Shown here: piece by piece, positions 1 through 54,361 of the stretch
Layout: the number at the start of each line of letters is the position of its first letter
Numbering within the stretch: the first letter of the stretch is position 1
DNA from: a virus
Strand: one strand, 5' to 3'
DNA length: 54,361 nucleotides
Virus record (IMG/VR): IMGVR_UViG_3300022074_000053
Span: 1-54,361 of that record
Notes under the pieces: generated by a model
The model's input: only the letters and a program-made list of their open reading frames with translations
Database searches by the model: none
What the model was told of the DNA's origin: nothing
Made by a program: the position numbers and the translations under genes

Positions 1-152
1 CCAAGATCACAAACACATTTGGACCATCTCTTTCTCAAGTCCCTACATTTTTTAGTATTTTTTGTTTCTGGATTATTAAATAGTTCAAACCAATCATACC
101 AAAGTTTATTGCACTTGCTATTTTTTTCAGTTAAGTGTGGTTCCCTATACAT
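1..152 (-). CDS. hypothetical protein, 3' part cut by window edge
   Basis: An open minus-strand frame starts at ATG 152 and is still open after 50 codons at base 1, so the C terminus lies outside the window. The visible part is rich in Lys, Cys and Trp (MYREPHLTEKNSKCNKLWYD and onward), with a KKCRDLRKRW stretch that looks basic and possibly nucleic-acid binding. A GTAGG sequence lies upstream of the start and a late-promoter-like ATAAATA lies about 40 bases upstream, just after a terminator. I do not recognise the family. The overlapping plus-strand frame here lacks such signals. Confidence 0.55.
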   Translation of the reverse strand, partial: MYREPHLTEKNSKCNKLWYDWFELFNNPETKNTKKCRDLRKRWSKCVCDL

Positions 153-191
153 TAGGAACCTACTTGGGTTGTGTGCCCTTGACTACGTTAC

Positions 192-198
192 TATTTAT
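192..198 (-). promoter_or_regulatory. putative late promoter
   Basis: ATAAATA on the minus strand matches the T4 and cyanophage late-promoter core. It lies directly after the terminator at 205-238 and 40 bases before the ATG at 152, so it would restart transcription for the partial gene at the window edge. Confidence 0.45.
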
Positions 199-204
199 TT
201 AAAA

Positions 205-238
205 AAATAAAAAAAAATGACCCCTATTCGGAGTCATT
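205..238 (-). terminator. intrinsic terminator
   Basis: On the minus strand AATGACTCC and GGGGTCATT form a 9 bp stem (one U-G pair) with a 5-base loop, followed by a run of about nine T. It closes the psbD-DoxX operon. The stop codon of the preceding gene (224-226) lies in the loop-proximal part of the 3' arm and the loop, so the gene end and the terminator share sequence. Confidence 0.85.
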
Positions 239-451
239 GTTATAAAGATCTTCCAGTTTCTCTCTGGATAAATCCACATACATAACCTCCTCCCCATCAG
301 CAGGTGCTTCAGGATGACGTGGTTTAGGTTTAGGTTTTGGTTTATTCATTTCCACATTAATGGATTGAATGTTCCCCCACATCATCGCAAATGAAGCACC
401 TGCGATGATACCGAAGCAAAGGAAGTAAAAAAATACTTCAAAGTTATTCAT
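224..451 (-). CDS. small membrane protein with KP repeats
   Basis: A 75-residue protein with one hydrophobic N-terminal segment (about residues 5-27, VFFYFLCFGIIAGASFAMMW), a KPKPKPKPR linker and an acidic tail ending in YNNDSE. It is probably anchored in the membrane with the tail in the cytoplasm or periplasm. AGGAGG sits just upstream of two consecutive ATG codons (454 and 451); 451 gives the better spacing. It is the last gene of the psbD operon before the terminator. The function is unknown, and similar short membrane proteins are common beside cyanophage photosynthesis genes. Confidence 0.8.
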   Translation of the reverse strand: MNNFEVFFYFLCFGIIAGASFAMMWGNIQSINVEMNKPKPKPKPRHPEAPADGEEVMYVDLSREKLEDLYNNDSE

Positions 452-696
452 CATGCCTCCTGAAGAGATTGAACTGTGTTATGAAGTTCTCCAATGTCAC
501 GGAGACCTTCAGCACTGAACCACGGAGCATTTGCCCAACTGAATCCTTCACCCATGGTGCTATCGGGTGCTGTGATATACCAATGACATGCTGTGTCTGG
601 TACATCTACAGCACACTTAGACCAATCATCACTCCACTGGGGGACTTGCACCCACATTAGAGCAGCAAACATAATAGTGAATAGATATTTAATCAT
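451..696 (-). CDS. small exported protein, unknown function
   Basis: An 81-residue protein with a hydrophobic N terminus ([20 protein letters not shown]) that reads as a signal peptide or anchor, followed by a Trp-rich soluble part with two Cys (KCAV, TACHW) that could form a disulfide in the periplasm. The start overlaps the end of the DoxX gene by 8 bases and the stop overlaps the next gene, so it is translated as part of the psbD operon. I cannot assign a function. Confidence 0.75.
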   Translation of the reverse strand: MIKYLFTIMFAALMWVQVPQWSDDWSKCAVDVPDTACHWYITAPDSTMGEGFSWANAPWFSAEGLRDIGELHNTVQSLQEA

Positions 697-1087
697 TTGT
701 GAGTCTCCGTTTTATGAGATGGTCTATTGAGAAATTACCAGGACCACTGAGGACAATACATGCTGAACCTCCCCAGTAAAGAACTAAAAGTTCTAACAAG
801 TAGATATTGAATCCAGATGTAACTAGGGCATGATAAATTGCAAATGATATTGTACCTAAGATTGCTAAGGCACCCAGACGAGTGCCTAATCCACAGATAA
901 CCATCCAACTACCCACAACCTCAGCAAGTGCTGCGAAGTATGATGAGAAGATTGGGAATGGCAAGTGCAATGGTCTTACAAATGCATCCGCAAAGTTTTC
1001 AATGTTTTCTAGTTTCTCATATCCATGATGGATAAGCATCGTGCCTAACGCTATACGAAGTAATAAGAATCCTAGAGATTGAATCAT
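689..1087 (-). CDS. DoxX-like membrane protein
   Basis: A 132-residue integral membrane protein resembling the DoxX/DoxD family, with about four hydrophobic helices starting at [20 protein letters not shown]. The Gly-rich helix pattern, HHGYEKLEN near residue 20 and [16 protein letters not shown] in the middle fit the family. DoxX proteins are linked to quinone or thiol redox reactions in membranes, but the reaction here is inferred only. Its ATG overlaps the psbD stop (ATGA), so it is translationally coupled to D2, which suggests a role in thylakoid redox balance. An upstream in-frame start inside psbD is unlikely. Confidence 0.75.
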
Positions 1088-2142
1088 AATGCATTTCCTC
1101 TTGGTAATACCTCTTCTGGGAATACAAACTGTTCGTGTGGTTGATCCACTGGTGCCATCCAAGCACGAAGACCTTCATTCAAGAGAATGTTCTTGGTATA
1201 GAAGGTTTCAAATTCTGGATCTTCTGCTGCTCTGATTTCTTGCGAAACAAAGTCATAAGCGCGAAGGTTGAGAGCAAGACCAATAATACCGATGGAACTT
1301 GTCCACAGACCCATAACAGGAACAAAGAGCATAAAGAAATGCAGCCACCTCTTATTACTAAACGCAATACCGAAGATCTGAGACCAGAAGCGGTTTGCTG
1401 TAACCATTGAATAGGTTTCTTCTTCTTGCGTTGGTTCAAACGCTTTGAATGTGTTTGCCTGTTCTCCATCTTCAAAAAGTGTATTCTCTACTGTGGCACC
1501 GTGAATAGCACAGAGAAGTGCTCCACCCAGTATACCAGCAACTCCCATCATATGGAAGGGATTGAGCGTCCAATTATGAAAGCCCTGGAGGAAGAGAAGG
1601 AAGCGGAAAATCGCCGCGACACCGAAACTCGGCGCAAAGAACCAAGAGGATTGTCCGAGAGGATAGATGAGAAATACAGAGACGAATACAGCAATAGGAC
1701 CAGAAAAAGCAATCGCATTGTACGGTCTGATTCCTACTAAACGAGCAATCTCAAACTGTCGAAGCATAAAACCGATAAGAGCGAAGGCTCCGTGGAGCGC
1801 CACAAAATTCCAGAGTCCTCCAAGTTGGAACCACCGCTGAAGGTCCCCCTGAGACTCAGGACCCCAAAGTAGAAGAAGAGAATGACCCATAGCATCAGCA
1901 GGCGTTGACACAGCCGCTGTAAGGAAATTAGCACCCTCAAGATAACTACTTGCGAGTCCGTGGGTGTACCAGCTTGTAACAAACGTCGTGCCAGTAAGCC
2001 AGCCACCAATTGCGAAATAAGCAGTGGGAAAAAGAAGTAATCCAGACCAGCCCACAAAGATAAAGCGGTCGCGTTTAAGCCAGTCATCAAGGACATCGAA
2101 CCACCCCCTTGTTGGTTGTTGTGATAGTGTTGAAGTTGTCAT
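1084..2142 (-). CDS. psbD: photosystem II reaction centre protein D2
   Basis: A full-length 352-residue D2. The N-terminal [20 protein letters not shown], the five membrane helices, the quinone and iron region around [20 protein letters not shown] and the ending VLPRGNAL are all typical. D2 binds QA and half of the P680 chlorophylls in the thylakoid membrane. The phage copy replaces the host protein as it turns over. AGGAGG precedes the ATG. Both a sigma-70-like and a late promoter motif precede it, so it may be expressed through most of infection. Followed by DoxX with an ATGA overlap. Confidence 0.98.
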
Positions 2143-2163
2143 AACCTCCTATAGTTCTTTTCA

Positions 2164-2170
2164 TATTTAG
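2164..2170 (-). promoter_or_regulatory. putative late promoter of psbD
   Basis: CTAAATA on the minus strand, 22 bases before the psbD ATG, matches the cyanophage late-promoter core. Together with the upstream sigma-70-like pair it suggests dual timing. Confidence 0.55.
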
Positions 2171-2200
2171 TTTACATATCTTTACGTTATAAGTCAATGC
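2171..2200 (-). promoter_or_regulatory. putative early promoter of psbD
   Basis: On the minus strand TTGACT is followed after 17 bases by TAAACT, a good -35 with a weak -10 (4 of 6). It directly precedes the late motif CTAAATA, with which the -10 partly overlaps. Confidence 0.4.
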
Positions 2201-2281
2201 GTAACTATACCCACTCTATTCTTGGATATAAAAATTTGAGGCCATGTATCATGAATAATATGTATGACCTTATAAGAAGTA

Positions 2282-4765
2282 TCAGACGTAATCATTCATC
2301 TCTACCTGACAAGAACAAACTAAATTGCGATCTCCATACACATTATCAATCCTTGCTACAGCAGGCCAAAACTTTTCTTCCTGCTCCATAGGATACGCTG
2401 CCTCTTGGCGAGTATAACTACGATCCCATTCTTCAGAAGAAACACACTTTGCGGTATGTGGTGCATTCTTTAGTAGATCCGGATTGGTATCAATTTCATG
2501 ACGAATTTGTTTCATAGCATCTACAAATCTCTTGAGTTCATCAAATGATTCACTTTCAGTTGGTTCAACCATAATTGTTCCTGAAACAGGCCAACTTAGT
2601 GTTGGTGCATGAAATCCATAATCCATCAGACGCTTTGCAACATCCTCAGCAGTTACTTGTTTAAAGGGGCGAATATCTAGAATACATTCATGCGCTACTC
2701 TATTATTAGGACCACGATAAAGAACTGGAAAATAATCCTCAAGTTGATCTGCTAACCAATTGGCATTCAGTAAAGCAACCTCAGTGGCACTACGAAGACC
2801 GTCAGCGCCCATCATGCGGATATACATCCAAGGTATAGGAAGAATGCTTGCGCTCCCGTAAGGAGCAGCAGAGATATGTTGTGGTACAAATGGAATCAAA
2901 TGTTTTCCAACACCAATAGGACCAACTCCAGGACCACCGCCACCATGAGGGATACAGAAGGTCTTATGTAGATTAAGGTGACAAACATCAACACCATACT
3001 GACCAGGTTGAGAAAGACCAACCTGTGCATTTAAATTAGCACCATCCATGTATACTTGTCCACCAAACTCATGAACAATCTCGCAAATTTCACGAATGCC
3101 AGGTTCAAATACACCGTGTGTTGATGGATATGTAACCATAATACAAGCAAGGTTCTCTGCATTTGTAGATGCTTTCTTACTAAGATCATCAAGATCAATA
3201 TCTCCGTTGTCCTTACACTTAATAGCAACAACTTTCATTCCTGCCATTACAGAACTTGCAGGATTAGTTCCATGAGCACTAGTTGGAATCAAACATACAT
3301 TACGATGAGAATCTCCCCTACTTTTGTGATATGCACGAATAGTTAATAGACCAGCATACTCACCCTGAGAACCAGCATTTGGTTGTAAAAACATACCATC
3401 AAATCCAGTGATGGAGCATAACCAAACTTCAAGATTATGAATCAATTCAAGATATCCACGAACTTCATCTTCTGGAGCAAAAGGATGAATGTTACCAAAC
3501 TCTTCCCAACTAACTGGAATAAGTTCTGCTGCGGCATTAAGTTTCATCGTACAACTACCAAGAGGAATCATACCATCAACCAAACTAAAATCTTTTCTAG
3601 CAAGACGATAAATGTATCGCATCAAATCAGTTTCACTATGGTAGCGATTGAATACTTCTTGCTGTAACCATGGTTTTTCTCTAAGAGGAACACTATCAAT
3701 CGTAAAGATCTCATTAGCAATTCTTTCTAATCCCTCAGATCCATAATACACCGCATAAAAACCTGCCATAACTGCTAGAAGTGCTTGCGCCGTACAGATA
3801 TTACTGGTTGCCTTATCCCTACGAATGTGCTGCTCTCTAGTCTGTAGAGCAAGTCTCAGTGCCTTATTTCCCTCCTTATCTACAGACTGACCTACAATAC
3901 GACCAGGAATCTTACGCTGAAACTTTTCAATCGTAGCAAAGTATGCAGCATGAGGTCCACCATTACCCATAGGTATGCCAAATCGTTGACAGCTACCAAC
4001 AGCAATATCAGCACCAATCTCACCAACAGGTTTCATTAGAACTTGAAGGAATGGATCAACTGCAGCAGTTACCAAGACATCATATTCTTTAGCAGTGTAA
4101 ATGATACTAGTTGGATCCCAAAGTTCACCATCATTACCAGGTAACTGAATCAAAATACCAAAAGTATTTTCAAAAGATACATGACTTTGAAAATCACATA
4201 CTTCAACTTCAATGCCTAAAGGTTCTGCTCTAGTTTGAATAACCGAAAGAGTTTGTGGAAATACATTCTTATCAACGATAAATTTATTTCTCCCCTTTGC
4301 TGCACCATAACTCATAATCATCGCTTCTGCAGCAGCAGTTCCTTCATCTAGTAATGAAGCATTAGCAATAGGTAGTCCGGTCAACTCTGTGATAAGAGTT
4401 TGAAAGTTGAATAATCCTTCCAGTCTTCCCTGAGATATCTCTGCTTGATACGGTGTATACGATGTATACCATGCAGGATTTTCAAATACGTTTCTTTGAA
4501 TAACTGGAGGGCAAAAAGTTTCATAATATCCACGTTCACTTCGATTACTAACGATATTTTTATCTGCAATTACACGAAGTTCGGATAATGCTTTCTTCTC
4601 ATCACAACCTTGAGGAATACCTTTAAGTGCTTCCTTATCGATCAATATAGATTTAGGAACGATTTGATCGACGAGTTCATCTAAATTTGAAAGACCCAGA
4701 TCTTCAAGCATCCGAGTTTGCTGATTAATTGATGGACCAATGTGACGACCGATAAATTCTGACAT
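2282..4765 (-). CDS. gcvP: glycine dehydrogenase (decarboxylating), P-protein, compact form
   Basis: An 827-residue PLP enzyme of the glycine cleavage system. It decarboxylates glycine and passes the aminomethyl group to H-protein lipoate. Domains in order: N-terminal RHIGPS half (1-350) and catalytic C-terminal half (about 370-827) with SAHGTNPAS near 496 and [15 protein letters not shown] carrying the PLP lysine at about K601. Compared from memory with the roughly 950-residue bacterial enzyme, about 100 residues are missing at the junction (about 352) between the halves and a loop of about 15 is missing after VPQH (about 630). Catalytic motifs are intact. Start chosen at [12 protein letters not shown]; upstream codons lie in a terminator. 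It sits between psbA and psbD with its own promoter. H, T and L proteins would come from the host. Rare in phages as far as I know. Confidence 0.95.
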
Positions 4766-4787
4766 TTTTTTTCTAACGGACTTCAAT

Positions 4788-4813
4788 AAAAAAAGAGACC
4801 CGGAGGTCTCTTT
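4788..4813 (-). terminator. intrinsic terminator after psbA
   Basis: Minus-strand AAAGAGACC, loop TCCG, GGTCTCTTT and then a T run form a 9 bp stem terminator 26 bases after the psbA stop. It is overlapped by the promoter for gcvP, whose predicted start site (about 4807) falls within the 5' arm. Confidence 0.88.
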
Positions 4814-4842
4814 ATAATACACTTTATGAACTTAAAAGTCAA
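4814..4842 (-). promoter_or_regulatory. sigma-70-type promoter of gcvP
   Basis: TTGACT (4837-4842, overlapping the psbA stop codon), 17 bp spacer and TATTAT (4814-4819) on the minus strand. A start about 7 bases downstream would lie in the 5' arm of the terminator at 4788-4813, so the gcvP transcript could not form that hairpin fully. Confidence 0.7.
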
Positions 4843-5915
4843 CCAATGCTAGGTGCGGTGAGTGCCACAGGAGTGGACTCAGCAGCAGCAAGATCAAGGG
4901 GGAAGTTGTGTGCGTTACGCTCATGCATAACTTCCATACCAAGACCAGCACGATTGAGTACGTCCGCCCAGGTGTTGATCACTTTGCCTTGGGACTCAAC
5001 AATCGACTGATTGAAGTTGAATCCGTTAAGGTTGAATGCCATGGTGCTAACACCAAGAGCAGTGAACCAGATACCGACAACAGGCCACGCAGCGAGGAAG
5101 AAGTGCAGAGAACGTGAGTTGTTAAAGGATGCATACTGGAAGATCAAACGACCGAAGTAACCGTGTGCTGCGACGATGTTGTAGGTCTCTTCTTCTTGAC
5201 CGAACTTGTAACCATAGTTCTGGGACTCAGTTTCAGTGGTTTCACGAACCAGCGAAGAAGTAACCAGACTTCCATGCATAGCAGAGAAAAGAGATCCACC
5301 GAATACCCCAGCAACACCGAGCATGTGGAACGGGTGCATAAGGATATTGTGTTCTGCTTGGAATACAAGCATATAGTTAAAAGTGCCAGAAATACCAAGA
5401 GGCATAGCATCGGAGAAACTACCTTGACCGAAAGGATAAACGAGGAATACAGCAGAAGCAGCAGCGACAGGTGCGCTGTAGGCAACGCAGATCCAAGGAC
5501 GCATACCCAGGCGGTAGGAGAGTTCCCACTCACGACCCATGTAGGCGTAGATGCCGATGAGGAAGTGGAAAATTACAAGTTGGAAAGGTCCACCGTTATA
5601 CAACCACTCGTCGAGCGATGCGGCTTCCCAAATAGGATAGAAGTGAAGACCAATTGCGTTGGAAGAGGGAACAACTGCACCAGAGATGATGTTGTTACCG
5701 TACATGAGTGAACCAGCGACAGGTTCACGGATGCCATCGATGTCCACAGGAGGAGCAGCGACGAATGCTACGACGAAACAGATGGTTGCTGCCAACAGAG
5801 TTGGAATCATCAGAACGCCGAACCAACCGACATAGAGGCGGTTATTGGTGGAAGTTACCCACTCGCAGAAATTATCCCAAGTGGATGATTGTTGTCTTGA
5901 AAGAGTTGTAGCCAT
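4839..5915 (-). CDS. psbA: photosystem II reaction centre protein D1
   Basis: A 358-residue D1. The start [20 protein letters not shown], five membrane helices, [15 protein letters not shown] loop and the C terminus [16 protein letters not shown], including the C-terminal extension that CtpA would remove, are all characteristic. D1 binds QB and ligates the manganese cluster, is the fastest-turned-over photosystem protein, and the phage copy sustains electron flow during infection. I chose the ATG at 5915 because the upstream in-frame codons are not D1-like. No intron is present. It has a strong promoter and a 150-base structured leader, and a terminator follows. Confidence 0.98.
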
Positions 5916-5964
5916 TTTCGTAAAAGGGTTATGTATGAGTGCGGGGAACACCGGGTAGAATATT

Positions 5965-5987
5965 CCTCAGACACCCTCCGTCTGAGG
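5965..5987 (-). promoter_or_regulatory. hairpin in the psbA leader
   Basis: CCTCAGAC and GTCTGAGG form a perfect 8 bp stem with a 7-base loop in the 5' untranslated region of psbA, 50 bases before the ATG. There is no T run after it, so it is not an intrinsic terminator. It may stabilise the mRNA or mark an RNase E processing site; that role is inference. Confidence 0.5.
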
Positions 5988-6068
5988 TATTAGAGACGTG
6001 ATTTAGACTCCCTATAGGTCTCGGTTTGAGGAGAGTTGCGTTACATTTCGTAACCTTCAACACTATGT

Positions 6069-6097
6069 ATAATAGTTCGGTTCCCCGTATTTGTCAA
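6069..6097 (-). promoter_or_regulatory. strong sigma-70-type promoter of psbA
   Basis: Minus-strand TTGACA (6092-6097), 17 bp spacer and TATTAT (6069-6074), directly after the glgP stop. The consensus -35 and ideal spacing suggest strong recognition by host RNA polymerase. The leader to the psbA ATG is about 150 bases. Confidence 0.82.
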
Positions 6098-6110
6098 CAA
6101 GTATTTTTAC

Positions 6111-8501
6111 TCATACTTTCCAGATGGTATCACAGTAATCCTGAATTGAACGGTCTGATGAGAAGAAACCAGATTTAGCGATATTAATAAGAGACTTTCG
6201 ATTCCATTCCTCACGGTTACCCCAGGTTGTGTCTACAACACTCTGAGCGCGACAATAATCACTAAAGTCAGCACATACACAGAAAGGATCTTTCTCTATA
6301 AGATTGGACATTAAATCAGTGAATGAATTCTTTTCGCCATTTGAGAAATGACCTGATTTAATTAATTGAATCGCTTCAAATAAACAACCACTCATATGAT
6401 ACTGAGGATCGTATCCATCTTTCCACAGTTGCTGTATTTCTTCTTCAGTCTTACCGAATAGGAAGAAATTTTCTTCACCGACGAGTTCTCTAATCTCAAC
6501 ATTAGCACCATCTAATGTTCCAATAGTTAAAGCGCCGTTCATCTGAAACTTCATGTTTCCAGTACCAGATGCTTCCTTACCTGCGGTAGAAATCTGTTCG
6601 GATAAATCAGCAGCAGGATAAACCTTCTCCCCCAACTTAACACTATAGTTTGGTAAGAATACAATTCTCAACTTACCATTCATATCAGGATCTGAATTGA
6701 TGGTTTCAGCAACGTTACAAATAAATCTAATGATTTCTTTCGCCATATAATATCCAGGTGCTGCCTTACCACCAAAGATTACTGTCCTAGGTACAACGTA
6801 ATCGTCTTTATGATTTTTGATATACACATACCTAGAAACCACCCATAAAGCAAGGAGATGCTGTCGTTTGTATTCGTGAATTCTCTTCACCTGAACGTCA
6901 AACATGCTTGATGGATCAACGGAAACACCAAGAGTCTTCTGTATGTATTGTGCTAGTTTATGCTTACCAATCAGTTTTGTAGCGCCAATCTTTTCAAGTA
7001 ACATGGAATCATCAACATAATTTTCCAAGTTACCCAAAAGACTCATATTAGAAACCCAATCAGTCCCCACATATTCATTAAGGACCTCAGCAAGTGCTGG
7101 ATTAGAATCTGCCAACCAACGACGTGGTGTTACACCATTAGTTACATTTGTAAACTTATGAGGCCAAAGATCATAGAACTCTGGCATCAAATTTTTGGTA
7201 ATAAGATCAGAATGAAGCGCAGCAACACCATTCACATGATGAGAACCAACTGTCGCAAGATGCGCCATTCTCACAGACTTGTTACCAGCTTCATCTATGA
7301 TTGACAATTTACGAAGAACTTGATCGTCACCAGGATACTTCATCCGTACAACTTGCAGGAATCGTGAATTGATTTCATAAATGATTTCAAGATGTCTTGG
7401 CAACAAACTCTCAAATAACTTGAGACTCCATTTCTCCAGTGCCTCTGGAAGCAGTGTATGGTTTGTATATGCGATAGACTTACTTGTAATATCCCATGCC
7501 AGATCCCAATCCATATGATGATCGTCAACTAGCAATCTCATCAATTCAGCAACAGCGATTGATGGGTGAGTGTCATTCAGTTGAACTTGATAATGTTCAT
7601 AGAACTCTTCAATAGGTAAGTTTCTTTCCTTGAGATTTCTAATCATATCCTGAAGAGAAGCACTTACAAAGAAGAACTGTTGTTTCAAACGAAGTTCTTT
7701 ACCTTGATCTGTTTCATCGTTAGGGTAAAGAATCTTAGAAATCGTTTCAGATCTTACACTATTCTCTACAGAACCAATATAATCACCGATATTAAAAGCG
7801 TAAAAATCGAATACATCTATTGCATCTGCTCTCCAGAGTCTAATTTTAGCGCAACTATCGACCTTATATCCTGCCTGAAGAACGTCGTAAGGAACAGCAA
7901 CCACATACTTGTCTGGAACCCAACGCACTCTAGAATCATATTCAGATAGTTCATAGTGCTCTACCTTACCACCAAATCCAACCATAACAGATTCATCAGG
8001 ATAACAAAGTTCCCATGGCCAATCCCCATGTAACCAATTATCAGTAACTTCTACCTGTTGATTGTCGCGGATTGTTTGTTTAAAAATACCATACTTATAT
8101 CTAATACCATATCCAGTGGCAGGAACTCTAAGTGTTGCCATGGATTCCATATAACAAGCAGCGAGTCTACCTAAACCACCATTACCTAGTCCAGGTTCTT
8201 CTGATTGCTCAAGAATCTCATCTAAGGTATATCCAAATTTAGAAACCGCATCCTCTGCTTCTTTGCGAATATCTAAATTAAGAAGATTGTTGCTTAATTG
8301 CGGACCAATCAAAAATTCTGCTGATAGATATGCGATTTCTTTCCGATGAGATTTTTCTACCAGATGATTATCCATCATCTTATCTCTCACTGCGTAACAC
8401 AATGCCGTATATACATCATGAGCTGTGGTATTATGAGAACTCTTTCCCAAAGTATAATGGAGACGTTCTTTCAATCTGTCACTAATTTCGTTTTGTACCA
8501 T
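6111..8501 (-). CDS. glgP: glycogen phosphorylase
   Basis: A 796-residue GT35 alpha-glucan phosphorylase. It releases glucose-1-phosphate from glycogen ends using phosphate and PLP. GLGNGGLGRLAACYMESMAT near 105-125, the substrate loop QLNDTHPSIA and GTGNMKFQMNGALTIGTLDG with the PLP lysine at about K651 are intact, and the length matches bacterial homologues. Two starts are possible: 8516, with AAGGG just upstream but inside a terminator hairpin, or 8501, just after it; I prefer 8501. It lies directly upstream of psbA and has its own promoter. With zwf and gnd in the same genome it would feed host glycogen into the pentose phosphate pathway. Unusual in phages. Confidence 0.97.
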   Translation of the reverse strand: MVQNEISDRLKERLHYTLGKSSHNTTAHDVYTALCYAVRDKMMDNHLVEKSHRKEIAYLSAEFLIGPQLSNNLLNLDIRKEAEDAVSKFGYTLDEILEQSEEPGLGNGGLGRLAACYMESMATLRVPATGYGIRYKYGIFKQTIRDNQQVEVTDNWLHGDWPWELCYPDESVMVGFGGKVEHYELSEYDSRVRWVPDKYVVAVPYDVLQAGYKVDSCAKIRLWRADAIDVFDFYAFNIGDYIGSVENSVRSETISKILYPNDETDQGKELRLKQQFFFVSASLQDMIRNLKERNLPIEEFYEHYQVQLNDTHPSIAVAELMRLLVDDHHMDWDLAWDITSKSIAYTNHTLLPEALEKWSLKLFESLLPRHLEIIYEINSRFLQVVRMKYPGDDQVLRKLSIIDEAGNKSVRMAHLATVGSHHVNGVAALHSDLITKNLMPEFYDLWPHKFTNVTNGVTPRRWLADSNPALAEVLNEYVGTDWVSNMSLLGNLENYVDDSMLLEKIGATKLIGKHKLAQYIQKTLGVSVDPSSMFDVQVKRIHEYKRQHLLALWVVSRYVYIKNHKDDYVVPRTVIFGGKAAPGYYMAKEIIRFICNVAETINSDPDMNGKLRIVFLPNYSVKLGEKVYPAADLSEQISTAGKEASGTGNMKFQMNGALTIGTLDGANVEIRELVGEENFFLFGKTEEEIQQLWKDGYDPQYHMSGCLFEAIQLIKSGHFSNGEKNSFTDLMSNLIEKDPFCVCADFSDYCRAQSVVDTTWGNREEWNRKSLINIAKSGFFSSDRSIQDYCDTIWKV

Positions 8502-8504
8502 ATG

Positions 8505-8526
8505 AAAAAAGGGCATTGCTGCCCTT
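8505..8526 (-). terminator. intrinsic terminator before glgP
   Basis: Minus-strand AAGGGCA, loop GCAA, TGCCCTT and TTTT. It follows the group of hli and tiny genes. The glgP promoter is interleaved with it, with the predicted start site in the 5' arm. Confidence 0.75.
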
Positions 8527-8528
8527 AT

Positions 8529-8556
8529 ATTATATTCTATTTTATTTAACCGTCAA
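8529..8556 (-). promoter_or_regulatory. sigma-70-type promoter of glgP
   Basis: TTGACG (8551-8556), 16 bp spacer and perfect TATAAT (8529-8534) on the minus strand. The sequence after the -10 (ATAAGGGCA) is shared with the promoter at 21568. Predicted start near 8522. Confidence 0.78.
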
Positions 8557-8687
8557 ATATGAGATGCCGGCATTTGTGCGGGAATCATCATACCACCATC
8601 CATATCGTCATCGTCATCGGCATTGATATCAGAAATCAAAGCAGCGAAGACAAATCCGCCTATCATACAAGTGGCAAGAAAAAGCAT
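8553..8687 (-). CDS. tiny membrane protein with acidic tail
   Basis: A 44-residue frame, ATG overlapping the hli stop (TGATG). One hydrophobic segment, MLFLATCMIGGFVFAALISD, is followed by NADDDDDMDGG and a Met- and Pro-rich end. The overlap with hli and the absence of other coding sequence support it as a real gene. It is probably a small thylakoid or inner-membrane protein of unknown function. Confidence 0.6.
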   Translation of the reverse strand: MLFLATCMIGGFVFAALISDINADDDDDMDGGMMIPAQMPASHI

Positions 8688-8794
8688 CACCAAATACCTG
8701 GAATGATTTGCCCTGTTACGGCATAAGCACCCATCGCGGCAACGATACCGATCATGGCTGCAAGTCCATTAATACGTTCTGCGTTTTGGTTCAT
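8687..8794 (-). CDS. hli: high-light-inducible protein (minimal Hli)
   Basis: A 35-residue Hli with the chlorophyll-binding helix motif ERINGLAAMIG and the typical cyanophage ending TGQIIPGIW. Hli proteins are one-helix relatives of LHC antenna proteins that bind chlorophyll and carotenoid, protecting photosystem II during repair. It is among the shortest possible, with essentially no N-terminal extension. GGAGG lies 7 bases before the ATG, which overlaps the preceding stop (ATGA), and the gene is coupled to its neighbours on both sides. Confidence 0.9.
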   Translation of the reverse strand: MNQNAERINGLAAMIGIVAAMGAYAVTGQIIPGIW

Positions 8795-8940
8795 TGTTGT
8801 TCCTCCAAAGTTTTGTTAGTGATGATGATCTTTTGACCATCGTGAGTAAATTGTAATTCGTCGTCAGGATGCCACAATAACTCTTCATACATATCGTCAA
8901 GTTTTTGCATATCCTGATAAAGTGCGTCTGGATTTGGCAT
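8791..8940 (-). CDS. small acidic protein
   Basis: A 49-residue frame MPNPDALYQDMQKLDDMYEE, ending KTLEEQQ, overlapping the hli start by ATGA. It is soluble, acidic and helical in its first half, then LQFTHDGQKIIITN resembles a beta hairpin. Short proteins of this kind are common beside hli in cyanophages. Function unknown. Confidence 0.7.
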   Translation of the reverse strand: MPNPDALYQDMQKLDDMYEELLWHPDDELQFTHDGQKIIITNKTLEEQQ

Positions 8941-8966
8941 ATAAGTCTGTTTATCTGACGTATATA

Positions 8967-9188
8967 TTATCCAGGGAGCTCCAAATAAAACTTAGATTGA
9001 TCGCTAGGAGAATTCTCATAAATTGATGAATCTCCATATTGTTTGTGGTCTTTGTATCCAACCATACGCCCTTTAGTATTCTGAAGAGCAGGCATGAATA
9101 CGATAAAAAAGAATACTCCTGGGGCACCAATCAAAAGGGCACCACCAATAACATAGTAAGTAAGAATTTCAAGAAGGGAGTTTTCCAT
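8967..9188 (-). CDS. single-helix membrane protein
   Basis: A 73-residue protein with one long hydrophobic helix (about residues 10-33, YYVIGGALLIGAPGVFFFIV) and a polar tail with YKDHKQYGDSSIY. It begins at the stop of the preceding gene (shared base 9188) and lies among photosynthesis-related genes. Its size and topology resemble small photosystem subunits, but I cannot match it to a named one. Confidence 0.7.
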   Translation of the reverse strand: MENSLLEILTYYVIGGALLIGAPGVFFFIVFMPALQNTKGRMVGYKDHKQYGDSSIYENSPSDQSKFYLELPG

Positions 9189-9409
9189 TAGGTGTGATCA
9201 GTAAAGTGTTTTTGAATAACTTCTAAGCGTTCTTCCTCATGTGCAATAATATCAAGTTGATCTTGAATTGCAGCGAGGATGTCTGGGTGTTCGCCAATAC
9301 CTACAGGTTGATGTAGGTAAACTTCTACATTTGCTTTTGCTTTAGCAATATTACCTTGAGCATCAGCACTTAGTGCTTCAATAATTTTAGCGCGAAGATT
9401 GCAGGACAT
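9188..9409 (-). CDS. conserved helical protein, unknown
   Basis: A 73-residue soluble protein, MSCNLRAKIIEALSADAQGN onward, predicted mostly alpha-helical with a repeated Ala/Lys pattern and HEEERLEVIQKHF at the end. It is preceded by a sigma-70-like promoter containing a perfect palindrome. It is the first gene of the run leading to the hli group. Function unknown. Confidence 0.75.
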   Translation of the reverse strand: MSCNLRAKIIEALSADAQGNIAKAKANVEVYLHQPVGIGEHPDILAAIQDQLDIIAHEEERLEVIQKHFTDHT

Positions 9410-9431
9410 TGATACCGAATGTAAAAATTAT

Positions 9432-9454
9432 ATAGATTGCTTGACATCGTCAAG
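9432..9454 (-). promoter_or_regulatory. promoter with palindrome
   Basis: On the minus strand TTGACG is followed by 15 bases and TATAAT. The -35 lies inside the perfect palindrome CTTGACGATGTCAAG (9440-9454). This could be an operator site for a regulator, or chance. Confidence 0.45.
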
Positions 9455-9463
9455 TATCAATTG

Positions 9464-9682
9464 TCAGAATCCGAAGACACCAAAGAAAAATACACTACCA
9501 GTAGAAGCATAAGAGATAATAGCAGCAACAAATCCAAGCATAGCAGTGCGTCCATTTAACTTCTCTGCTTTCTCAGCATAGGTCTCATATCCATAACGCT
9601 CTACGTCAGTTTGAGAAACATACATTCTGGGTTCTTTAGCAAACAGATTTTGCTGCCCTCTCTCATTTGTTGTTACAGTCAT
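9464..9682 (-). CDS. hli: high-light-inducible protein
   Basis: A 72-residue Hli. A polar N-terminal half (MYVSQTDVERYGYETYAEKA) is followed by the chlorophyll-binding helix KLNGRTAMLGFVAAIISYAS and TGSVFFFGVFGF. The E-x-x-NGR-A-M pattern supplies the chlorophyll ligands. It is expected in the thylakoid membrane, protecting photosystem II and helping D1 and D2 turnover. A strong sigma-70 promoter (TTGACA, 17 bp, TATACT) lies just upstream. Confidence 0.95.
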   Translation of the reverse strand: MTVTTNERGQQNLFAKEPRMYVSQTDVERYGYETYAEKAEKLNGRTAMLGFVAAIISYASTGSVFFFGVFGF

Positions 9683-9708
9683 TTACTTAACGTTGTAAAT
9701 CTTTACAT

Positions 9709-9737
9709 AGTATATAGAAAAAAAAGAAAGGTGTCAA
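9709..9737 (-). promoter_or_regulatory. strong sigma-70-type promoter of hli
   Basis: Minus-strand TTGACA (9732-9737), 17 bp T-rich spacer and TATACT (9709-9714), about 27 bases upstream of the hli ATG. Confidence 0.75.
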
Positions 9738-9759
9738 GCCCTTCTGTGAGTATATTCAT

Positions 9760-10548
9760 TTATTTCGCTTCAAATCCAGGTGGAAGTCTACCAGCATAAG
9801 GATTATATTCAAACATATCATTCCAATTTACATCTGGAGATTGATTTCTCCAAAACTGCCAAAGACCTTCATGACTACTTTTATGGAAGGCATCAATATG
9901 AATATCATGAATATCAGATCCCAATTCAATCTTATAAAGAAATAAAGGGATAGCAAAAGTATTACCAGAGTTATAAATTAAATCATCTGCTACAGCACGA
10001 GGTTTCATACCCTGGTCAAGTTTGTACTTATCACCACGACAATGAAGGTCAACTAACTTTTGAGCATGTCTCCTAGTAATCAAATAACAAGCAGTAGAGA
10101 AGTCATTGACATATCTCTTATGAAGTTGAACTGTTATTGAAGCAGGATTTATTATGGCAAGTTGAACAACATCATAATCATAAGGAATCTTTGAATAAAA
10201 ATCTTTCCAAGTAAATCCCCAGTGAAATACATTTGATATATCACAATCATCTTCCATCATTAGAAGACAAGGTTCATCTGTCTCCAAAAACATCTTAAGT
10301 GCTTTTAGATGAGAAGTAACACAACCAACTTCTCCCGATGTCATTTGATCAGGATATCTACCTTTTAGTATTTCTCCCAAATCATTGTCACCTCTACCAT
10401 CATAAGCAGAAATACGTTGATAGTTTTCTATCTGCCAATACTTAAATTGCTCTTCCATAAACTTCCAACGTTCTGGTTTATCATCTAAGTTGATAACATA
10501 TATCGGAGGAAGTCCTTTTAGTTTATATACCGCTTTGTTTTTATCCAT
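9760..10548 (-). CDS. glycosyltransferase family 25-like
   Basis: A 262-residue protein with the GT25 opening IYVINLDDKPERWKFMEEQF, GEVGCVTSHLKALK near 95 and the metal-binding LLMMEDDCDIS near 120. GT25 enzymes transfer galactose or glucose to lipooligosaccharide or similar acceptors. It is the last gene of the polysaccharide locus. It follows its neighbour by 2 bases. It may act on the virion surface or on host envelope sugars. Confidence 0.85.
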   Translation of the reverse strand: MDKNKAVYKLKGLPPIYVINLDDKPERWKFMEEQFKYWQIENYQRISAYDGRGDNDLGEILKGRYPDQMTSGEVGCVTSHLKALKMFLETDEPCLLMMEDDCDISNVFHWGFTWKDFYSKIPYDYDVVQLAIINPASITVQLHKRYVNDFSTACYLITRRHAQKLVDLHCRGDKYKLDQGMKPRAVADDLIYNSGNTFAIPLFLYKIELGSDIHDIHIDAFHKSSHEGLWQFWRNQSPDVNWNDMFEYNPYAGRLPPGFEAK

Positions 10549-10550
10549 TG

Positions 10551-11309
10551 TTAAGATAGAACGTCTTCAATAATCATGTTGAACATCTTTGTCTTTTTCT
10601 CCAAAGGATCGTTAGATCCTTTCCAATTTGAATGCCAATTAGTCGCAGCACGGTAATGAATAAACTTACAATCTAAATGTAATTCTATATTATAACCTCT
10701 GGTTACTTCTTCATTTTGAAGTTCTATATCATTGTAGTGAGTTGGATACGTAGGTGAAACCTCATCAGTTTTTTTCATTTCAATACCAGTATTCTTAAAA
10801 TACCAATATGTCTGACCACCGACATCAGTCATTTGCCCATCAACCATACCGTCAGAAAAATCGATATTCTTATCTTCAATCTTAGGCATATTAAAAAACA
10901 TGATACCATTCCACATGTATTCTACATGAGATCTTTGTTGAGGAAGTCCAGCAATAATGGCATCTTCCATATAATCTTCTATACAAAATTCATCAATTAA
11001 AAACATATCAGAGTCTAAGAAAAATACTATATCTTCACTATGATTTTTTCTGATGATATTATCATATGTCCACTGAACAGTGTGAGCACAAGCTTGTGCT
11101 GGATTTAGTGGTTTGTTTGTTGGCGGTTTTCTATAATACTCAAGTTCATTTAAAGAACAAGCAACTTGAAACTGCTCTTTAATTTCTGGATCAACTGAGT
11201 CATCAACAATATGAAATTTGTATTCATCTTTCAAAAACTTTTTAAATAGAGTTTCTTGAAGAATAACAAAGTCGGGACGATTTACTACTGATGTGAAAAT
11301 ATGAATCAT
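10551..11309 (-). CDS. glycosyltransferase (GT-A fold)
   Basis: A 252-residue protein with a Rossmann-like start MIHIFTSVVNRPDFVILQET and a DxD metal site in DIVFFLDSDMFLIDEF near 95-110. The C-terminal half carries YPTHYNDIELQNEE. The family is not one I can name. The ATG at 11309 overlaps the epimerase stop (ATGA). It is likely a sugar transferase of the capsule-like locus, with donor unknown. Confidence 0.75.
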   Translation of the reverse strand: MIHIFTSVVNRPDFVILQETLFKKFLKDEYKFHIVDDSVDPEIKEQFQVACSLNELEYYRKPPTNKPLNPAQACAHTVQWTYDNIIRKNHSEDIVFFLDSDMFLIDEFCIEDYMEDAIIAGLPQQRSHVEYMWNGIMFFNMPKIEDKNIDFSDGMVDGQMTDVGGQTYWYFKNTGIEMKKTDEVSPTYPTHYNDIELQNEEVTRGYNIELHLDCKFIHYRAATNWHSNWKGSNDPLEKKTKMFNMIIEDVLS

Positions 11310-12202
11310 AATTGTTCCCTCACCCAATTTTCAAGTTTAACTTTGGGTCTCCACCCAAAAGTATTGTACATTTTCTCATTATTCGCACAAGTAACTCTGG
11401 ACTCACCAATACGTGGAGAAATATTAGTGGTGTTATCAGAGATCATTGCTGCTACTTCATTGACAGAATAGTTCACACCATTGCCAATGTTGTAAACCTG
11501 ACCATATGCTTCTTCATCAGCATTGCTGATTGCTGCCATAATATTAGCATTAACAACATCACCAACATATGTAAAGTCTCTACGTTGCTCACCATCACCC
11601 ACAATAGTAAGAGGTTCACCAGCAGCACGTTGACGAAGGAAGATACCTACAACAGGTGCATACTGACCTTTCAACGGTTGTCTTTCACCATACACATTGA
11701 AGTATCTGAAAATAACGGTATCCAAACCAAACAGTTTGGTGTACATCGTACAAAGTTTTTCTCCATTTACTTTAGAGATTGAATATGGGTTCAAACAATT
11801 ATCTGGTTGAGTTTCAACATTAGGAACTGGATTAAATCCGTAGGAAGATGACGTAGAAGAATACATTACTTTCTTCACACCCGCCTCGCGAGCACACTGC
11901 AGAACCGTGCAGGTGCCTACAGAGTTAATACTAACTGCCTCAATAGGGTTGAGAATTGCGGGTTGAATACGTGCCTCAGCAGCGATATGAAACACATAAT
12001 CAACACCATCATAGAGTGGACGTGTGTTTTCATAATCACGAATATCGAACTTATGGTTGCTCGCATCTTCATTCCAGTAAAACTGATCGTGAGCATCAGA
12101 GAACTCATTATCAATTACTACAACTTCATGACCAAGTTCCAAAAGTTCATCTACAAGGTTGGATCCGATAAATCCTGCGCCGCCAGTAACTAGGGATTTC
12201 AT
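11306..12202 (-). CDS. NAD-dependent nucleotide-sugar epimerase
   Basis: A 298-residue extended SDR enzyme. TGGAGFIGSNLVDELL binds NAD, SSTSSSYG supplies the Ser, and NPYSISKVNGEK holds the Tyr-x-x-x-Lys catalytic pair. VFRYFNVYGERQ and GDGEQRRDFTYVGDVVNA match UDP-glucose or UDP-GlcNAc 4-epimerases of the WbpP/GalE group. It would supply UDP-Gal or UDP-GalNAc (inference), a donor needed by the GT6 enzyme two genes upstream. It overlaps both neighbours by ATGA. Confidence 0.9.
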   Translation of the reverse strand: MKSLVTGGAGFIGSNLVDELLELGHEVVVIDNEFSDAHDQFYWNEDASNHKFDIRDYENTRPLYDGVDYVFHIAAEARIQPAILNPIEAVSINSVGTCTVLQCAREAGVKKVMYSSTSSSYGFNPVPNVETQPDNCLNPYSISKVNGEKLCTMYTKLFGLDTVIFRYFNVYGERQPLKGQYAPVVGIFLRQRAAGEPLTIVGDGEQRRDFTYVGDVVNANIMAAISNADEEAYGQVYNIGNGVNYSVNEVAAMISDNTTNISPRIGESRVTCANNEKMYNTFGWRPKVKLENWVREQL

Positions 12203-12918
12203 ACAATTTTCAATGGGTGATATGTGCTAGGAGCACCAGCAAGATCAGGAACTCCTTGAAGTCTTGAAAGATCAAACTTGACACTGTCAAAAAATCTTTG
12301 GGCATCACTAACGTGAATACCTACATCACTAATCTTACAAGTGGTAACTGCTTCATTATATCCATCTTGCCTGAAGAATGGATCATTTACACAGTAAACG
12401 TTAAAGTATTTTTGAACTTCAGCAAAACCAGGATCTTGGTTGTATCCAATCACCTCTGCTGCGTGATTACTAATACGCCTGCACATATTAACATATTCAG
12501 AGGTCAAATACAAGATTGCATGACCACCAAGCATATTAAATGTGCGAACAAGATCATCACTTACTTTTTCATAATGGACAAATGGTCCGGAGAATGCTCC
12601 AAGATATCTTGCCCATTGAGAGGTTCCAAGATAAACCGCATCAGCATCTTTAGGAACTTCAATTTCTGGTTTGAATGCATCTAGAGGAATACAATCATCC
12701 TCAAAGAGAACAAAGGGTGGATCAATCTCACATAAACCATTGTAGTGAGCACCAGCACAACCAGATGGTGGATTATGTGGTCGGTAAGGTCCTTCAACAC
12801 GAAGGATAGTTTCAAATCCACACTTCGTAAGAAGTGCTTCCATCTTTTCTTTCTTGTCTGTATCTTGCGGCAAATTCATATAAACCGCAGGAATTTTTCT
12901 TAAATCAATTTGCTGCAT
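12199..12918 (-). CDS. GT25-like glycosyltransferase
   Basis: A 239-residue protein beginning MQQIDLRKIPAVYMNLPQDT, with GCAGAHYNGLCEIDPPFVLF leading into EDDCIPLD, the acidic metal site typical of GT25-like enzymes (compare the gene at 9760). A start at 12927 is also possible, but the overlap with the GT6 gene would be longer. Donor and acceptor cannot be read from sequence. Confidence 0.75.
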   Translation of the reverse strand: MQQIDLRKIPAVYMNLPQDTDKKEKMEALLTKCGFETILRVEGPYRPHNPPSGCAGAHYNGLCEIDPPFVLFEDDCIPLDAFKPEIEVPKDADAVYLGTSQWARYLGAFSGPFVHYEKVSDDLVRTFNMLGGHAILYLTSEYVNMCRRISNHAAEVIGYNQDPGFAEVQKYFNVYCVNDPFFRQDGYNEAVTTCKISDVGIHVSDAQRFFDSVKFDLSRLQGVPDLAGAPSTYHPLKIV

Positions 12919-13654
12919 AATTTCCATAATGATTTGGATATTGACCTGCTATAAATTTTTCATTATTAAAATGACTTTCTTTTTTTAGCGCAACTATTTT
13001 TGGTTTATATGGATAACCTGGTTGGTTAATCAATTCTTCAGGAAACATATAACATGGACTCAATTGAGTTGGTGGGTTCTCATTAAAATATTTGTTGAGA
13101 TGACTCTCATCATGCCATCTAGCAATTATACCATTCCTTTCATCCTCCTCAACTCTTTCAGAAATAGTCTTTGCCATCTTTAAGAAGGTTTTAGATTTTC
13201 CACCCACAAATGCTGCAGCATAATACTTATCATGGTCCTCATCGGAGACGTAAGCAGTAGATCCTTCTCTCTTTTCATAAGGATAAAATTCTTTACTCTC
13301 TAATACTTTATATGGATGTAATACACCAACTAAATCATCCAAAACTTCACCACCAACTGGAGAAACAATACCAACATCAGCATCAAAAAGAAACAAGTAA
13401 TCAAAATCCTTTAAGAACTCTGCTTCAGATGTAATATAATTATATTTTTTCATAGCAGGTTCTGGCCAAGGTTTGTGACCAATGTGAGATATTTTTACAT
13501 TATCAGATACCTCTTCAATTTCATGATCAGTGAATAATAGACAATTAAAATCTAATTCTTCGTCATCAAGAAAATACTTTTCAATATCTTCTAAAAGACG
13601 ATCGACAAACTGAATATACTCATTTGTTGCTATTGTAATGATACAGATTTTCAT
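12905..13654 (-). CDS. GT6 family glycosyltransferase (ABO-transferase-like)
   Basis: A 249-residue protein with clear GT6 signatures: DYLFLFDADVGIVSPVG (DxD), YYAAAFVGGKSKTFLKMAKT and RWHDESHLNKYF, the last almost identical to the human A/B transferases. GT6 enzymes add alpha-1,3-linked Gal or GalNAc, often to Fuc-alpha-1,2-Gal. At the positions equivalent to human 266-268 (Leu-Gly-Gly for A, Met-Gly-Ala for B) this protein has Ala-Ala-Ala. It lacks the mammalian stem and membrane anchor, as bacterial members do. Related cyanophage GT6 proteins are known as I recall. The fucosyltransferase and GDP-fucose genes lie upstream in the same operon. Confidence 0.9.
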   Translation of the reverse strand: MKICIITIATNEYIQFVDRLLEDIEKYFLDDEELDFNCLLFTDHEIEEVSDNVKISHIGHKPWPEPAMKKYNYITSEAEFLKDFDYLFLFDADVGIVSPVGGEVLDDLVGVLHPYKVLESKEFYPYEKREGSTAYVSDEDHDKYYAAAFVGGKSKTFLKMAKTISERVEEDERNGIIARWHDESHLNKYFNENPPTQLSPCYMFPEELINQPGYPYKPKIVALKKESHFNNEKFIAGQYPNHYGNYAAN

Positions 13655-14286
13655 TTCATATCCTTAAATAAAAAATCATTATGAAATCCAGTAGTGCCCC
13701 AACCGGGATTAGAAATTGGATTATATTGGGAATAATTACATAAACACTTGTAATCATTCTTCTGTAGGAATGTTTTTACATCATACTCATTAGAATCCCA
13801 CAATTCTATGAGCATATAATTTGGTCTATATTTTTTAAGGTTTAATCCTTTCAATACTTCCAATTCATAACCTTCAACATCTAATGATAGAAAATCAATA
13901 TTTTTATTAATTTCACATTTATCTATAATAGTTTCTAGAGTTGTAGTTTGACATGTATATTCACCACCATCAACTACTTTTGTCATCAAACCATTTTCAT
14001 GATTCAGTGAAACTTGATAATCATCTTCAGCACCACAAGCAGTATTAAAGCATATAGATTTTGGTCTATTCTTTACACACTCCTTATATCTTTCTCCAGA
14101 AACTTCAATCAGTATACCAGTCCAGTTTTTTGTTTTTTCAAAAAACGCAGTATTCGATTGAATTAAACCATCATATGCTCCGAGTTCAATGAAAAAACCA
14201 TTTTCTTTATTAAAGAAAATTTCTTCGTTGAGTTTCAAATCAAATGGTATTCCCTTATTTGTAAGATTTGAAAAAGATTCACTCAT
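13651..14286 (-). CDS. FkbM-type SAM methyltransferase
   Basis: A 211-residue methyltransferase. NGFFIELGAYDGLIQSNTAF is the SAM-binding motif, IDFLSLDVEGYELEVLKGLN is the FkbM signature. Such enzymes O-methylate sugars or similar hydroxyls. It shares an ATGA overlap with GT6 and has a second FkbM-type protein two genes upstream. O-methylation could cap or mask the phage-made glycan (inference). Confidence 0.85.
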   Translation of the reverse strand: MSESFSNLTNKGIPFDLKLNEEIFFNKENGFFIELGAYDGLIQSNTAFFEKTKNWTGILIEVSGERYKECVKNRPKSICFNTACGAEDDYQVSLNHENGLMTKVVDGGEYTCQTTTLETIIDKCEINKNIDFLSLDVEGYELEVLKGLNLKKYRPNYMLIELWDSNEYDVKTFLQKNDYKCLCNYSQYNPISNPGWGTTGFHNDFLFKDMK

Positions 14287-14290
14287 TATT

Positions 14291-15064
14291 CTACGTTTTA
14301 ACTTGCTTCAGCATAATATAGTCTTCTTTTTTTCGACCATATCTCTCAAAGAAATCATAATAACTTGTTTCTTCATCACCAGTTTTCAATTCTTTAAAGC
14401 AATCATGAAGACCATTGAAGTAGAGATTTATAACTCCCTGATCATTTGTTTTACTTGTAAAGTATTTCAATGACCATTCATTCAATAAGTCACATGTATC
14501 TTCATCAATTAAATCTGTATCATAAATGAATGTAGTTGTTTGAAAATAATCTTTTGACAAATCAAAATTTTCATTCAACTCACGATAAATTTCTGGAAAC
14601 TCTACTTTATCAAATTGATCTCTAAGTTTCCAAACCTTTGATGGATCATCAAGTGCTGCTAAGAATTTACCCCTTTCGGCAAGAGCAACAATCTTATCAA
14701 CAGGTTTGAATATTTTCATAGAAGCATCTATTCCCCAACAATATTGCCACTGTTTGAAATAGGTATGGAAAGCATAAATCTTATGCCACTGAAATGACTT
14801 TCGCACCTCTGGAAAATCAGTTCTATGTGTTATCGGTTTCTGTATTAATTTTTTGAGTTGTTCTGTTCTGTCAATTTCGGGAAAATATTTAATGATAACT
14901 TTTTCATCATCATAAGAAAGATCTTTATCTTTAAGATCATCACCAATAATAACAACGATATCACCTTCATACTTACCATTCCTTCTTAATTCTTGAATGG
15001 TCTGATGAGCTCTATCTAACCAAGGTTCATTACAATAAGTTATCACACAAAAATCTTTTTTCAT
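14291..15064 (-). CDS. putative glycosyltransferase
   Basis: A 257-residue protein starting MKKDFCVITYCNEPWLDRAH. It has WGIDASMKIFKPVDKIVALA near 110-130 where a GT8-like DxD-type motif would lie (here D-A-S) and DQGVINLYFNGL further on, a typical position of the second acidic motif in GT8-like proteins. Low similarity leaves the family uncertain. It lies between two FkbM methyltransferases, which makes a sugar role likely. Confidence 0.65.
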   Translation of the reverse strand: MKKDFCVITYCNEPWLDRAHQTIQELRRNGKYEGDIVVIIGDDLKDKDLSYDDEKVIIKYFPEIDRTEQLKKLIQKPITHRTDFPEVRKSFQWHKIYAFHTYFKQWQYCWGIDASMKIFKPVDKIVALAERGKFLAALDDPSKVWKLRDQFDKVEFPEIYRELNENFDLSKDYFQTTTFIYDTDLIDEDTCDLLNEWSLKYFTSKTNDQGVINLYFNGLHDCFKELKTGDEETSYYDFFERYGRKKEDYIMLKQVKT

Positions 15065-15070
15065 AATAAG

Positions 15071-15748
15071 TTACCTCTGATTTGTAAAAATGAAATTTGA
15101 ACCAAATTGAACGTTGGTATCACCATATTCTAAATCAAAACCATTATTGGTCAGATATTCATTTACATCCCTGAACAAGCATTGTCCTTCATACATTGGA
15201 TTCATCTCAAGTTCAGTGTGAATAATTTGAACTGTATCTAAAAGTGAACCAAGACTTTGAAGTGCTTTAAGTTCTGCTCCCTGAAGATCCATCCAAATGA
15301 TATCAATCTTATCAATACCATTCTTTTCACAGAACGTATCTAGACGTGTACAAGGAACTTCGATTTCATATTGAACATATTTTTCTATAAAATCATATTG
15401 ACCATTAGCACGATAAAGACTGGATGCTCCCTGATTTCCATCTTCCCATGTTGTTATAGTTTTTTCCTTGTCCATAGGATAAAACTTACATAGTCCATCA
15501 TAATTATTTACTGCTTCATTAATAACAGTAATAGAATCATAACCTTCAGTATTTTCTACACAAACATTATACGATACTGGATTTGCTTCAAACGTATATA
15601 CTTTTGCGTTTGGATATTTTTTAGATAGTTCTACAGACTCCAATGCGTGACAAGCACCAACATCAAAGATAACTTCTACTTCTTTGTTTTTGAATGTTTG
15701 AGTAAGATATGAGTTAAACACTCTCATATCCTCAACGACATATTGCAT
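15071..15748 (-). CDS. FkbM-type SAM methyltransferase
   Basis: A 225-residue protein with EVIFDVGACHALESVELSKK (SAM motif I), AKVYTFEANP (acidic residue after strand 2) and IDIIWMDLQGAELKALQSLG, the FkbM family signature. Only distantly similar to the FkbM gene at 13651, so this is more likely independent acquisition than recent duplication. It would methylate a sugar hydroxyl. Confidence 0.85.
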   Translation of the reverse strand: MQYVVEDMRVFNSYLTQTFKNKEVEVIFDVGACHALESVELSKKYPNAKVYTFEANPVSYNVCVENTEGYDSITVINEAVNNYDGLCKFYPMDKEKTITTWEDGNQGASSLYRANGQYDFIEKYVQYEIEVPCTRLDTFCEKNGIDKIDIIWMDLQGAELKALQSLGSLLDTVQIIHTELEMNPMYEGQCLFRDVNEYLTNNGFDLEYGDTNVQFGSNFIFTNQR

Positions 15749-15752
15749 GAGA

Positions 15753-16544
15753 TTAATTAATGAAATTCAACCAGTAATCCACCGTTAGATAATCTTGATT
15801 GTCAAAGGAGAACTTATCATAAACCTCATCAAGGTTTATAGAATTCAAATCAGACCAATTATCAACAAATAGAACAGGCATATTTTTATATAGACGCTCC
15901 ATAGAACCCTCTCTTTTGATAACAGGAACTCGACGCATCATCAAAATTTCCCAGGTCCTATGACAATCAAGACCATTACCTCTAGGACTTAAAACAAACT
16001 TATGATCCCTAATTCTTTGTAGATATTCTGAATAAGAAAGGTTTGGTTCATCAATTGAGATGAACTTCATTTGTGATGCTGAATCATAACAAAATTGACG
16101 TTCTGCTAAAGAAGTATTTTTATTACAGTTTAAATATGCTGTCTTTACAGGATCATATTCTTTATTTCTTGATTCAATCAACCATTTAGTCTTAGGTCCA
16201 AAAGTTGCTTCCCATCTTTTATTTTCAAATCCAATAGGCAGTGGAATAACCTTTTCAGAATAAGAATTTTGTCCATACCACTCATCCCAACAAGTAAGTT
16301 GCTGAACATCTATACCATTAGGATTGTCTGTCGGACCATCATACAAACAATGATCACTATTAGAGGTAATAATTTTCAAAGATTTTCTTTTGTTTAGAAT
16401 ATCTTTGAACGATAATATGTGGTGAGTATCAATATAAATCGCATCTCCATCCTCTATGGTATATGGATCACAATAAAGTTGATCATAATGAATCAATACT
16501 TTATCAGCAACTTGAGGATACGACTCGCCTCGGATTATATTCAT
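15753..16544 (-). CDS. exostosin-like (GT47-type) glycosyltransferase
   Basis: A 263-residue protein whose C-terminal third has FVLSPRGNGLDCHRTWEIL, the motif of exostosin/GT47-like GT-B domains, followed by MMRRVPVIKREGSMERLYK and LPVLFVDNWSDL. The N-terminal half has DAIYIDTHHILSFKD and is less typical. Only the donor-binding half is clearly recognisable. It overlaps the next upstream gene by ATGA. Confidence 0.7.
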   Translation of the reverse strand: MNIIRGESYPQVADKVLIHYDQLYCDPYTIEDGDAIYIDTHHILSFKDILNKRKSLKIITSNSDHCLYDGPTDNPNGIDVQQLTCWDEWYGQNSYSEKVIPLPIGFENKRWEATFGPKTKWLIESRNKEYDPVKTAYLNCNKNTSLAERQFCYDSASQMKFISIDEPNLSYSEYLQRIRDHKFVLSPRGNGLDCHRTWEILMMRRVPVIKREGSMERLYKNMPVLFVDNWSDLNSINLDEVYDKFSFDNQDYLTVDYWLNFIN

Positions 16545-17365
16545 AAGAATGGTGCCGTAACTTTAGAGTGAATGTGAAGATTGATAATTGGATATTCCTT
16601 ACCATCATATTTCACGTATGGTTTTTTGTCAATCATCACAGGAACAAGTTCACCACTCTGAATACCACGACCTATATCATGCGTATGATGAGCAAATCCT
16701 GGAGCATGACCTTGATGTGTTCCACCAAAAAATTGTCCATATGAGGAAGGATCAAATACTATATTAGTTTCATTTGGAAAAATATTGAGTTTTCTAATTA
16801 AATCTGGATTTCTATCCATTATTCCACATATCAATCTCATCTCATTTGCCATACCAGATGACGAATACTCAACCTGTAGAGATGGATTAAAAACTACATC
16901 ATGTAGAATATGACAAATTTTATTTGTTTTTTCTATACTGCCAAATCGTGAGAACCCAAACACCACTTCTAAGTTATTATGATAGGTAATATAAAGACCA
17001 TCAAAATCATTGATTAGATGTTCAAATTGATTAGATGATTGAAACATAAGAACATCAGAATCAAAATGATAACAAGCATCAAGATTCAAATGAACCATCG
17101 CATCTCTGACAAGAAAAACTCTGAATATAGATGTTCTCCAAAGTTGATTAGATTCTGTTCTGAACAAATTCATGTCCATAACTCTTAAGGTTTGTTCAGA
17201 AGCAATATCTTTTACTTGAAGGACTTCTACACCATCTATATCAACATCTTGATCTGTTACAAATATAATTCTTGATTCTGGATCAACTCTATCAATAGTT
17301 CTAAAAGAATCTATTAGATAATCTGGTGGCAATTGTCCGATGTGACAATGGATATAACTTATCAT
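16541..17365 (-). CDS. putative glycosyltransferase
   Basis: A 274-residue protein MISYIHCHIGQLPPDYLIDS with ACYHFDSDVLMFQSSNQF near 100 providing a D-x-D metal site and LIYITYHN-like strands after it. The ending INLHIHSK fits a GT-A fold enzyme. I cannot name its family. Both ends overlap neighbouring genes by 4 bases, placing it in the operon. Confidence 0.65.
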   Translation of the reverse strand: MISYIHCHIGQLPPDYLIDSFRTIDRVDPESRIIFVTDQDVDIDGVEVLQVKDIASEQTLRVMDMNLFRTESNQLWRTSIFRVFLVRDAMVHLNLDACYHFDSDVLMFQSSNQFEHLINDFDGLYITYHNNLEVVFGFSRFGSIEKTNKICHILHDVVFNPSLQVEYSSSGMANEMRLICGIMDRNPDLIRKLNIFPNETNIVFDPSSYGQFFGGTHQGHAPGFAHHTHDIGRGIQSGELVPVMIDKKPYVKYDGKEYPIINLHIHSKVTAPFL

Positions 17366-18117
17366 TCTATCCCTCTCTTATATCCATGACACGAAACAAA
17401 ATCAAAGTCATCTTTAAATTCATCTAAATGAGATTTGACTGGAATGAATGAAATATCCTCCCACACTAATTGCCTTTGCTGACACATATCTGGATAATTC
17501 AAAATCATATAATTAGCGTAAATATCCCATTCACTCATACAAGATCCTTCAGTATAATCAAGGATACTTATAATAATTTCAAATAAAGATTCGCATTCAA
17601 ATCTATTTTCAATAGTGGTATGCATCTCTGCCATCTTCTCCTTATTAAAGATCATGTGATGAGAAATAGCAGAGAAACCTATTGTTTTTTCAATTCCAAA
17701 AAGTTTCTTGATTGGTTCGAGATAAGGTTTATGATATTCTTCTGCTCTACAGAAGAAGAACTTATCAGAATCAAATGGTATATCTCTCAAAAATATTGTA
17801 TCGGAATCAACAAGGACATAAGAATCAGAAAGTTCTGGAATAACCTTGAAAGCATATAACTTCAGAAACTGCTGATATACCCATTTTGTTCTATACAAAA
17901 AATGTGGAGCATGAGAAGAGAACTTCTGAGCAATTTTTTCTTTATCAATATACTTGAAGTATCTTTCTTCTGGTACATGAATTGTTCCTTCTATTCGAGG
18001 ATCTTCCATCGAAACAATAAAAATTCTGCCCGCAGAAGAAATATTTCCTATTCCTTTAACACACAATTTAAGTGATGGGAAATCTTTAGGGTGACAAGGT
18101 ATTACAAAATCAATCAT
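17362..18117 (-). CDS. putative glycosyltransferase (DUF6492-like)
   Basis: A 251-residue protein starting MIDFVIPCHPKDFPSLKLCV, a nucleotide-sugar-binding style beginning, with DSYVLVDSDTIFLRDIPFD near 105-120 (DxD) and GFSAISHHMIFNKEKMAEMH. This pattern fits the DUF6492 group of predicted transferases, as I recall. The ATG at 18117 overlaps the fucosyltransferase stop; an upstream in-frame start is inside that gene. Confidence 0.7.
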   Translation of the reverse strand: MIDFVIPCHPKDFPSLKLCVKGIGNISSAGRIFIVSMEDPRIEGTIHVPEERYFKYIDKEKIAQKFSSHAPHFLYRTKWVYQQFLKLYAFKVIPELSDSYVLVDSDTIFLRDIPFDSDKFFFCRAEEYHKPYLEPIKKLFGIEKTIGFSAISHHMIFNKEKMAEMHTTIENRFECESLFEIIISILDYTEGSCMSEWDIYANYMILNYPDMCQQRQLVWEDISFIPVKSHLDEFKDDFDFVSCHGYKRGIE

Positions 18118-18914
18118 CAAATAACCTCCCAACCATCAAGATAAAGGTCTTTTGTATCCTTACCTAAACTTTCATGAAACCAATATGAAGGTGCTACAGT
18201 TTTTTTGCTTTTCGCCAACCAAGATCCCCACCATGAAAATGAAGAATTTCCAATCACATGATAATCACATAGAGATTGAAGACACAAATCAACTGCTGTA
18301 TTATTACCTTCAGCAAAAATAAATCTATCTCCCCGAAATATCTCCTGCTCTTTACACCAATCTATTCCATCAGAAAAAACAAGAACAGGGATGTCATCTG
18401 GCATACGAGACAATCCTTCTTTGTAATAATCAGTCGTTTGTTTGATGTGATGGTAGTATTCAAGATAATCACCTCTTCGGATATGTACAGCAATAACTTC
18501 AGTATCACCAAAATTTTGTTTGAATGATTCTTCAGTAGGAATACAAATCTCATCTACAAAAGTAAATGCGGATCTTATTTCTTTTTCAATATGTTTGAAA
18601 TATTTTTCTGTTTGAAAGTATCCATAAAGAGAAATATTATCAGGACAATTATCCCACAAATTTTGATCTAATTCAAAACCTGCCTCCATAACCTTAGGAA
18701 AATTAGTAACATACTTAGGAGCATCAGGAATATTGAAACACTCAAACATAGTGATGTCTGAATTTACACAGTTAATATCTCTAGTTGCTACAACAGATCT
18801 TGGAGGTAAACAATACTCATAATCATGCTTCGCAGCAAGACCACGAAGTGATGTATATTGGAACATTTGATTTCCAAGTCTACCAAGATTTCCTAAGTCA
18901 TCATTTGCGAGCAT
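18117..18914 (-). CDS. alpha-1,2-fucosyltransferase (GT11)
   Basis: A 265-residue GT11 enzyme. GRLGNQMFQYTSLRGLAAKH at the N terminus, the donor-binding VIAVHIRRGDYLEYY (HxRRxD at about 144-149) and YHVIGNSSFSWWGSWLAK near the C terminus are diagnostic. It transfers fucose from GDP-fucose to galactose in alpha-1,2 linkage. Its donor would be made by the next two upstream genes, gmd and fcl. The product could be the acceptor of the GT6 enzyme. The start overlaps the fcl end by 14 bases. Confidence 0.9.
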   Translation of the reverse strand: MLANDDLGNLGRLGNQMFQYTSLRGLAAKHDYEYCLPPRSVVATRDINCVNSDITMFECFNIPDAPKYVTNFPKVMEAGFELDQNLWDNCPDNISLYGYFQTEKYFKHIEKEIRSAFTFVDEICIPTEESFKQNFGDTEVIAVHIRRGDYLEYYHHIKQTTDYYKEGLSRMPDDIPVLVFSDGIDWCKEQEIFRGDRFIFAEGNNTAVDLCLQSLCDYHVIGNSSFSWWGSWLAKSKKTVAPSYWFHESLGKDTKDLYLDGWEVI

Positions 18915-19827
18915 AATCTTTATACCATTCGTAAGTTGATTTGATACCTTCTTTCAAATTAATCTGAGGTTCCCACCCAAGTGCTTTAATTTTATCGACA
19001 TTCAATACTTTACGTGGAGTTCCATTTGGTTTACTAGTATCCCAATTAATGATTCCATTATATTCAACAGTATCTGAAACTAATTCAGACAAATCTTTAA
19101 TTGATACATCTTCACCAGTTCCAACATTAATTGGTTCAGGACTATTATAATCCTTCATACAAGTGAAACAAGCATCAGCAAGATCATCAACATGAAGAAA
19201 CTCTCTTTTAGCGGATCCATTTCCCCATAGTGTAACAGGTTTACCTCTTTTACCGTCATCAAACTTACGAATCATTGCTGGGAGAACATGAGATGTCTCA
19301 AGATCAAAGTTATCTTTGGGACCATATAGATTAGTAGGCATCAAAGAAATACAGTTAAATCCATACTGCTTTCTATATGCTTGACACATTTTAATGCCAG
19401 CAATCTTAGCGATAGCATAAGCATCATTGGTTGGTTCAAGAGGACCTGTCATTAAATATTCTTCTTTAATTGGTTGTTCACAGATCTTTGGATAGATACA
19501 TGAAGATCCCAAAAATAATAGTTTCTTAACTCCAAACTTACGAGCAGCGTTAATTATATTTGATTGAATCATCAAATTGTCGTAAATGAAGTGTGCCGGA
19601 TAATCCTTATTAGCACCAATTCCACCTACTTTAGCAGCAGCGAGATAAACATATTGTGGTTGATTTACTTGAAAAAATCGACCAACATCATCTTGTCTAC
19701 GAAGATCCCAATAAGAAGAAGGACTAGAAAAAATGTTCGTATATCCTTTTCTGTGAAGCATACGAACAATTGCTGATCCCACAAGACCTGTGTTCCCAGC
19801 AACATAAACTCGACTCTCACTGTCCAT
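18901..19827 (-). CDS. fcl: GDP-L-fucose synthase
   Basis: A 308-residue SDR enzyme (3,5-epimerase and 4-reductase) that makes GDP-L-fucose from the Gmd product with [25 protein letters not shown] binds the cofactor, [17 protein letters not shown] holds Ser and Cys, [20 protein letters not shown] holds Tyr-x-x-x-Lys, and [12 protein letters not shown] is typical. The upstream in-frame codon at 19845 is TTG inside gmd, so ATG 19827 is chosen; it overlaps gmd by 11 bases. Confidence 0.95.
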
Positions 19828-20818
19828 AAAGCACCATGTCCTCAATTAATTCTGTAAAAGAAGTTTCGGGTTCCCAACCCAGTTTTTCCTTTGCCTTAGT
19901 GGCATCACCCAGAAGAGATTGGACTTCAGCGGGTCGGAAATATTTATGGTCTACTTTGATAACAGGTCTCTTAGTGTTCCAATCATATCCAACTTCGTTC
20001 AGACCCTCACCCATCCATTCAATCTTCATGCCAAAGTATGGTGCTGCAGCATCAACAAAATCACGAACAGAATATTGTTCTCCCGTAGCAATTACATAAT
20101 CATCAGGTTCATCTTGTTGAAGCATCAACCACATTGCTTTCACAAAGTCTTTTGCATGTCCCCAATCCCTTCGTGCATCAAGGTTTCCGAGAGATAATAC
20201 GTTTTGTTCCCCAGTTGAAATACGGGACAATCCTCTGGTAATTTTGCGGGTAACAAACGTTTCTCCTCTTCGGGGACTTTCATGATTGAAAAGTATTCCA
20301 GAACTTGCATGTAATCCATAAGACTCTCTGTAATTTTTCACAATCCAATATCCATACAGTTTTGCTACACCATATGGAGAACGTGGATAAAATGGTGTTG
20401 TTTCACTTTGTGGAACTTCTTGAACAAGTCCATAAAGTTCACTGGTAGATGCTTGATAGATTCTTACACCTTTCTCCATTCCCAAAAGGCGAACTGCCTC
20501 AAGGATACGAAGAGTGCCAAGACCATCAACGTTACCAGTATATTCCGGCATCTCAAAAGAAACTTTTACATGACTCTGAGCACCAAGATTATAGATTTCA
20601 TCAGGTTCAATCTTTTTGATAACTCCAATAATATTGGTAGCATCAGTCAAATCACCATAATGAAGATGAATGTGATCATAAATGTGATCAATTCTATAAG
20701 TGTTGATAAGTGAACAGCGACGAACAATACCATGAACTTCATATCCTTTTTCAAGGAGAAGTTCTGCTAGGTATGATCCATCCTGTCCAGTAATTCCAGT
20801 AATTAGAGCAACTTTCAT
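19817..20818 (-). CDS. gmd: GDP-mannose 4,6-dehydratase
   Basis: A 333-residue SDR dehydratase making GDP-4-keto-6-deoxymannose from GDP-mannose. [58 protein letters not shown] and [20 protein letters not shown] (catalytic Tyr-x-x-x-Lys) and [18 protein letters not shown] match the family closely. It is the first gene of the polysaccharide operon, preceded by a TATAAT promoter and terminator, so its expression starts the whole locus. Confidence 0.97.
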
Positions 20819-20833
20819 ATTATAGTCGTTTTA

Positions 20834-20863
20834 ACTATTATACTAAAAAAGGACGGTTTAAGC
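20834..20863 (-). promoter_or_regulatory. putative promoter of the sugar operon
   Basis: TATAAT on the minus strand about 15 bases before the gmd ATG, with TTGCTT 17 bases upstream in the loop of the terminator hairpin. The -35 is weak (TTG only). A second TATAAT directly abuts the ATG and is probably not used. Confidence 0.45.
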
Positions 20864-20874
20864 AACCGTCCTTT
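20845..20874 (-). terminator. intrinsic terminator
   Basis: Minus-strand GGACGGTT, loop GCTTA, AACCGTCC and a T run, with A-T pairs extending the stem. It ends the transcript carrying the two small genes at 21055-21545 before gmd begins. Confidence 0.9.
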
Positions 20875-20942
20875 TAGGTCTTTCATGCACGCCACTTGTT
20901 CTTTTACAGGAAACAAGAAACCTGGCGGGATAATCCCATCCG

Positions 20943-21019
20943 CACCACCTTATTTTAGGAATAAGGAAACCAAAGAGGGTCTAATGACTCCACCACCTTA
21001 TTTTAGGAATAAGGAAACC
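20943..21019 (-). repeat. two direct copies of a 29 bp palindromic repeat
   Basis: Copies at 20943-20971 and 20991-21019 are identical over 29 bp and spaced 48 bp apart. Each contains the inverted repeat CCTTATT-TTAGG-AATAAGG, so the transcript forms two tandem hairpins just after the gene ending at 21055. The bases after each copy are also similar (GAGGGTC then a TNATTGAC- or TAATGAC-like sequence). Flanking the repeats, GGAAAC and CCTGGCGGG or CAGGTTTC fragments hint at further decayed units. Confidence 0.8.
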
Positions 21020-21054
21020 CGAGGGTCAATTGACCATCCCGACCAGGGCAGGTT

Positions 21055-21330
21055 TCAGGTCACTCCGCGACCGCGAGCAGTAACTACATCACCAGTTACA
21101 TAGCATGGAACACCATCAGGGTCTAACCAACAGGTGTAATCATGATCTTCCATGGCAGTCATTAACTGCATTTCATTATCACAGAGATACATGTCTCTGT
21201 AACGTCCGGTGTAAGAATCTACTTTTTGAATACGGCAATCTGGTTTTCCATTGATTTCCAGAATACCAACTTGTACATAACGATAAGGAAACCGTTCAAG
21301 AAGAACGGTTGGTTTTTTCATTACTTTCAT
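21055..21330 (-). CDS. conserved small protein, unknown
   Basis: A 91-residue protein MKVMKKPTVLLERFPYRYVQ, mixed alpha/beta, with LDPDGVPCYVTGDVVTARGR near the end. It is translationally coupled to the upstream gene (ATGA). I recall similar small proteins in cyanophages but no function. It is followed by tandem hairpin repeats. Confidence 0.7.
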   Translation of the reverse strand: MKVMKKPTVLLERFPYRYVQVGILEINGKPDCRIQKVDSYTGRYRDMYLCDNEMQLMTAMEDHDYTCWLDPDGVPCYVTGDVVTARGRGVT

Positions 21331-21545
21331 TGACTAACCTCAACAGTTTCAAGATCGCTGTAGATATGCTCCATCAGCATTTCATAATCATCTAGAAGAT
21401 CTCCTGAAAATACCACTCCCACTTTTTCGTAGTAGCGGCGTACCTTTTTGAAAAGTTTCGGATTCTTTACATCAAGGAAAATTTCTCCAGCGGCAGCAGC
21501 ACGGAGAGTGCTGATGTCTTTTTTGAATTTTTCAGTCAGTGCCAT
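21327..21545 (-). CDS. conserved small protein, unknown
   Basis: A 72-residue, mostly helical soluble protein MALTEKFKKDISTLRAAAAG with GEIFLDVKNPKLFKKVRRYY and an acidic C terminus (LLDDYEMLMEHIY). A strong sigma-70 promoter stands 23 bases upstream, so it is probably expressed early. Function unknown. Confidence 0.75.
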   Translation of the reverse strand: MALTEKFKKDISTLRAAAAGEIFLDVKNPKLFKKVRRYYEKVGVVFSGDLLDDYEMLMEHIYSDLETVEVSQ

Positions 21546-21567
21546 TGTTGTGTTTGGTTGCCCTTAT

Positions 21568-21596
21568 ATTATAAGGTTTTGAATCTATGTAGTCAA
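21568..21596 (-). promoter_or_regulatory. strong sigma-70-type promoter
   Basis: TTGACT (21591-21596), 17 bp spacer and perfect TATAAT (21568-21573) on the minus strand. The following ATAAGGGCA is the same as after the glgP -10. It drives the small genes at 21055-21545. Confidence 0.8.
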
Positions 21597-21599
21597 GGT

Positions 21600-21617
21600 G
21601 CCAGATGAAGATCTGGC
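21600..21617 (-). other. hairpin between tRNA-Pro and promoter
   Basis: GCCAGAT, loop CTTC, ATCTGGC form a perfect 7 bp stem just after the tRNA-Pro 3' end. There is no T run, so it is more likely a tRNA 3' processing or stability structure than a terminator. Confidence 0.5.
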
Positions 21618-21620
21618 AAG

Positions 21621-21694
21621 TCGGGGAGACAGGATTTGAACCTGCGACCTATGCTTCCCAAAAGCACCGCGCTACCAAACTGCGCTACACCCCG
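21621..21694 (-). tRNA. tRNA-Pro (UGG)
   Basis: A 74-base cloverleaf. Acceptor CGGGGTG/CTCCCCG with one G-T pair, D arm GCGC, anticodon loop TTTGGGA giving UGG (codon CCA), T arm GCAGG-TTCAAAT-CCTGT. CCA is not encoded. Confidence 0.93.
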
Positions 21695-21698
21695 AAGT

Positions 21699-21778
21699 GG
21701 TAGTTCCTATCGCCGCTAACCCTGAACTACCAAGGGGGTCACCGCAGTTGAGAAGGGTGGGTGGTGTTCTTCTCAACT
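21699..21778 (-). other. two hairpins upstream of tRNA-Pro
   Basis: GGTAGTTC/GAACTACC (21699-21706 with 21724-21731) and AGTTGAGAAG/CTTCTCAACT (21746-21755 with 21769-21778) are perfect stems of 8 and 10 bp lying between the preceding gene and the tRNA. They lack T runs and probably mark processing of the tRNA out of the zwf-gnd transcript. Confidence 0.5.
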
Positions 21779-21792
21779 TTCAAAGTATAGCA

Positions 21793-21954
21793 CTATTTGT
21801 GGTGTTTGGCAAATGGTTCCCAATGTTCCCATCCATATTTGTGAACTGCCCACATTCCAAGAATTGGAACAAATACCAGTGACCATCCCATAATTGCCAT
21901 AGTCCACCAGGTATTCAATACCCAAGCGGCAAAGTGTGCTGCTGAATGAATCAT
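21793..21954 (-). CDS. small Trp-rich membrane protein
   Basis: A 53-residue frame MIHSAAHFAAWVLNTWWTMA with one hydrophobic helix (MGWSLVFVPILGMWAVHKYG) and the basic ending EPFAKHHK. Its ATG overlaps the stop of the 27-codon gene upstream (GGATGA). Nothing else codes here. It is likely a single-pass membrane protein in the zwf operon with function unknown. Confidence 0.65.
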   Translation of the reverse strand: MIHSAAHFAAWVLNTWWTMAIMGWSLVFVPILGMWAVHKYGWEHWEPFAKHHK

Positions 21955-22034
21955 CCTCTATACCTCCCCGGCCATGTAAGTTGCATTCCTACCAGCAATA
22001 ATGTAATAAACACAAATATGAATAATAAAGTCAT
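21951..22034 (-). CDS. 27-residue membrane peptide
   Basis: A very short frame MTLLFIFVFITLLLVGMQLT followed by WPGRYRG. Its ATG overlaps the zwf stop and its stop overlaps the next ATG. One hydrophobic helix with a basic tail recalls the tiny subunits of photosynthetic complexes, but no family match can be claimed. GGGGAGG lies inside its end as ribosome binding site for the next gene. Confidence 0.5.
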   Translation of the reverse strand: MTLLFIFVFITLLLVGMQLTWPGRYRG

Positions 22035-23386
22035 GCTGGATAATCCCAATTTGTAATCTCATCTACTTTAGATGTAGGACCCCATGTTCCTGCTTCATAT
22101 ATGTGAGGAATTGTATTGATGAGACATTCTTCACCAGTACAAAGAAGATCATCTACAATTCTCCAGGATTCCATCACTTCATCAGAGTGGACAAAGTGTG
22201 ATTGATTTCCACTGATCGCATCATATAAAAGTTTCTCATACCCATCAATCGCTCTTTCCTGGGGATAGGCGTGTGTGAGGGTAGCGAGTTCCAAATTGTC
22301 AGAAAGACCAGGAGATTTGATATCCATACGGATGTCCAGATGAGGATTAGGTTGAAGACGCATAACGATGCGATCATTTGTTTCCCCTTCATAAAGTTTT
22401 AGCGGTGGTGATTTAAATTTAATAACAACTTCCACACATCCATAGGGCATACATTTGCCTGTCATTACGCGAAAAGGAACTCCTTCCCAACGCCAGTTAT
22501 CGACATATAAAGAACCAGCGACGAAGGTAGGAGTACTGCTGAGAGGATCAACGCCCTCTTCAGTGCGGTAAGTATTGTATTGTCCAAAGATTGTATCCTC
22601 CCCTAAACGAGTGGCAGCAAGAACTTTAACTTTTTCTCTGCGAATTTCTTTCGCATCCATTCTGCATGGCGCTTCCATAGCAATGAGAGAAAGCACCTGA
22701 AGAACATGATTTTGTAGCATGTCCCTAACAGCACCAGCAGTGTCATAGTATTGAGATCGTCCATCACAACTGATTGTTTCAGTTGCGAAGATTTGAACTT
22801 CTTCTATGTAATTACGGTTCCATAAAGGTTCCAACAAAATATTGCTAAACCTAGTAGCAAGTATGTTATTAACAGTATCTTTGCCAAGATAATGGTCAAT
22901 GCGATAAACCTGTTTTTCGCGTAAATGTCGCTCAACCACAGACTGTAAATGATGAGCAGATTGATAATCGTACCCAAAGGGTTTCTCAATAACCAAACGC
23001 GATTTTTCGGGGTCATCAAGTCTTCCTGCTTCTTTGAGATTGATGATAGCATTCTCATATCGTTCTGGAGGTACAGATAAAAAGTAAGTGTTATCATCCA
23101 GATACCCCGGCAAATGATTCAGAGTTTCTGGTAAAGATAAATCTGTGGAAACATAATCTAAATGCCATAGAAAATCTTCAGGATAATCATCAGGATTAGC
23201 AAGAGATTCTTTCCATTGATCTGGAGTTCTTTCACGTCTAGCAGATCCAGTAATAACAAAATTCTCTGGAAGTAAGTCTTTCTTCCAGAGATTATAAAGT
23301 GCAGGAATTAGTTTTTTCTTACACAGATCTCCAGTCGCACCAAAGATAACAATCCCAGAACTAGTGGGCCGTTCCATTTCCATCAT
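22031..23386 (-). CDS. zwf: glucose-6-phosphate dehydrogenase
   Basis: A 451-residue enzyme making 6-phosphogluconolactone and NADPH. IVIFGATGDLCKKKLIPALY binds NADP, RIDHYLGKDTVNNILATRFS holds the substrate-binding and catalytic residues, and EKPFGYD is present. Slightly shorter than the usual host enzyme of about 500. The longest frame begins with TTG at 23431; ATG 23386 is preferred, with 23383 or 23377 possible. It overlaps a small gene between zwf and gnd. With gnd it drives the oxidative pentose phosphate pathway during infection. Confidence 0.96.
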   Translation of the reverse strand: MMEMERPTSSGIVIFGATGDLCKKKLIPALYNLWKKDLLPENFVITGSARRERTPDQWKESLANPDDYPEDFLWHLDYVSTDLSLPETLNHLPGYLDDNTYFLSVPPERYENAIINLKEAGRLDDPEKSRLVIEKPFGYDYQSAHHLQSVVERHLREKQVYRIDHYLGKDTVNNILATRFSNILLEPLWNRNYIEEVQIFATETISCDGRSQYYDTAGAVRDMLQNHVLQVLSLIAMEAPCRMDAKEIRREKVKVLAATRLGEDTIFGQYNTYRTEEGVDPLSSTPTFVAGSLYVDNWRWEGVPFRVMTGKCMPYGCVEVVIKFKSPPLKLYEGETNDRIVMRLQPNPHLDIRMDIKSPGLSDNLELATLTHAYPQERAIDGYEKLLYDAISGNQSHFVHSDEVMESWRIVDDLLCTGEECLINTIPHIYEAGTWGPTSKVDEITNWDYPA

Positions 23387-23489
23387 ATTTGTCTGATTCG
23401 TAGTAGTTATTTTCACCTTTTCGTATCCCAAAATGTATCGTAAATATCACAAACGGGATCGCGATCCATTTAAGAACATCAGCGAACAT
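23361..23489 (-). CDS. small membrane protein nested between gnd and zwf
   Basis: A 42-residue frame starting MFADVLKWIAIPFVIFTIHF and ending YESDKYDGNGTAH. GGAGG lies 5 bases before the ATG, inside the gnd 3' end, and the frame overlaps gnd by 11 bases and the zwf start by 26. The hydrophobic helix plus acidic YESD tail resembles other cyanophage small membrane proteins. A start at 23492 is possible. Translation is likely but unproven. Confidence 0.6.
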   Translation of the reverse strand: MFADVLKWIAIPFVIFTIHFGIRKGENNYYESDKYDGNGTAH

Positions 23490-24516
23490 CATGACCTCCA
23501 AACATTGCTCTCATACCGTTCAGAACCTTGGCAGTGAAAGCACCCAAACGGCGCGACTCAAAGCGTGCCCACAACGCGCCGCTGATGACAGGAGCGGGTA
23601 CGCCAAGATCCACAGCAGCGTGAACAGTCCAACGACCCTCACCACTGTCTGATACTCCTCCATCGAACTTGCTAAGTTCTCTATCACCCCTAAAAACATC
23701 AGCGGTAAGATCGAGTAACCAAGAACCAACCACAGAACCACGACGCCATAACTCAGCCACCTCAGAACAGTCAATATCATATTGATAATCCCTCGGATTC
23801 TCCATCGGAGCAACCTCAGCATCGCCCTCTTTAACGTAAGCTGACCCAGCATTAGCTTCATGCAGGATATTAAATCCTTCTGCGTATGCTTGCATGATTC
23901 CATACTCAACTCCATTATGAACCATCTTTACAAAGTGACCTGCACCTGGTGGTCCACAATGTAACCAACCATACTCAGCAGATGTTGCGCTTGAGTAAGG
24001 GTCTGTGCGGGGTGCAGAGGCAATACCTGGTGCGAGTGCGCGAAAGATTGGAGAACAAACGGATACTGCAGTATCTGTACCACCAACCATAAGACAGTAT
24101 CCACGCTCCAGACCGTAAACACCACCACTAGTACCGCAGTCAAGATACGAGATGCCAAGTTTAGATAACCTTTCTGCCCTTCTGCGAGAGTCCTTAAAAT
24201 TACTATTGCCGTGATCAATAATAATATCTCCCTCACCACAAAACTGTAGTAACTCATTAAGTGTTTCCTCTACTAATTCTGCGGGTATAACAAGTTGAAA
24301 AATTCCTGGTGCTTTACCAACCAATCCTTCTTGATTGTGTACTACTTGAACAAGGCTTTCCAGAGAAGAGGCAATTCCACTGACATAACCTGCTTTATAC
24401 GCTTCTTGAGCTTTTTCATAGTTCCTCCTGTAACCCCAAACTTCAATGCCTTCTTTCATCATGCGACGAGACATACCCTCGCCCATGCGACCAAGACCAA
24501 TCAATCCTACTTTCAT
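23479..24516 (-). CDS. gnd: 6-phosphogluconate dehydrogenase (decarboxylating)
   Basis: A 345-residue enzyme making ribulose-5-phosphate, CO2 and NADPH. GLIGLGRMGEGMSRRMMKEG binds the cofactor, LDCGTSGGVYGLERGYCLMV and GPPGAGHFVKMVHNGVEYGI hold the substrate and catalytic Lys region. It belongs to the shorter (about 300-350 residue) form rather than the 470-residue one. It overlaps the PTOX gene by ATGA, so it is translationally coupled to it. Confidence 0.95.
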   Translation of the reverse strand: MKVGLIGLGRMGEGMSRRMMKEGIEVWGYRRNYEKAQEAYKAGYVSGIASSLESLVQVVHNQEGLVGKAPGIFQLVIPAELVEETLNELLQFCGEGDIIIDHGNSNFKDSRRRAERLSKLGISYLDCGTSGGVYGLERGYCLMVGGTDTAVSVCSPIFRALAPGIASAPRTDPYSSATSAEYGWLHCGPPGAGHFVKMVHNGVEYGIMQAYAEGFNILHEANAGSAYVKEGDAEVAPMENPRDYQYDIDCSEVAELWRRGSVVGSWLLDLTADVFRGDRELSKFDGGVSDSGEGRWTVHAAVDLGVPAPVISGALWARFESRRLGAFTAKVLNGMRAMFGGHDVR

Positions 24517-25118
24517 TTTTGTTCTACTGATGATACTAATGTTACTGAATCCAAATCACTTACATCTGGTGGAAATGGTTTGCGATCTTTTTCTCTTACA
24601 GTTAAACGATCAGGATCAATAATCCTCATCGCTTCGTATAATTCTTGTGCGTGATGCATTTCATCATTCATCACACTGCATATATCTATATCAGATCCAT
24701 CAACCTCTGACAGATACTTACCATACGTTTCCATAGCATGGATTTCTATTTCGTAGGAGAGATGGTAAGCAGCGCGAGGAGATAACCAATAATAAACCAC
24801 GTTGATCCAATAATAGATAAGTACGAGGTGTCTGGCAAGAAAGCGATCAATCCAATAAGCATTACCGCCCCTAGATTCCATGATTTCCAGATGTTCTGTT
24901 TCATTGACCGATTGCTCAAAGTGCTGTTTCATCAAATAAATATGCCACTGCCCACGCAAACCTAACGATTCACGCAAGTGAAGCACACTTAAAAAAGCAA
25001 AGTATGGTGCTCGTGCTATCTCCTCAAGAACCCAGAATCTCTGAAAGTGACGACCTTGATACAGGAAGTCTAAGATAGCAACTGTGATGTTTAATGTGAA
25101 CGTGTTAATAGATTTCAT
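24513..25118 (-). CDS. ptox: plastoquinol terminal oxidase (alternative oxidase family)
   Basis: A 201-residue membrane-bound diiron oxidase that oxidises plastoquinol and reduces oxygen to water. Ligand motifs in order: LEEIARAPY (about 31), NETEHLEIME (72-81), YEIEIHAMETY (122-132) and NDEMHHAQ (151-158), so all glutamate and histidine ligands appear present. Between them are FLARHLVLIYYW and the YHLSYE helix. It would act as an electron valve from photosystem II during infection. It is in an operon with gnd and zwf. Confidence 0.93.
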   Translation of the reverse strand: MKSINTFTLNITVAILDFLYQGRHFQRFWVLEEIARAPYFAFLSVLHLRESLGLRGQWHIYLMKQHFEQSVNETEHLEIMESRGGNAYWIDRFLARHLVLIYYWINVVYYWLSPRAAYHLSYEIEIHAMETYGKYLSEVDGSDIDICSVMNDEMHHAQELYEAMRIIDPDRLTVREKDRKPFPPDVSDLDSVTLVSSVEQK

Positions 25119-25273
25119 ATATTTTGACCTATAAAGATATCAGGTTCTTCATCATCATCATCCCATTCAGGTTCATACATGAAGCATGGTTCTTCAAACA
25201 AATGTTCCATTCTAAGTTGCTTAATTCGTTCCCTAAGTCCTTTATAGAACTCTCTCTTTTCGTCAGCGTTCAT
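25115..25273 (-). CDS. small acidic protein
   Basis: A 52-residue frame MNADEKREFYKGLRERIKQL, basic-helical at the N terminus, then WDDDDEEPDIFIGQNI. ATGA overlaps at both ends (gene 25270 and PTOX) support translation. Function unknown; it may regulate or stabilise PTOX, but that is only context. Confidence 0.7.
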   Translation of the reverse strand: MNADEKREFYKGLRERIKQLRMEHLFEEPCFMYEPEWDDDDEEPDIFIGQNI

Positions 25274-25536
25274 TTAGGAGTTTCTTGAAAGTATGATGGT
25301 AATGGACATCCTTTAAATTCATTAATCTCATTCACTGATAGAACAAACATAGTAACAAATCCAAGACAAAAAGCAAACAACATTTGTGGGAAGTTATAAT
25401 TCCCCATGTAGGCAGTAGGATCAGGTTCATCATCGTGTGGATGAATCATCCTTTCTATCTCTAAGCGCCTTTTCGATTTGTCGTCTAACTCGGTCCCTTG
25501 CTTCGGGGTTTTCGGTTTCTTTTCGGGAGTATCCAT
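25270..25536 (-). CDS. single-pass membrane protein
   Basis: Up to 88 residues: basic N-terminal KKPKTPKQGTELDDKSKRR, then IHPHDDEPDPTAYMGNYNFP and a helix MLFAFCLGFVTMFVLSVNEI. The first 107 bases overlap the upstream gene in another frame; a shorter 59-residue version from ATG 25449 would cut the overlap to 20 bases and is the likelier start. Likely anchored in the thylakoid or plasma membrane. Confidence 0.7.
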   Translation of the reverse strand: MDTPEKKPKTPKQGTELDDKSKRRLEIERMIHPHDDEPDPTAYMGNYNFPQMLFAFCLGFVTMFVLSVNEINEFKGCPLPSYFQETPK

Positions 25537-25636
25537 GTTTTTGATGATAGATAAAATGACCCTGTATAATCATTGTTACACCAAATAGGAATAGTAAAAC
25601 TACTCCTGACCAATTTATAAATGTGGATGAAGCCAT
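25430..25636 (-). CDS. single-pass membrane protein
   Basis: A 68-residue protein with an N-terminal helix (WSGVVLLFLFGVTMIIQGHF) and a highly charged tail RDRVRRQIEKALRDRKDDSS. Found among other small membrane proteins next to PTOX. The charged tail suggests a cytoplasmic coiled coil. Function unknown. Confidence 0.75.
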   Translation of the reverse strand: MASSTFINWSGVVLLFLFGVTMIIQGHFIYHQKHGYSRKETENPEARDRVRRQIEKALRDRKDDSSTR

Positions 25637-25818
25637 GGCACTACTGGTGGAATAACGCCAATAAGTCTCAACAGACCCTCACTAAAGAGTCCAAGAATAA
25701 AGAAACCAACAAACATACTGATGATTCCAGCGTTACGATTATGTTTTCGTATTGCATCATCAATCATCTCTTGACACTCTTCACGAGTGACATAATGTGA
25801 CGGTTTAATTTGATCCAT
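25615..25818 (-). CDS. small membrane protein
   Basis: A 67-residue protein MDQIKPSHYVTREECQEMID with a charged N-terminal helix and hydrophobic IISMFVGFFILGLFSEGLLR. A start 4 codons upstream (25830) is also possible. It overlaps its neighbours slightly. Of unknown function; similar proteins are common in cyanophages. Confidence 0.75.
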   Translation of the reverse strand: MDQIKPSHYVTREECQEMIDDAIRKHNRNAGIISMFVGFFILGLFSEGLLRLIGVIPPVVPWLHPHL

Positions 25819-25966
25819 CCTGTGCGACATTAGGCAGATTATCCATTGGATCGGGTACTCCCGATACTATAGCACAAGCTCTCCTATAGTAGAAATTGTC
25901 TGTATTTCCTGATTCTTCTAAAGCTTCTTTGACTCTCACCCAATTCTCAAAGGATGTTTTGTCCAT
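25805..25966 (-). CDS. small conserved protein
   Basis: A 53-residue frame MDKTSFENWVRVKEALEESG with FYYRRACAIVSGVPDPM. It is short, soluble and acidic, and overlaps the next gene. I believe similar proteins occur widely in cyanophages, without a known role. Confidence 0.7.
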   Translation of the reverse strand: MDKTSFENWVRVKEALEESGNTDNFYYRRACAIVSGVPDPMDNLPNVAQDGSN

Positions 25967-26065
25967 ATGTTTTTAGTTTGAAATACATACTAGCTATTAT
26001 AGTAAGTATTTCTAATTTGACTATAATGTTAGGATTTACTTACAGACATTAAAAAAATATAAAAT

Positions 26066-26320
26066 TTATCTTATCTCAAAATCCATTTTACGTATCTTAC
26101 GTTGTCTTCTACTTTCCTGAAAAGCAAGATCTTCAGAAGATAAAACATTCTCTTTTTTGTTTGAAAGAGAATTTAACATAACAACTTGGGATAAATCAAC
26201 AGCAGATATTTTATCTCCTCTAATTGTGGTCATATTAGGGCAACCACATGAAAATGCTTTACTAGGGTGACCTACTAATTCCTTTCCACAGGAACGGCAC
26301 CTTATTCTTATAGTGTCCAT
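26066..26320 (-). CDS. zinc-ribbon-like protein
   Basis: An 84-residue protein with IRCRSCGKELVGHPSKAFSC and GCPN, a C-x2-C...C-x-C pattern able to bind zinc. The rest is helical and basic (RRQRKIRKMDFEIR). The ATG at 26320 is preferred, since upstream sequence carries a late promoter and the tRNA. A DNA- or RNA-binding role is possible. Confidence 0.75.
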   Translation of the reverse strand: MDTIRIRCRSCGKELVGHPSKAFSCGCPNMTTIRGDKISAVDLSQVVMLNSLSNKKENVLSSEDLAFQESRRQRKIRKMDFEIR

Positions 26321-26361
26321 TTTTATAATGTGTACTTCTTTCACAAAAATGTTTCCACATT

Positions 26362-26369
26362 TATTTATA
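26362..26369 (-). promoter_or_regulatory. late promoter
   Basis: TATAAATA on the minus strand, a perfect T4 late-promoter core, directly after tRNA-Val and 42 bases before the zinc-ribbon gene. Confidence 0.65.
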
Positions 26370-26441
26370 TGCAAGAAGAGGGAATCGAACCCCCGACCGC
26401 CTCGGTGTAAACGAGATGCTCTACCGCTGAGCTATTCTTGC
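26370..26441 (-). tRNA. tRNA-Val (UAC)
   Basis: A 72-base cloverleaf with acceptor GCAAGAA/TTCTTGC, D arm GCTC..GAGC, anticodon loop TTTACAC (UAC, codon GUA) and T arm CGGGG-TTCGATT-CCCTC. Its first base is also the last base of the TAG stop of the preceding gene. Confidence 0.94.
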
Positions 26442-26617
26442 TATTGCTTATATTCTAACATATATTCCACCGTATTGGCAACATCATTCATAGCATCACG
26501 CAACATTGGTTGTTGACCTGAATGTTGTTCCGTTTTAGTGACACCGTTTTTGAATTCTTCGGAAAGAGTCCAGCGCCACTGTCCCATGCTTTTTGAATAC
26601 CAAAGATTAATCTTCAT
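26441..26617 (-). CDS. small conserved protein ending at tRNA-Val
   Basis: A 58-residue frame MKINLWYSKSMGQWRWTLSE, beta-rich at first and then helical (AMNDVANTVEYMLEYKQ). The stop TAG ends on the first base of tRNA-Val. It is probably expressed from the promoter at 26851-26879. Function unknown. Confidence 0.7.
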   Translation of the reverse strand: MKINLWYSKSMGQWRWTLSEEFKNGVTKTEQHSGQQPMLRDAMNDVANTVEYMLEYKQ

Positions 26618-26825
26618 TATCTAATCTAGATTCAAAGGTATCTAGCTTACCTTGTAATCTAGCAATTTCGCAAGTTAACTGCATATGCTCGTTTTCCATA
26701 TCTTCCAAACGATATTGAAGTCTCTCCACAAGATCATAAAGATTTTTAGACTCTGCTATGTTCTGTTCACCCCTATCAGATTCTTGATAGAACCATTCTA
26801 ACATTTTTTGAACTTTCTTTTTCAT
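26607..26825 (-). CDS. coiled-coil protein
   Basis: A 72-residue protein MKKKVQKMLEWFYQESDRGE with a heptad pattern through LVERLQYRLEDMENEHMQLT and the end RLDNED. Start at ATG 26825, right after a terminator hairpin. Probably an oligomeric regulatory or structural protein. Its promoter starts inside the hairpin. Confidence 0.75.
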   Translation of the reverse strand: MKKKVQKMLEWFYQESDRGEQNIAESKNLYDLVERLQYRLEDMENEHMQLTCEIARLQGKLDTFESRLDNED

Positions 26826-26849
26826 AAAAAAGGGGATCAAATGATCCCC
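26826..26849 (-). terminator. intrinsic terminator after pstS
   Basis: Minus-strand GGGGATCA, loop TT, TGATCCCC and TTTTTT, immediately before ATG 26825. Confidence 0.85.
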
Positions 26850-26850
26850 A

Positions 26851-26879
26851 ACTATACAATATTTACTTAATTGTGTCAA
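26851..26879 (-). promoter_or_regulatory. strong sigma-70-type promoter
   Basis: TTGACA (26874-26879, within the last pstS codons), 17 bp spacer and TATAGT (26851-26856). The predicted start, about 26844, lies in the 5' arm of the terminator hairpin at 26826-26849. Confidence 0.7.
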
Positions 26880-27828
26880 CGGCAGCAAGAGATTTCTGCC
26901 GAAGATCCTCTGGAAGAGGTACATATCCCAAAGAATCTGAAACCACCTGCGACTTTTCGCTCAGCATATAACGAAGAGTTTCCTTAACTCCAGGTCTAGA
27001 GTCAGGATAAGCAAGAATCCAAGTCAGAGATACGATTGGATAAGCATTCGCACCCACAGGGTTAGGATCTTCCCCACGAAGTTTATCGTCTAGAACGATC
27101 TTGGCAAGTCCAGCAGCGGAGGTTTCACTGTTTGCTTTCACAAAGTTGCCTGCCTTGTTTTGTAGAGCAACCTGTTGAAACTTACCACCGTTCAAGTAAC
27201 CATAGTTCAGATAACCGATAGCACCTTGAGTGTTCTTGATAGTACCAGCAACACCAGCGTTACCTTTACCACCAACACCAACAGGCCACTTCACAGACTT
27301 ACCAGTGCCGACCTTTGCTTTCCACTCAGGAGAGAAGGCAGACAGGGAGTTGGTGAATCCTTTGGTGGTGCCAGAACCATCGGAACGCCACACGGTGACG
27401 ATCTGCTTATCAGCACAACCGAAGGTGCTCCAGTTTGTAATCTTACCAAGGAAGACATCAGCAAGTTGAGTCTGCGTCATCTTGGCATCACAACCAGGTA
27501 GATTGTAAGCAGGGACGATAGCGCCGCCAGTCATAGGAATATGAACCATGGGCAGTTTCTGCTTAGCATCACTCACAGCACCATCGCTGGCACCAAAGTC
27601 AACAGTCTTAGCAGTATACTGACGAACACCAGCACCACTACCAACTGCTTGATAGTTCACTTGATTTCCAGTCTCTTTATTAAAGGATGCGAACCAGGAA
27701 TTATACAAAGGAGCAGGGAAAGTCGCACCTGCTGCATTCAGTTTGAATGTATCTTTCTTTTCCTCAGCACCACAAGCAATAAGAACAGGTGCAGTCAATG
27801 TAGCAATAAAAAATTCTTTGAGTTTCAT
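26863..27828 (-). CDS. pstS: phosphate-binding protein PstS
   Basis: A 321-residue periplasmic phosphate-binding lipoprotein. Signal sequence MKLKEFFIATLTAPVLIACG with lipobox LIAC. NAAGATFPAPLYNSWFASF, GSGAGVRQY and WRSDGSGTTKGFTNSLS form the phosphate site. It delivers phosphate to the host PstCAB transporter, relieving phosphate limitation of phage DNA synthesis. ATG 27828 is chosen; the longer frame starts upstream of the signal peptide. The leader is AT-rich, but I see no clear Pho box. Confidence 0.95.
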   Translation of the reverse strand: MKLKEFFIATLTAPVLIACGAEEKKDTFKLNAAGATFPAPLYNSWFASFNKETGNQVNYQAVGSGAGVRQYTAKTVDFGASDGAVSDAKQKLPMVHIPMTGGAIVPAYNLPGCDAKMTQTQLADVFLGKITNWSTFGCADKQIVTVWRSDGSGTTKGFTNSLSAFSPEWKAKVGTGKSVKWPVGVGGKGNAGVAGTIKNTQGAIGYLNYGYLNGGKFQQVALQNKAGNFVKANSETSAAGLAKIVLDDKLRGEDPNPVGANAYPIVSLTWILAYPDSRPGVKETLRYMLSEKSQVVSDSLGYVPLPEDLRQKSLAAVDTIK

Positions 27829-27883
27829 CTTTTTTGTTAGATAAACCTTGGTATATATTAGCACTTAATTTAAATTTAACCAT

Positions 27884-27907
27884 AAAAAAACCTCCCGTTA
27901 GAGAGGT
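27884..27907 (-). terminator. intrinsic terminator after the barrel protein
   Basis: Minus-strand ACCTCTC, loop TAAC, GGGAGGT (one U-G pair) and a 7-base T run. It ends the late transcript of the gene at 27945. Confidence 0.85.
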
Positions 27908-27944
27908 CGTTAGGATATCGTAATTTGTGTTACGGCATGAACTA

Positions 27945-28322
27945 TCAGAAGGAGAAAGTTGCTCCCAGTTTGCCGCCAACACCCAGATCATCCATTTCAA
28001 AAGAATCGGTAGCAGTGACTGCGGAAAGTTCACCATAAACACCAAGACTATCAGTCAGATCAGCAGCAACACCAACCTTGCCAGAGTAACGGGTCTCGTT
28101 CTCAGCGCCGTCAAGGGCAAGGATCGCAGGTCCTCCCTGAACGTACCAAGATGCGTCTTCGCCAAGATCGCCACCAAAACCGACGTGAATATCAGTAATT
28201 GCACCAACGTAATCGTCTCCCGCCCAGGAAGCATTCGATTCCACGTTGACGTAGGGACCTGCAAGGGCAGCGCCTGCGGACATAGACAGAGCAGCAGTGG
28301 CTGCGAATACAGATTTAATCAT
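27945..28322 (-). CDS. outer-membrane beta-barrel-like exported protein
   Basis: A 125-residue protein with a clear Sec signal peptide (MIKSVFAATAALSMSAGAALAG) and then beta-strand-rich sequence with alternating polar and hydrophobic residues ending GGKLGATFSF, the C-terminal Phe expected for outer-membrane barrels. Short for a porin; it may be a small barrel or lysis-related envelope protein. A T4-type late promoter lies about 105 bases upstream. Confidence 0.75.
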   Translation of the reverse strand: MIKSVFAATAALSMSAGAALAGPYVNVESNASWAGDDYVGAITDIHVGFGGDLGEDASWYVQGGPAILALDGAENETRYSGKVGVAADLTDSLGVYGELSAVTATDSFEMDDLGVGGKLGATFSF

Positions 28323-28426
28323 TTTTTTAAAAACCTCTTATGTATTGTGGATGATTACCACAGATGGAAAGGACTCGACATGTCCTTGTAAATATACCTA
28401 TGTAATTAATATTACAAAAGGTCAAG

Positions 28427-28434
28427 TATTTATA
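28427..28434 (-). promoter_or_regulatory. late promoter
   Basis: TATAAATA on the minus strand, between the tRNA-Gly gene and the barrel protein gene, about 105 bases before its ATG. Confidence 0.6.
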
Positions 28435-28445
28435 GTAGGTATAAA

Positions 28446-28467
28446 TTCTGGTTAACCGTAACCAGAA
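28446..28467 (-). other. hairpin after tRNA-Gly
   Basis: TTCTGGTTA, loop CGGT, TAACCAGAA form a perfect 9 bp stem directly abutting the tRNA-Gly 3' end. There is no T run; it may protect or mark the tRNA 3' end. Confidence 0.55.
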
Positions 28468-28539
28468 AGCGGGTGATCGGGTTCGAACCGACGACATTCA
28501 GCTTGGAAGGCTGACGTTCTACCACTGAACTACACCCGC
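28468..28539 (-). tRNA. tRNA-Gly (UCC)
   Basis: A 72-base cloverleaf: acceptor GCGGGTG/CACCCGC (7 bp), anticodon loop TTCCAAG region giving UCC (codon GGA), and T arm GTCGG-TTCGAAC-CCGAT. Upstream are two hairpins (28547-28561 GGGAGA-AGA-TCTCCC and a CATCC/GGATG stem). Confidence 0.94.
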
Positions 28540-28616
28540 AAGTGGTGGGAGAAGATCTCCCAGGCACATCCTTCACACGGATGAGACCATAATATAACAA
28601 TCACTTTAGATTGTCA

Positions 28617-28688
28617 AGCCTCTGACAAGATTTGAACTTGCGACCTGAGCTTTACAAAAGCCCTGCTCTACCACTGAGCTACGGAGGC
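28617..28688 (-). tRNA. tRNA-Thr (UGU)
   Basis: A 72-base cloverleaf with anticodon loop TTTGTAA (UGU, codon ACA), D arm GCTC..GAGC and T arm CGCAAG-TTCAAAT-CTTGT-like. The acceptor stem has one C-A mismatch (6th pair). The stop codon of the upstream gene lies within its 5' acceptor strand. Confidence 0.9.
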
Positions 28689-28843
28689 GTATTTTCTTCT
28701 CTCTTGAGTTTGAAATACAACTTATAGTACTTCTTTTTCATCTCATCAAGAATTTTTTTGTCTTCATCAAAACCAAGATATTTTAAGTGAGTAGAACTTC
28801 CTTCCAATTCAGATAATAGAAGTAAGATTTCAACTGGTTTCAT
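28679..28843 (-). CDS. small helical protein ending inside tRNA-Thr
   Basis: A 54-residue frame MKPVEILLLLSELEGSSTHL, ending KLKREENTPP. Its last three codons plus stop overlap the first 10 bases of tRNA-Thr, so mature tRNA production must cleave the mRNA. Helical and basic. Function unknown. I found no other frame in this 165-base stretch. Confidence 0.65.
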   Translation of the reverse strand: MKPVEILLLLSELEGSSTHLKYLGFDEDKKILDEMKKKYYKLYFKLKREENTPP

Positions 28844-28857
28844 AATAAGAAGACAAA

Positions 28858-28931
<74 letters not shown>

Positions 28932-28982
28932 ATGAGAACCCACATATTATACTTTATGTGGGATATGGTGTCAATGAGTAAA

Positions 28983-29432
28983 TTAATTCATTCCATTACC
29001 AGACTTCCAACCACCTGGACCTTCATGGAAGTTTTCGGAACCACCAATTGCTTCTTTAGTTTCATCAACCGTATTCCAATTTGAGGTTGCCATCTCATAC
29101 ATTAATTGATGAATGCTACAAGGTTCTCCATTATATTCCCTACCATCTTCCTGCGCTTGCTGTTGCTTGATGATAGTTTCTTGCTCCATATAATCCAGTT
29201 GTTTTTCTGAACGCTCAGGAGCAGGTCCAAACCAAGGATCATCTTCCAAATACACGGGAGCTGGAGCTCCAGTATAATAGTTTATAGCATCATTTTTAAA
29301 TGCCTCGCCTTCATTATAATCTTCTTTCAGATCTTTACAGTTAATTACATTCTCATCGATAGAGCACTGAATATCATTCTCTATTGATTTGGCGATTGCT
29401 TTTTCTATTAGCGACTTAAATTTTTTAATCAT
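28983..29432 (-). CDS. hypothetical protein
   Basis: A 149-residue soluble acidic protein. Helical N terminus MIKKFKSLIEKAIAKSIEND, a DDPWFGPAPERSEKQLDYME stretch and a Gly-rich end HEGPGGWKSGNGMN. The ATG overlaps the stop of the oxygenase gene upstream (ATGA). No recognised domain. Confidence 0.75.
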   Translation of the reverse strand: MIKKFKSLIEKAIAKSIENDIQCSIDENVINCKDLKEDYNEGEAFKNDAINYYTGAPAPVYLEDDPWFGPAPERSEKQLDYMEQETIIKQQQAQEDGREYNGEPCSIHQLMYEMATSNWNTVDETKEAIGGSENFHEGPGGWKSGNGMN

Positions 29433-29986
29433 GTGTAGATGTTGAATGAAACTGAAACTCTATCCCTAACACTATCACTACCAGTAACATAGTGCCAGAG
29501 ATGCCCCGGAAGGACGTACAATCGACCTACTTCAGGTTCCATAATATATTCTAGCATGTCTGCCCTATTTTCGTAAAGACTGCAATATTGAGATCCATCA
29601 TTCCTCATGACAACCAGATTGCCAGAACTCGGAGGAAGTTGAATATAATAGATACCAATAAGGTCTGCTCGACCGTGAGAGTGCATTACATTATAGTTAT
29701 AAGACTTATTGATATTACACCAATATTCCATGCGATGAACTTCTAATCCAAGACCTTTTTTATAAAGAAGATCATTAGAAAATTCTACTACGGTGTCCTT
29801 AAGTTTTAAAAACTTAGAGTCTACAAATATTGGCGAATGATATCCACCTTCGTTAGATAACTTAGCACTATCGTAACAATTCTTAATATCATATACTTCC
29901 GCTAATTGTGCCATCATATCAATCTGTGGGATACATGAGGACACAAAACTTGGAAATATGTTTTTATCTATAACATGATCGTACAT
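29429..29986 (-). CDS. 2-oxoglutarate/Fe(II) oxygenase-like protein
   Basis: A 185-residue protein with VMHSHGRADLIGIYYIQLPP (first Fe-binding His region), GRLYVLPGHLWHYVTGSDS (distal His) and VRDRVSVSFNIYT (2-oxoglutarate-binding Arg), typical of phage 2OG-Fe(II) oxygenases. Such enzymes hydroxylate proteins or nucleotides; the substrate is unknown. The longer frame starts with GTG inside the plus-strand gene. I chose ATG 29986, with ATG 30028 possible. It is divergent from exported protein genes. Confidence 0.8.
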   Translation of the reverse strand: MYDHVIDKNIFPSFVSSCIPQIDMMAQLAEVYDIKNCYDSAKLSNEGGYHSPIFVDSKFLKLKDTVVEFSNDLLYKKGLGLEVHRMEYWCNINKSYNYNVMHSHGRADLIGIYYIQLPPSSGNLVVMRNDGSQYCSLYENRADMLEYIMEPEVGRLYVLPGHLWHYVTGSDSVRDRVSVSFNIYT

Positions 29987-30006
29987 ACTGATACAGAGTG
30001 TAGTTA

Positions 30007-30013
30007 CTAAATA
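30007..30013 (+). promoter_or_regulatory. late promoter for the plus-strand block
   Basis: CTAAATA, 25 bases before ATG 30039, matches the cyanophage late-promoter core. It serves the three exported proteins at 30039-32025. Confidence 0.6.
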
Positions 30014-30038
30014 GAGCCATACAATCATAGCACGGAGT

Positions 30039-30542
30039 ATGAAAAAAGCTTTTATTGCTTTAAGTATGCTACTGTTAACAGCCGGTGGTGGAGCAGCAAA
30101 TGCGGGTGGTCTTGTAACCAAGCACACCTCAAGTGTTCAATTAACTGTTGATGCGGCGAGAGCAACCTCCACAAGAATTGGATCCTCATTTAGTATTTCA
30201 GGATCTAATATAGATACTACTGATGGATCCACTGCAGGAACTGTTTCTGCCGGAACTATCACCTCAGGTGTCTATAGTCCTGGAACAATTGCTGCTACTC
30301 AAGACACTGCTGGAGCGGCATTCTCCTTCAGTCAATCATACACTCAGGCTGATGCGGTTCCAACTGCTGCAGCAGCTTTAGGTGCAACACCTAACTTCTC
30401 AAGCGTAACTTCATACGCAGCTGGAGCAAAAGATACTTTAGCAGGTACTGTAACCTCTGCGGGTATTCTTACGGTGACAGCTGGCGGAGCCGGAACATCT
30501 GCTACCGGACAATTCGTCTCTGAGGTCACAGTTATTGACTGA
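30039..30542 (+). CDS. exported Ser/Thr/Ala-rich protein
   Basis: A 167-residue protein with signal peptide MKKAFIALSMLLLTAGGGAA, cleavage expected near ANAG, and a mature part made of Ser, Thr, Gly and Ala in beta-strand-like repeats, ending GQFVSEVTVID. GGAG precedes the ATG. Expression is predicted late. It may be a virion fibre or an exported envelope protein. Function unknown. Confidence 0.8.
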   Translation: MKKAFIALSMLLLTAGGGAANAGGLVTKHTSSVQLTVDAARATSTRIGSSFSISGSNIDTTDGSTAGTVSAGTITSGVYSPGTIAATQDTAGAAFSFSQSYTQADAVPTAAAALGATPNFSSVTSYAAGAKDTLAGTVTSAGILTVTAGGAGTSATGQFVSEVTVID

Positions 30543-30556
30543 TAACGGAGGTCGTT

Positions 30557-31027
30557 ATGACTTTTGGAAAGACAATACTTTGGTCTGTCCTAAGTGTGGT
30601 GGGTGCAAGTGCCATACTTGCACCTGCCCAGGCGGTCCCGGTGGTTCCGAACTTCACCCAGGGCTCAATGACGAGCCACACAGAGACAACATCGAAGGTG
30701 ACTGAAACTATTAATTCTATTGATTATAATACAGGATGGCAATACTCAGTAACTGGCACAAACGTGAACAATGGTGGAGAAGCATTAAATCCATCGAATG
30801 TGACAAACTCGGTGATGGTGAATCCACTCGGAGGAATGGAGGGACAGGTTTCAACAACCAACACCTCAGCAAATCTAGGAACAGCGAACTTTGTAATAAC
30901 GAATCCGAACGAAGCGTTTCAGTTCACTCAAACGTATTCGGGTCCAGGAATGTCAAACCAAACAATTATTCAAAGAGTAACAGAAGTTACAAGCGTAACA
31001 GATACTACAAGTGTCTTTACCCAGTAA
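30557..31027 (+). CDS. exported Thr-rich protein
   Basis: A 156-residue protein with signal peptide MTFGKTILWSVLSVVGASAI and likely cleavage after PAQA. The mature part is rich in Thr, Asn, Val and Ser, with MTSHTETTSKVTETINSID and NTNTSANLG-like stretches resembling an adhesin or fibre protein. A strong GGAGG precedes the ATG. It overlaps the next gene at the stop. Confidence 0.8.
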   Translation: MTFGKTILWSVLSVVGASAILAPAQAVPVVPNFTQGSMTSHTETTSKVTETINSIDYNTGWQYSVTGTNVNNGGEALNPSNVTNSVMVNPLGGMEGQVSTTNTSANLGTANFVITNPNEAFQFTQTYSGPGMSNQTIIQRVTEVTSVTDTTSVFTQ

Positions 31028-32025
31028 TTGCGCTGCTAATAGCGTCACCAGTGAGAGCGAACGTTGGTGGTGTATCAGCAACAGCAAACCCCATCGCAAA
31101 TAGCTCTGGCTCAGTTACGAACCAAGCTATTCAGGTTTTACAAGGTCCGTATATAACTAACACATATGGCGGTGGAATTTCCTGTCAAGGTCCAACTCTT
31201 AATATAACTCCATTTGTTACTCATAGTAGAAGTTATCAAGACCCATATGAAGGTATTTACTATGAACCTCAATATGATGGTAGAGATGTAAAAGGTCAAA
31301 AAGTAGAAATACAACAACAAGTTAAAAACTATCCCTGGGAAGAGTGGTATGACGATAGGGTCAGAACCGATCCTAATGATCCTCTTTATGATGTTAATGA
31401 AGATGGCATACCAGATAGATGGTTTGAAGATGGTGCTGATATGACAATCGTCATTGAAGATATTCAACCAGACGGAATTCCAGATCGACCAGGAAAGGTG
31501 GTCTGGGATAAACCAGTAAGAACAGGACAGAAAGATAATTTAAGCACTAATATTGGTCTATCAGCAACTATGTCTTTTCCACTTGATGGTGGATTACAGG
31601 AACGTTGTAAAGCAGCAGCAGACACTCAAACTGCATTAATGAAACAAACGGTTGCTAACAAAAGATTAGACTTTGAAATTGCTCGTCTCAAGAATTGTGG
31701 AGAATTAATGAAGGCTGGAATTCGCTTTCATAGAAGAAGTCCCTATTATGCCATCTGTGCTGATGTAGTAGTACAAAATGTGAATACTATTCCACAACAT
31801 AGGCACCCTATCCCTTCTTCTTCGGTTCCTTTAAGACAGGCAAACCCCGCTTCTCCCGGTACTGATTCGCAAGCACCTCTTGGCGGGACAATCTCCGGGG
31901 TTTCTTTCCCAATAAGGACTGCGCCTTTGTCAGCGCCTTCTTCACAACCGGTTTCACCACTCTTAACAAAAGATCAGCAAGAGGTTTTGCGAGTATTGCC
32001 GAAGACGTTGCCACAACAGCAATAG
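31027..32025 (+). CDS. exported protein with no standard start codon
   Basis: About 333 residues. The mature part begins after a signal-like IALLIASPVRA, then SATANPIANSSGSVTNQAIQ, GPYITNTYGGGISCQGPTLN and an EF-hand-like DVNEDGIPDRW. No in-frame ATG, GTG, TTG or suitable CTG exists from 30739 to 31030; the first ATG (30736) lies far inside the upstream gene. ATT at 31027, overlapping the upstream TAA, is the nearest candidate, but a frameshift from the upstream gene is also possible. The C terminus overlaps a minus-strand gene for 218 bases. Confidence 0.75.
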   Translation: MALLIASPVRANVGGVSATANPIANSSGSVTNQAIQVLQGPYITNTYGGGISCQGPTLNITPFVTHSRSYQDPYEGIYYEPQYDGRDVKGQKVEIQQQVKNYPWEEWYDDRVRTDPNDPLYDVNEDGIPDRWFEDGADMTIVIEDIQPDGIPDRPGKVVWDKPVRTGQKDNLSTNIGLSATMSFPLDGGLQERCKAAADTQTALMKQTVANKRLDFEIARLKNCGELMKAGIRFHRRSPYYAICADVVVQNVNTIPQHRHPIPSSSVPLRQANPASPGTDSQAPLGGTISGVSFPIRTAPLSAPSSQPVSPLLTKDQQEVLRVLPKTLPQQQ

Positions 32026-32593
32026 AAGCAGTAGCAGTCACCGCACCTGCTGATGGAATATTTCCTACGATTTGTTCGGTTATCCCAATATCTTCTGTAA
32101 CTTGAATACACTCCTTACCAACTAATCTATACTCAATAACTTTCTGATCTCCTTTTATAAATCCAACAGGTTCTTTAAGTTCTTGTGCTTCTGTCGGACA
32201 ATCAATACCTTGATTTGGTGTTCTAGGAGCAGCAGGTGTTTTTGGTGTAGGTGGTTCAGGTGCTTCTGGTTGTTCTGGTGATCTTACTGAAGGAACTTCC
32301 TGAGATCTTTTTTCAGTTTCATACTGCAATCTTCTGGCATCATAATTGATTGCGTTAAAACTTGGCATCTCGCCATCACAAAATATCTTTACCTGATCCG
32401 GATCGTTATTAGGTAAATTAGCATTCTTATTACTATCTTCATGCGACTTCACACAGCCAGGCATATTCACAATAGGAAGACCCACCTGTGATGTTATAGG
32501 TGGATAAATTGGAACAGCCATTGATGGTTCAATTGCCCACCGTGGAACTGTAGGAATACTTAAATCACGAATATTAATTTCAGGAATATCCAT
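31808..32593 (-). CDS. Pro-rich structural-like protein
   Basis: A 261-residue protein with a Pro-rich middle (SPEQPEAPEPPTPKTPAAPR), an Ala/Val-rich hydrophobic segment (GAVTATASIAVVATSSAILA) and a basic C terminus (LLGKKPRRLSRQEVLANQYR). It overlaps the plus-strand exported gene by 218 bases. It is part of the late operon from 34576 and may be a virion or lysis protein. No family recognised. Confidence 0.75.
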   Translation of the reverse strand: MDIPEINIRDLSIPTVPRWAIEPSMAVPIYPPITSQVGLPIVNMPGCVKSHEDSNKNANLPNNDPDQVKIFCDGEMPSFNAINYDARRLQYETEKRSQEVPSVRSPEQPEAPEPPTPKTPAAPRTPNQGIDCPTEAQELKEPVGFIKGDQKVIEYRLVGKECIQVTEDIGITEQIVGNIPSAGAVTATASIAVVATSSAILAKPLADLLLRVVKPVVKKALTKAQSLLGKKPRRLSRQEVLANQYREKRGLPVLKEPKKKG

Positions 32594-32594
32594 C

Positions 32595-32864
32595 TCAAGG
32601 CAATCTTAATGCTCCTCCCGTATACTTAGGTCCAGTCTCTCCCATCGGTACTACACCACCTGTCGCGTCAGGAAGAGCAGGCATAGCAGCATCAATAAGT
32701 CCAGGAAGTGCTTCAGCAATTGCTTCAGTTGCCGCAGATGCTGCTTTCTCTCTTGCCCTTTCTATTAAGACATCCTTGCTAAGATATAACCAAGTACCAC
32801 CACCAACAACGGCAGCAGATACAGCAAAAGACGCAAGCGCAAGTACATTGATTATTTTCTGCAT
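32595..32864 (-). CDS. small membrane protein with Ala-rich tail
   Basis: An 89-residue protein MQKIINVLALASFAVSAAVV with one membrane helix or signal anchor, a helical Ala-rich EKAASAATEAIAEALPGLID and TGGVVPMGETGPKYTGGALR. The ATG overlaps the previous stop (TAATG). Function unknown. Confidence 0.75.
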   Translation of the reverse strand: MQKIINVLALASFAVSAAVVGGGTWLYLSKDVLIERAREKAASAATEAIAEALPGLIDAAMPALPDATGGVVPMGETGPKYTGGALRLP

Positions 32865-33322
32865 TATACTAACGTGCCATGAGCACGGCGAATTTCTCTA
32901 AGTTCTTCGAAGTTCTTTTGTTTAGTTCCACCATCATAAGACCAAGCATAACCTTCATCAATCATTTGTTCGTTCAATGAAGATTCAGCGTCACCAATAT
33001 ATAACCACCCTAATAAGCGACCATACTTGCCCATACCACCAACAAGCTCAGTGCGAATAATAAGGTCATCATTCCCATTAATGGCACCATCCAATTTCTC
33101 TTTGAGCCAATTCGTTGCCTCAATTCCCAACTCCTTTTCTTCAAGGTCCCTGGTTCTTTTTTCTGGAGTATCTACACCAGCAACTCTAACCCTTTCTTTT
33201 TTGAATAAATCAAATCCAAGATCAATAGTTACATCAATGGTATCACCATCAACGACTCTATTGATTTCAACTACTCGGAAGTTGTAACACGACTTCCTGC
33301 TGGGTGGTACCATTGCGCCCAT
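32864..33322 (-). CDS. thermonuclease-like nuclease (SNase fold)
   Basis: A 152-residue staphylococcal-nuclease-like protein. VVDGDTIDVTIDLG, RVRVAGVDTPEKRTRDL and YGRLLGWLYIGDAESSLNEQ with DEGYAWSYDGGTK match the family, including the Arg, Asp and Glu of the active site. It cleaves DNA or RNA using calcium. AAGGAG precedes ATG 33322. It overlaps its neighbour upstream by 56 bases. No signal peptide is seen. It may take part in host DNA breakdown. Confidence 0.88.
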   Translation of the reverse strand: MGAMVPPSRKSCYNFRVVEINRVVDGDTIDVTIDLGFDLFKKERVRVAGVDTPEKRTRDLEEKELGIEATNWLKEKLDGAINGNDDLIIRTELVGGMGKYGRLLGWLYIGDAESSLNEQMIDEGYAWSYDGGTKQKNFEELREIRRAHGTLV

Positions 33323-33533
33323 AATTCGTCTCCTTAGCTTCTAATGATGCTGCTATGCCAATAATAGTTATAAGTGCAGCAATTACTGCGCTAGCGCCCC
33401 AAACAGTTTTTTCAAGTTTACGAATACGCTGACGGAGTTCTTCAGTCGTTTCTTCCGCATCTTCAATGCGGTGTTTCAGAAGTGCTATCTCCTGATCCTG
33501 TTGGGCGTCCTTCAGTTCTATTTGATTGGGCAT
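33267..33533 (-). CDS. coiled-coil plus membrane-helix protein
   Basis: An 88-residue protein with a coiled coil (LLKHRIEDAEETTEELRQRI), then a membrane helix VWGASAVIAALITIIGIAAS and a short tail. The layout resembles XhlA-like or spanin-like helper proteins, which is only a guess. It overlaps neighbours on both sides, by 56 and 71 bases. Confidence 0.7.
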   Translation of the reverse strand: MPNQIELKDAQQDQEIALLKHRIEDAEETTEELRQRIRKLEKTVWGASAVIAALITIIGIAASLEAKETNYGRNGTTQQEVVLQLPSS

Positions 33534-33669
33534 CTTCTAACTCCTGGAATGCCATACTCATAATGGTATATATGTAATAACTTACTCCAATAAGGAGTAT
33601 AATTATTGAAATAATAACACTCCATACAGGATCATTAGTATTTTCTAAGGGACGAAGAAATAAATTCAT
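33463..33669 (-). CDS. small membrane protein
   Basis: A 68-residue protein MNLFLRPLENTNDPVWSVII with one membrane helix (SVIISIIILLIGVSYYIYTI) and a hydrophilic tail NRTEGRPTGSGDSTSE. Its ATG overlaps the previous stop (TAATG). Conserved among cyanophages as far as I recall, function unknown. Confidence 0.75.
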   Translation of the reverse strand: MNLFLRPLENTNDPVWSVIISIIILLIGVSYYIYTIMSMAFQELEDAQSNRTEGRPTGSGDSTSETPH

Positions 33670-34283
33670 TAGCAATCATTAAATACAGATCCTACTTCCG
33701 AACCAATAGTCTCTCCTGCTTTATTACCCAAAAGAGCAGCCCATCCTGCTGCTAACCATCCAATGTAAGGGATGTTGATGAGAGCAGGAGCGACAAGACC
33801 AGTAGTAATAGCACTACCTGCCATCGCACCTTGTGATCTTGCTCCAGCGTCCGCCACGATACACTCTATGCTTTCCACAGTCTTTCCCTCAGAATCCAGC
33901 GTTGTGGCACCCCCAATATTTCTTACACCTTCCATGGTATATTGATCATAGCGAGTTTCACTACGCTTCTCATGGGAACCACCAAACATTCCTTTCTTTT
34001 CCTTATCAAGATCTAATGTTCTATGGGAATCAAGGATTGTGGGATCATTTGCTTTATAATTAATTCTATATCCCTCTGGACCTGCTTCAATAGTATATGA
34101 AGCATAATCTCCTTTAGGAATATTGATCGTAGGAATTTGGGGAACTTGAGGTCTATCAGGTTCATCGTGAATCAAATGACCAAGAACACCAATATGTGCT
34201 ACAGCAAAAAGACTACCAACACTAAGAGCAACCCATTTAAAAGGATTGTTATTTTTTATCGGGTTCAATTTTGTTTCGGACAT
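33669..34283 (-). CDS. membrane-anchored exported protein
   Basis: A 204-residue protein with a helix near residues 17-37 (WVALSVGSLFAVAHIGVLGH), a beta-rich middle (YTIEAGPEGYRINYKANDPT) and a Gly/Ala-rich hydrophobic end (AGSAITTGLVAPALINIPYI). GGAGTAGG precedes the ATG. It could be a virion membrane-contact or lysis accessory protein; I recognise no named family. Confidence 0.75.
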   Translation of the reverse strand: MSETKLNPIKNNNPFKWVALSVGSLFAVAHIGVLGHLIHDEPDRPQVPQIPTINIPKGDYASYTIEAGPEGYRINYKANDPTILDSHRTLDLDKEKKGMFGGSHEKRSETRYDQYTMEGVRNIGGATTLDSEGKTVESIECIVADAGARSQGAMAGSAITTGLVAPALINIPYIGWLAAGWAALLGNKAGETIGSEVGSVFNDC

Positions 34284-34294
34284 AACCTACTCCA

Positions 34295-34576
34295 TTAAAC
34301 AACTTTTTCTTTTTTACACTCTTCTTTCTTTTCTTCTTTCCTATCCTTTTTGGTAGGAACAACCCCGAAAGTAGCTAAAGTCCCAGTGAACACGCTGGCT
34401 ATAAATGTGGGGTCGATATTCTTTTGAGGAACACCAGGAATAGTCACATAATTTAGTGTGAGAATTGCTGCAGACCACGATAGAATAACAACGCGCACCA
34501 ATGCCGACAGACCTTCGTCTGCCCAATCAAACTTATTCTGTTTGGTTTCCTCTTTCTTCTTTGGAGCAGACTCCAT
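34295..34576 (-). CDS. small membrane protein, possible holin-like
   Basis: A 93-residue protein with charged ends (ESAPKKKEETKQNKFDW and KKDRKEEKKEECKKEKVV) and two hydrophobic stretches (VVILSWSAAILTLNYVTI and FIASVFTGTLATFGVV). Two helices with charged termini fit a holin, but many small phage membrane proteins share this layout. A late promoter CTAAATA lies 22 bases upstream. Confidence 0.65.
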   Translation of the reverse strand: MESAPKKKEETKQNKFDWADEGLSALVRVVILSWSAAILTLNYVTIPGVPQKNIDPTFIASVFTGTLATFGVVPTKKDRKEEKKEECKKEKVV

Positions 34577-34597
34577 GTTGAAAGAGCAAGGCAGCTT

Positions 34598-34604
34598 TAT
34601 TTAG
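34598..34604 (-). promoter_or_regulatory. late promoter
   Basis: CTAAATA, containing the TAA stop of the upstream gene (34601-34603), 22 bases before ATG 34576. It likely starts the late transcript down to 31808. Confidence 0.55.
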
Positions 34605-34795
34605 GGGTCAAGAATCTCTACAGAGATATTCGCGTTTTGTATTTGATTGTATTTTTTACAAAGGGAATCACTTGATTCGTGTTCCCATTTATGATATGCA
34701 CTTTTTAAGTTCTGAATGTAATCAGTTCCACCGAGACCGACCATTTCATCGGCAACGATTTTCTTGATTAACACATCTCTTGTTATATGTGTCAT
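34601..34795 (-). CDS. small soluble protein
   Basis: A 64-residue helical protein MTHITRDVLIKKIVADEMVG, ending ISVEILDP. A strong sigma-70 promoter (TTGAAA, 16 bp, TATAAT) lies upstream, suggesting early expression, unlike the surrounding late genes. No recognised family. Confidence 0.7.
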   Translation of the reverse strand: MTHITRDVLIKKIVADEMVGLGGTDYIQNLKSAYHKWEHESSDSLCKKYNQIQNANISVEILDP

Positions 34796-34829
34796 ATGTA
34801 AGAATAGTTTTCCAACAACAAACCCTTAC

Positions 34830-34857
34830 ATTATAAGACTTATAGAGATTATTTCAA
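34830..34857 (-). promoter_or_regulatory. sigma-70-type promoter
   Basis: Minus-strand TTGAAA (34852-34857), 16 bp spacer and perfect TATAAT (34830-34835), 35 bases before ATG 34795. A hairpin TTCGCT/AGCGAA (34881-34898) just upstream follows the metallopeptidase stop but lacks a T run. Confidence 0.72.
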
Positions 34858-34903
34858 AGGATTTGTCTTGGGTGGTTTTGTTCGCTACCTGCAGCGAATG
34901 ATA

Positions 34904-35584
34904 TTATTTAGCAATGAATCCATTTTCAACTAACCATTCACGGGTCATTGGCGTGGGTTCATAATCAGTCCACATCGTTCCAGCGGCACAAGATTCTAAT
35001 GCTGCCTGAGTCATACCTTCAGTGTGACCTGCCCAATATGCTTCCTTTTCCCAGGGAATTGCTTGTGGTTGAGATTGATAAGCACTCTTTGCGATTGCCT
35101 GATACATCTTAGGAACTTCTTCCTGGGGTTTGATGATAGCAATAAAGTTATTTTTAATACTACCCGCCATACAATCCTGAGCAGCGTGCCATCCTTCATG
35201 ACGCATTACTGACATCATAGTGCCAGGACGATGCATATGAGCAACATTCAGAAAGAAGTTATTACTTACAGTATGATAGACACCACGATGACCAATTGGG
35301 AAGTATCGCATATCTGCTAGAAAAACCTTAGCTCCGACCTTATTAAGTGATCGGACGAGAGAGTCAAACTCATCAGCAACAATACTATAATCAATATCAG
35401 ACAATTCATCATGTTTATTGAGATCAGAAACTGTTTTAAGTTCTTGAACATGATCGGTGCATTCCCTGAGTAACATGCATCCTTGAGCATGAGCACTGAA
35501 ATAGTGCTCCTCTTTGATTGGATCAGCAAGCGCAGGAGTCGTCAGAGAAACTGCGGCGAGCATAGCAAAGATAGTTTTAATCAT
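34904..35584 (-). CDS. exported HEGWH zinc metallopeptidase-like protein
   Basis: A 226-residue protein with signal peptide MIKTIFAMLAAVSLTTPALA and a zincin motif in MSVMRHEGWHAAQD (HExxH, about 129-133). EKEAYWAGHTEG downstream could give the third ligand. This suggests a periplasmic zinc peptidase, perhaps cleaving peptidoglycan crosslinks or envelope proteins during infection or lysis. I do not recognise a named family. It overlaps the gene upstream by ATGA. Confidence 0.75.
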   Translation of the reverse strand: MIKTIFAMLAAVSLTTPALADPIKEEHYFSAHAQGCMLLRECTDHVQELKTVSDLNKHDELSDIDYSIVADEFDSLVRSLNKVGAKVFLADMRYFPIGHRGVYHTVSNNFFLNVAHMHRPGTMMSVMRHEGWHAAQDCMAGSIKNNFIAIIKPQEEVPKMYQAIAKSAYQSQPQAIPWEKEAYWAGHTEGMTQAALESCAAGTMWTDYEPTPMTREWLVENGFIAK

Positions 35585-35697
35585 ATTTTAAAAAATTTGT
35601 TGTAAAGAGCAGATGCTTCAAGATGCTTGCCATGATTTGTAAGATATCTGATTCTATCAAGAATCTTACGTTTGAAAACCTTAGATGTTTCCTCCAT
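35581..35697 (-). CDS. 38-residue basic peptide
   Basis: A short frame MEETSKVFKRKILDRIRYLT to YNKFFKI, strongly basic and helical. Its stop overlaps the metallopeptidase ATG (ATGA) and its start overlaps the gene upstream by 17 bases. It may be translation-coupling only or a small regulator. Confidence 0.55.
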   Translation of the reverse strand: MEETSKVFKRKILDRIRYLTNHGKHLEASALYNKFFKI

Positions 35698-35875
35698 CTT
35701 CATCTCCTATGTATTCTAGTGACATCACATCAATATCTTTAACATCAGGATTCATCCATTCTCTAAACTCACAGTGAAGTGAATAAGCATCATCGATATC
35801 ATCTTCACAGAGAGTGTGAATTCTATCTATAACGTAATTATGTACTTGAATTAGATTCTCTTTTAAAGTTACCAT
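35681..35875 (-). CDS. small acidic protein
   Basis: A 64-residue protein MVTLKENLIQVHNYVIDRIH, then CEDDIDDAYSLHCEFREWMN and an acidic tail with DEDGG. It overlaps the nuclease gene by 38 bases. The function is unknown. Confidence 0.65.
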   Translation of the reverse strand: MVTLKENLIQVHNYVIDRIHTLCEDDIDDAYSLHCEFREWMNPDVKDIDVMSLEYIGDEDGGNI

Positions 35876-36287
35876 AGTCTTTACGCATATAGCGACCTAG
35901 AATGTTGCTATTATAGTATGCCGGAGAACCGTCGTCAAGTGACTCAGATAATACATTATTGAGAAACAATTGTTTTGTTTCTTCAAAGTTACAAGTTCCT
36001 TTTGTTGAGTGTAAACTTAATATTTCTCTACTGAAGAACTCTTTACCATACTTTTTTATATCCTCCTTTAATTCTGGACAAGAACCATAATACTTTTTCC
36101 AATCTGATTCTTGTTTTACTTTTCGTTTCTTCCCTGGTGGTTTTCTAAAAGACCAAAAATACTTTCGCCCAATGTATTGTCGTTGGTTGGATTTATTGGT
36201 AATGAGATAAACAAAACCAAAGTTATCCCCAACATCATCACTATCAAATACTCGTTTCAAGTATAACCAAGGATTTTCATAACTCAT
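35838..36287 (-). CDS. GIY-YIG-like nuclease (SegE-like)
   Basis: A 149-residue protein with FGFVYLITNKSNQRQYIGRK, the GIY-YIG core with a degenerate first motif, and WKKYYGSCPELKEDIKKYGK plus FEETKQLFLNNVL typical of Seg-like phage endonucleases. It could be a free-standing homing endonuclease or a domesticated nuclease. Own late promoter. No intron is seen nearby. Confidence 0.72.
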   Translation of the reverse strand: MSYENPWLYLKRVFDSDDVGDNFGFVYLITNKSNQRQYIGRKYFWSFRKPPGKKRKVKQESDWKKYYGSCPELKEDIKKYGKEFFSREILSLHSTKGTCNFEETKQLFLNNVLSESLDDGSPAYYNSNILGRYMRKDYGNFKRESNSST

Positions 36288-36309
36288 ACTAATGTATTAT
36301 ATGAGCTAT

Positions 36310-36316
36310 TATTTAT
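36310..36316 (-). promoter_or_regulatory. late promoter
   Basis: ATAAATA on the minus strand in the divergent gap, 22 bases before ATG 36287. The sequence GATAAATAAT is repeated on the plus strand at 36371. Confidence 0.5.
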
Positions 36317-36371
36317 CTCTAAATCCAACAAAGCAACTCTACTCACGAATTGAGTTCCTGTCAAGCCCTTG

Positions 36372-36378
36372 ATAAATA
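36372..36378 (+). promoter_or_regulatory. late promoter
   Basis: ATAAATA on the plus strand, 20 bases before ATG 36399. Serves the tandem paralogues. Confidence 0.55.
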
Positions 36379-36398
36379 ATCAATAAAGAGTTATACTG

Positions 36399-36743
36399 AT
36401 GTCTGTTTACGTCAGAAATCTAACAATAAGTTCCCACGCAAATTTCTCAGAAAATCTTGAGCTGATTCAGACTGGTGGTGATCCAACAGATTTAACTGGA
36501 TACACTGTAAACTCTCAAATGAGAAAGCATCCAGATAGTTCTAAATTTCACACCTTTGCGGTAGGTATTACTAGTGCTAAGGATGGAAAAATAACTTTGT
36601 CCATGGGTAGCACAGCAACTGCTGAAATCAAACCAGGAAGATACTTATATGATATAGCAGCGATCAGAGAGAATGGAAATACATCAATTATTCTTGAAGG
36701 AACTGTGAACGTAAGAGCTGGATTTTCTACTAACTGCCCATAA
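36399..36743 (+). CDS. beta-rich virion-like protein, paralogue 1
   Basis: A 114-residue protein MSVYVRNLTISSHANFSENL, DLTGYTVNSQMRKHPDSSKF and KPGRYLYDIAAIRENGN. The domain resembles the N-terminal part of baseplate or receptor-binding adaptor proteins (BppU-like; weak). It is followed after two bases by a homologous gene. Late promoter upstream. Confidence 0.8.
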   Translation: MSVYVRNLTISSHANFSENLELIQTGGDPTDLTGYTVNSQMRKHPDSSKFHTFAVGITSAKDGKITLSMGSTATAEIKPGRYLYDIAAIRENGNTSIILEGTVNVRAGFSTNCP

Positions 36744-36745
36744 AA

Positions 36746-37084
36746 ATGTCACAAGAAGTCTTTATTGTAAATCTGGTTATGCACACCGGAACCGATTTTA
36801 CACAAACCTATGTCCTTGAAGACACAACATCAAATTCCGAAAAAGAACTAGATGGATTTTCTGCTTGTGCTCAAATAAGAAGGTATGAAACCTCTAGTGT
36901 GGCGGCAGTATTCAGCACAAATTTTAAGGATGGTGGTAGAATAGAGATCAGTATGGAAAGAACTGTCACTTCTACATTAAAACCAGGAAAGTATTTCTAC
37001 GACTTAGTCATTAAAGACAGTAGTGATGTTAAGACAAGAGTGGTTGAAGGAACCATTCACGTTAAGAAATCAATTACTAGATAA
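36746..37084 (+). CDS. beta-rich virion-like protein, paralogue 2
   Basis: A 112-residue protein MSQEVFIVNLVMHTGTDFTQ, sharing with the gene before it the pattern Q-[IM]-R-[KR], KDGGRIEISMERT and LKPGKYFYDLVIKD...VVEGTIHVK. It arose by tandem duplication of the same domain. It converges with the gene at 37085 with no gap. Confidence 0.8.
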   Translation: MSQEVFIVNLVMHTGTDFTQTYVLEDTTSNSEKELDGFSACAQIRRYETSSVAAVFSTNFKDGGRIEISMERTVTSTLKPGKYFYDLVIKDSSDVKTRVVEGTIHVKKSITR

Positions 37085-37726
37085 TTACTTTCTTATATTA
37101 TCGTAGTATTTTTTACTTGATTTATATTTGTCGTAACCCCAGTTTCTTCTTGGTTTTACTACTGGTGTGGTTGGAGCAGCAACTCCTGGATCTTTAGGTT
37201 GGTCACCCTGAGTGGTTGAATCATTACCTGATCCTGTAACGCTGTCAAGCACTTCCTTTCCACCAACAAGTGCTAATCCAGCACCAGTAGTAATAGCAGC
37301 ACCTTTAACTAAAGGAGTATTTAATTTATTTTTTACATTTTTAGTAACTTTAGTTACTTTCTGACCCGCAGGAGAATTTTTAATCTTTGATCCGAGACCT
37401 TTAATACCAGATCCCTGGTTCACACCTGGAATTGAAAGTTGTTTAGTGCTTCCTCCACGAGAGAAAAGACCTTTTAGTTTGGTTGCTTGTTTGGCTAACC
37501 AACCACCAATAGCACCTAAACCAATTCTTTCACATATTATGAATAATTCTGGATTTCCAAGATCAACACTTTCCGTTAAAACTAAAGAACTGAGAATACC
37601 TTCTACTTGTTCCTCATCATCACAGTTCCAAAATTCTAAAATTTCTTCAACACTATAATCATCCTTAAGCATAGCATCAGTGACGCTAAGGAAGTATTTT
37701 TCTTCGTCTGTGTAATTGTAGTACAT
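37085..37726 (-). CDS. hypothetical virion-like protein
   Basis: A 213-residue protein. N-terminal acidic MYYNYTDEEKYFLSVTDAML half, then a basic middle KVTKVTKNVKNKLNTPLVKG, a Gly/Ala hydrophobic stretch (GAAITTGAGLALVGGKEVLD) and a basic Tyr/Lys-rich end. AGGAGGTAACT precedes the ATG. Its C-terminal layout (basic, Gly-rich and membrane-active-like) resembles that of its upstream neighbour, suggesting a packaged internal protein. Confidence 0.75.
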   Translation of the reverse strand: MYYNYTDEEKYFLSVTDAMLKDDYSVEEILEFWNCDDEEQVEGILSSLVLTESVDLGNPELFIICERIGLGAIGGWLAKQATKLKGLFSRGGSTKQLSIPGVNQGSGIKGLGSKIKNSPAGQKVTKVTKNVKNKLNTPLVKGAAITTGAGLALVGGKEVLDSVTGSGNDSTTQGDQPKDPGVAAPTTPVVKPRRNWGYDKYKSSKKYYDNIRK

Positions 37727-37735
37727 AGTTACCTC

Positions 37736-39154
37736 CTATTTCTTTTTTGGTTTTTTTCTAAGTCTCGATAGAACTTTATCTGCCAAAGAAGTTCCGGCAG
37801 TATATCCAGCGACTCCTCCACCAATCGTTCCAACAGGTCCAGCAAAACTACCAAGACTAGATCCTACAGCACCACCTAACCACCCAGCAGCGGTTCTAAA
37901 ACCAGATTTGAGACCAGCTTTAAGTCTACTATCTCCAGATGCTCTATTTTTTCTATAATCTAAGAAAGTATCAAGACCAGCACCAACAGCACCTAAACCT
38001 TTAGCAGCTTTACCTGCGTACTTACCAAGATTTCTTTCAACTGCTTTATCAATAGTCTTTTGTGTTACAGGTGTAGGTTTTCCTTTAAGGAGATTTTTTT
38101 CTGGTGTAATATCTTTTACTTTAACTGGTTCAACATCAATAACAGAGTTTTTAGGATTTACTAAACTCTTAAAATTCTTTTTAGATAATGCCTTTTGAGA
38201 GGATGTAGTTTTTCCTACTGATAATCCCCCAACACTTTTAATAAATGATTTATTTCCTCTAGCGAGAGTAACTTCAGATCCTGGTTTGGGTTTATTTTTG
38301 AAAGAGTATCCAGATCTATTAGATTTTTTTACATCATTGCCTACAAGATTTTTAATTACTTTATCAAGATCAGCACCTCTTGTTTTAGAAATATCTCTTG
38401 TAGCATCCGCTTGAGCACGAAATCTTGTGCGTTGACCTTTCGTAGATGACCTCCCAACCATCTCTGGTTTAGCACCAGATGCTTTGAGACCCTGTGCATC
38501 TACAAAATCTTGAGTTACCTTGCGACCTTGATCCTGCATACTACGGATGTACTCATTAGCAGGAGTCTGCGGTACAGTTTTAACTGGGGTGCCTGGAAAG
38601 GGATCTGGTATAGAAGGTTTCCCAGATTTCGCTCGCTTAGTGACATTTTTAAATGGTCTAGCAGGTGCCGGAATCTTCGACTTAAATGGATCAGGAATAC
38701 CTTGCTTTACAGTTCTCTTCTGCCTTACAGAACGATCAACATTGGGGTTTGATTCATCTGCTTTCAGACCACCAGACTTAGAACCCGAGAATCCTCTTCT
38801 TGCTGCTATATCAGACTTTACTCTGGCAGTAGCACCACTCCTATCTCCAGGGAACGACAAGGTACCTCTAGCAAGACTTCCAGTGGTTTTGCCACCAGTT
38901 GCTCCTTTTACCCTCTGAGCGCTTCTAAACTTCGCTGCCTGCTTGGAAACATCTGCCTGCTTCACTGCCGTTGTCTTGGGCGTTTTAGGTGCCTCAGGGT
39001 TTGCTACCTTAGGAGGATTAGAAGGATCTGAAAACTTCTTATCAATTTTTTTCCGATTACTTAGATCCAATGGATCTCTATCTCCTGGAGCAGGGGATGC
39101 TACAGCAGTATTACCTTTTTTTCTTTCTAGTATAAAATTACTAAACGACTTCAT
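37736..39154 (-). CDS. internal virion protein with capsid-targeting N terminus
   Basis: A 472-residue basic protein starting MKSFSNFILERKKG. The first ten residues match the T4 capsid-targeting sequence (MKTYQEFIAE) of internal proteins, and ILE fits the gp21 protease cleavage rule (I/L-x-E). The rest is very basic and low in order (FRSAQRVKGATGGKTTGSLA), with a Gly-rich end like GGVAGYTAGTSLADKVLSRL. It probably is packaged with DNA in the head and injected. ATG 39154 is chosen. A late promoter lies upstream. Confidence 0.8.
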   Translation of the reverse strand: MKSFSNFILERKKGNTAVASPAPGDRDPLDLSNRKKIDKKFSDPSNPPKVANPEAPKTPKTTAVKQADVSKQAAKFRSAQRVKGATGGKTTGSLARGTLSFPGDRSGATARVKSDIAARRGFSGSKSGGLKADESNPNVDRSVRQKRTVKQGIPDPFKSKIPAPARPFKNVTKRAKSGKPSIPDPFPGTPVKTVPQTPANEYIRSMQDQGRKVTQDFVDAQGLKASGAKPEMVGRSSTKGQRTRFRAQADATRDISKTRGADLDKVIKNLVGNDVKKSNRSGYSFKNKPKPGSEVTLARGNKSFIKSVGGLSVGKTTSSQKALSKKNFKSLVNPKNSVIDVEPVKVKDITPEKNLLKGKPTPVTQKTIDKAVERNLGKYAGKAAKGLGAVGAGLDTFLDYRKNRASGDSRLKAGLKSGFRTAAGWLGGAVGSSLGSFAGPVGTIGGGVAGYTAGTSLADKVLSRLRKKPKKK

Positions 39155-39180
39155 TCCGCTACCGCGTTCCAGTATAAGAA

Positions 39181-39188
39181 TATTTATA
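39181..39188 (-). promoter_or_regulatory. late promoter
   Basis: TATAAATA, fused to the end of a terminator T run, 27 bases before ATG 39154. Confidence 0.7.
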
Positions 39189-39216
39189 AAAAAAGGGAGA
39201 GGACTAATCCTCTCCC
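39188..39216 (-). terminator. intrinsic terminator after the nrd operon
   Basis: Minus-strand GGGAGAGGA, loop TTAG, TCCTCTCCC and TTTTTTT: a perfect 9 bp stem. The stop of the gene at 39204 lies in its loop. Confidence 0.92.
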
Positions 39217-39344
39217 TTGAATGCTTCATATCCATCATATTCTCCAAACATATAGGAATCAGATAATGCCGCCTCCCTATATGCTTGTAGTGATTTATCC
39301 GTTAACTCAAAGTTGGAATCCTGAGAAGGTGTCTTTTTTGACAT
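39204..39344 (-). CDS. small acidic protein after nrdB
   Basis: A 46-residue protein MSKKTPSQDSNFELTDKSLQ to GYEAFKGED. The longer frame upstream of ATG 39344 lies in nrdB. It overlaps the nrdB end by 38 bases. Acidic and helical. Function unknown. Confidence 0.65.
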   Translation of the reverse strand: MSKKTPSQDSNFELTDKSLQAYREAALSDSYMFGEYDGYEAFKGED

Positions 39345-40449
39345 CTTGTTTGATCCCTCCAACGATGTAAGACTCAACCTCAGTCTCCTGAGGAGCGACT
39401 TGAAGACCCTTCGACGAAATCCAATGTTCCGTCCAGGGGAGTGGGTTATTCTTTGCGGGAATGTCATAGATAGGTTTTAATCCAATTGCCTTCATTCTAC
39501 GATTGGCAACCCATTCAACATATTGTTGAAGAAGTTTATCATTTAGACCAATCATAGATCCATCTTTAAACAAATACTCTGCCCAAAGTTTTTCCTGATT
39601 AACACAGTTCTCAAAGGCATTGAGCAACCACTGTTGCTCTTCTTTGAAAATTTGTTTCATCTCAGGATCATCACCCTGCTTCCACTTATTCAAGATATTT
39701 TGAGTGATGGCAAGGTGTGTATTTTCATCTCTAGCAATTAATGAGATGATTTTTGCAGATCCCTCCATGAGTTTGAGTTCGCCAAACGCAAAACTGCAAG
39801 CGAAACTGACATAAAAGCGAATACCTTCAAGAATATTAACGTTTGCAATTGCTCTGAAGAGTTTGCGCTTGAGTTCATATCGGGATTCTAAGGCGTAAGG
39901 AACTTGTTCTAATGCGTGTTGCCATTCGTTAGAGTTATCCCATTGATGGGCAGCATTCAGAAAATCATTATATGCTTGAGTAACACTGGTAGCACGCTCT
40001 ACAATACGATCATCTGTCAAAATGTGGTCAAATACATCTGAAGGATCGGCATATACATTTTTGATGATATGTGTATATGAACGACTGTGGATCATTTCCA
40101 TGAATCCCCAGACTTCCATACATGCTTCTAATTCAGGTAATGAGCAGTAAGGGATAAAAGCCATCCCAGGACCGCGCCCTTGTACAGAATCCAGCATGAT
40201 CTGGTATTTAAGATTGCTGGTAAAAATGTGCTTTTGCTCTGGACGTAATGTCTGATAATCACTGCGATCCTTTTGTAAGGAGACCTCTTCAGGTCTCCAG
40301 AAAAAACCTAATTGCTGTGTTGTTAATTTGTCGAAGACTGGATACTTGTAAGAATCATATCTTTGGATTCCTAGTGGTTTACCGAAGAACATCGGTTGTT
40401 TTTTAGTGTCAACTACTTCTGAGTTGAATACGGTCATGGAGTCAACCAT
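39307..40449 (-). CDS. nrdB: ribonucleotide reductase class I small subunit
   Basis: A 380-residue beta subunit. MLDSVQGRGPG (Asp iron ligand), EVWGFMEMIHSRSYTHII (Glu, His and radical Tyr), LEGIRFYVSFACSFAFGEL and ARDENTHLAITQ (Glu, His) form the diiron-tyrosyl site of class Ia. It supplies the radical to NrdA. GAGGAG lies 7 bases before ATG 40449, which decides the start. Terminator follows. Confidence 0.97.
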   Translation of the reverse strand: MVDSMTVFNSEVVDTKKQPMFFGKPLGIQRYDSYKYPVFDKLTTQQLGFFWRPEEVSLQKDRSDYQTLRPEQKHIFTSNLKYQIMLDSVQGRGPGMAFIPYCSLPELEACMEVWGFMEMIHSRSYTHIIKNVYADPSDVFDHILTDDRIVERATSVTQAYNDFLNAAHQWDNSNEWQHALEQVPYALESRYELKRKLFRAIANVNILEGIRFYVSFACSFAFGELKLMEGSAKIISLIARDENTHLAITQNILNKWKQGDDPEMKQIFKEEQQWLLNAFENCVNQEKLWAEYLFKDGSMIGLNDKLLQQYVEWVANRRMKAIGLKPIYDIPAKNNPLPWTEHWISSKGLQVAPQETEVESYIVGGIKQDVKKDTFSGFQL

Positions 40450-40471
40450 TGGTTTCTCCTCTTTGTTCGTC

Positions 40472-42769
40472 TTAAATCTTACAAGACTCACACTCTTCCT
40501 CCTCTGCGTTTTCTAGTTGAGCGATTAGATTATCAAGACTTTCTTTGGTATCTTCTACCTCATCAGTCTTGATGTCGTAGGTGTTTTGATAATATGAAGT
40601 CTTCCAACCAAGTTTATATGTGGTTAGAAGATCCTGTGCCATTACTGAGACTGGAACTTCATTATCGGGGTATTGTTCTGGATTATAACTCCAGTTTCCG
40701 CTGATTGCTTGATCAAAGAACTTCTGCATAACAGCAACAATATTGATGTAACCGTTATTAGACTCCATATCCCAGAGGAGCGTGTAATTGTTTTTAAGAG
40801 TTGCATATTGAGGAACAATTTGTTTGAGTGGTCCTTTTTTGCTTTTCTTAATGGACAAATACCCTCTAGGTGGTTCGATTCCATTTGTTGCGTTTGACAC
40901 AACGGAACTGCTCTCTGATGGCATCTGAGCAGACAGTGTTGAGTTCCTAACTCCATAGGAGAGAACCTTAGTTCTAAGATCCTCCCAATCATAGTGAAGC
41001 TCATTCGGAACTATTTGATCTACATCATGTTTATATGTATCAATTGGAAGAATTCCATTCGCATACTTTGTTCGGCTACTATACTCACAGGCACCTTTTT
41101 CTTTCGCAAGATCTACTGTAGCAGAAATAAGATAATATTGAAATGCTTCAGTCAATTCGTGAACCAGTTTCCATGCCTCAGGATCGTTGTAATTAACGCC
41201 CTGCTTCGCCAGGAAGTGTGCTAAACCAATGTAACCAATTCCAAGTGAGCGGCGTGCTCTTGTGGCGATTTCTGCTGCTCTGATGGGGTAGTTTTGAAAA
41301 TCAATAAGTTCATCAAGACTGCGAACAGCAAGATCGCAGAGAACTTGAAGATCCTCAAAATCCCTAATTTTCCCAACATTAACAGCACTAAGGATGCACA
41401 GAGCAATTTCTCCATTTTCATCATCAATATGATTAAGTGGTTTTGTTGGTAATGTAATCTCTTGACATAGATTACTCATTTCAACTTTATCTGTGAAAGA
41501 AGAATGAGAATTACAATGATCGATATTCATAATGTAGAGACGACCAGTCTCAGCACGTTCTTTTAGAATATCTAAGAATAGATCTTGTGCCCCGATAATT
41601 TTGCGCGGAACAGATCCATCAGATTCATAACGCTTATAGAGATCATCAAACGATTCAGTGCCAAAAGCATCATACAAACCTGGAACATCGTGAGGGCTGA
41701 AGAGACTGATTTCTTCATTCTTGATAAAACGTTCGTAAAATAGTTTAGAGATTTGGATGCTGTAGTCCAACTTTCGGACACGGTTATCTTCCGTCCCTTT
41801 ATTGTTCTTGAGTACAATGATATCCTCTATTTCTTGGTGCCAGATAGGAAAGTGAACAGTCGCTGACCCACCTCTGATGCCGTTTTGTGTGCAGCATCGG
41901 ACAGTTGCTTCAAACTTTTTGAGGAAGGGGACCACACCTGTGTGTTGAACCTCTCCGCCTCTGATTTTAGCGTTGATGCCCCTGATGCGACCTGCGTTGA
42001 TACCGATGCCCGCCCTTTGTGCAACGTATCGGCCAATTGCCATATCAGAACTAAAGATAGAATCGAGGGAGTCATCAACATCAACAAGAACACAGCTAGC
42101 ATATTGTCGAAGTGGAGTTCGCACTCCCGCCATGATAGGTGTGGGGATGTTGATTTTGTGCCTGGAGATTGCGTCATAGTACTTCTTTACATAATCGAGA
42201 CGTGTTTCTTTTGGATACTTTGAAAAGATAGTAGCAGCAATCAACAGATACATGAACTGAGGGGTCTCATACTGAGCACCGGTGCTGCGATCTTGAACCA
42301 GATACTTATCAACTACCTGGCGCAAACCAGCGTAGGTAAACAAGTAATCGCGATGATGATCAATAAACGATTCAAGTTTATCAAATTCTTCCTTTGTGTA
42401 AAGGTCAAGAATCTCAGAATCATAGACTCCTTTTTCTACACAATTTTTAGTGTGCTCATAAACAGTGTGAGTATCGTGAATACGACCATTAATCTGCTTC
42501 CTGAGAGCAAACAGAAGCAGTCTAGCAGCGACGAATTGATAGTTTGGATGATCCAGATCAATCAAGTCACTTGCAGAGCGAATCAGGATCTCCTGAATCT
42601 CTGCCGTAGTTATACCATCATAGAATTGTATGCCAGACTGCATCTCAACTTGAGAAGCAGAAACACCTGCCAAATCATTACATGCTTCTTCAACCATAAC
42701 GTGAAGTTTATTCAAGTCAAGAGGTTCTGTATTTCCATTTCTCTTAACTACCTTGGTCCCGTTGCTCAT
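40472..42769 (-). CDS. nrdA: ribonucleotide reductase class I large subunit
   Basis: A 765-residue alpha subunit that reduces ribonucleoside diphosphates. N-terminal ATP-cone (KVVKRNGNTEPLDLNKLHVM), YASCVLVDVDDSLDSI (first active Cys), MSNLCQEITLPTKPL (Asn, Cys, Glu), ALCILSAVNVGK (second Cys) and the thioredoxin-facing ending CESCKI. Start at ATG 42769 overlaps the primase stop (ATGA); upstream codons are inside primase. Supplies dNTPs for phage DNA. Confidence 0.98.
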   Translation of the reverse strand: MSNGTKVVKRNGNTEPLDLNKLHVMVEEACNDLAGVSASQVEMQSGIQFYDGITTAEIQEILIRSASDLIDLDHPNYQFVAARLLLFALRKQINGRIHDTHTVYEHTKNCVEKGVYDSEILDLYTKEEFDKLESFIDHHRDYLFTYAGLRQVVDKYLVQDRSTGAQYETPQFMYLLIAATIFSKYPKETRLDYVKKYYDAISRHKINIPTPIMAGVRTPLRQYASCVLVDVDDSLDSIFSSDMAIGRYVAQRAGIGINAGRIRGINAKIRGGEVQHTGVVPFLKKFEATVRCCTQNGIRGGSATVHFPIWHQEIEDIIVLKNNKGTEDNRVRKLDYSIQISKLFYERFIKNEEISLFSPHDVPGLYDAFGTESFDDLYKRYESDGSVPRKIIGAQDLFLDILKERAETGRLYIMNIDHCNSHSSFTDKVEMSNLCQEITLPTKPLNHIDDENGEIALCILSAVNVGKIRDFEDLQVLCDLAVRSLDELIDFQNYPIRAAEIATRARRSLGIGYIGLAHFLAKQGVNYNDPEAWKLVHELTEAFQYYLISATVDLAKEKGACEYSSRTKYANGILPIDTYKHDVDQIVPNELHYDWEDLRTKVLSYGVRNSTLSAQMPSESSSVVSNATNGIEPPRGYLSIKKSKKGPLKQIVPQYATLKNNYTLLWDMESNNGYINIVAVMQKFFDQAISGNWSYNPEQYPDNEVPVSVMAQDLLTTYKLGWKTSYYQNTYDIKTDEVEDTKESLDNLIAQLENAEEEECESCKI

Positions 42770-43737
42770 ATCTTTTTCCAAATGTTGAATTTAACTTTTG
42801 CTTCTAAACCAGAATATGTATTTGATTCTATCATAGACATTACATCATGTCCAGCGATAATCATGTCATTGATATCTTTTTCTATGATACCGTTTGGCCA
42901 GATGACGACTTTTTGATTTCTGTCGATACATCTCTCAATTCTTCCAACAATTTCACGATTGCGGGGCTCGTTATCGTAAACAAGAATAATGTCGCTTCCC
43001 TCAAGATAACCCAAGTCACCATCACTACCACACAAAGCCACGCTATTGTTGATGAAAGTGCTGTCAAAGGGTCCTTCGACCACATAGATTGGTAGTTTTT
43101 CATCAATTGTTTCAAGTCCATAAATTTTCGGCGCTTCATCCTCTAACATCACGGTGATATATTTAACAGAGTTAGGAATTAGACTTCTACCCTGAAAACC
43201 AATAAGATTCTTACCCTTATCATACATTGGTATAATAATACGCGGTTCATCCCTATATGTGGAGTCAAACGTTTGTTTTTGTATATTTGTCCACTCTTTG
43301 AATTTATTAGTATAATAAAACTTTTCAGGATTAAGTTTTCTATCTTCCAAATATTTTCTAGCAACATCATTCTCAGATGCTTTAGGAATATCTAACTTTT
43401 TCTTGAATACTGGTTTCTTAAATTCAAAGACAGGTTCTTCGCTGACAAAATTTCTTCCTGTATGACCTTCCTTAAATTTCTCAAGAGTATACTGCTTATG
43501 AAGAGTAGTATCAAGTTTCTTGATAAAATTATTCAATGACAAACTAGCACCACAGTTGTGACACTTAAAGTTGGTATTGTTCTTCACAACATACATATAC
43601 CCACGACACTTATTCTTGTTCTTCTGTGAGTCTCCACAGATGGGGCAACGGAAGTTGTATAGGTCAGGTTTGACCTTCTTGAATTTTTGTAGGCGTGACG
43701 AAATTAATCCAACATACTTGGAATCAATTAGATCCAT
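42766..43737 (-). CDS. DNA primase (T4 gp61-like)
   Basis: A 323-residue primase. Zinc site FRCPICGDSQKNKNK and FKCHNCGASLSL (residues 30-65), a linker, and a toprim-like domain with YVVEGPFDSTFI and LVYDNEPRNREIVGRIERCI, then WPNGIIEKDINDMIIAGHD. It makes RNA primers with the gp41 helicase, which is encoded about 8 kb upstream. The stop overlaps the nrdA start. Confidence 0.92.
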   Translation of the reverse strand: MDLIDSKYVGLISSRLQKFKKVKPDLYNFRCPICGDSQKNKNKCRGYMYVVKNNTNFKCHNCGASLSLNNFIKKLDTTLHKQYTLEKFKEGHTGRNFVSEEPVFEFKKPVFKKKLDIPKASENDVARKYLEDRKLNPEKFYYTNKFKEWTNIQKQTFDSTYRDEPRIIIPMYDKGKNLIGFQGRSLIPNSVKYITVMLEDEAPKIYGLETIDEKLPIYVVEGPFDSTFINNSVALCGSDGDLGYLEGSDIILVYDNEPRNREIVGRIERCIDRNQKVVIWPNGIIEKDINDMIIAGHDVMSMIESNTYSGLEAKVKFNIWKKI

Positions 43738-43746
43738 TACAACAGG

Positions 43747-44160
43747 TCACTTTCTTCTTTCTATTATAACCTGCTGTGGTTCGGGAGTCAAGAAAAGGGG
43801 TGCCAGTCTGCTACCTGCACCAATGACAAGTGCTGCTACAACTAGAACACCACCAACTTGCCATCTAAACTTGGAAAATCCTCTTATCTCCTCTTGTATC
43901 TTATCAATTCTACCGTGAATTACTTTATGATTCTTTTCCTCATTGTATTTAATCTCATCAATCATCTTGATGATGAGTTCGTCACTTTTAATACTTTGCT
44001 CTATCCTTTCATCATGCTTCGCTAGGATTTGAGCGATTCTTGCGTTTCCTTCAGATATTTTATCAACAGCGTTCTCTAACTTCGCCAACATCTCTCTGGA
44101 GAGATCCTCGTAAATATCTAACTTAGTCTGTAACTGAGCAACTTTTGAATCTGAGAACAT
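43747..44160 (-). CDS. coiled-coil membrane protein
   Basis: A 137-residue protein with a long coiled coil (LQTKLDIYEDLSREMLAKLE onward) and a C-terminal membrane helix (VGGVLVVAALVIGAGSRLAP). The ATG overlaps the upstream stop (TAATG). Possibly a spanin-like or scaffold protein. No family recognised. Confidence 0.7.
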   Translation of the reverse strand: MFSDSKVAQLQTKLDIYEDLSREMLAKLENAVDKISEGNARIAQILAKHDERIEQSIKSDELIIKMIDEIKYNEEKNHKVIHGRIDKIQEEIRGFSKFRWQVGGVLVVAALVIGAGSRLAPLFLTPEPQQVIIERRK

Positions 44161-44579
44161 TATGCCATCCAGTTCTTACGTGAACCTCTACCCGCGTAAA
44201 TGTACTTTTTCTTCTTCCTTACAGGAGGATCATCTCCTGCTTGAACTGTCCCTGCGATCTTACCATCACCAACATTATTAGTTGGACCCATGGACATCTC
44301 TTCCTTATAAGGTTTTCTTTTCTTATTACCAGGAAATTCTCCTCTATCCTTATATTCTTTATCAGTCAGATAAGCTTGTGGATCATTATGAAACTTCTTC
44401 GCATCCTTTTTACCAGTTGGATCAGTAATCATTTGACGAATTGATCTTACTTTTGCTTGTGAAGTTAAAGCATTAGTTCCACCGCCGCCACCACCCATTC
44501 CAGGAGCACCCGGAGGAAGTCCAAATTCTTTTAAGATGCGTTGCTCTCTTATAATATTAATGATTTTATTAATATCCAT
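44160..44579 (-). CDS. conserved virion-like protein
   Basis: A 139-residue basic protein MDINKIINIIREQRILKEFG, with LPPGAPGMGGGGGG following. ILKE could be a gp21-type cleavage site. Later RQMITDPTGKKDAKKFHNDP and basic KKKKYIYAGRGSRKNWMA. A head-internal or structural role is suggested by composition and neighbours, not proven. Confidence 0.7.
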   Translation of the reverse strand: MDINKIINIIREQRILKEFGLPPGAPGMGGGGGGTNALTSQAKVRSIRQMITDPTGKKDAKKFHNDPQAYLTDKEYKDRGEFPGNKKRKPYKEEMSMGPTNNVGDGKIAGTVQAGDDPPVRKKKKYIYAGRGSRKNWMA

Positions 44580-44950
44580 TATAGATTCTTTAATTCATCT
44601 AAACAAATATGATCTACTGGAATTCCAGATATATGAGTTTTTGGATAATCAGGAATTCTATTCAAAAAGACAAGAAAACTTTTTATTGATGGCCAAAGAT
44701 CTTCCTCTAAATTGTAAAATAAAAGAGGAACTGCAGCATCATCAAAAACATTGAATAAAATTATAAGATGATTTAATATCAGGTGAATCTTAAGTTCACC
44801 TGTATTTTTATATCTTTTCAATAAACGTTTTATGTAACGGATTCTCTTTAAATCCGCCTCAAAGTCATCTCTGGTAACGGCTTGAGGATTATTATAAAAT
44901 TTTATAGCAAAGAGTAAATAATTACTCTCATTCAATTCATCAAATCTCAT
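44579..44950 (-). CDS. conserved helical protein
   Basis: A 123-residue helical protein MRFDELNESNYLLFAIKFYN with RRLLKRYKNTGELK-like basic part and LILNHLIILFNVFDDAAVPL. I recall similar cyanophage proteins near structural genes but cannot give a function. Shares one base with the next gene. Confidence 0.75.
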   Translation of the reverse strand: MRFDELNESNYLLFAIKFYNNPQAVTRDDFEADLKRIRYIKRLLKRYKNTGELKIHLILNHLIILFNVFDDAAVPLLFYNLEEDLWPSIKSFLVFLNRIPDYPKTHISGIPVDHICLDELKNL

Positions 44951-44971
44951 ACCATATTATCAGTTATTTAA

Positions 44972-45475
44972 TCAATCTGCGTATTGTGAATCATCGCCAG
45001 CATCACCAGTTATACTGCTTCCAGCAACAAGTGTTTCTGTCTTAATTCTAGCCACACCGTGCATATCGGTGTAGGACTTTACAGCAACCCATCCAGCGTG
45101 AGATGGAGCATACTTACGTGCAGTTCCAGAGGCAGCATTTGCAACTGCTTGCTCATTAGTATCTACTCCGAAAATCTCTTCACCATCGTAGTTAGAGTCT
45201 TCGTTTACATAAACTGGTTGCTCAGAGATGTTGTAAGTAACGCCACTGATAGCGGTTCCGTCAAGACCAGTTGTATTATGAAGAACAGCAGTGGTATTAC
45301 CAGTGCGCTCCTTAATAACTGCACTTCCTTTTCCTGTAATAGTAACGACTGCACCCTCAATAGCGGAAGCAGCAGGAAGAGTAGCACCACCACCGAAAGT
45401 TGCAACCTTAGTTGTAAGGTTGACACTAACAGTACCAGTCGAATATAAAGAGTCTGATGTGCCCCAAAGAGACAT
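44972..45475 (-). CDS. virion structural-like protein
   Basis: A 167-residue protein MSLWGTSDSLYSTGTVSVNL, low charge and Thr/Ala/Gly-rich, with beta strands (VVTITGKGSAVIKERTGNTT) and HAGWVAVKSYTDMHGVARIK. Late promoter TATAAATA 31 bases before the ATG and GGAAAC before the start. Probably a capsid or tail decoration protein. Confidence 0.78.
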   Translation of the reverse strand: MSLWGTSDSLYSTGTVSVNLTTKVATFGGGATLPAASAIEGAVVTITGKGSAVIKERTGNTTAVLHNTTGLDGTAISGVTYNISEQPVYVNEDSNYDGEEIFGVDTNEQAVANAASGTARKYAPSHAGWVAVKSYTDMHGVARIKTETLVAGSSITGDAGDDSQYAD

Positions 45476-45505
45476 GTTTCCTTACCTATGAATCTTGTAT
45501 GGAAA

Positions 45506-45513
45506 TATTTATA
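45506..45513 (-). promoter_or_regulatory. late promoter
   Basis: TATAAATA, 31 bases before ATG 45475. Typical T4-like core. Confidence 0.68.
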
Positions 45514-45522
45514 AAAAGAGAA

Positions 45523-45726
45523 TCACTCCTCTTCTTTAGCAACCATAGCTTTCTTGACAACTTCCAGTAGTTGATCGTCCATATCAGTCTTGGTTAGCTT
45601 AACCGCTTTACCCAAGATAACAAGACAGATCTCAACCAACTTCTCACCGAGTTCCTCATTTTCCGGAATCTTCGCGACCGCATCGGAGATAATTTTTGAC
45701 GCAAGTGGGAGTAAAAATGCAAACAT
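45523..45726 (-). CDS. small helical protein
   Basis: A 67-residue protein MFAFLLPLASKIISDAVAKI followed by VEICLVILGKAVKLTKTDMD and an acidic end. It could associate with membranes through its first helix. No recognised function; the position among structural genes is the only hint. Confidence 0.7.
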   Translation of the reverse strand: MFAFLLPLASKIISDAVAKIPENEELGEKLVEICLVILGKAVKLTKTDMDDQLLEVVKKAMVAKEEE

Positions 45727-45771
45727 TGTTTTATCACATACTTACATTATATAGTGGACTTTACTATTTTT

Positions 45772-47040
45772 TCAGATTCCTGTCTCTGATCCGTCAGCGT
45801 ATTTTTTCATTTTAGATCCATCAGGATTCATTGTTGCTTTACGTGCTCTTTCTGCAGCACGTCTTTTGATTTCATTGTTGGAATTGTTAAAGTCTGGATG
45901 ACCACCACCAGCAGTAACTGATGTTTGCTCACAAGTTGCCGCCATCTTAGCAGATGAGGCAGTCATTGCTTTCATGGTCTCTTCTTCACCAGGTTCCATA
46001 TTCATAATCAATGGATTCTTCATACCCATTGCTCTCAACTTATTCTTAAGAAGTGTTCTATAAGTTGCTCTTTCACCAGCAGAGATTTCTTCCTTCTCTT
46101 TTTTACCCTCTTCAACAGTATCTGGACATGCCTTCGTGCCATGAATATCACAATCTTTTCCTTCTTCTGTTTTAGTACATACTAATTTTTTCTTTTCAAT
46201 CAATTCTTTCAGTTTAGAAGCACTCTCTGTTGTAGGCATTACCTTAACAGCACCAGTCTTGTAATTATCAATGTTAGAAGGGTTGATTTTTTTGGTGTTC
46301 TGTCCTTCAGTTGAAGTAGTTCCATCAACAAGGAACTCTTCCTTCACTGCATTCTTCTTAGCAATCGCTTTATTAATAGCATCACGACGGTTGTAGATGT
46401 ACTTATCAGTGCCATCTTTCTTACCATCATTGTTTACATCACCATCTCTATCACTAGATTTCTTGGCAACTGGATCCATTTTTCCTTTACCTTCTCGTTT
46501 GGTTCCTTCATAAGGATCACCGTGCTCAGTCATCTCAACTTTCAAACCCTTTGATCTTAGCGCAGTAATTTTTTCACGATTGGCATATCTTACATACGAT
46601 TTACCAGATTTTTCATCAATGACTCTTACCTTATACTTCTTCTCTGAAGTTTCATCTTCCTGGATGACCTCTTCTTCAATAGTCTTCTCAACGAAGACTT
46701 TAAACATTGCTTTTGCGACAGCACTAGTAGCACCATCATTCATAGTAGCATCATAAGACTCTTTCTTATCACCACCACCATCTTTTCCAAATAGTTTTGC
46801 TCTAACTGCTGCTTGTTCTGGAGCAGTAAGATTGCTGTTAGACATATACTGGGAGTATGCCGCTCTCAAATCAATACCTTCTCTTCTAGCACGATAACGG
46901 ATATCGTAAACTGCTTGACGAATCTTCTTCTCAGAACCATCACCTTTTACACTACTTTCACCCGGAGCAGTATCTGCTGGAGCTGCTTTCGCAGGAGCGT
47001 GCTTTCTCGCTGGGAGTTCCTCAAATATCTTTTTAGTCAT
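45772..47040 (-). CDS. large charged structural-like protein
   Basis: A 422-residue, highly charged protein MTKKIFEELPARKHAPAKAA with DRDGDVNNDGKKDGTDKYIY (Asp-rich, calcium-loop-like), Cys-containing CTKTEEGKDCDIHGTKACPD and a basic end. It may be a prohead core or virion internal protein. It has several V/L-x-E sites. Late promoter motifs lie just upstream. Confidence 0.72.
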   Translation of the reverse strand: MTKKIFEELPARKHAPAKAAPADTAPGESSVKGDGSEKKIRQAVYDIRYRARREGIDLRAAYSQYMSNSNLTAPEQAAVRAKLFGKDGGGDKKESYDATMNDGATSAVAKAMFKVFVEKTIEEEVIQEDETSEKKYKVRVIDEKSGKSYVRYANREKITALRSKGLKVEMTEHGDPYEGTKREGKGKMDPVAKKSSDRDGDVNNDGKKDGTDKYIYNRRDAINKAIAKKNAVKEEFLVDGTTSTEGQNTKKINPSNIDNYKTGAVKVMPTTESASKLKELIEKKKLVCTKTEEGKDCDIHGTKACPDTVEEGKKEKEEISAGERATYRTLLKNKLRAMGMKNPLIMNMEPGEEETMKAMTASSAKMAATCEQTSVTAGGGHPDFNNSNNEIKRRAAERARKATMNPDGSKMKKYADGSETGI

Positions 47041-47058
47041 CGGAAGAATTCTAGAATA

Positions 47059-48321
47059 CTATTTTCTTATCTTATATTTATTTATGAATTGTCTTCCGCT
47101 AGACATTCCAGGAACCATGGTCTCAACGTACTTCCTATGAGCATCAGTTCCAATTAATCTTTGACTAGCAGGAACTCCAGAAATAGTAGTTCCATTTACC
47201 ACTGCCTCAGTGACATCTCTAATCCATGCTTTAAACATAATCTTATCTTCAGTAACACAAATAAGATGATTAGCACCTCTACGGACAATACGACCAACTA
47301 AACCAGTATTGAGATTTTCAACCAATTCACCTAAACGGAAAATTGCCTTACTAACATAATTTTCTCTTAGAGTATCTTGATCAAACTTGGGTGCCATTTC
47401 CCAGATACCCCATTCCTCATTGATACCCATTGACATTCTTGTAGTATCAAAAAGTTGCTTTGCTTCTCTACGTGGAAAACCTTCAGGCATAGCAGACATG
47501 AAAGTTTTGAAATCATTTTCAGAAGCAGCAAGTCTCAATCTTGATGCTGACATTCCTTCCACGCCATCAGCGTCAGGATCCCTATCACCAGCAGAAACAA
47601 CCTCAACATTGTCGAACTGATATAGAGAACCATTATAGTTGTTAGCAAGTTTATCAAACTCCTTTACTCTATCGGCACCACCAACAATTCTTACGTTAGC
47701 ATATCCATCATTATGTGCTTTCTTTAAAATATCAAAAATAGTTCTAGTATTTTGATCATTTTGAATCCTTGAACTATGTTGAGGGAACATTCCTCTCATG
47801 AACGCTACCTTAGTATCAGCATCTAAAGGATTCTTCTTAGGATCATTTGAACGTGAAGGAACAATTACATAATCACTTTCTTCTGCTTCGGCAGCGGCAG
47901 CAGCAGTATCCATTAATTGTTGATGACCAACATGTGGTGGATTGAATCTACCAAAAGCAATAGTCAAAGTTCCTCTTGTCTTAGGAACTGGTGGTGGTCC
48001 TGCTTCTAAGTCGGGACTGATATTTACTGTCTGTTGCTGAGGTTCAGGTACTGCTGTTTGTTGTGCTTGAGGTTCCTGTTGTTGTAGAGCAGGGTCTGTG
48101 AAATTAGGATCAGAAACGTTCTTTTCTAATTCCGTTTGATTGGGATCATCTTGCCCAACTTTCTGTCTCTTATTATAAAACTTTAATCTGCCTTTTTCAG
48201 TCTTAGCGACAAATTCTCCTGTAGAACGATCATACCATCCACCATGCCCATCACCTTGAAGACCAAGACGTGCTGCTTGTTGTGCTGCGGATTCGCTTAA
48301 AAATTTAAAAAAGGATTTCAT
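47059..48321 (-). CDS. cytidylyltransferase/NMNAT-like enzyme with capsid-targeting N terminus
   Basis: A 420-residue protein. MKSFFKFLSESAAQQAARLG matches the T4 capsid-targeting sequence with cleavage after LSE. After a linker, TLTIAFGRFNPPHVGHQQLM (about 110-130) is the HxGH nucleotidyltransferase motif and EGMSASRLRLAASEND is the ISxT-like site. It therefore looks like an enzyme of the nicotinamide/nucleotide adenylyltransferase superfamily packaged in the head. Substrate unknown. The C-terminal 140 residues (FRLGELVENLNTGLVGRIVR) form a separate domain. Confidence 0.82.
   Translation of the reverse strand: MKSFFKFLSESAAQQAARLGLQGDGHGGWYDRSTGEFVAKTEKGRLKFYNKRQKVGQDDPNQTELEKNVSDPNFTDPALQQQEPQAQQTAVPEPQQQTVNISPDLEAGPPPVPKTRGTLTIAFGRFNPPHVGHQQLMDTAAAAAEAEESDYVIVPSRSNDPKKNPLDADTKVAFMRGMFPQHSSRIQNDQNTRTIFDILKKAHNDGYANVRIVGGADRVKEFDKLANNYNGSLYQFDNVEVVSAGDRDPDADGVEGMSASRLRLAASENDFKTFMSAMPEGFPRREAKQLFDTTRMSMGINEEWGIWEMAPKFDQDTLRENYVSKAIFRLGELVENLNTGLVGRIVRRGANHLICVTEDKIMFKAWIRDVTEAVVNGTTISGVPASQRLIGTDAHRKYVETMVPGMSSGRQFINKYKIRK
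47075..47085 (-). promoter_or_regulatory. putative late promoter
   Basis: Two overlapping ATAAATA cores on the minus strand at the end of the upstream gene, about 40 bases before ATG 47040. Confidence 0.45.
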
Positions 48322-48530
48322 TATTTGTTTCTACGTAGTTCTAAAGTAATCTTTCCACGATTGGTAACGATATACTTTAAAATATCATTTCTTATTTTTA
48401 TATATTTATTCTTCTCAGTGCCTTTGGTTACATCTATCTCCTTTTGAAATGTCAAGTAGATATATCTAGCAAACTGTTCATAGTTTGTTCCATCATAATC
48501 TTTAATAAGTTTACTAATATATTCAGACAT
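48321..48530 (-). CDS. small helical protein
   Basis: A 69-residue protein MSEYISKLIKDYDGTNYEQF to LELRRNK. ATG 48530 is preferred; the stop shares a base with the next gene. Basic C terminus. It may be a chaperone or adaptor for the packaged enzyme (context only). Confidence 0.65.
   Translation of the reverse strand: MSEYISKLIKDYDGTNYEQFARYIYLTFQKEIDVTKGTEKNKYIKIRNDILKYIVTNRGKITLELRRNK
48403..48409 (-). promoter_or_regulatory. possible late promoter for the packaged enzyme
   Basis: ATAAATA within the upstream gene, about 82 bases before ATG 48321. In AT-rich coding sequence this may be chance. Confidence 0.3.
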
Positions 48531-49452
48531 ATTGTTTGATGCTCCTACCACCTTTTCCACTGATAACCATTCTAGCACCCTTTATGCCATAGTTAGAACG
48601 GTCACCTTTGTAGATACACATAAAAACGGGTTCGTAAGCACCACCAATAGAATCACCGTTATTATGAGTTTGTGCAGAAGCAACTAACTTATACTTACCA
48701 ACTCCAGTTCTAGTAACGTTCACAGTTCCTTGAAGAAGAACATCCACATTCTGAATACTTGAACCACCACCAAATCCATTACCATAAATCGCCATCATCT
48801 TCAGACGATTATCTTTTATTTTTCTAGCAACCGTTGTTGCACTAGGCATTTGAGTTCCAAACATTGCTTGACAAGTTTGAACAAACGCCCGAGTCTCTGG
48901 ATGTGCTGCCAACATAGGTTCACCACGTTGAGTTATACCACCCCACTGCTGAATTGCAGTTGCAGATGAACCATCCTTGTGAGAAACAAATCCAACCATA
49001 TTTCCATTCATATCTCTGAAATGAAAGTCAGACTTTGGAGTTCCAGGTGTGCTTTCTACATTTACAACTTGATATGAATTCTTTCCAACTTGAAGATTAA
49101 CAAAATCAGATCCTAGTTGATTCTTTATCTGCTCCAATTTTCTCCTTATAGAACTTACTTCCACATCTTCTGCAGCAGTTGTATTTTGAGATCTACCAGA
49201 AAATATAGAATCTTTATAGAGTTGAGTCAGTCTAATCTGACCCTTCATTGTTGTTGGAAGAATGATACTAGAACCTTGCTGATATTGAGAAAGATCTTCA
49301 ATACTTCTTAAAGTATTAGCAACGGTAGGATCAATCTTCACCTTTTGTCCATTGCTTTCCACAAGAGTAAAATCTCCTCTACTTGCAATCCTTGTGCGAA
49401 ACAGAGAGAAGTTATTTCTCTTTCTAAGTTCTGTGGGAGATAATCCTGCCAT
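48523..49452 (-). CDS. conserved structural-like protein
   Basis: A 309-residue protein MAGLSPTELRKRNNFSLFRT, with PSATTVARKIKDNRLKMMAI, YGNGFGGGSSIQNVDVLLQG and VMCIYKGDRSNYGIKGARMV-like segments, beta-rich. It could be a tail or neck protein. A late promoter lies at the end of tRNA-Ala. Not matched to a named family. Confidence 0.75.
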   Translation of the reverse strand: MAGLSPTELRKRNNFSLFRTRIASRGDFTLVESNGQKVKIDPTVANTLRSIEDLSQYQQGSSIILPTTMKGQIRLTQLYKDSIFSGRSQNTTAAEDVEVSSIRRKLEQIKNQLGSDFVNLQVGKNSYQVVNVESTPGTPKSDFHFRDMNGNMVGFVSHKDGSSATAIQQWGGITQRGEPMLAAHPETRAFVQTCQAMFGTQMPSATTVARKIKDNRLKMMAIYGNGFGGGSSIQNVDVLLQGTVNVTRTGVGKYKLVASAQTHNNGDSIGGAYEPVFMCIYKGDRSNYGIKGARMVISGKGGRSIKQYV

Positions 49453-49465
49453 TTCCCTTTTTGGG

Positions 49466-49472
49466 TATTTAT
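49466..49472 (-). promoter_or_regulatory. late promoter at the tRNA-Ala 3' end
   Basis: ATAAATA, 14 bases before ATG 49452. Its first A is the discriminator base of tRNA-Ala. Confidence 0.5.
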
Positions 49473-49544
49473 GGAGTTAAGCGGACTCGAACCGCTGACA
49501 TCCTGCTTGCAAAGCAGGCGCTCTACCAACTGAGCTATAACCCC
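49472..49544 (-). tRNA. tRNA-Ala (UGC)
   Basis: A 73-base cloverleaf: acceptor GGGGTTA/TAACTCC with one G-T pair, D arm GCTC..GAGC, anticodon loop TTTGCAA (UGC, codon GCA), T arm CAGCGG-TTCGAGT-CCGC. CCA is not encoded. Confidence 0.95.
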
Positions 49545-49553
49545 GAAAGAAGA

Positions 49554-49880
49554 TTAATCCTCTTTGAGTTTCTTTGCTTGTCTACTAGACCACAATGCAG
49601 CAAGAATAATAGCACCATAGAAAAGAGTGTCATCCAGCATCACTAGGAAGAAGATAACAGAAGCACCATACTTAATTATAAAAGGTAATGGTGATAAGAT
49701 TTTACCGAAGACTTTGCGGTATTGTTGTTCAAACTTGAAGTATCCAAGTGCTAACAATGTAACTACAAACTCACTATATGGAACAACAAAGTATAATGAG
49801 AAGAAGATGAAGAGTGGCCAATAGTGGCGTTCAGGAATCTTCTTTACTAGTTTCAGATACTTATGAATTAAGTTCTTCAT
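49554..49880 (-). CDS. membrane protein, unknown
   Basis: A 108-residue protein with three hydrophobic segments (FIFFSLYFVVPYSEFVVTLL, IKYGASVIFFLVMLDDTLFY and AIILAALWSS) between basic ends. Predicted inner-membrane protein. It overlaps the gene upstream by 20 bases and ends just before tRNA-Ala. Function unknown. Confidence 0.75.
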   Translation of the reverse strand: MKNLIHKYLKLVKKIPERHYWPLFIFFSLYFVVPYSEFVVTLLALGYFKFEQQYRKVFGKILSPLPFIIKYGASVIFFLVMLDDTLFYGAIILAALWSSRQAKKLKED

Positions 49881-50031
49881 CTATCTGTTCATCAAGGTCA
49901 TTAATAACATTACGTATTTCAACAATTCGCACCGGTACACATTTAGGGTCATATGTGTAAATCTTCTGCTCATCAAAAAGAACTTGCCTAACTGCTGCAG
50001 CAGATCTAACGTCAAGATTTAGAGTAATCAT
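49861..50031 (-). CDS. small soluble protein
   Basis: A 56-residue protein MITLNLDVRSAAAVRQVLFD with an acidic C terminus (LDEQIDEELNS). AGGAGG six bases before ATG 50031 decides the start, although two in-frame ATG or longer starts lie upstream. The ATG overlaps the upstream stop (ATGA). Function unknown. Confidence 0.75.
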   Translation of the reverse strand: MITLNLDVRSAAAVRQVLFDEQKIYTYDPKCVPVRIVEIRNVINDLDEQIDEELNS

Positions 50032-50267
50032 TTCCATCCTCCTTTTAGAACCCACTCATCGTGGTATTGGTTTTTCCAAGCATTGCTGATTCCGTAGGAT
50101 GGTTGAATTACTTGCTCAATATACCTACGATTTTCTTTGGCAATATTTAAACTCTGTTCTTCTAGAGTTTTGACTCGCCCATCAATTTGTGAGGACCACC
50201 ATACTGCTCCTGCACCCTGAACCAAGAGGAAAGATACAATAGCAAAAGGGATTTTAAAATCTTTCAT
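50028..50267 (-). CDS. small membrane-anchored protein
   Basis: A 79-residue protein with an N-terminal helix (IPFAIVSFLLVQGAGAVWWS) and a coiled coil (RVKTLEEQSLNIAKENRRYI). Resembles an inner-membrane spanin or scaffold in layout. The ATG overlaps the upstream stop. Function unknown. Confidence 0.7.
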   Translation of the reverse strand: MKDFKIPFAIVSFLLVQGAGAVWWSSQIDGRVKTLEEQSLNIAKENRRYIEQVIQPSYGISNAWKNQYHDEWVLKGGWK

Positions 50268-50422
50268 GATTCACTCTCAAGTAGTTTGTCTATCTGTTGA
50301 GAAATCTCTCTGATTTTAAGGATACCTTCATTAGAGAAAAAACCAGGGTGGTCTTTTGTATACAAGAACAGATGATGACGTAAAACAATTGCGTCATGTC
50401 TACTCAGTTCAAGGTTGATCAC
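50264..50422 (-). CDS. small helical protein, GTG start
   Basis: A 52-residue frame VINLELSRHDAIVLRHHLFL (initiator Met expected) to DKLLESES. GTG at 50420-50422 overlaps the mazG stop (GTGA), and its own stop overlaps the next ATG (ATGA), so the reading is strongly supported by translational coupling. Function unknown. Confidence 0.7.
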   Translation of the reverse strand: MINLELSRHDAIVLRHHLFLYTKDHPGFFSNEGILKIREISQQIDKLLESES

Positions 50423-50829
50423 AGATCGTCAACCTCACGGTTTTCAGAGTAATATACATCAAACTGTCCACCAGGATAACGCTTCTCAAGTTTCTTGACA
50501 TTGCGAGCAACGACTTCATCAAAAGGAACTCCCAGCGCCATACATGCTTGCGCTACATACCACATCAAATCACCAAGTTCAATAATAAGGTGTTCTTTAT
50601 TATGAGTATCCCAGGGTTTGCCTTGGAAGATCATTTTCTTGATAATCTCAAGAAACTCACCACCTTCAGCATTAATACCAACACCGGCAGTCAGGAGACG
50701 TTCAATATTGGCACCTTTCTCATCCAGTTCAACTAGACGATCAGAAAGGGCAACGAAATCTGTAGATGCATCAGAAGTAACAGCATCTACGAATCTTTCA
50801 TATCGTTCAAAATCAACTTGCTTAGTCAT
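50419..50829 (-). CDS. mazG: MazG-like nucleotide pyrophosphohydrolase
   Basis: A 136-residue all-alpha NTP pyrophosphohydrolase. GGEFLEIIKKM and LIIELGDLMWYVAQACMALG supply the acidic metal ligands, ending VARNVKKLEKRYPGGQFD as in cyanophage MazG. It hydrolyses (d)NTPs to NMPs; a role in recycling nucleotides from host DNA, or in alarmone control, has been proposed. It follows the gp41 gene directly. Confidence 0.9.
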   Translation of the reverse strand: MTKQVDFERYERFVDAVTSDASTDFVALSDRLVELDEKGANIERLLTAGVGINAEGGEFLEIIKKMIFQGKPWDTHNKEHLIIELGDLMWYVAQACMALGVPFDEVVARNVKKLEKRYPGGQFDVYYSENREVDDL

Positions 50830-52208
50830 TAGAATTTAAATCCGTCGAATGATTTTTTAGGTTTCTTTTCTTCCTCGTAATTATACTCCTCTTCTCGTCC
50901 AGAGTCAAGTATATCTTCTTGTGCTGTTTGTTCGCAATCATACAATCGCATCTTAGCACGATCAATACCAACAATAAATCTTTTGAATATTGTTGGATCA
51001 TTATAGCGATTCTTTAATTGCTTCACCATAATCTGTCCCAACTGTTCCAGTTCTTCCGTGCTAATAAGGGCAAACATAAGATCAGCAGTAGCAGGGAGAC
51101 CAAAGGATTCACTAGTATCAGTAAGGTCAACATCAGAGCTACCATAACCAGAACGAGTGGTCTGGGTGGCAGATACGATAGGGACCTCGGCTTCGACAGC
51201 CAATCCTCTAAGTTCCTCTGCAATCGACTTAACAAGAGTATAGGAATTAATATTGGCAGATCCTTTGTAACGTGACGAGGCACAAATATTGAGATAATCC
51301 ACAAATATAATATCAGGTTTAAAAGACTTCTTAAGTGAAAGTTCATTAAGAAGTGCCTTAAAGTGTCCACTGTGGGCGCTGGCAGTAGGATACTCTTTAA
51401 TTATAAGTTGCCCCTGAGTTTTCTTAGTAAGATTGGTTACTTTGTTTTCAAAAGAAGATTTAGGAAGTTCTACCAAATCTTGAATAGGGACATTGAGGAG
51501 GTTTGCGTCAATACGTTCAGCAATTTTCTCCTCTGCCATCTCCATTGTAATGTAAAGCACGTTACGTCCGTTAAGCAAAATGGAGCTAGCCATGTGACAC
51601 ATGAAAAGAGACTTACCAACACCTGTCCCAGCAAGAGCGACATTAAGAGTCTTTTTAGGAAGACCACCTTTCGTAATCTTGTTGAAATATTCTAGATCAA
51701 ATGGAATACGATCTTCTTTCCGGTGATAAGACTCATATCTTTCTTTATAATCTTCTAAGTAGTTGTGACCGATATGGTTGTCAAAAGAAACCGCAAGAGC
51801 ATCCGACAAAATTGAAGGGATAGCATCACGATTCTTTTCTTTATCTCCACCATCAGCAATACCAATAGATTCCATCAATGCCAAATAAATGGCACGATCA
51901 CGACACCACTTCTCAGTGGTATCCAATAACCAATTGTGCTCTACGGGAGCATCTGTGAGACTAGAAGTAATCTCACGGGATTCTTTGACCTCAGTTTCAG
52001 ATAGGTCAGTACGGGTTTCTAGTTCAATAGCAAGTGCTTCTGTTGTGATAGCAGCACCATACTTCACAATGAACTGAGTAATCTCCTGAAAGATAATCTT
52101 TTCAGTTCTCTGTTCAAAATAATCAGGTTGAATGAAAGGAATTACTTTACGAGAATACTCTTCATTGAAAACAAGATTTCGCAGAATAGTTGTCTCAATT
52201 CGCTCCAT
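50829..52208 (-). CDS. replicative helicase (T4 gp41-like)
   Basis: A 459-residue DnaB-type helicase. N-terminal domain (1-150) for primase and loader interaction, then Walker A LAGTGVGKSLF, Walker B IIFVDYLNICAS and the RecA-like core with IVSATQTTRSG, and the acidic end EEEYNYEEEKKPKKSFDG. Start at MERIETTIL (52208), overlapping uvsX by 14 bases. It unwinds DNA ahead of the fork with gp61 primase. Confidence 0.95.
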   Translation of the reverse strand: MERIETTILRNLVFNEEYSRKVIPFIQPDYFEQRTEKIIFQEITQFIVKYGAAITTEALAIELETRTDLSETEVKESREITSSLTDAPVEHNWLLDTTEKWCRDRAIYLALMESIGIADGGDKEKNRDAIPSILSDALAVSFDNHIGHNYLEDYKERYESYHRKEDRIPFDLEYFNKITKGGLPKKTLNVALAGTGVGKSLFMCHMASSILLNGRNVLYITMEMAEEKIAERIDANLLNVPIQDLVELPKSSFENKVTNLTKKTQGQLIIKEYPTASAHSGHFKALLNELSLKKSFKPDIIFVDYLNICASSRYKGSANINSYTLVKSIAEELRGLAVEAEVPIVSATQTTRSGYGSSDVDLTDTSESFGLPATADLMFALISTEELEQLGQIMVKQLKNRYNDPTIFKRFIVGIDRAKMRLYDCEQTAQEDILDSGREEEYNYEEEKKPKKSFDGFKF

Positions 52209-53202
52209 AAGAATAGGTCTGTTGTGCAATTACGTCTAATTTTTCCATCACTTCAGGGGTGAAGTAAGTATCGGGATCTTTCAGGATTGCTTTCGCGTAT
52301 ACCTTCTTCCCATCTATCTCATATCTACCAGCAACGTTTTTCCATAATCCGCCAATCTCACCAAGTTCAAGAAGACCAAAATATCGATCAAGACCACGCT
52401 CATCGTAATAAAGACGCACCGTAACATCTTGATTCTCCTTGCTTAAACGCGACTTAGCAGTCTTTGCCTTGATAAGATTTCCAACGATTTCCGTTCCATC
52501 CTTCTCCTTCTTTTTGCTAAGATGGATAATTGTAGAAGCAGCGTACTTGAGTCCAGAACCTCCTCCCATTTCTTTAGTTGGAACGTAAGCACCGATGACA
52601 TCATAAGTATGGTTGGTAACGATCATAGGAATGTTTGCTTGACCCAACTTGAGTGTAAGCATTCTGAAAGCTCCTTTAATAAGTTGGGATTTTGTCATAT
52701 CCCGAACTAGCTTATCGTTGAGCGTATCAGTGATCTCTTTCTCAGTGGATAACATCCCCAATGAGTCTAGCACAAACATGCATGGTTTGCGGTCCTCTGC
52801 GGACTTTTTCATATAAAGATCTACTGCCTTAAGTGCCTTACTACGAAACTCTTCAACAGTTACAACATTAACAACAACTACACGATTAAGATCTAACCCA
52901 CGACTTGCGAGAAGAGACTTGTTAACAGCGGCTTCAGTGTCAAAATATAGACAATAACCATCAGGGTTAGAATCAAGGAAGTTCTTGACGACAGCAAGAG
53001 AGAAAAAAGTTTTTCCAGTACTAGACTCCCCAGCAATGGCAGTAATCTTATTCCCAGATACGCCACCAAATATAGACCCTGAAACAAGTGCGTTAAAAAT
53101 GTACGAACCCGTATCAACATACCTTTCAGTGTCATCAATATCGGATGCGAGTTTTGTGTAGTCATCACCAATTTCTTTTACAATTTCAGTTAAAAAATCC
53201 AT
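52195..53202 (-). CDS. uvsX: UvsX recombinase
   Basis: A 335-residue RecA-like recombinase. Walker A AGESSTGKTF, Walker B CMFVLDSLGMLS and the ATPase glutamate in the TVEEFRSKALKAVDL region. It forms filaments on single-stranded DNA for strand exchange and recombination-dependent replication. The ATG at 53202 overlaps the upstream stop (TGATG); the frame extends one GTG codon upstream. Confidence 0.95.
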   Translation of the reverse strand: MDFLTEIVKEIGDDYTKLASDIDDTERYVDTGSYIFNALVSGSIFGGVSGNKITAIAGESSTGKTFFSLAVVKNFLDSNPDGYCLYFDTEAAVNKSLLASRGLDLNRVVVVNVVTVEEFRSKALKAVDLYMKKSAEDRKPCMFVLDSLGMLSTEKEITDTLNDKLVRDMTKSQLIKGAFRMLTLKLGQANIPMIVTNHTYDVIGAYVPTKEMGGGSGLKYAASTIIHLSKKKEKDGTEIVGNLIKAKTAKSRLSKENQDVTVRLYYDERGLDRYFGLLELGEIGGLWKNVAGRYEIDGKKVYAKAILKDPDTYFTPEVMEKLDVIAQQTYSYGAN

Positions 53203-53330
53203 CACTTAACCTTCTCTTTGTGGTAGTTCATTTTATAGGACCAAAGTTTTTGGTAGAGTGCAGTATCACCACCAAGGCGGAGAGCACTAATAATTGTTTC
53301 GAGTTCTTTATCGTTAATAGGAAGATTCAT
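53202..53330 (-). CDS. small protein between gp43 and uvsX
   Basis: A 42-residue frame MNLPINDKELETIISALRLG to KEKVK. Its ATG overlaps the gp43 stop (ATGA) and its TGA overlaps the uvsX ATG (TGATG), with AAGG near its end acting as ribosome site for uvsX. A tiny gene in this position is expected in cyanomyoviruses, as I recall. Confidence 0.75.
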   Translation of the reverse strand: MNLPINDKELETIISALRLGGDTALYQKLWSYKMNYHKEKVK

Positions 53331-54361
53331 CATCCAAAAAATAGTTCTAGATTTACAGTTTTTTCTACATTCCATCCAATCGCATCTAGAATTGCTTTGA
53401 GTGGTTCGACAAAACTCTTTTCAAATTGTAGATCATAGTCGATGTATTTGTCAAGATTAAGTTCTCGCGGAAAATCCTGGATGAATGATATAACATTCTC
53501 CCGAATGATATTAGGTTTCTTCAAATAGAGGAATTTGATTTTCTCCCCATTATTGATGAGTGAATATTTATTAGTCAGTTTGTTCTCCTTAATATAATGA
53601 TTAAAAAGTAATGCACCACGGCAATGAATTGGAGTTCCTTTTACATAGATGTCTGCGTAAGAACGATATTTTACCACATCTGACACTGATCTGGGGAAAG
53701 CAATCTCTTCTGGAGGAAGAGATTTGAACTCTTTACGGCACTTGTCAATGAAGTCAATAACATCTTCTTCAGTGCCATTCATCATCAACTTAAGACCATC
53801 CTTAATCATTTTGCGACAAGGTGCGGGAGTAGAAGATTTGACTGCTTCAATACCCATCATTTTGAGTTTAGGTTCTTCATAACGAACACCTTCACTATCC
53901 CAAACATTAAGAATATAACGCTTCTTCGCAGTCCAGATACCACGTTCAGCAATATTCTCACGCTTCATAAACATCTTCTGATCGTAAGCGTTTACGTAAT
54001 CCGCGAGTTCTTGGTAACAACGGTCAATATACTTTTCAAGTTCCATCTCACACACCTTATTAAGGAACGTGACAACGCTTTCAGTAGTTTTCTCTCTTCC
54101 CTTGTATACACTGTCAACCAAAGGACCCAGATTAAGATAAATGGAATCGGTATCAGAAGCAATAACATAATCAACATCATTTGTTTTTAAGATCTTATTG
54201 ATCTTTTGATTCATCTTATTCTCAATCCAACGGATAGAGACTTGACCAGAAAGCGTAATCGCCTCCGCATTGGCCAGTTTATAGTACCTAAAATACTGAT
54301 TACCGATAGCACCATAAGCAGAGTTGAGTGAGATCTTCTTAGCCATCTGGATATTGTTGCA
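53330..54361 (-). CDS. DNA polymerase gp43, C-terminal part
   Basis: The last about 343 residues of a family B DNA polymerase, open at the window end (first visible residues include NNIQ before MAKKI). KKISLNSAYGAIGNQYFRYY is motif B (KxxxNSxYG), VIASDTDSIYLNLG is motif C. The thumb follows, with a C-terminal ending VNLELFFG that resembles the T4 sliding-clamp-binding tail. Start and exonuclease domain lie outside the window. Confidence 0.95.
   Translation of the reverse strand, partial: CNNIQMAKKISLNSAYGAIGNQYFRYYKLANAEAITLSGQVSIRWIENKMNQKINKILKTNDVDYVIASDTDSIYLNLGPLVDSVYKGREKTTESVVTFLNKVCEMELEKYIDRCYQELADYVNAYDQKMFMKRENIAERGIWTAKKRYILNVWDSEGVRYEEPKLKMMGIEAVKSSTPAPCRKMIKDGLKLMMNGTEEDVIDFIDKCRKEFKSLPPEEIAFPRSVSDVVKYRSYADIYVKGTPIHCRGALLFNHYIKENKLTNKYSLINNGEKIKFLYLKKPNIIRENVISFIQDFPRELNLDKYIDYDLQFEKSFVEPLKAILDAIGWNVEKTVNLELFFG

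What the first reader, a model, noticed from the sequence alone, without database searches (positions are those of the whole stretch)
34904..35584. Signal-peptide zinc metallopeptidase
HEGWH with a clear Sec signal places a zincin-like protease outside the cytoplasm. Cyanophages are not known to me for such exported proteases. It could degrade envelope proteins, peptidoglycan crosslinks or superinfecting phage receptors at late times.
Basis: partly seen in the sequence, partly recalled or inferred. Interest (0 to 1): 0.5.

Follow-up and report, generated by a model that had tools for sequence, protein, structure and literature searches.

The report
Exported cyanophage zinc peptidase
Viruses of marine cyanobacteria often carry a little-studied gene for a small secreted zinc protease, frequently close to their cell-wall-cutting enzyme, so it may help open the host's envelope; its actual target has not been tested.

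Summary
ORF 34904-35584 (minus, 226 aa) has a Sec-type signal peptide and the only HExxH among 109 window frames of 90 aa or more. It belongs to phrog_591, 'unknown function', found in 366 cyanophage records. All 83 viral-contig sequences checked keep HExxHxxQDC...ExEA. An AlphaFold model (pLDDT 86) resembles gluzincins, best IrrE at Z 6.6, below certainty. Shorter exported relatives occur in T7-like, siphovirus and other T4-like cyanophages. The window protein reaches no Pfam or NCBIfam cut-off.

In 8 of 10 whole phage records a wall hydrolase lies within 5 kb of it, on either side. In the window a late-type promoter motif precedes its four-ORF operon. I therefore favour an exported gluzincin that helps weaken the envelope at lysis. 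Against this: T7-like phages carry the relative just upstream of RNA polymerase, suggesting early expression; photosynthesis genes are also neighbours; no hydrolase of either family lies in this 54-kb fragment. Substrate and compartment (periplasm or thylakoid lumen) are unknown.

The parts
34904..35584 (-). Exported zinc-peptidase gene, 226 aa, phrog_591
35525..35584 (-). Predicted Sec signal peptide, residues 1-20 (MIKTIFAMLAAVSLTTPALA), AxA cleavage
   Evidence: sequence, by eye; crude rule
35186..35200 (-). HEGWH, residues 129-133: two zinc-ligand His and the catalytic Glu (inferred)
   Evidence: H, E, H invariant
35042..35050 (-). E179-K-E181: E179 is the likely third zinc ligand, on helix 173-186 (inferred)
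   Evidence: invariant E.EA; helix
35171..35173 (-). Cys138, likely disulfide partner of Cys199 (both are lost together in ACG-2014f)
34988..34990 (-). Cys199
35459..35479 (-). Cys36 to Cys42, cysteine pair invariant in the long (phrog_591) form
36310..36317 (-). GATAAATA, late-type promoter motif (NATAAATA) 23 nt before the operon's first start codon
   Evidence: motif from PMC2984593
35838..36287 (-). GIY-YIG-like (homing endonuclease-like) ORF, first ORF of the overlapping operon
   Evidence: 'GIY-YIG' by appearance
35681..35875 (-). 64-aa ORF, overlaps both neighbours
35581..35703 (-). 40-aa ORF whose stop overlaps the peptidase start (ATGA)
34601..34795 (-). 64-aa downstream neighbour, found near the peptidase in 28 of 94 loci
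34295..34576 (-). DUF6450 small membrane-like protein, conserved downstream neighbour (holin-like by appearance only)
   Evidence: Pfam PF20048; 61 of 78 loci
33669..34283 (-). phrog_605 protein, conserved downstream neighbour
   Evidence: within 5 kb in 64 of 94 loci

Best explanation
The gene encodes a small zinc-dependent endopeptidase with a gluzincin-like active site (His129 and His133 plus Glu179 hold zinc, Glu130 activates water). It is made late in infection, exported by the host Sec system, signal-cleaved after Ala20 and held by disulfides (Cys138-Cys199, perhaps Cys36-Cys42). It works outside the cytoplasm, most likely in the periplasm, where it cuts one or a few host envelope proteins and so weakens the envelope alongside the phage's wall hydrolase, as an accessory lysis factor. 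Shown by sequence: the ORF, the motif, its conservation, the signal-like N-terminus, the overlapping ORFs and the gene neighbourhood. Inferred: zinc binding, proteolysis, timing, the compartment (periplasm rather than thylakoid lumen) and the envelope role.
For: HExxH, QDC and ExEA kept in 83 of 83 viral-contig sequences; H, E, H, Q, E, E, A invariant across 16 divergent rows. Confident model (pLDDT 86.3, pTM 0.82); the best second-look rows are zinc-peptidase-type domains, first IrrE 3dte Z 6.6, rmsd 3.0, 86 residues. Signal-like start in 73 of 78 against 3 of 45 other ORFs. Cysteine pairs kept or lost together. Late-type motif 23 nt before the operon; 6 of 14 such motifs in the window lie within 60 nt of a start codon against 0.44 expected at random placement. 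In 8 of 10 whole phage records a wall hydrolase (PF18013 or PF07486) is within 5 kb, upstream in five and downstream in three, where about 0.5 is expected at random. In 26 of 54 loci with 2.5 kb of upstream sequence a wall hydrolase precedes it on the same strand, never both kinds (14 of 29 after clustering). A published survey finds endolysin alone predominant in Kyanoviridae (PMC12596118, passages). A short relative, S-CREM2 gp108, is absent from that phage's virion table (PMC10665884, section 18).
Against: Four T7-like cyanophages carry the short relative with zero or one gene between it and RNA polymerase, which suggests early expression. 28 of 54 loci have no wall hydrolase of these kinds within 2.5 kb upstream, the loci nearest the window among them, and the window has none of either family in 54 kb. 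Photosynthesis and carbon genes are neighbours too. No late motif lies within 250 nt upstream of the gene in 76 sequences, about 4 expected by chance, and the motif is not enriched over the whole window (14 found, 17.2 expected). Six reference cyanophages lack the gene, so lysis does not generally need it. Structure matches are below Z 8. No assay exists.
Confidence: 0.4

Rival explanations
1. Lumenal photosynthesis protease: the Sec signal takes it to the thylakoid lumen, where it cuts or matures lumenal or photosystem proteins to keep electron flow going during infection, like the plastocyanin and D1/D2 genes near it.
For: In Syn9 it follows psbD by about 30 bp; psbA, petE, PTOX, gnd, zwf or talC lie within a few kb in several named phages. 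Within 5 kb of it, petE is found in 28, PTOX in 23 and hli in 23 of 94 loci (two of the 94 are copies of the window). Short relatives in S-CREM2 and S-CRES3 lie near a phycobiliprotein lyase gene. Sullivan et al. 2010 report petE, zwf and gnd as often found in phages isolated on Synechococcus (PMC3037559, abstract), the same bias as here.
Against: The relatives in Syn5, P60, S-CBP42, S-TIP28, S-H34, S-N03 and ACG-2014f show no annotated photosynthesis gene in the stretches fetched, which are mostly hypothetical genes. No single photosynthesis gene is as frequent a neighbour as the wall hydrolases (49 of 94 loci), though I did not count their union.
Confidence: 0.22
2. Early host-takeover or exclusion protease: exported early, it cuts a host surface or periplasmic protein to block superinfection or to disarm an envelope defence.
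For: Just upstream of RNA polymerase in four T7-like phages of three genera; among runs of tiny ORFs in S-H34, S-N03 and ACG-2014f. Accessory, and commoner in records named Synechococcus than Prochlorococcus. A TATAAT-like stretch follows the late motif in the window.
Against: Late-type promoter motif in the window and wall-hydrolase proximity of the long form. I made no search for defence genes nearby.
Confidence: 0.2
3. Non-proteolytic zinc protein: fold and motif kept, but the role is binding or chaperoning rather than cutting.
For: No activity has been shown; structural matches are below Z 8; the sequence matches to peptidase families that were shown with scores lie below cut-off.
Against: The catalytic Glu130 is kept in every sequence examined, which binding alone would not require.
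Confidence: 0.1

Closest known systems
phrog_591 (PHROGs v4, unknown function)
   Same: Full-length match 5-225, E 7.5e-103
   Different: No function is given there; export, active site and the wider superfamily are added here
phrog_16003 (PHROGs v4, unknown function)
   Same: E 2.7e-10 for the window protein over 99-187, 8.6e-19 for S-CRES3
   Different: Fits the shorter forms, which have an extra cysteine pair and no C-terminal tail
Peptidase family M76 (Atp23, PF09768)
   Same: The match spans the HExxH region; 6 of 12 short relatives match weakly, best E 5e-4
   Different: The three scores shown (13.5, 18.8, 19.3 bits) are below the 25.2-bit cut-off; the window protein has no match
IrrE/PprI zinc domain (3dte, 8sln)
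   Same: Best structural rows: Z 6.6 and 6.4 over 86 residues; 3dte Z 7.2 for the short form
   Different: Cytoplasmic DNA-damage regulator with extra domains (recalled); no Pfam match of this kind was listed
Minigluzincins: selecase, jannalysin, abylysin (4qhf, 4jix, 4jiu)
   Same: Small zinc-peptidase fold, Z about 4 to 4.5; the phrog_591 profile also rings in M. jannaschii
   Different: Not exported as far as I recall; which M. jannaschii protein rings was not shown
SprT-like/Spartan, the name given in S-SCSM2R
   Same: HExxH zincin (recalled)
   Different: No SprT-like family among the Pfam matches listed for 44 members; Spartan is a nuclear DNA-repair protease (recalled)
Endopeptidase ORF123 of cyanophage PaV-LD
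   Same: A cyanophage peptidase tied to lysis, studied with its holin ORF124 (PMC9096620, listing and start of abstract)
   Different: Not compared with the window protein; the paper was not opened

Membership tests
Gluzincin-type zinc peptidases | HExxH on an active-site helix | tested here: met
   Residues 129-133 inside helix 120-139, H, E, H invariant
Gluzincin-type zinc peptidases | Third zinc ligand is a Glu on a later helix | tested here: inconclusive
   E179 and E181 invariant, on helix 173-186; zinc geometry could not be measured
Gluzincin-type zinc peptidases | Gluzincin fold | tested here: inconclusive
   Zinc-peptidase-type domains head the list, but all Z are under 8 and 27 of the 50 rows are one protein, lethal factor; Foldseek has no PDB match at E 0.001 or better
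Gluzincin-type zinc peptidases | Zinc-dependent peptidase activity | not testable with these tools
   Needs an assay
Peptidase M76 (Atp23) | Pfam PF09768 gathering score | tested here: not met
   Window protein no match; of six weakly matching short relatives the three scores shown are below 25.2 bits
IrrE/ImmA (M78) | Sequence match to the family in Pfam | tested here: not met
   None among the families listed for 44 long-form members or 12 short relatives
IrrE/ImmA (M78) | Shared fold of the zinc domain | tested here: inconclusive
   Z 6.6, rmsd 3.0, 86 residues
SprT-like/Spartan | Pfam SprT-like match | tested here: not met
   None among the families listed for 44 members
phrog_591 | Full-length profile match | tested here: met
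   E 7.5e-103, residues 5-225, profile 6-225 of 226
Phage spanin | Lipobox or transmembrane anchor with a periplasmic bridge | tested here: not met
   By eye: the signal ends in AxA without a lipobox Cys, and no second membrane segment is seen

The most novel reading that the evidence does not exclude
Marine cyanophages of several morphotypes share a fast-evolving superfamily of exported small gluzincins, possibly taken from cyanobacteria, that cut a protein tether of the cyanobacterial outer membrane or wall and so stand in for the spanins these phages appear to lack.
Probability: 0.15. Interest if true: 0.75.

Novelty: new variant of a known kind. Interest (0 to 1): 0.5.

Why it matters
How cyanophages open the cyanobacterial envelope is poorly known; a recent survey found endolysin alone predominant in Kyanoviridae (PMC12596118, passages). 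A common exported protease, mostly listed as hypothetical and often near the wall hydrolase, gives a concrete candidate. It also occurs in T7-like cyanophages, for which genetic engineering has been reported (PMC8776855, listing). If it proves lumenal or early instead, it would be a new kind of host-directed auxiliary gene.

Tried and rejected
Chance motif: rejected on conservation. Virion protein: S-CREM2 gp108, a short relative annotated metallopeptidase, is not in the published virion table. The S-SCSM1 section names three non-structural virion proteins, not this one, but leaves 13 of unknown function unnamed, so it does not decide. SprT/Spartan label: no profile support. Host origin: the genome-contig scan gave 39 pattern matches and 2 relatives. 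L090 has the phage neighbourhood; the L089 protein resembles that of viral contig L070 by eye; both look like cyanophage contigs binned in MAGs. But the phrog_591 and phrog_16003 profiles ring in the control genome Synechococcus elongatus. The tool gave no handle for it, so I could not see that protein; it may be a host or a prophage gene. Plasmids: only two chance-level rows. Solved-structure sequence searches: none. The anthrax lethal factor rows reflect a general gluzincin resemblance at low Z; none was fetched. M. jannaschii also rings for phrog_591, protein unknown. M76 profile: no ring in window or controls. phrog_3541: nothing rang. A late motif directly upstream of the gene elsewhere: 0 of 76, about 4 expected, so the late reading rests on the window's operon. 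Viral-contig scans with single short forms: 1 relative for S-CRES3, 1 for ACG-2014f, none for the two S-N03 forms and S-H34. Literature: ten searches listed no paper on an exported zinc peptidase of cyanophages; the listings were capped, and beyond them I saw only the outlines, passages and sections named here.

Limits. The 80 viral-contig loci are the best of at least 600 candidates, so neighbourhood counts lean to near relatives; the 94 loci include two copies of the window. The Prochlorococcus contrast compares two separate searches by the first word of organism names and ignores phage kinship and duplicate records. The wall-hydrolase proximity test assumes random placement; these genes sit in a region rich in accessory genes, so the true background is higher. 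The ten records were fetched for their peptidase, but an 'endolysin' label in Bellamy had been seen, and the two hydrolase families were chosen from L090, Bellamy and S-SCSM2R; without Bellamy and S-SCSM2R it is 6 of 8. In P-RSM1 the PF07486 match lies in an 882-aa ORF, 7.3 kb away; in P-TIM40 the distance is 35 kb; a second PF18013 match in a roughly 1000-aa ORF of each S-TIM record was left out. The promoter test uses a hand-made gene list and ignores the AT-rich make-up of gaps. The signal-peptide rule was made by me after seeing the sequences.

Full report
What is there. The ORF at 34904-35584 (minus strand, 226 aa) is real and as described. It starts with a Sec-type signal (MIKTIFAMLAAVSLTTPALA|DP) and holds HEGWH at residues 129-133. 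It is the only HExxH among 109 frames of 90 aa or more in the window; a shuffled copy would show one in 3.5% of trials, so conservation and not the motif alone carries the argument.

Family. The protein is a full-length member of phrog_591, of unknown function (E 7.5e-103). tblastn finds it in 366 phage records, all with names beginning Synechococcus, Cyanophage or Prochlorococcus, each covering at least 80% of the query. In the rows listed most are annotated hypothetical; S-SCSM2R has SprT-like/Spartan and S-SCSM1 proteolytic enzyme. A helicase from the same window finds 460 records with those three names (375, 61 and 24, of 476 in all), against 301, 61 and 4 for the peptidase. The records were not intersected, so about 80% is an estimate. 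The low share among records named Prochlorococcus differs from Synechococcus (Fisher p 2e-10, ignoring kinship). A whole-record profile search finds no member in P-SSM2, P-SSM4, P-HM2, P-RSM4, P-SSP7 and S-PM2 (0 of 6); the other 14 of the 20 records searched had been picked because they have one. P-TIM40, P-RSM1 and PSS2, which have it, come from Prochlorococcus hosts. It is an accessory gene.

Active site. In 44 aligned members C36, C42, R128, H129, E130, H133, Q136, D137, C138, E179, E181, A182 and C199 are among the invariant residues. All 83 viral-contig sequences checked keep HE..H..QDC...E.EA.

A wider superfamily. Distant relatives are found by sequence or model in Syn5, P60, S-CBP42 and S-TIP28 (T7-like), PSS2 (siphovirus), S-CRES3, and T4-like S-N03, S-H34, S-CREM2 and ACG-2014f. 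They are 149-201 aa long. Across 12 short and 4 long forms H, E, H, Q, E, E and A stay invariant. Eleven of the 12 short forms have a signal-like start; PSS2 may have a misplaced start. Cysteines come and go in pairs: the 12 short forms have a pair that the long form lacks, and ACG-2014f has lost both partners of C138/C199. This fits disulfides formed outside the cytoplasm.

Fold. The AlphaFold model (44 sequences) has pLDDT 86.3 and pTM 0.82, with the order helix, strands, HExxH helix, Glu helix. Foldseek finds no PDB match at E 0.001 or better, and its weak rows mix zinc peptidases with unrelated proteins. The second look is headed by IrrE 3dte (Z 6.6, rmsd 3.0, 86 residues) and PprI, followed by lethal factor (27 of the 50 rows), ArdC, PPEP and selecase. 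The short form, less confident (pLDDT 67.6), gives a similar list with IrrE at Z 7.2. Z below 8 may mean only a common arrangement, but the prominence of HExxH enzymes together with the invariant motif makes a gluzincin-like site likely. By sequence, six of 12 short forms match peptidase M76 (Atp23) weakly, the scores shown all below the cut-off; I do not file it there.

Neighbourhood. In the window the gene is last of four overlapping ORFs (GIY-YIG-like, 64 aa, 40 aa, peptidase). A GATAAATA motif lies 23 nt before the first start codon, matching the cyanophage late promoter NATAAATA (PMC2984593, passage). Six of 14 such motifs in the window lie within 60 nt of a start against 0.44 at random placement, although over the whole window the motif is not enriched. 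A TATAAT-like stretch just behind it would also allow earlier expression. Downstream follows a conserved block: a 64-aa ORF, DUF6450, phrog_605, small membrane-like proteins and a nuclease; DUF6450 is within 1.5 kb downstream in 61 of 78 loci. In S-SM2 the peptidase is T4-GC 945 and sits beside GC 218 and 219, two of a five-gene cluster described in 2010 (PMC3037559, passage).

Link to lysis. In 26 of 54 loci with at least 2.5 kb upstream, a wall hydrolase (tail-lysozyme type, PF18013, in 9; Hydrolase_2 type, PF07486, in 17; never both) precedes the peptidase on the same strand; after clustering at 85% identity it is 14 of 29. In ten whole records fetched for their peptidase, a hydrolase is within 5 kb in 8, upstream in five and downstream in three, where about 0.5 is expected at random. 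Two of the ten helped to choose the families; without them it is 6 of 8. Proximity thus survives rearrangement, but the region is rich in accessory genes. The window has no hit to either family; it is a 54-kb fragment. A survey of lytic proteins reports endolysin alone as predominant in Kyanoviridae (PMC12596118, passages), which leaves room for an unrecognised helper.

Against. In four T7-like phages of three genera the short relative has zero or one gene between it and RNA polymerase, normally an early position. S-H34, S-N03 and ACG-2014f carry it among tiny ORFs. Photosynthesis and carbon genes (psbD in Syn9, petE, PTOX, gnd, zwf, talC) are frequent neighbours, and the relatives in S-CREM2 and S-CRES3 lie near a phycobiliprotein lyase gene. 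In cyanobacteria a Sec signal can also lead to the thylakoid lumen (general knowledge). The long and short forms may differ in role.

Origin. A scan of the genome collection (84,980 species) for HExxH[AFL][AIL]QDC found 39 stretches and only two relatives, apparently cyanophage contigs in MAGs; a relative without that exact pattern would be missed. The phrog_591 and phrog_16003 profiles ring in Synechococcus elongatus, so a host or prophage homologue probably exists that I could not read.

Verdict. The exported gluzincin-like peptidase is likely (about 0.85). Its favoured role, late envelope weakening near the wall hydrolase, is a working hypothesis (about 0.4). Ten literature searches listed no report of it. 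I score interest 0.5, as a new variant of a known kind: a common exported protease family of cyanophages, with a testable but untested function.

Noticed in passing
L043:5020-5676 (also L044, L046): A second, about 30% identical copy of the peptidase with the same motif and signal lies just upstream of the main copy in some viral contigs.
   Followed up: partly
window 32595-32864, and homologues labelled 'plasmid stability' (Bellamy gp239, S-SM2 SSM2_230): The 'plasmid stability' label sits on a small membrane-like protein; the window's copy has no Pfam match, so the label looks unsupported.
   Followed up: partly
window 35838-36287: The best phrog match is called 'NAD synthetase', but the ORF also matches homing endonucleases and looks GIY-YIG-like.
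   Followed up: partly
window 33267-33533: Small coiled-coil plus membrane protein with a faint XhlA-like match (E 0.23), near DUF6450; a possible holin-type partner.
   Followed up: no
window 36372-36378 and 36310-36316: Two outward-facing late-type motifs in one gap, each 21-23 nt from a divergent start codon.
   Followed up: yes
window 30736-32025 and 31808-32593: A plus-strand ORF (phrog_848) and a minus-strand ORF (phrog_570) overlap tail to tail.
   Followed up: no
window 1084-2142, 4839-5951, 22031-25118, 26863-27864: The fragment also carries psbD, psbA, zwf, gnd, PTOX and pstS.
   Followed up: partly
L089 and L090: Apparent cyanophage contigs binned into a Proteobacteria MAG and a Formosa MAG.
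   Followed up: partly
S-N03, S-H34 and S-CREM2 records: These T4-like phages each carry two divergent members of the peptidase superfamily at separate places.
   Followed up: partly

Follow-up and report, generated by a model that had tools for sequence, protein, structure and literature searches.

What is a nucleotidyltransferase gene that begins with an apparent head-packaging signal doing in a T4-like cyanophage? The gene lies in a 54-kb fragment of an uncultivated phage of this type (from IMG/VR). This fragment is the whole stretch of DNA that we analyzed, and we will call it the window. An earlier note on the sequence had described an open reading frame on the minus strand and proposed that its product is an HxGH-type enzyme that is packaged in the head. 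The reading frame is exactly as it was described, with an ATG start and 420 amino acids (Table 1). We will call the protein NTase. The gene lies between mazG/gp41 and gp61 and adjoins replication genes.

NTase belongs to the family T4-GC190, or PHROG 395 (E=7.7e-100 in a profile search), and it was matched by 529 phage records. The usual annotation for the family is "cytitidyltransferase". The closest named relative is PSSM2_194 from P-SSM2, which is about 69% identical over the full length. Compared to PSSM2_194 and to ORF91 of S-SCSM1 (full-length homology of 69% and 47%, respectively), NTase is the same gene at the same genome position, with the same tag and the same motifs; the differences from members of the family are at the sequence level only.

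Between the tag and the catalytic domain, NTase has a conserved DGHGGWYD module, which the earlier note overlooked, and a variable linker. That note did recognize a separate C-terminal domain, and we agree: this domain has its own gene in the cyanophage S-CAM1, and it is small and beta-rich in the predicted model. In S-CAM1 (positions 5983-6818 of our record L085), NTase is divided over two overlapping genes, and the C-terminal piece opens with a tag-like sequence, MKDFKKLRE. Relatives of this piece (PHROG 4808) are labeled as subunits of ribonucleotide reductase, probably wrongly.

Table 1. Features of the NTase locus and of other genes in the window. Residue numbers refer to NTase.
Feature	Position	Strand	Remarks
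NTase coding sequence, 420 aa, ATG start	47059..48321	-	HxGH-type nucleotidyltransferase, T4-GC190 / PHROG 395 family
Residues 1-10, MKSFFKFLSE, T4-type capsid-targeting sequence	48292..48321	-	Predicted gp21-type cleavage after E10
Residues 11-56, DGHGGWYD module	48154..48291	-	Conserved in family alignment; recurs in the S-CRM01 kinase and in S-CRM01 g128
Residues 57-115, Gln/Pro-rich variable linker	47977..48153	-	pLDDT low over much of the linker (about 33-63, model)
Residues 116-301, alpha/beta nucleotidyltransferase domain	47419..47976	-	Pfam, predicted model, structural matches
GRFNPPHVGH, motif 1 (HxGH)	47923..47952	-	In 302/302 relatives; invariant columns
KKNP, candidate acceptor-phosphate-binding motif	47827..47838	-	K162, K163, P165 invariant; near KKPM of E. 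coli CoaD in alignment
SASRLR, motif 2 (SxSxxR)	47533..47550	-	In 302/302 relatives; S258, S260, R263 invariant
Residues 305-378 (about), small beta-rich C-terminal domain	47188..47409	-	Strands 333-372 in model; PHROG 4808; stand-alone gene in S-CAM1
ATAAATA, late-promoter-like, upstream of NTase	48403..48409	-	70/70 group-A relatives vs 9.6 expected (counts not independent)
Two overlapping ATAAATA, in the final NTase codons, upstream of the next gene	47075..47085	-	63/63 in group A, 48/48 in group B (counts not independent)
Downstream gene, 422 aa	45772..47040	-	PSSM2_195 homolog; shares merely a short segment with virion protein S-SCSM1_92
ATAAATA upstream of the virion-protein homolog	45506-45512	-	
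Cassette gene (virion-protein homolog)	44972..45475	-	Homolog of S-SCSM1_95 (virion protein), weakly of S-SZBM1_136 (virion structural); TATAAATA 30 nt upstream
ATAAATA upstream of the second tagged gene	39181-39187	-	
Second tagged protein, MKSFSNFILE, 472 aa, pI 10.7	37736..39154	-	TATAAATA 26 nt upstream

In the capsid-targeting sequences of T4, residues 4 and 7 determine targeting and residues 8 and 10 determine processing; the protease gp21 cleaves after L/I-x-E (PMC9026906). The propeptide of T4 IpII (MKTYQEFIAE, annotated as -10 to -1 and matched to the T4 record) has the same design as the start of NTase, where MKSFFKFLSE is followed by SAAQQ. As in IPII and IPIII, the NTase tag has ten residues: positions 4 and 7 are aromatic, position 8 is L or I, and position 10 is E. 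All four key positions conform to the T4 rules, which supports the capsid-targeting sequence that the earlier note had recognized. The tag is also conserved. In our first family alignment, F4 was found in 81/81 sequences, F7 in 79/81, and E10 in 78/82. Among relatives from IMG/VR, the tag is present in 79/79, 80/80, and 74/74 members of the groups that we call A, B, and D (233/233 together), down to about 40% identity. Group C (the Melnitz group) has a shortened form (MKKFSEIIEA or MKSFKDIREA). In some relatives, the tag is shorter, changed, or on another polypeptide: the NTase of S-CAM9 lacks it, and S-CAM1 has the arrangement described above.

Could a tag like this arise by chance? We scanned all six frames of the window for the pattern M-x(1,2)-F-x2-[FYLI]-[LIFV]-x-E and found three matches, two of which open long minus-strand genes: NTase and a basic protein of 472 amino acids that starts at 39154. 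The chance expectation is 0.02 among the 63 long ORFs of the window, and in 60 shuffled windows, no match opened a frame of at least 100 amino acids. With a strict scan, tagged genes were rare in related genomes as well, and NTase was always among them: S-SCSM1 and S-SSM5 have one each, P-SSM2 has two, and S-CRM01 has five, of which one looks like a chance match. Given the conservation in the family, the rarity of tagged genes, and the shuffle test, we reject a chance origin. The sole tagged ORF of P-SSM2 besides NTase in the strict scan has 86 amino acids, begins MKSFKQFLEEA, and lies at position 100269 (L372:269). As for the protease, Peptidase_S77 (the gp21 family) is present in 13/13 of the larger T4-like records tested, and the 54-kb window does not span the gp21 region.

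The late promoter of T4-like cyanophages (cyanomyoviruses) is NATAAATA (PMC2984593). Late-promoter-like ATAAATA motifs lie upstream of NTase and of three other genes in the window (Table 1); the counts among relatives in the table are not independent, because relatives have common ancestry and coding sequence. Over the whole window, ATAAATA is not enriched (14 matches versus 17 expected). Groups B and C have no such motif upstream of NTase and group D seldom has one, and here another gene, encoding DUF6267, often precedes NTase. Toward the 3' end of the NTase gene, the motifs at 47075-47085 lie within the codons for FINKYK; this conserved peptide may be kept for reasons of DNA rather than protein.

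Homologs of NTase have been seen in virions repeatedly, in phages other than this one. In 2010, T4-GC190 was listed both among the core genes of cyanophages and as a virion protein (PMC3037559). In later studies, ORF91 of S-SCSM1 ("NMNAT") was detected in virions (PMC9602691), as were, from few peptides, S-SZBM1_140 (2 peptides; PMC9146016) and ORF154 of S-CREM2 (3 peptides; PMC10665884). Mass spectrometry of virions was the method for all four homologs, and a virion NMNAT is also cited for S-CBWM1. Packaging in the virion, as proposed in the earlier note, is thus well supported for the NTase family. Because the tag is T4-like and close relatives are found in purified particles, NTase is probably injected with the phage DNA. 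The gene neighborhood is similar in character: ORFs 89, 90, 92, 93, 95, and 97 of S-SCSM1 are annotated as virion proteins, and S-SZBM1_139 and S-SZBM1_136 were likewise reported from virions (PMC9146016). The block from mazG/gp41 to gp61 is therefore a cassette that is rich in virion proteins.

Alternatively, NTase could serve metabolism in the cytoplasm as an ordinary auxiliary enzyme (an NMNAT, a PPAT, or a glycerol-phosphate cytidylyltransferase), being produced during infection and co-purifying with virions. The usual annotation and the adjacent replication genes would fit with this, and the authors of two of the virion studies allow for carry-over from the lysate (PMC9602691, PMC10665884). 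Against it stand the conserved capsid tag, which other proteins of the cassette share, the late-promoter motifs upstream of the gene throughout group A, and the repeated detection in virions of independent phages. We consider this explanation improbable.

The same tag might mark other cargo, since it also opens proteins that are not homologous to NTase. In the Melnitz group, these are DUF6267 and a protein of 361 amino acids; in S-CRM01, it is a protein kinase of 821 amino acids (L087:2657-5122). The DGHG module of NTase occurs in this tagged kinase as well, and again in a 183-aa protein encoded nearby (L087:5378-5929). Kinases of this type are reported from cyanophage virions (PMC10665884). 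In the window, the basic 472-aa protein had no match in a search of PHROGs, and it is a candidate internal head protein.

What would NTase do once it is inside the host? The HxGH nucleotidyltransferase domain that the earlier note recognized is clear: residues 121-223 match CTP_transf_like (PF01467) in Pfam with E=1.9e-7, which is over the cut-off. Each of the 302 relatives (302/302) has an intact motif 1, in its family form GRFNPP(H/T)xGH, and an intact SxSxxR; D217, R218, and R247 are also invariant. In the AlphaFold2 model, this domain has block-mean pLDDT values of about 77-93. The top match of the model in Foldseek is NadD (E=1.4e-6), and with VIA-align, the fold resembles PPAT (Z 14.2, 2.7 A over 152 residues), NadD (Z 12.8), and NadM (Z 12.4).

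These invariant residues bear on another explanation, in which NTase is a structural core protein for head assembly or DNA condensation, as with T4 IPIII, and the nucleotidyltransferase domain is secondary or inactive. The capsid-targeted proteins of T4 do include IPIII, which has an effect on head morphogenesis (PMC9026906), and NTase is encoded within the cassette of virion proteins. However, even relatives with about 40% identity keep every catalytic residue unchanged, which a purely structural role would not need. We think that a structural role is quite unlikely, and we return to NTase as an enzyme carried in the head.

Given the intact motifs, the matches to the fold, and the ranking of profiles, NTase likely transfers an adenylyl group to a phosphomonoester acceptor. 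The top rows of the profile and structure searches are adenylyltransferases, but these are the best rows only and say nothing against enzymes that use CTP. Identifying the acceptor is more difficult. Among the NCBIfam equivalogs, NadR was best (24.2 bits, with a cut-off of 341), followed by NadD (20.6 of 240), and all were far under their cut-offs, including NadM-type (15.3 of 127) and CoaD (17 of 103.3). Searching the PDB with the single sequence gave no matches, and a profile search gave only marginal matches, to NadR/NMNAT. When we compared NadR, NadD, RibF, and CoaD from E. coli to the family profile, NadR was on top (86%), chiefly via the stretch around HxGH, so we did not use this result to settle the substrate. 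We found no NAPRTase (PF04095) or NadV-type partner in the window or in nine larger related records, which makes a NadV-plus-NMNAT pathway unlikely in these sequences.

The earlier note had suggested an NMNAT-like enzyme, and this is no more than indicated: sequence profiles lean towards NadR and NadD, while structure favors PPAT, all equivalog scores are far below the cut-offs, and no partner enzyme was found in the records just listed. NTase shares its fold and the HxGH and SxxxxR motifs with NadD, NadR, and NadM, which are its nearest neighbors by sequence profile, but it has motifs specific to its family (SRSxDxKKNPL and SAGxRDPDA) and added modules at both ends. Similarly, CoaD (phosphopantetheine adenylyltransferase, PPAT) is the top structural match and its KKPMF lies near KKNPL in the profile alignment, but CoaD lacks the additional modules. 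We lean towards NMN or nicotinate mononucleotide as the acceptor, and only lean; a phosphopantetheine-like molecule or the end of a nucleic acid is also possible. The earlier note also raised AMPylation of host proteins. Nothing points to such an activity, and we set it aside.

A nucleic acid as the acceptor is of interest because of DUF6267, a Pfam family that we noticed in L086, L179-L258, and complete genomes. This protein is encoded in 13/13 of the larger T4-like records with NTase that were tested, and it is directly upstream of NTase at 75 loci of group B, 66 of group D, and 23 of group C. Also, PHROG 455 is a fused profile, with DUF6267 at 22-342 and NTase at 417-715. We rejected the idea that DUF6267 is an unrelated neighbor because it recurs at a distant site in genomes of the P-SSM2 type. 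In 44 DUF6267 sequences, the motifs KWDGAP, EGxV, and K are invariant, with K48-W-D-G, E361-G-x-V364, and K373 as the invariant residues. On our reading of the sequences, K48, EGxV, and K373 would correspond to ligase motifs I, IV, and V. VIA-align with a DUF6267 model gave the Naegleria RNA ligase 6vt1 (Z 7.1, 4.2 A over 180) and T4 Rnl2 (Z 6.0), and the best 18 rows were all ligases, with Z under 8 throughout; RNA and DNA ligases dominate the structural rows. Both the motifs (KxDG, EGxV, K) and these structural rows point to DUF6267 being a member of the RNA ligase superfamily, but DUF6267 has a long helical insertion that sets it apart, and its model had no significant matches in Foldseek.

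These findings raise the possibility that NTase and DUF6267 act together on RNA (by repair, capping, or NAD-linked ligation) instead of on the NAD pool of the cell. The association of the two genes, the invariant ligase-like motifs, the RNA ligases at the top of the structural rows, and the head tag on DUF6267 in the Melnitz group are consistent with this. But the structural scores are low, DUF6267 is about 100 kb from NTase in the P-SSM2 type, and there is no copy in the window. Also, the annotation of S-SCSM1 does not count DUF6267 among the virion proteins, and S-SZBM1_141 does not appear in the text of the S-SZBM1 virion study. We view this alternative as tentative and, overall, rather unlikely. 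A more specific version would be an injected two-part system, in which a capsid-targeted adenylyltransferase and an RNA-ligase-like DUF6267, which are neighbors or fused in many genomes and both carry a head tag in the Melnitz group, would jointly act on RNA ends or on NAD-linked substrates at the start of infection, for instance to undo RNA- or NAD-cleaving defenses of the host before phage genes are expressed. This is speculative, and we consider it unlikely.

We favor the explanation that NTase is an internal head protein of the T4 type that carries an enzyme, and we think that this is probably correct. The gene, a tag kept across the family, undamaged motifs, the fold, and homologs detected in virions are established by our analysis or by published work, and we infer cleavage, injection, catalysis, and the acceptor. 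NTase would be expressed late in infection and would enter the scaffolding core by means of its ten-residue N-terminal sequence. The gp21-type prohead protease of the phage would clip it after Glu10, and it would stay in the head and then pass into the cyanobacterium along with the DNA. There, the central domain would transfer a nucleoside monophosphate onto an acceptor that bears a phosphate. The monophosphate would most likely be AMP, taken from ATP, and for the acceptor we lean towards NMN or nicotinate mononucleotide. Unlike IPI, IPII, IPIII, and Alt of T4, the cargo is an HxGH nucleotidyltransferase rather than an IP fold or an ADP-ribosyltransferase, and cleavage and injection are predicted.

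A packaged NTase is not new. Virion detection was published for other members of the family, and a role mediated by NAD was proposed in 2022-2023, as speculation (PMC9602691, PMC10665884); our protein is one more member of a published family. What we add is the packaging signal, the T4-type late-promoter motifs, a kinase that bears this tag too, and DUF6267 as a partner. The available text of the published work on T4-GC190 / PHROG 395 mentions neither a capsid-targeting sequence nor late promoters.

The marine viruses that have NTase as a core gene are very abundant, and the names that databases give it (cytidyltransferase or NMNAT) are unproven. A clear capsid tag turns the repeated proteomic detections into a testable mechanism, in which an enzyme would be delivered before phage transcription. 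The tag may also be a guide to further head cargo in T4-like marine phages, such as the kinase, DUF6267, and the basic 472-aa protein. Finally, the putative RNA-ligase-like partner is a new functional lead beyond NAD.
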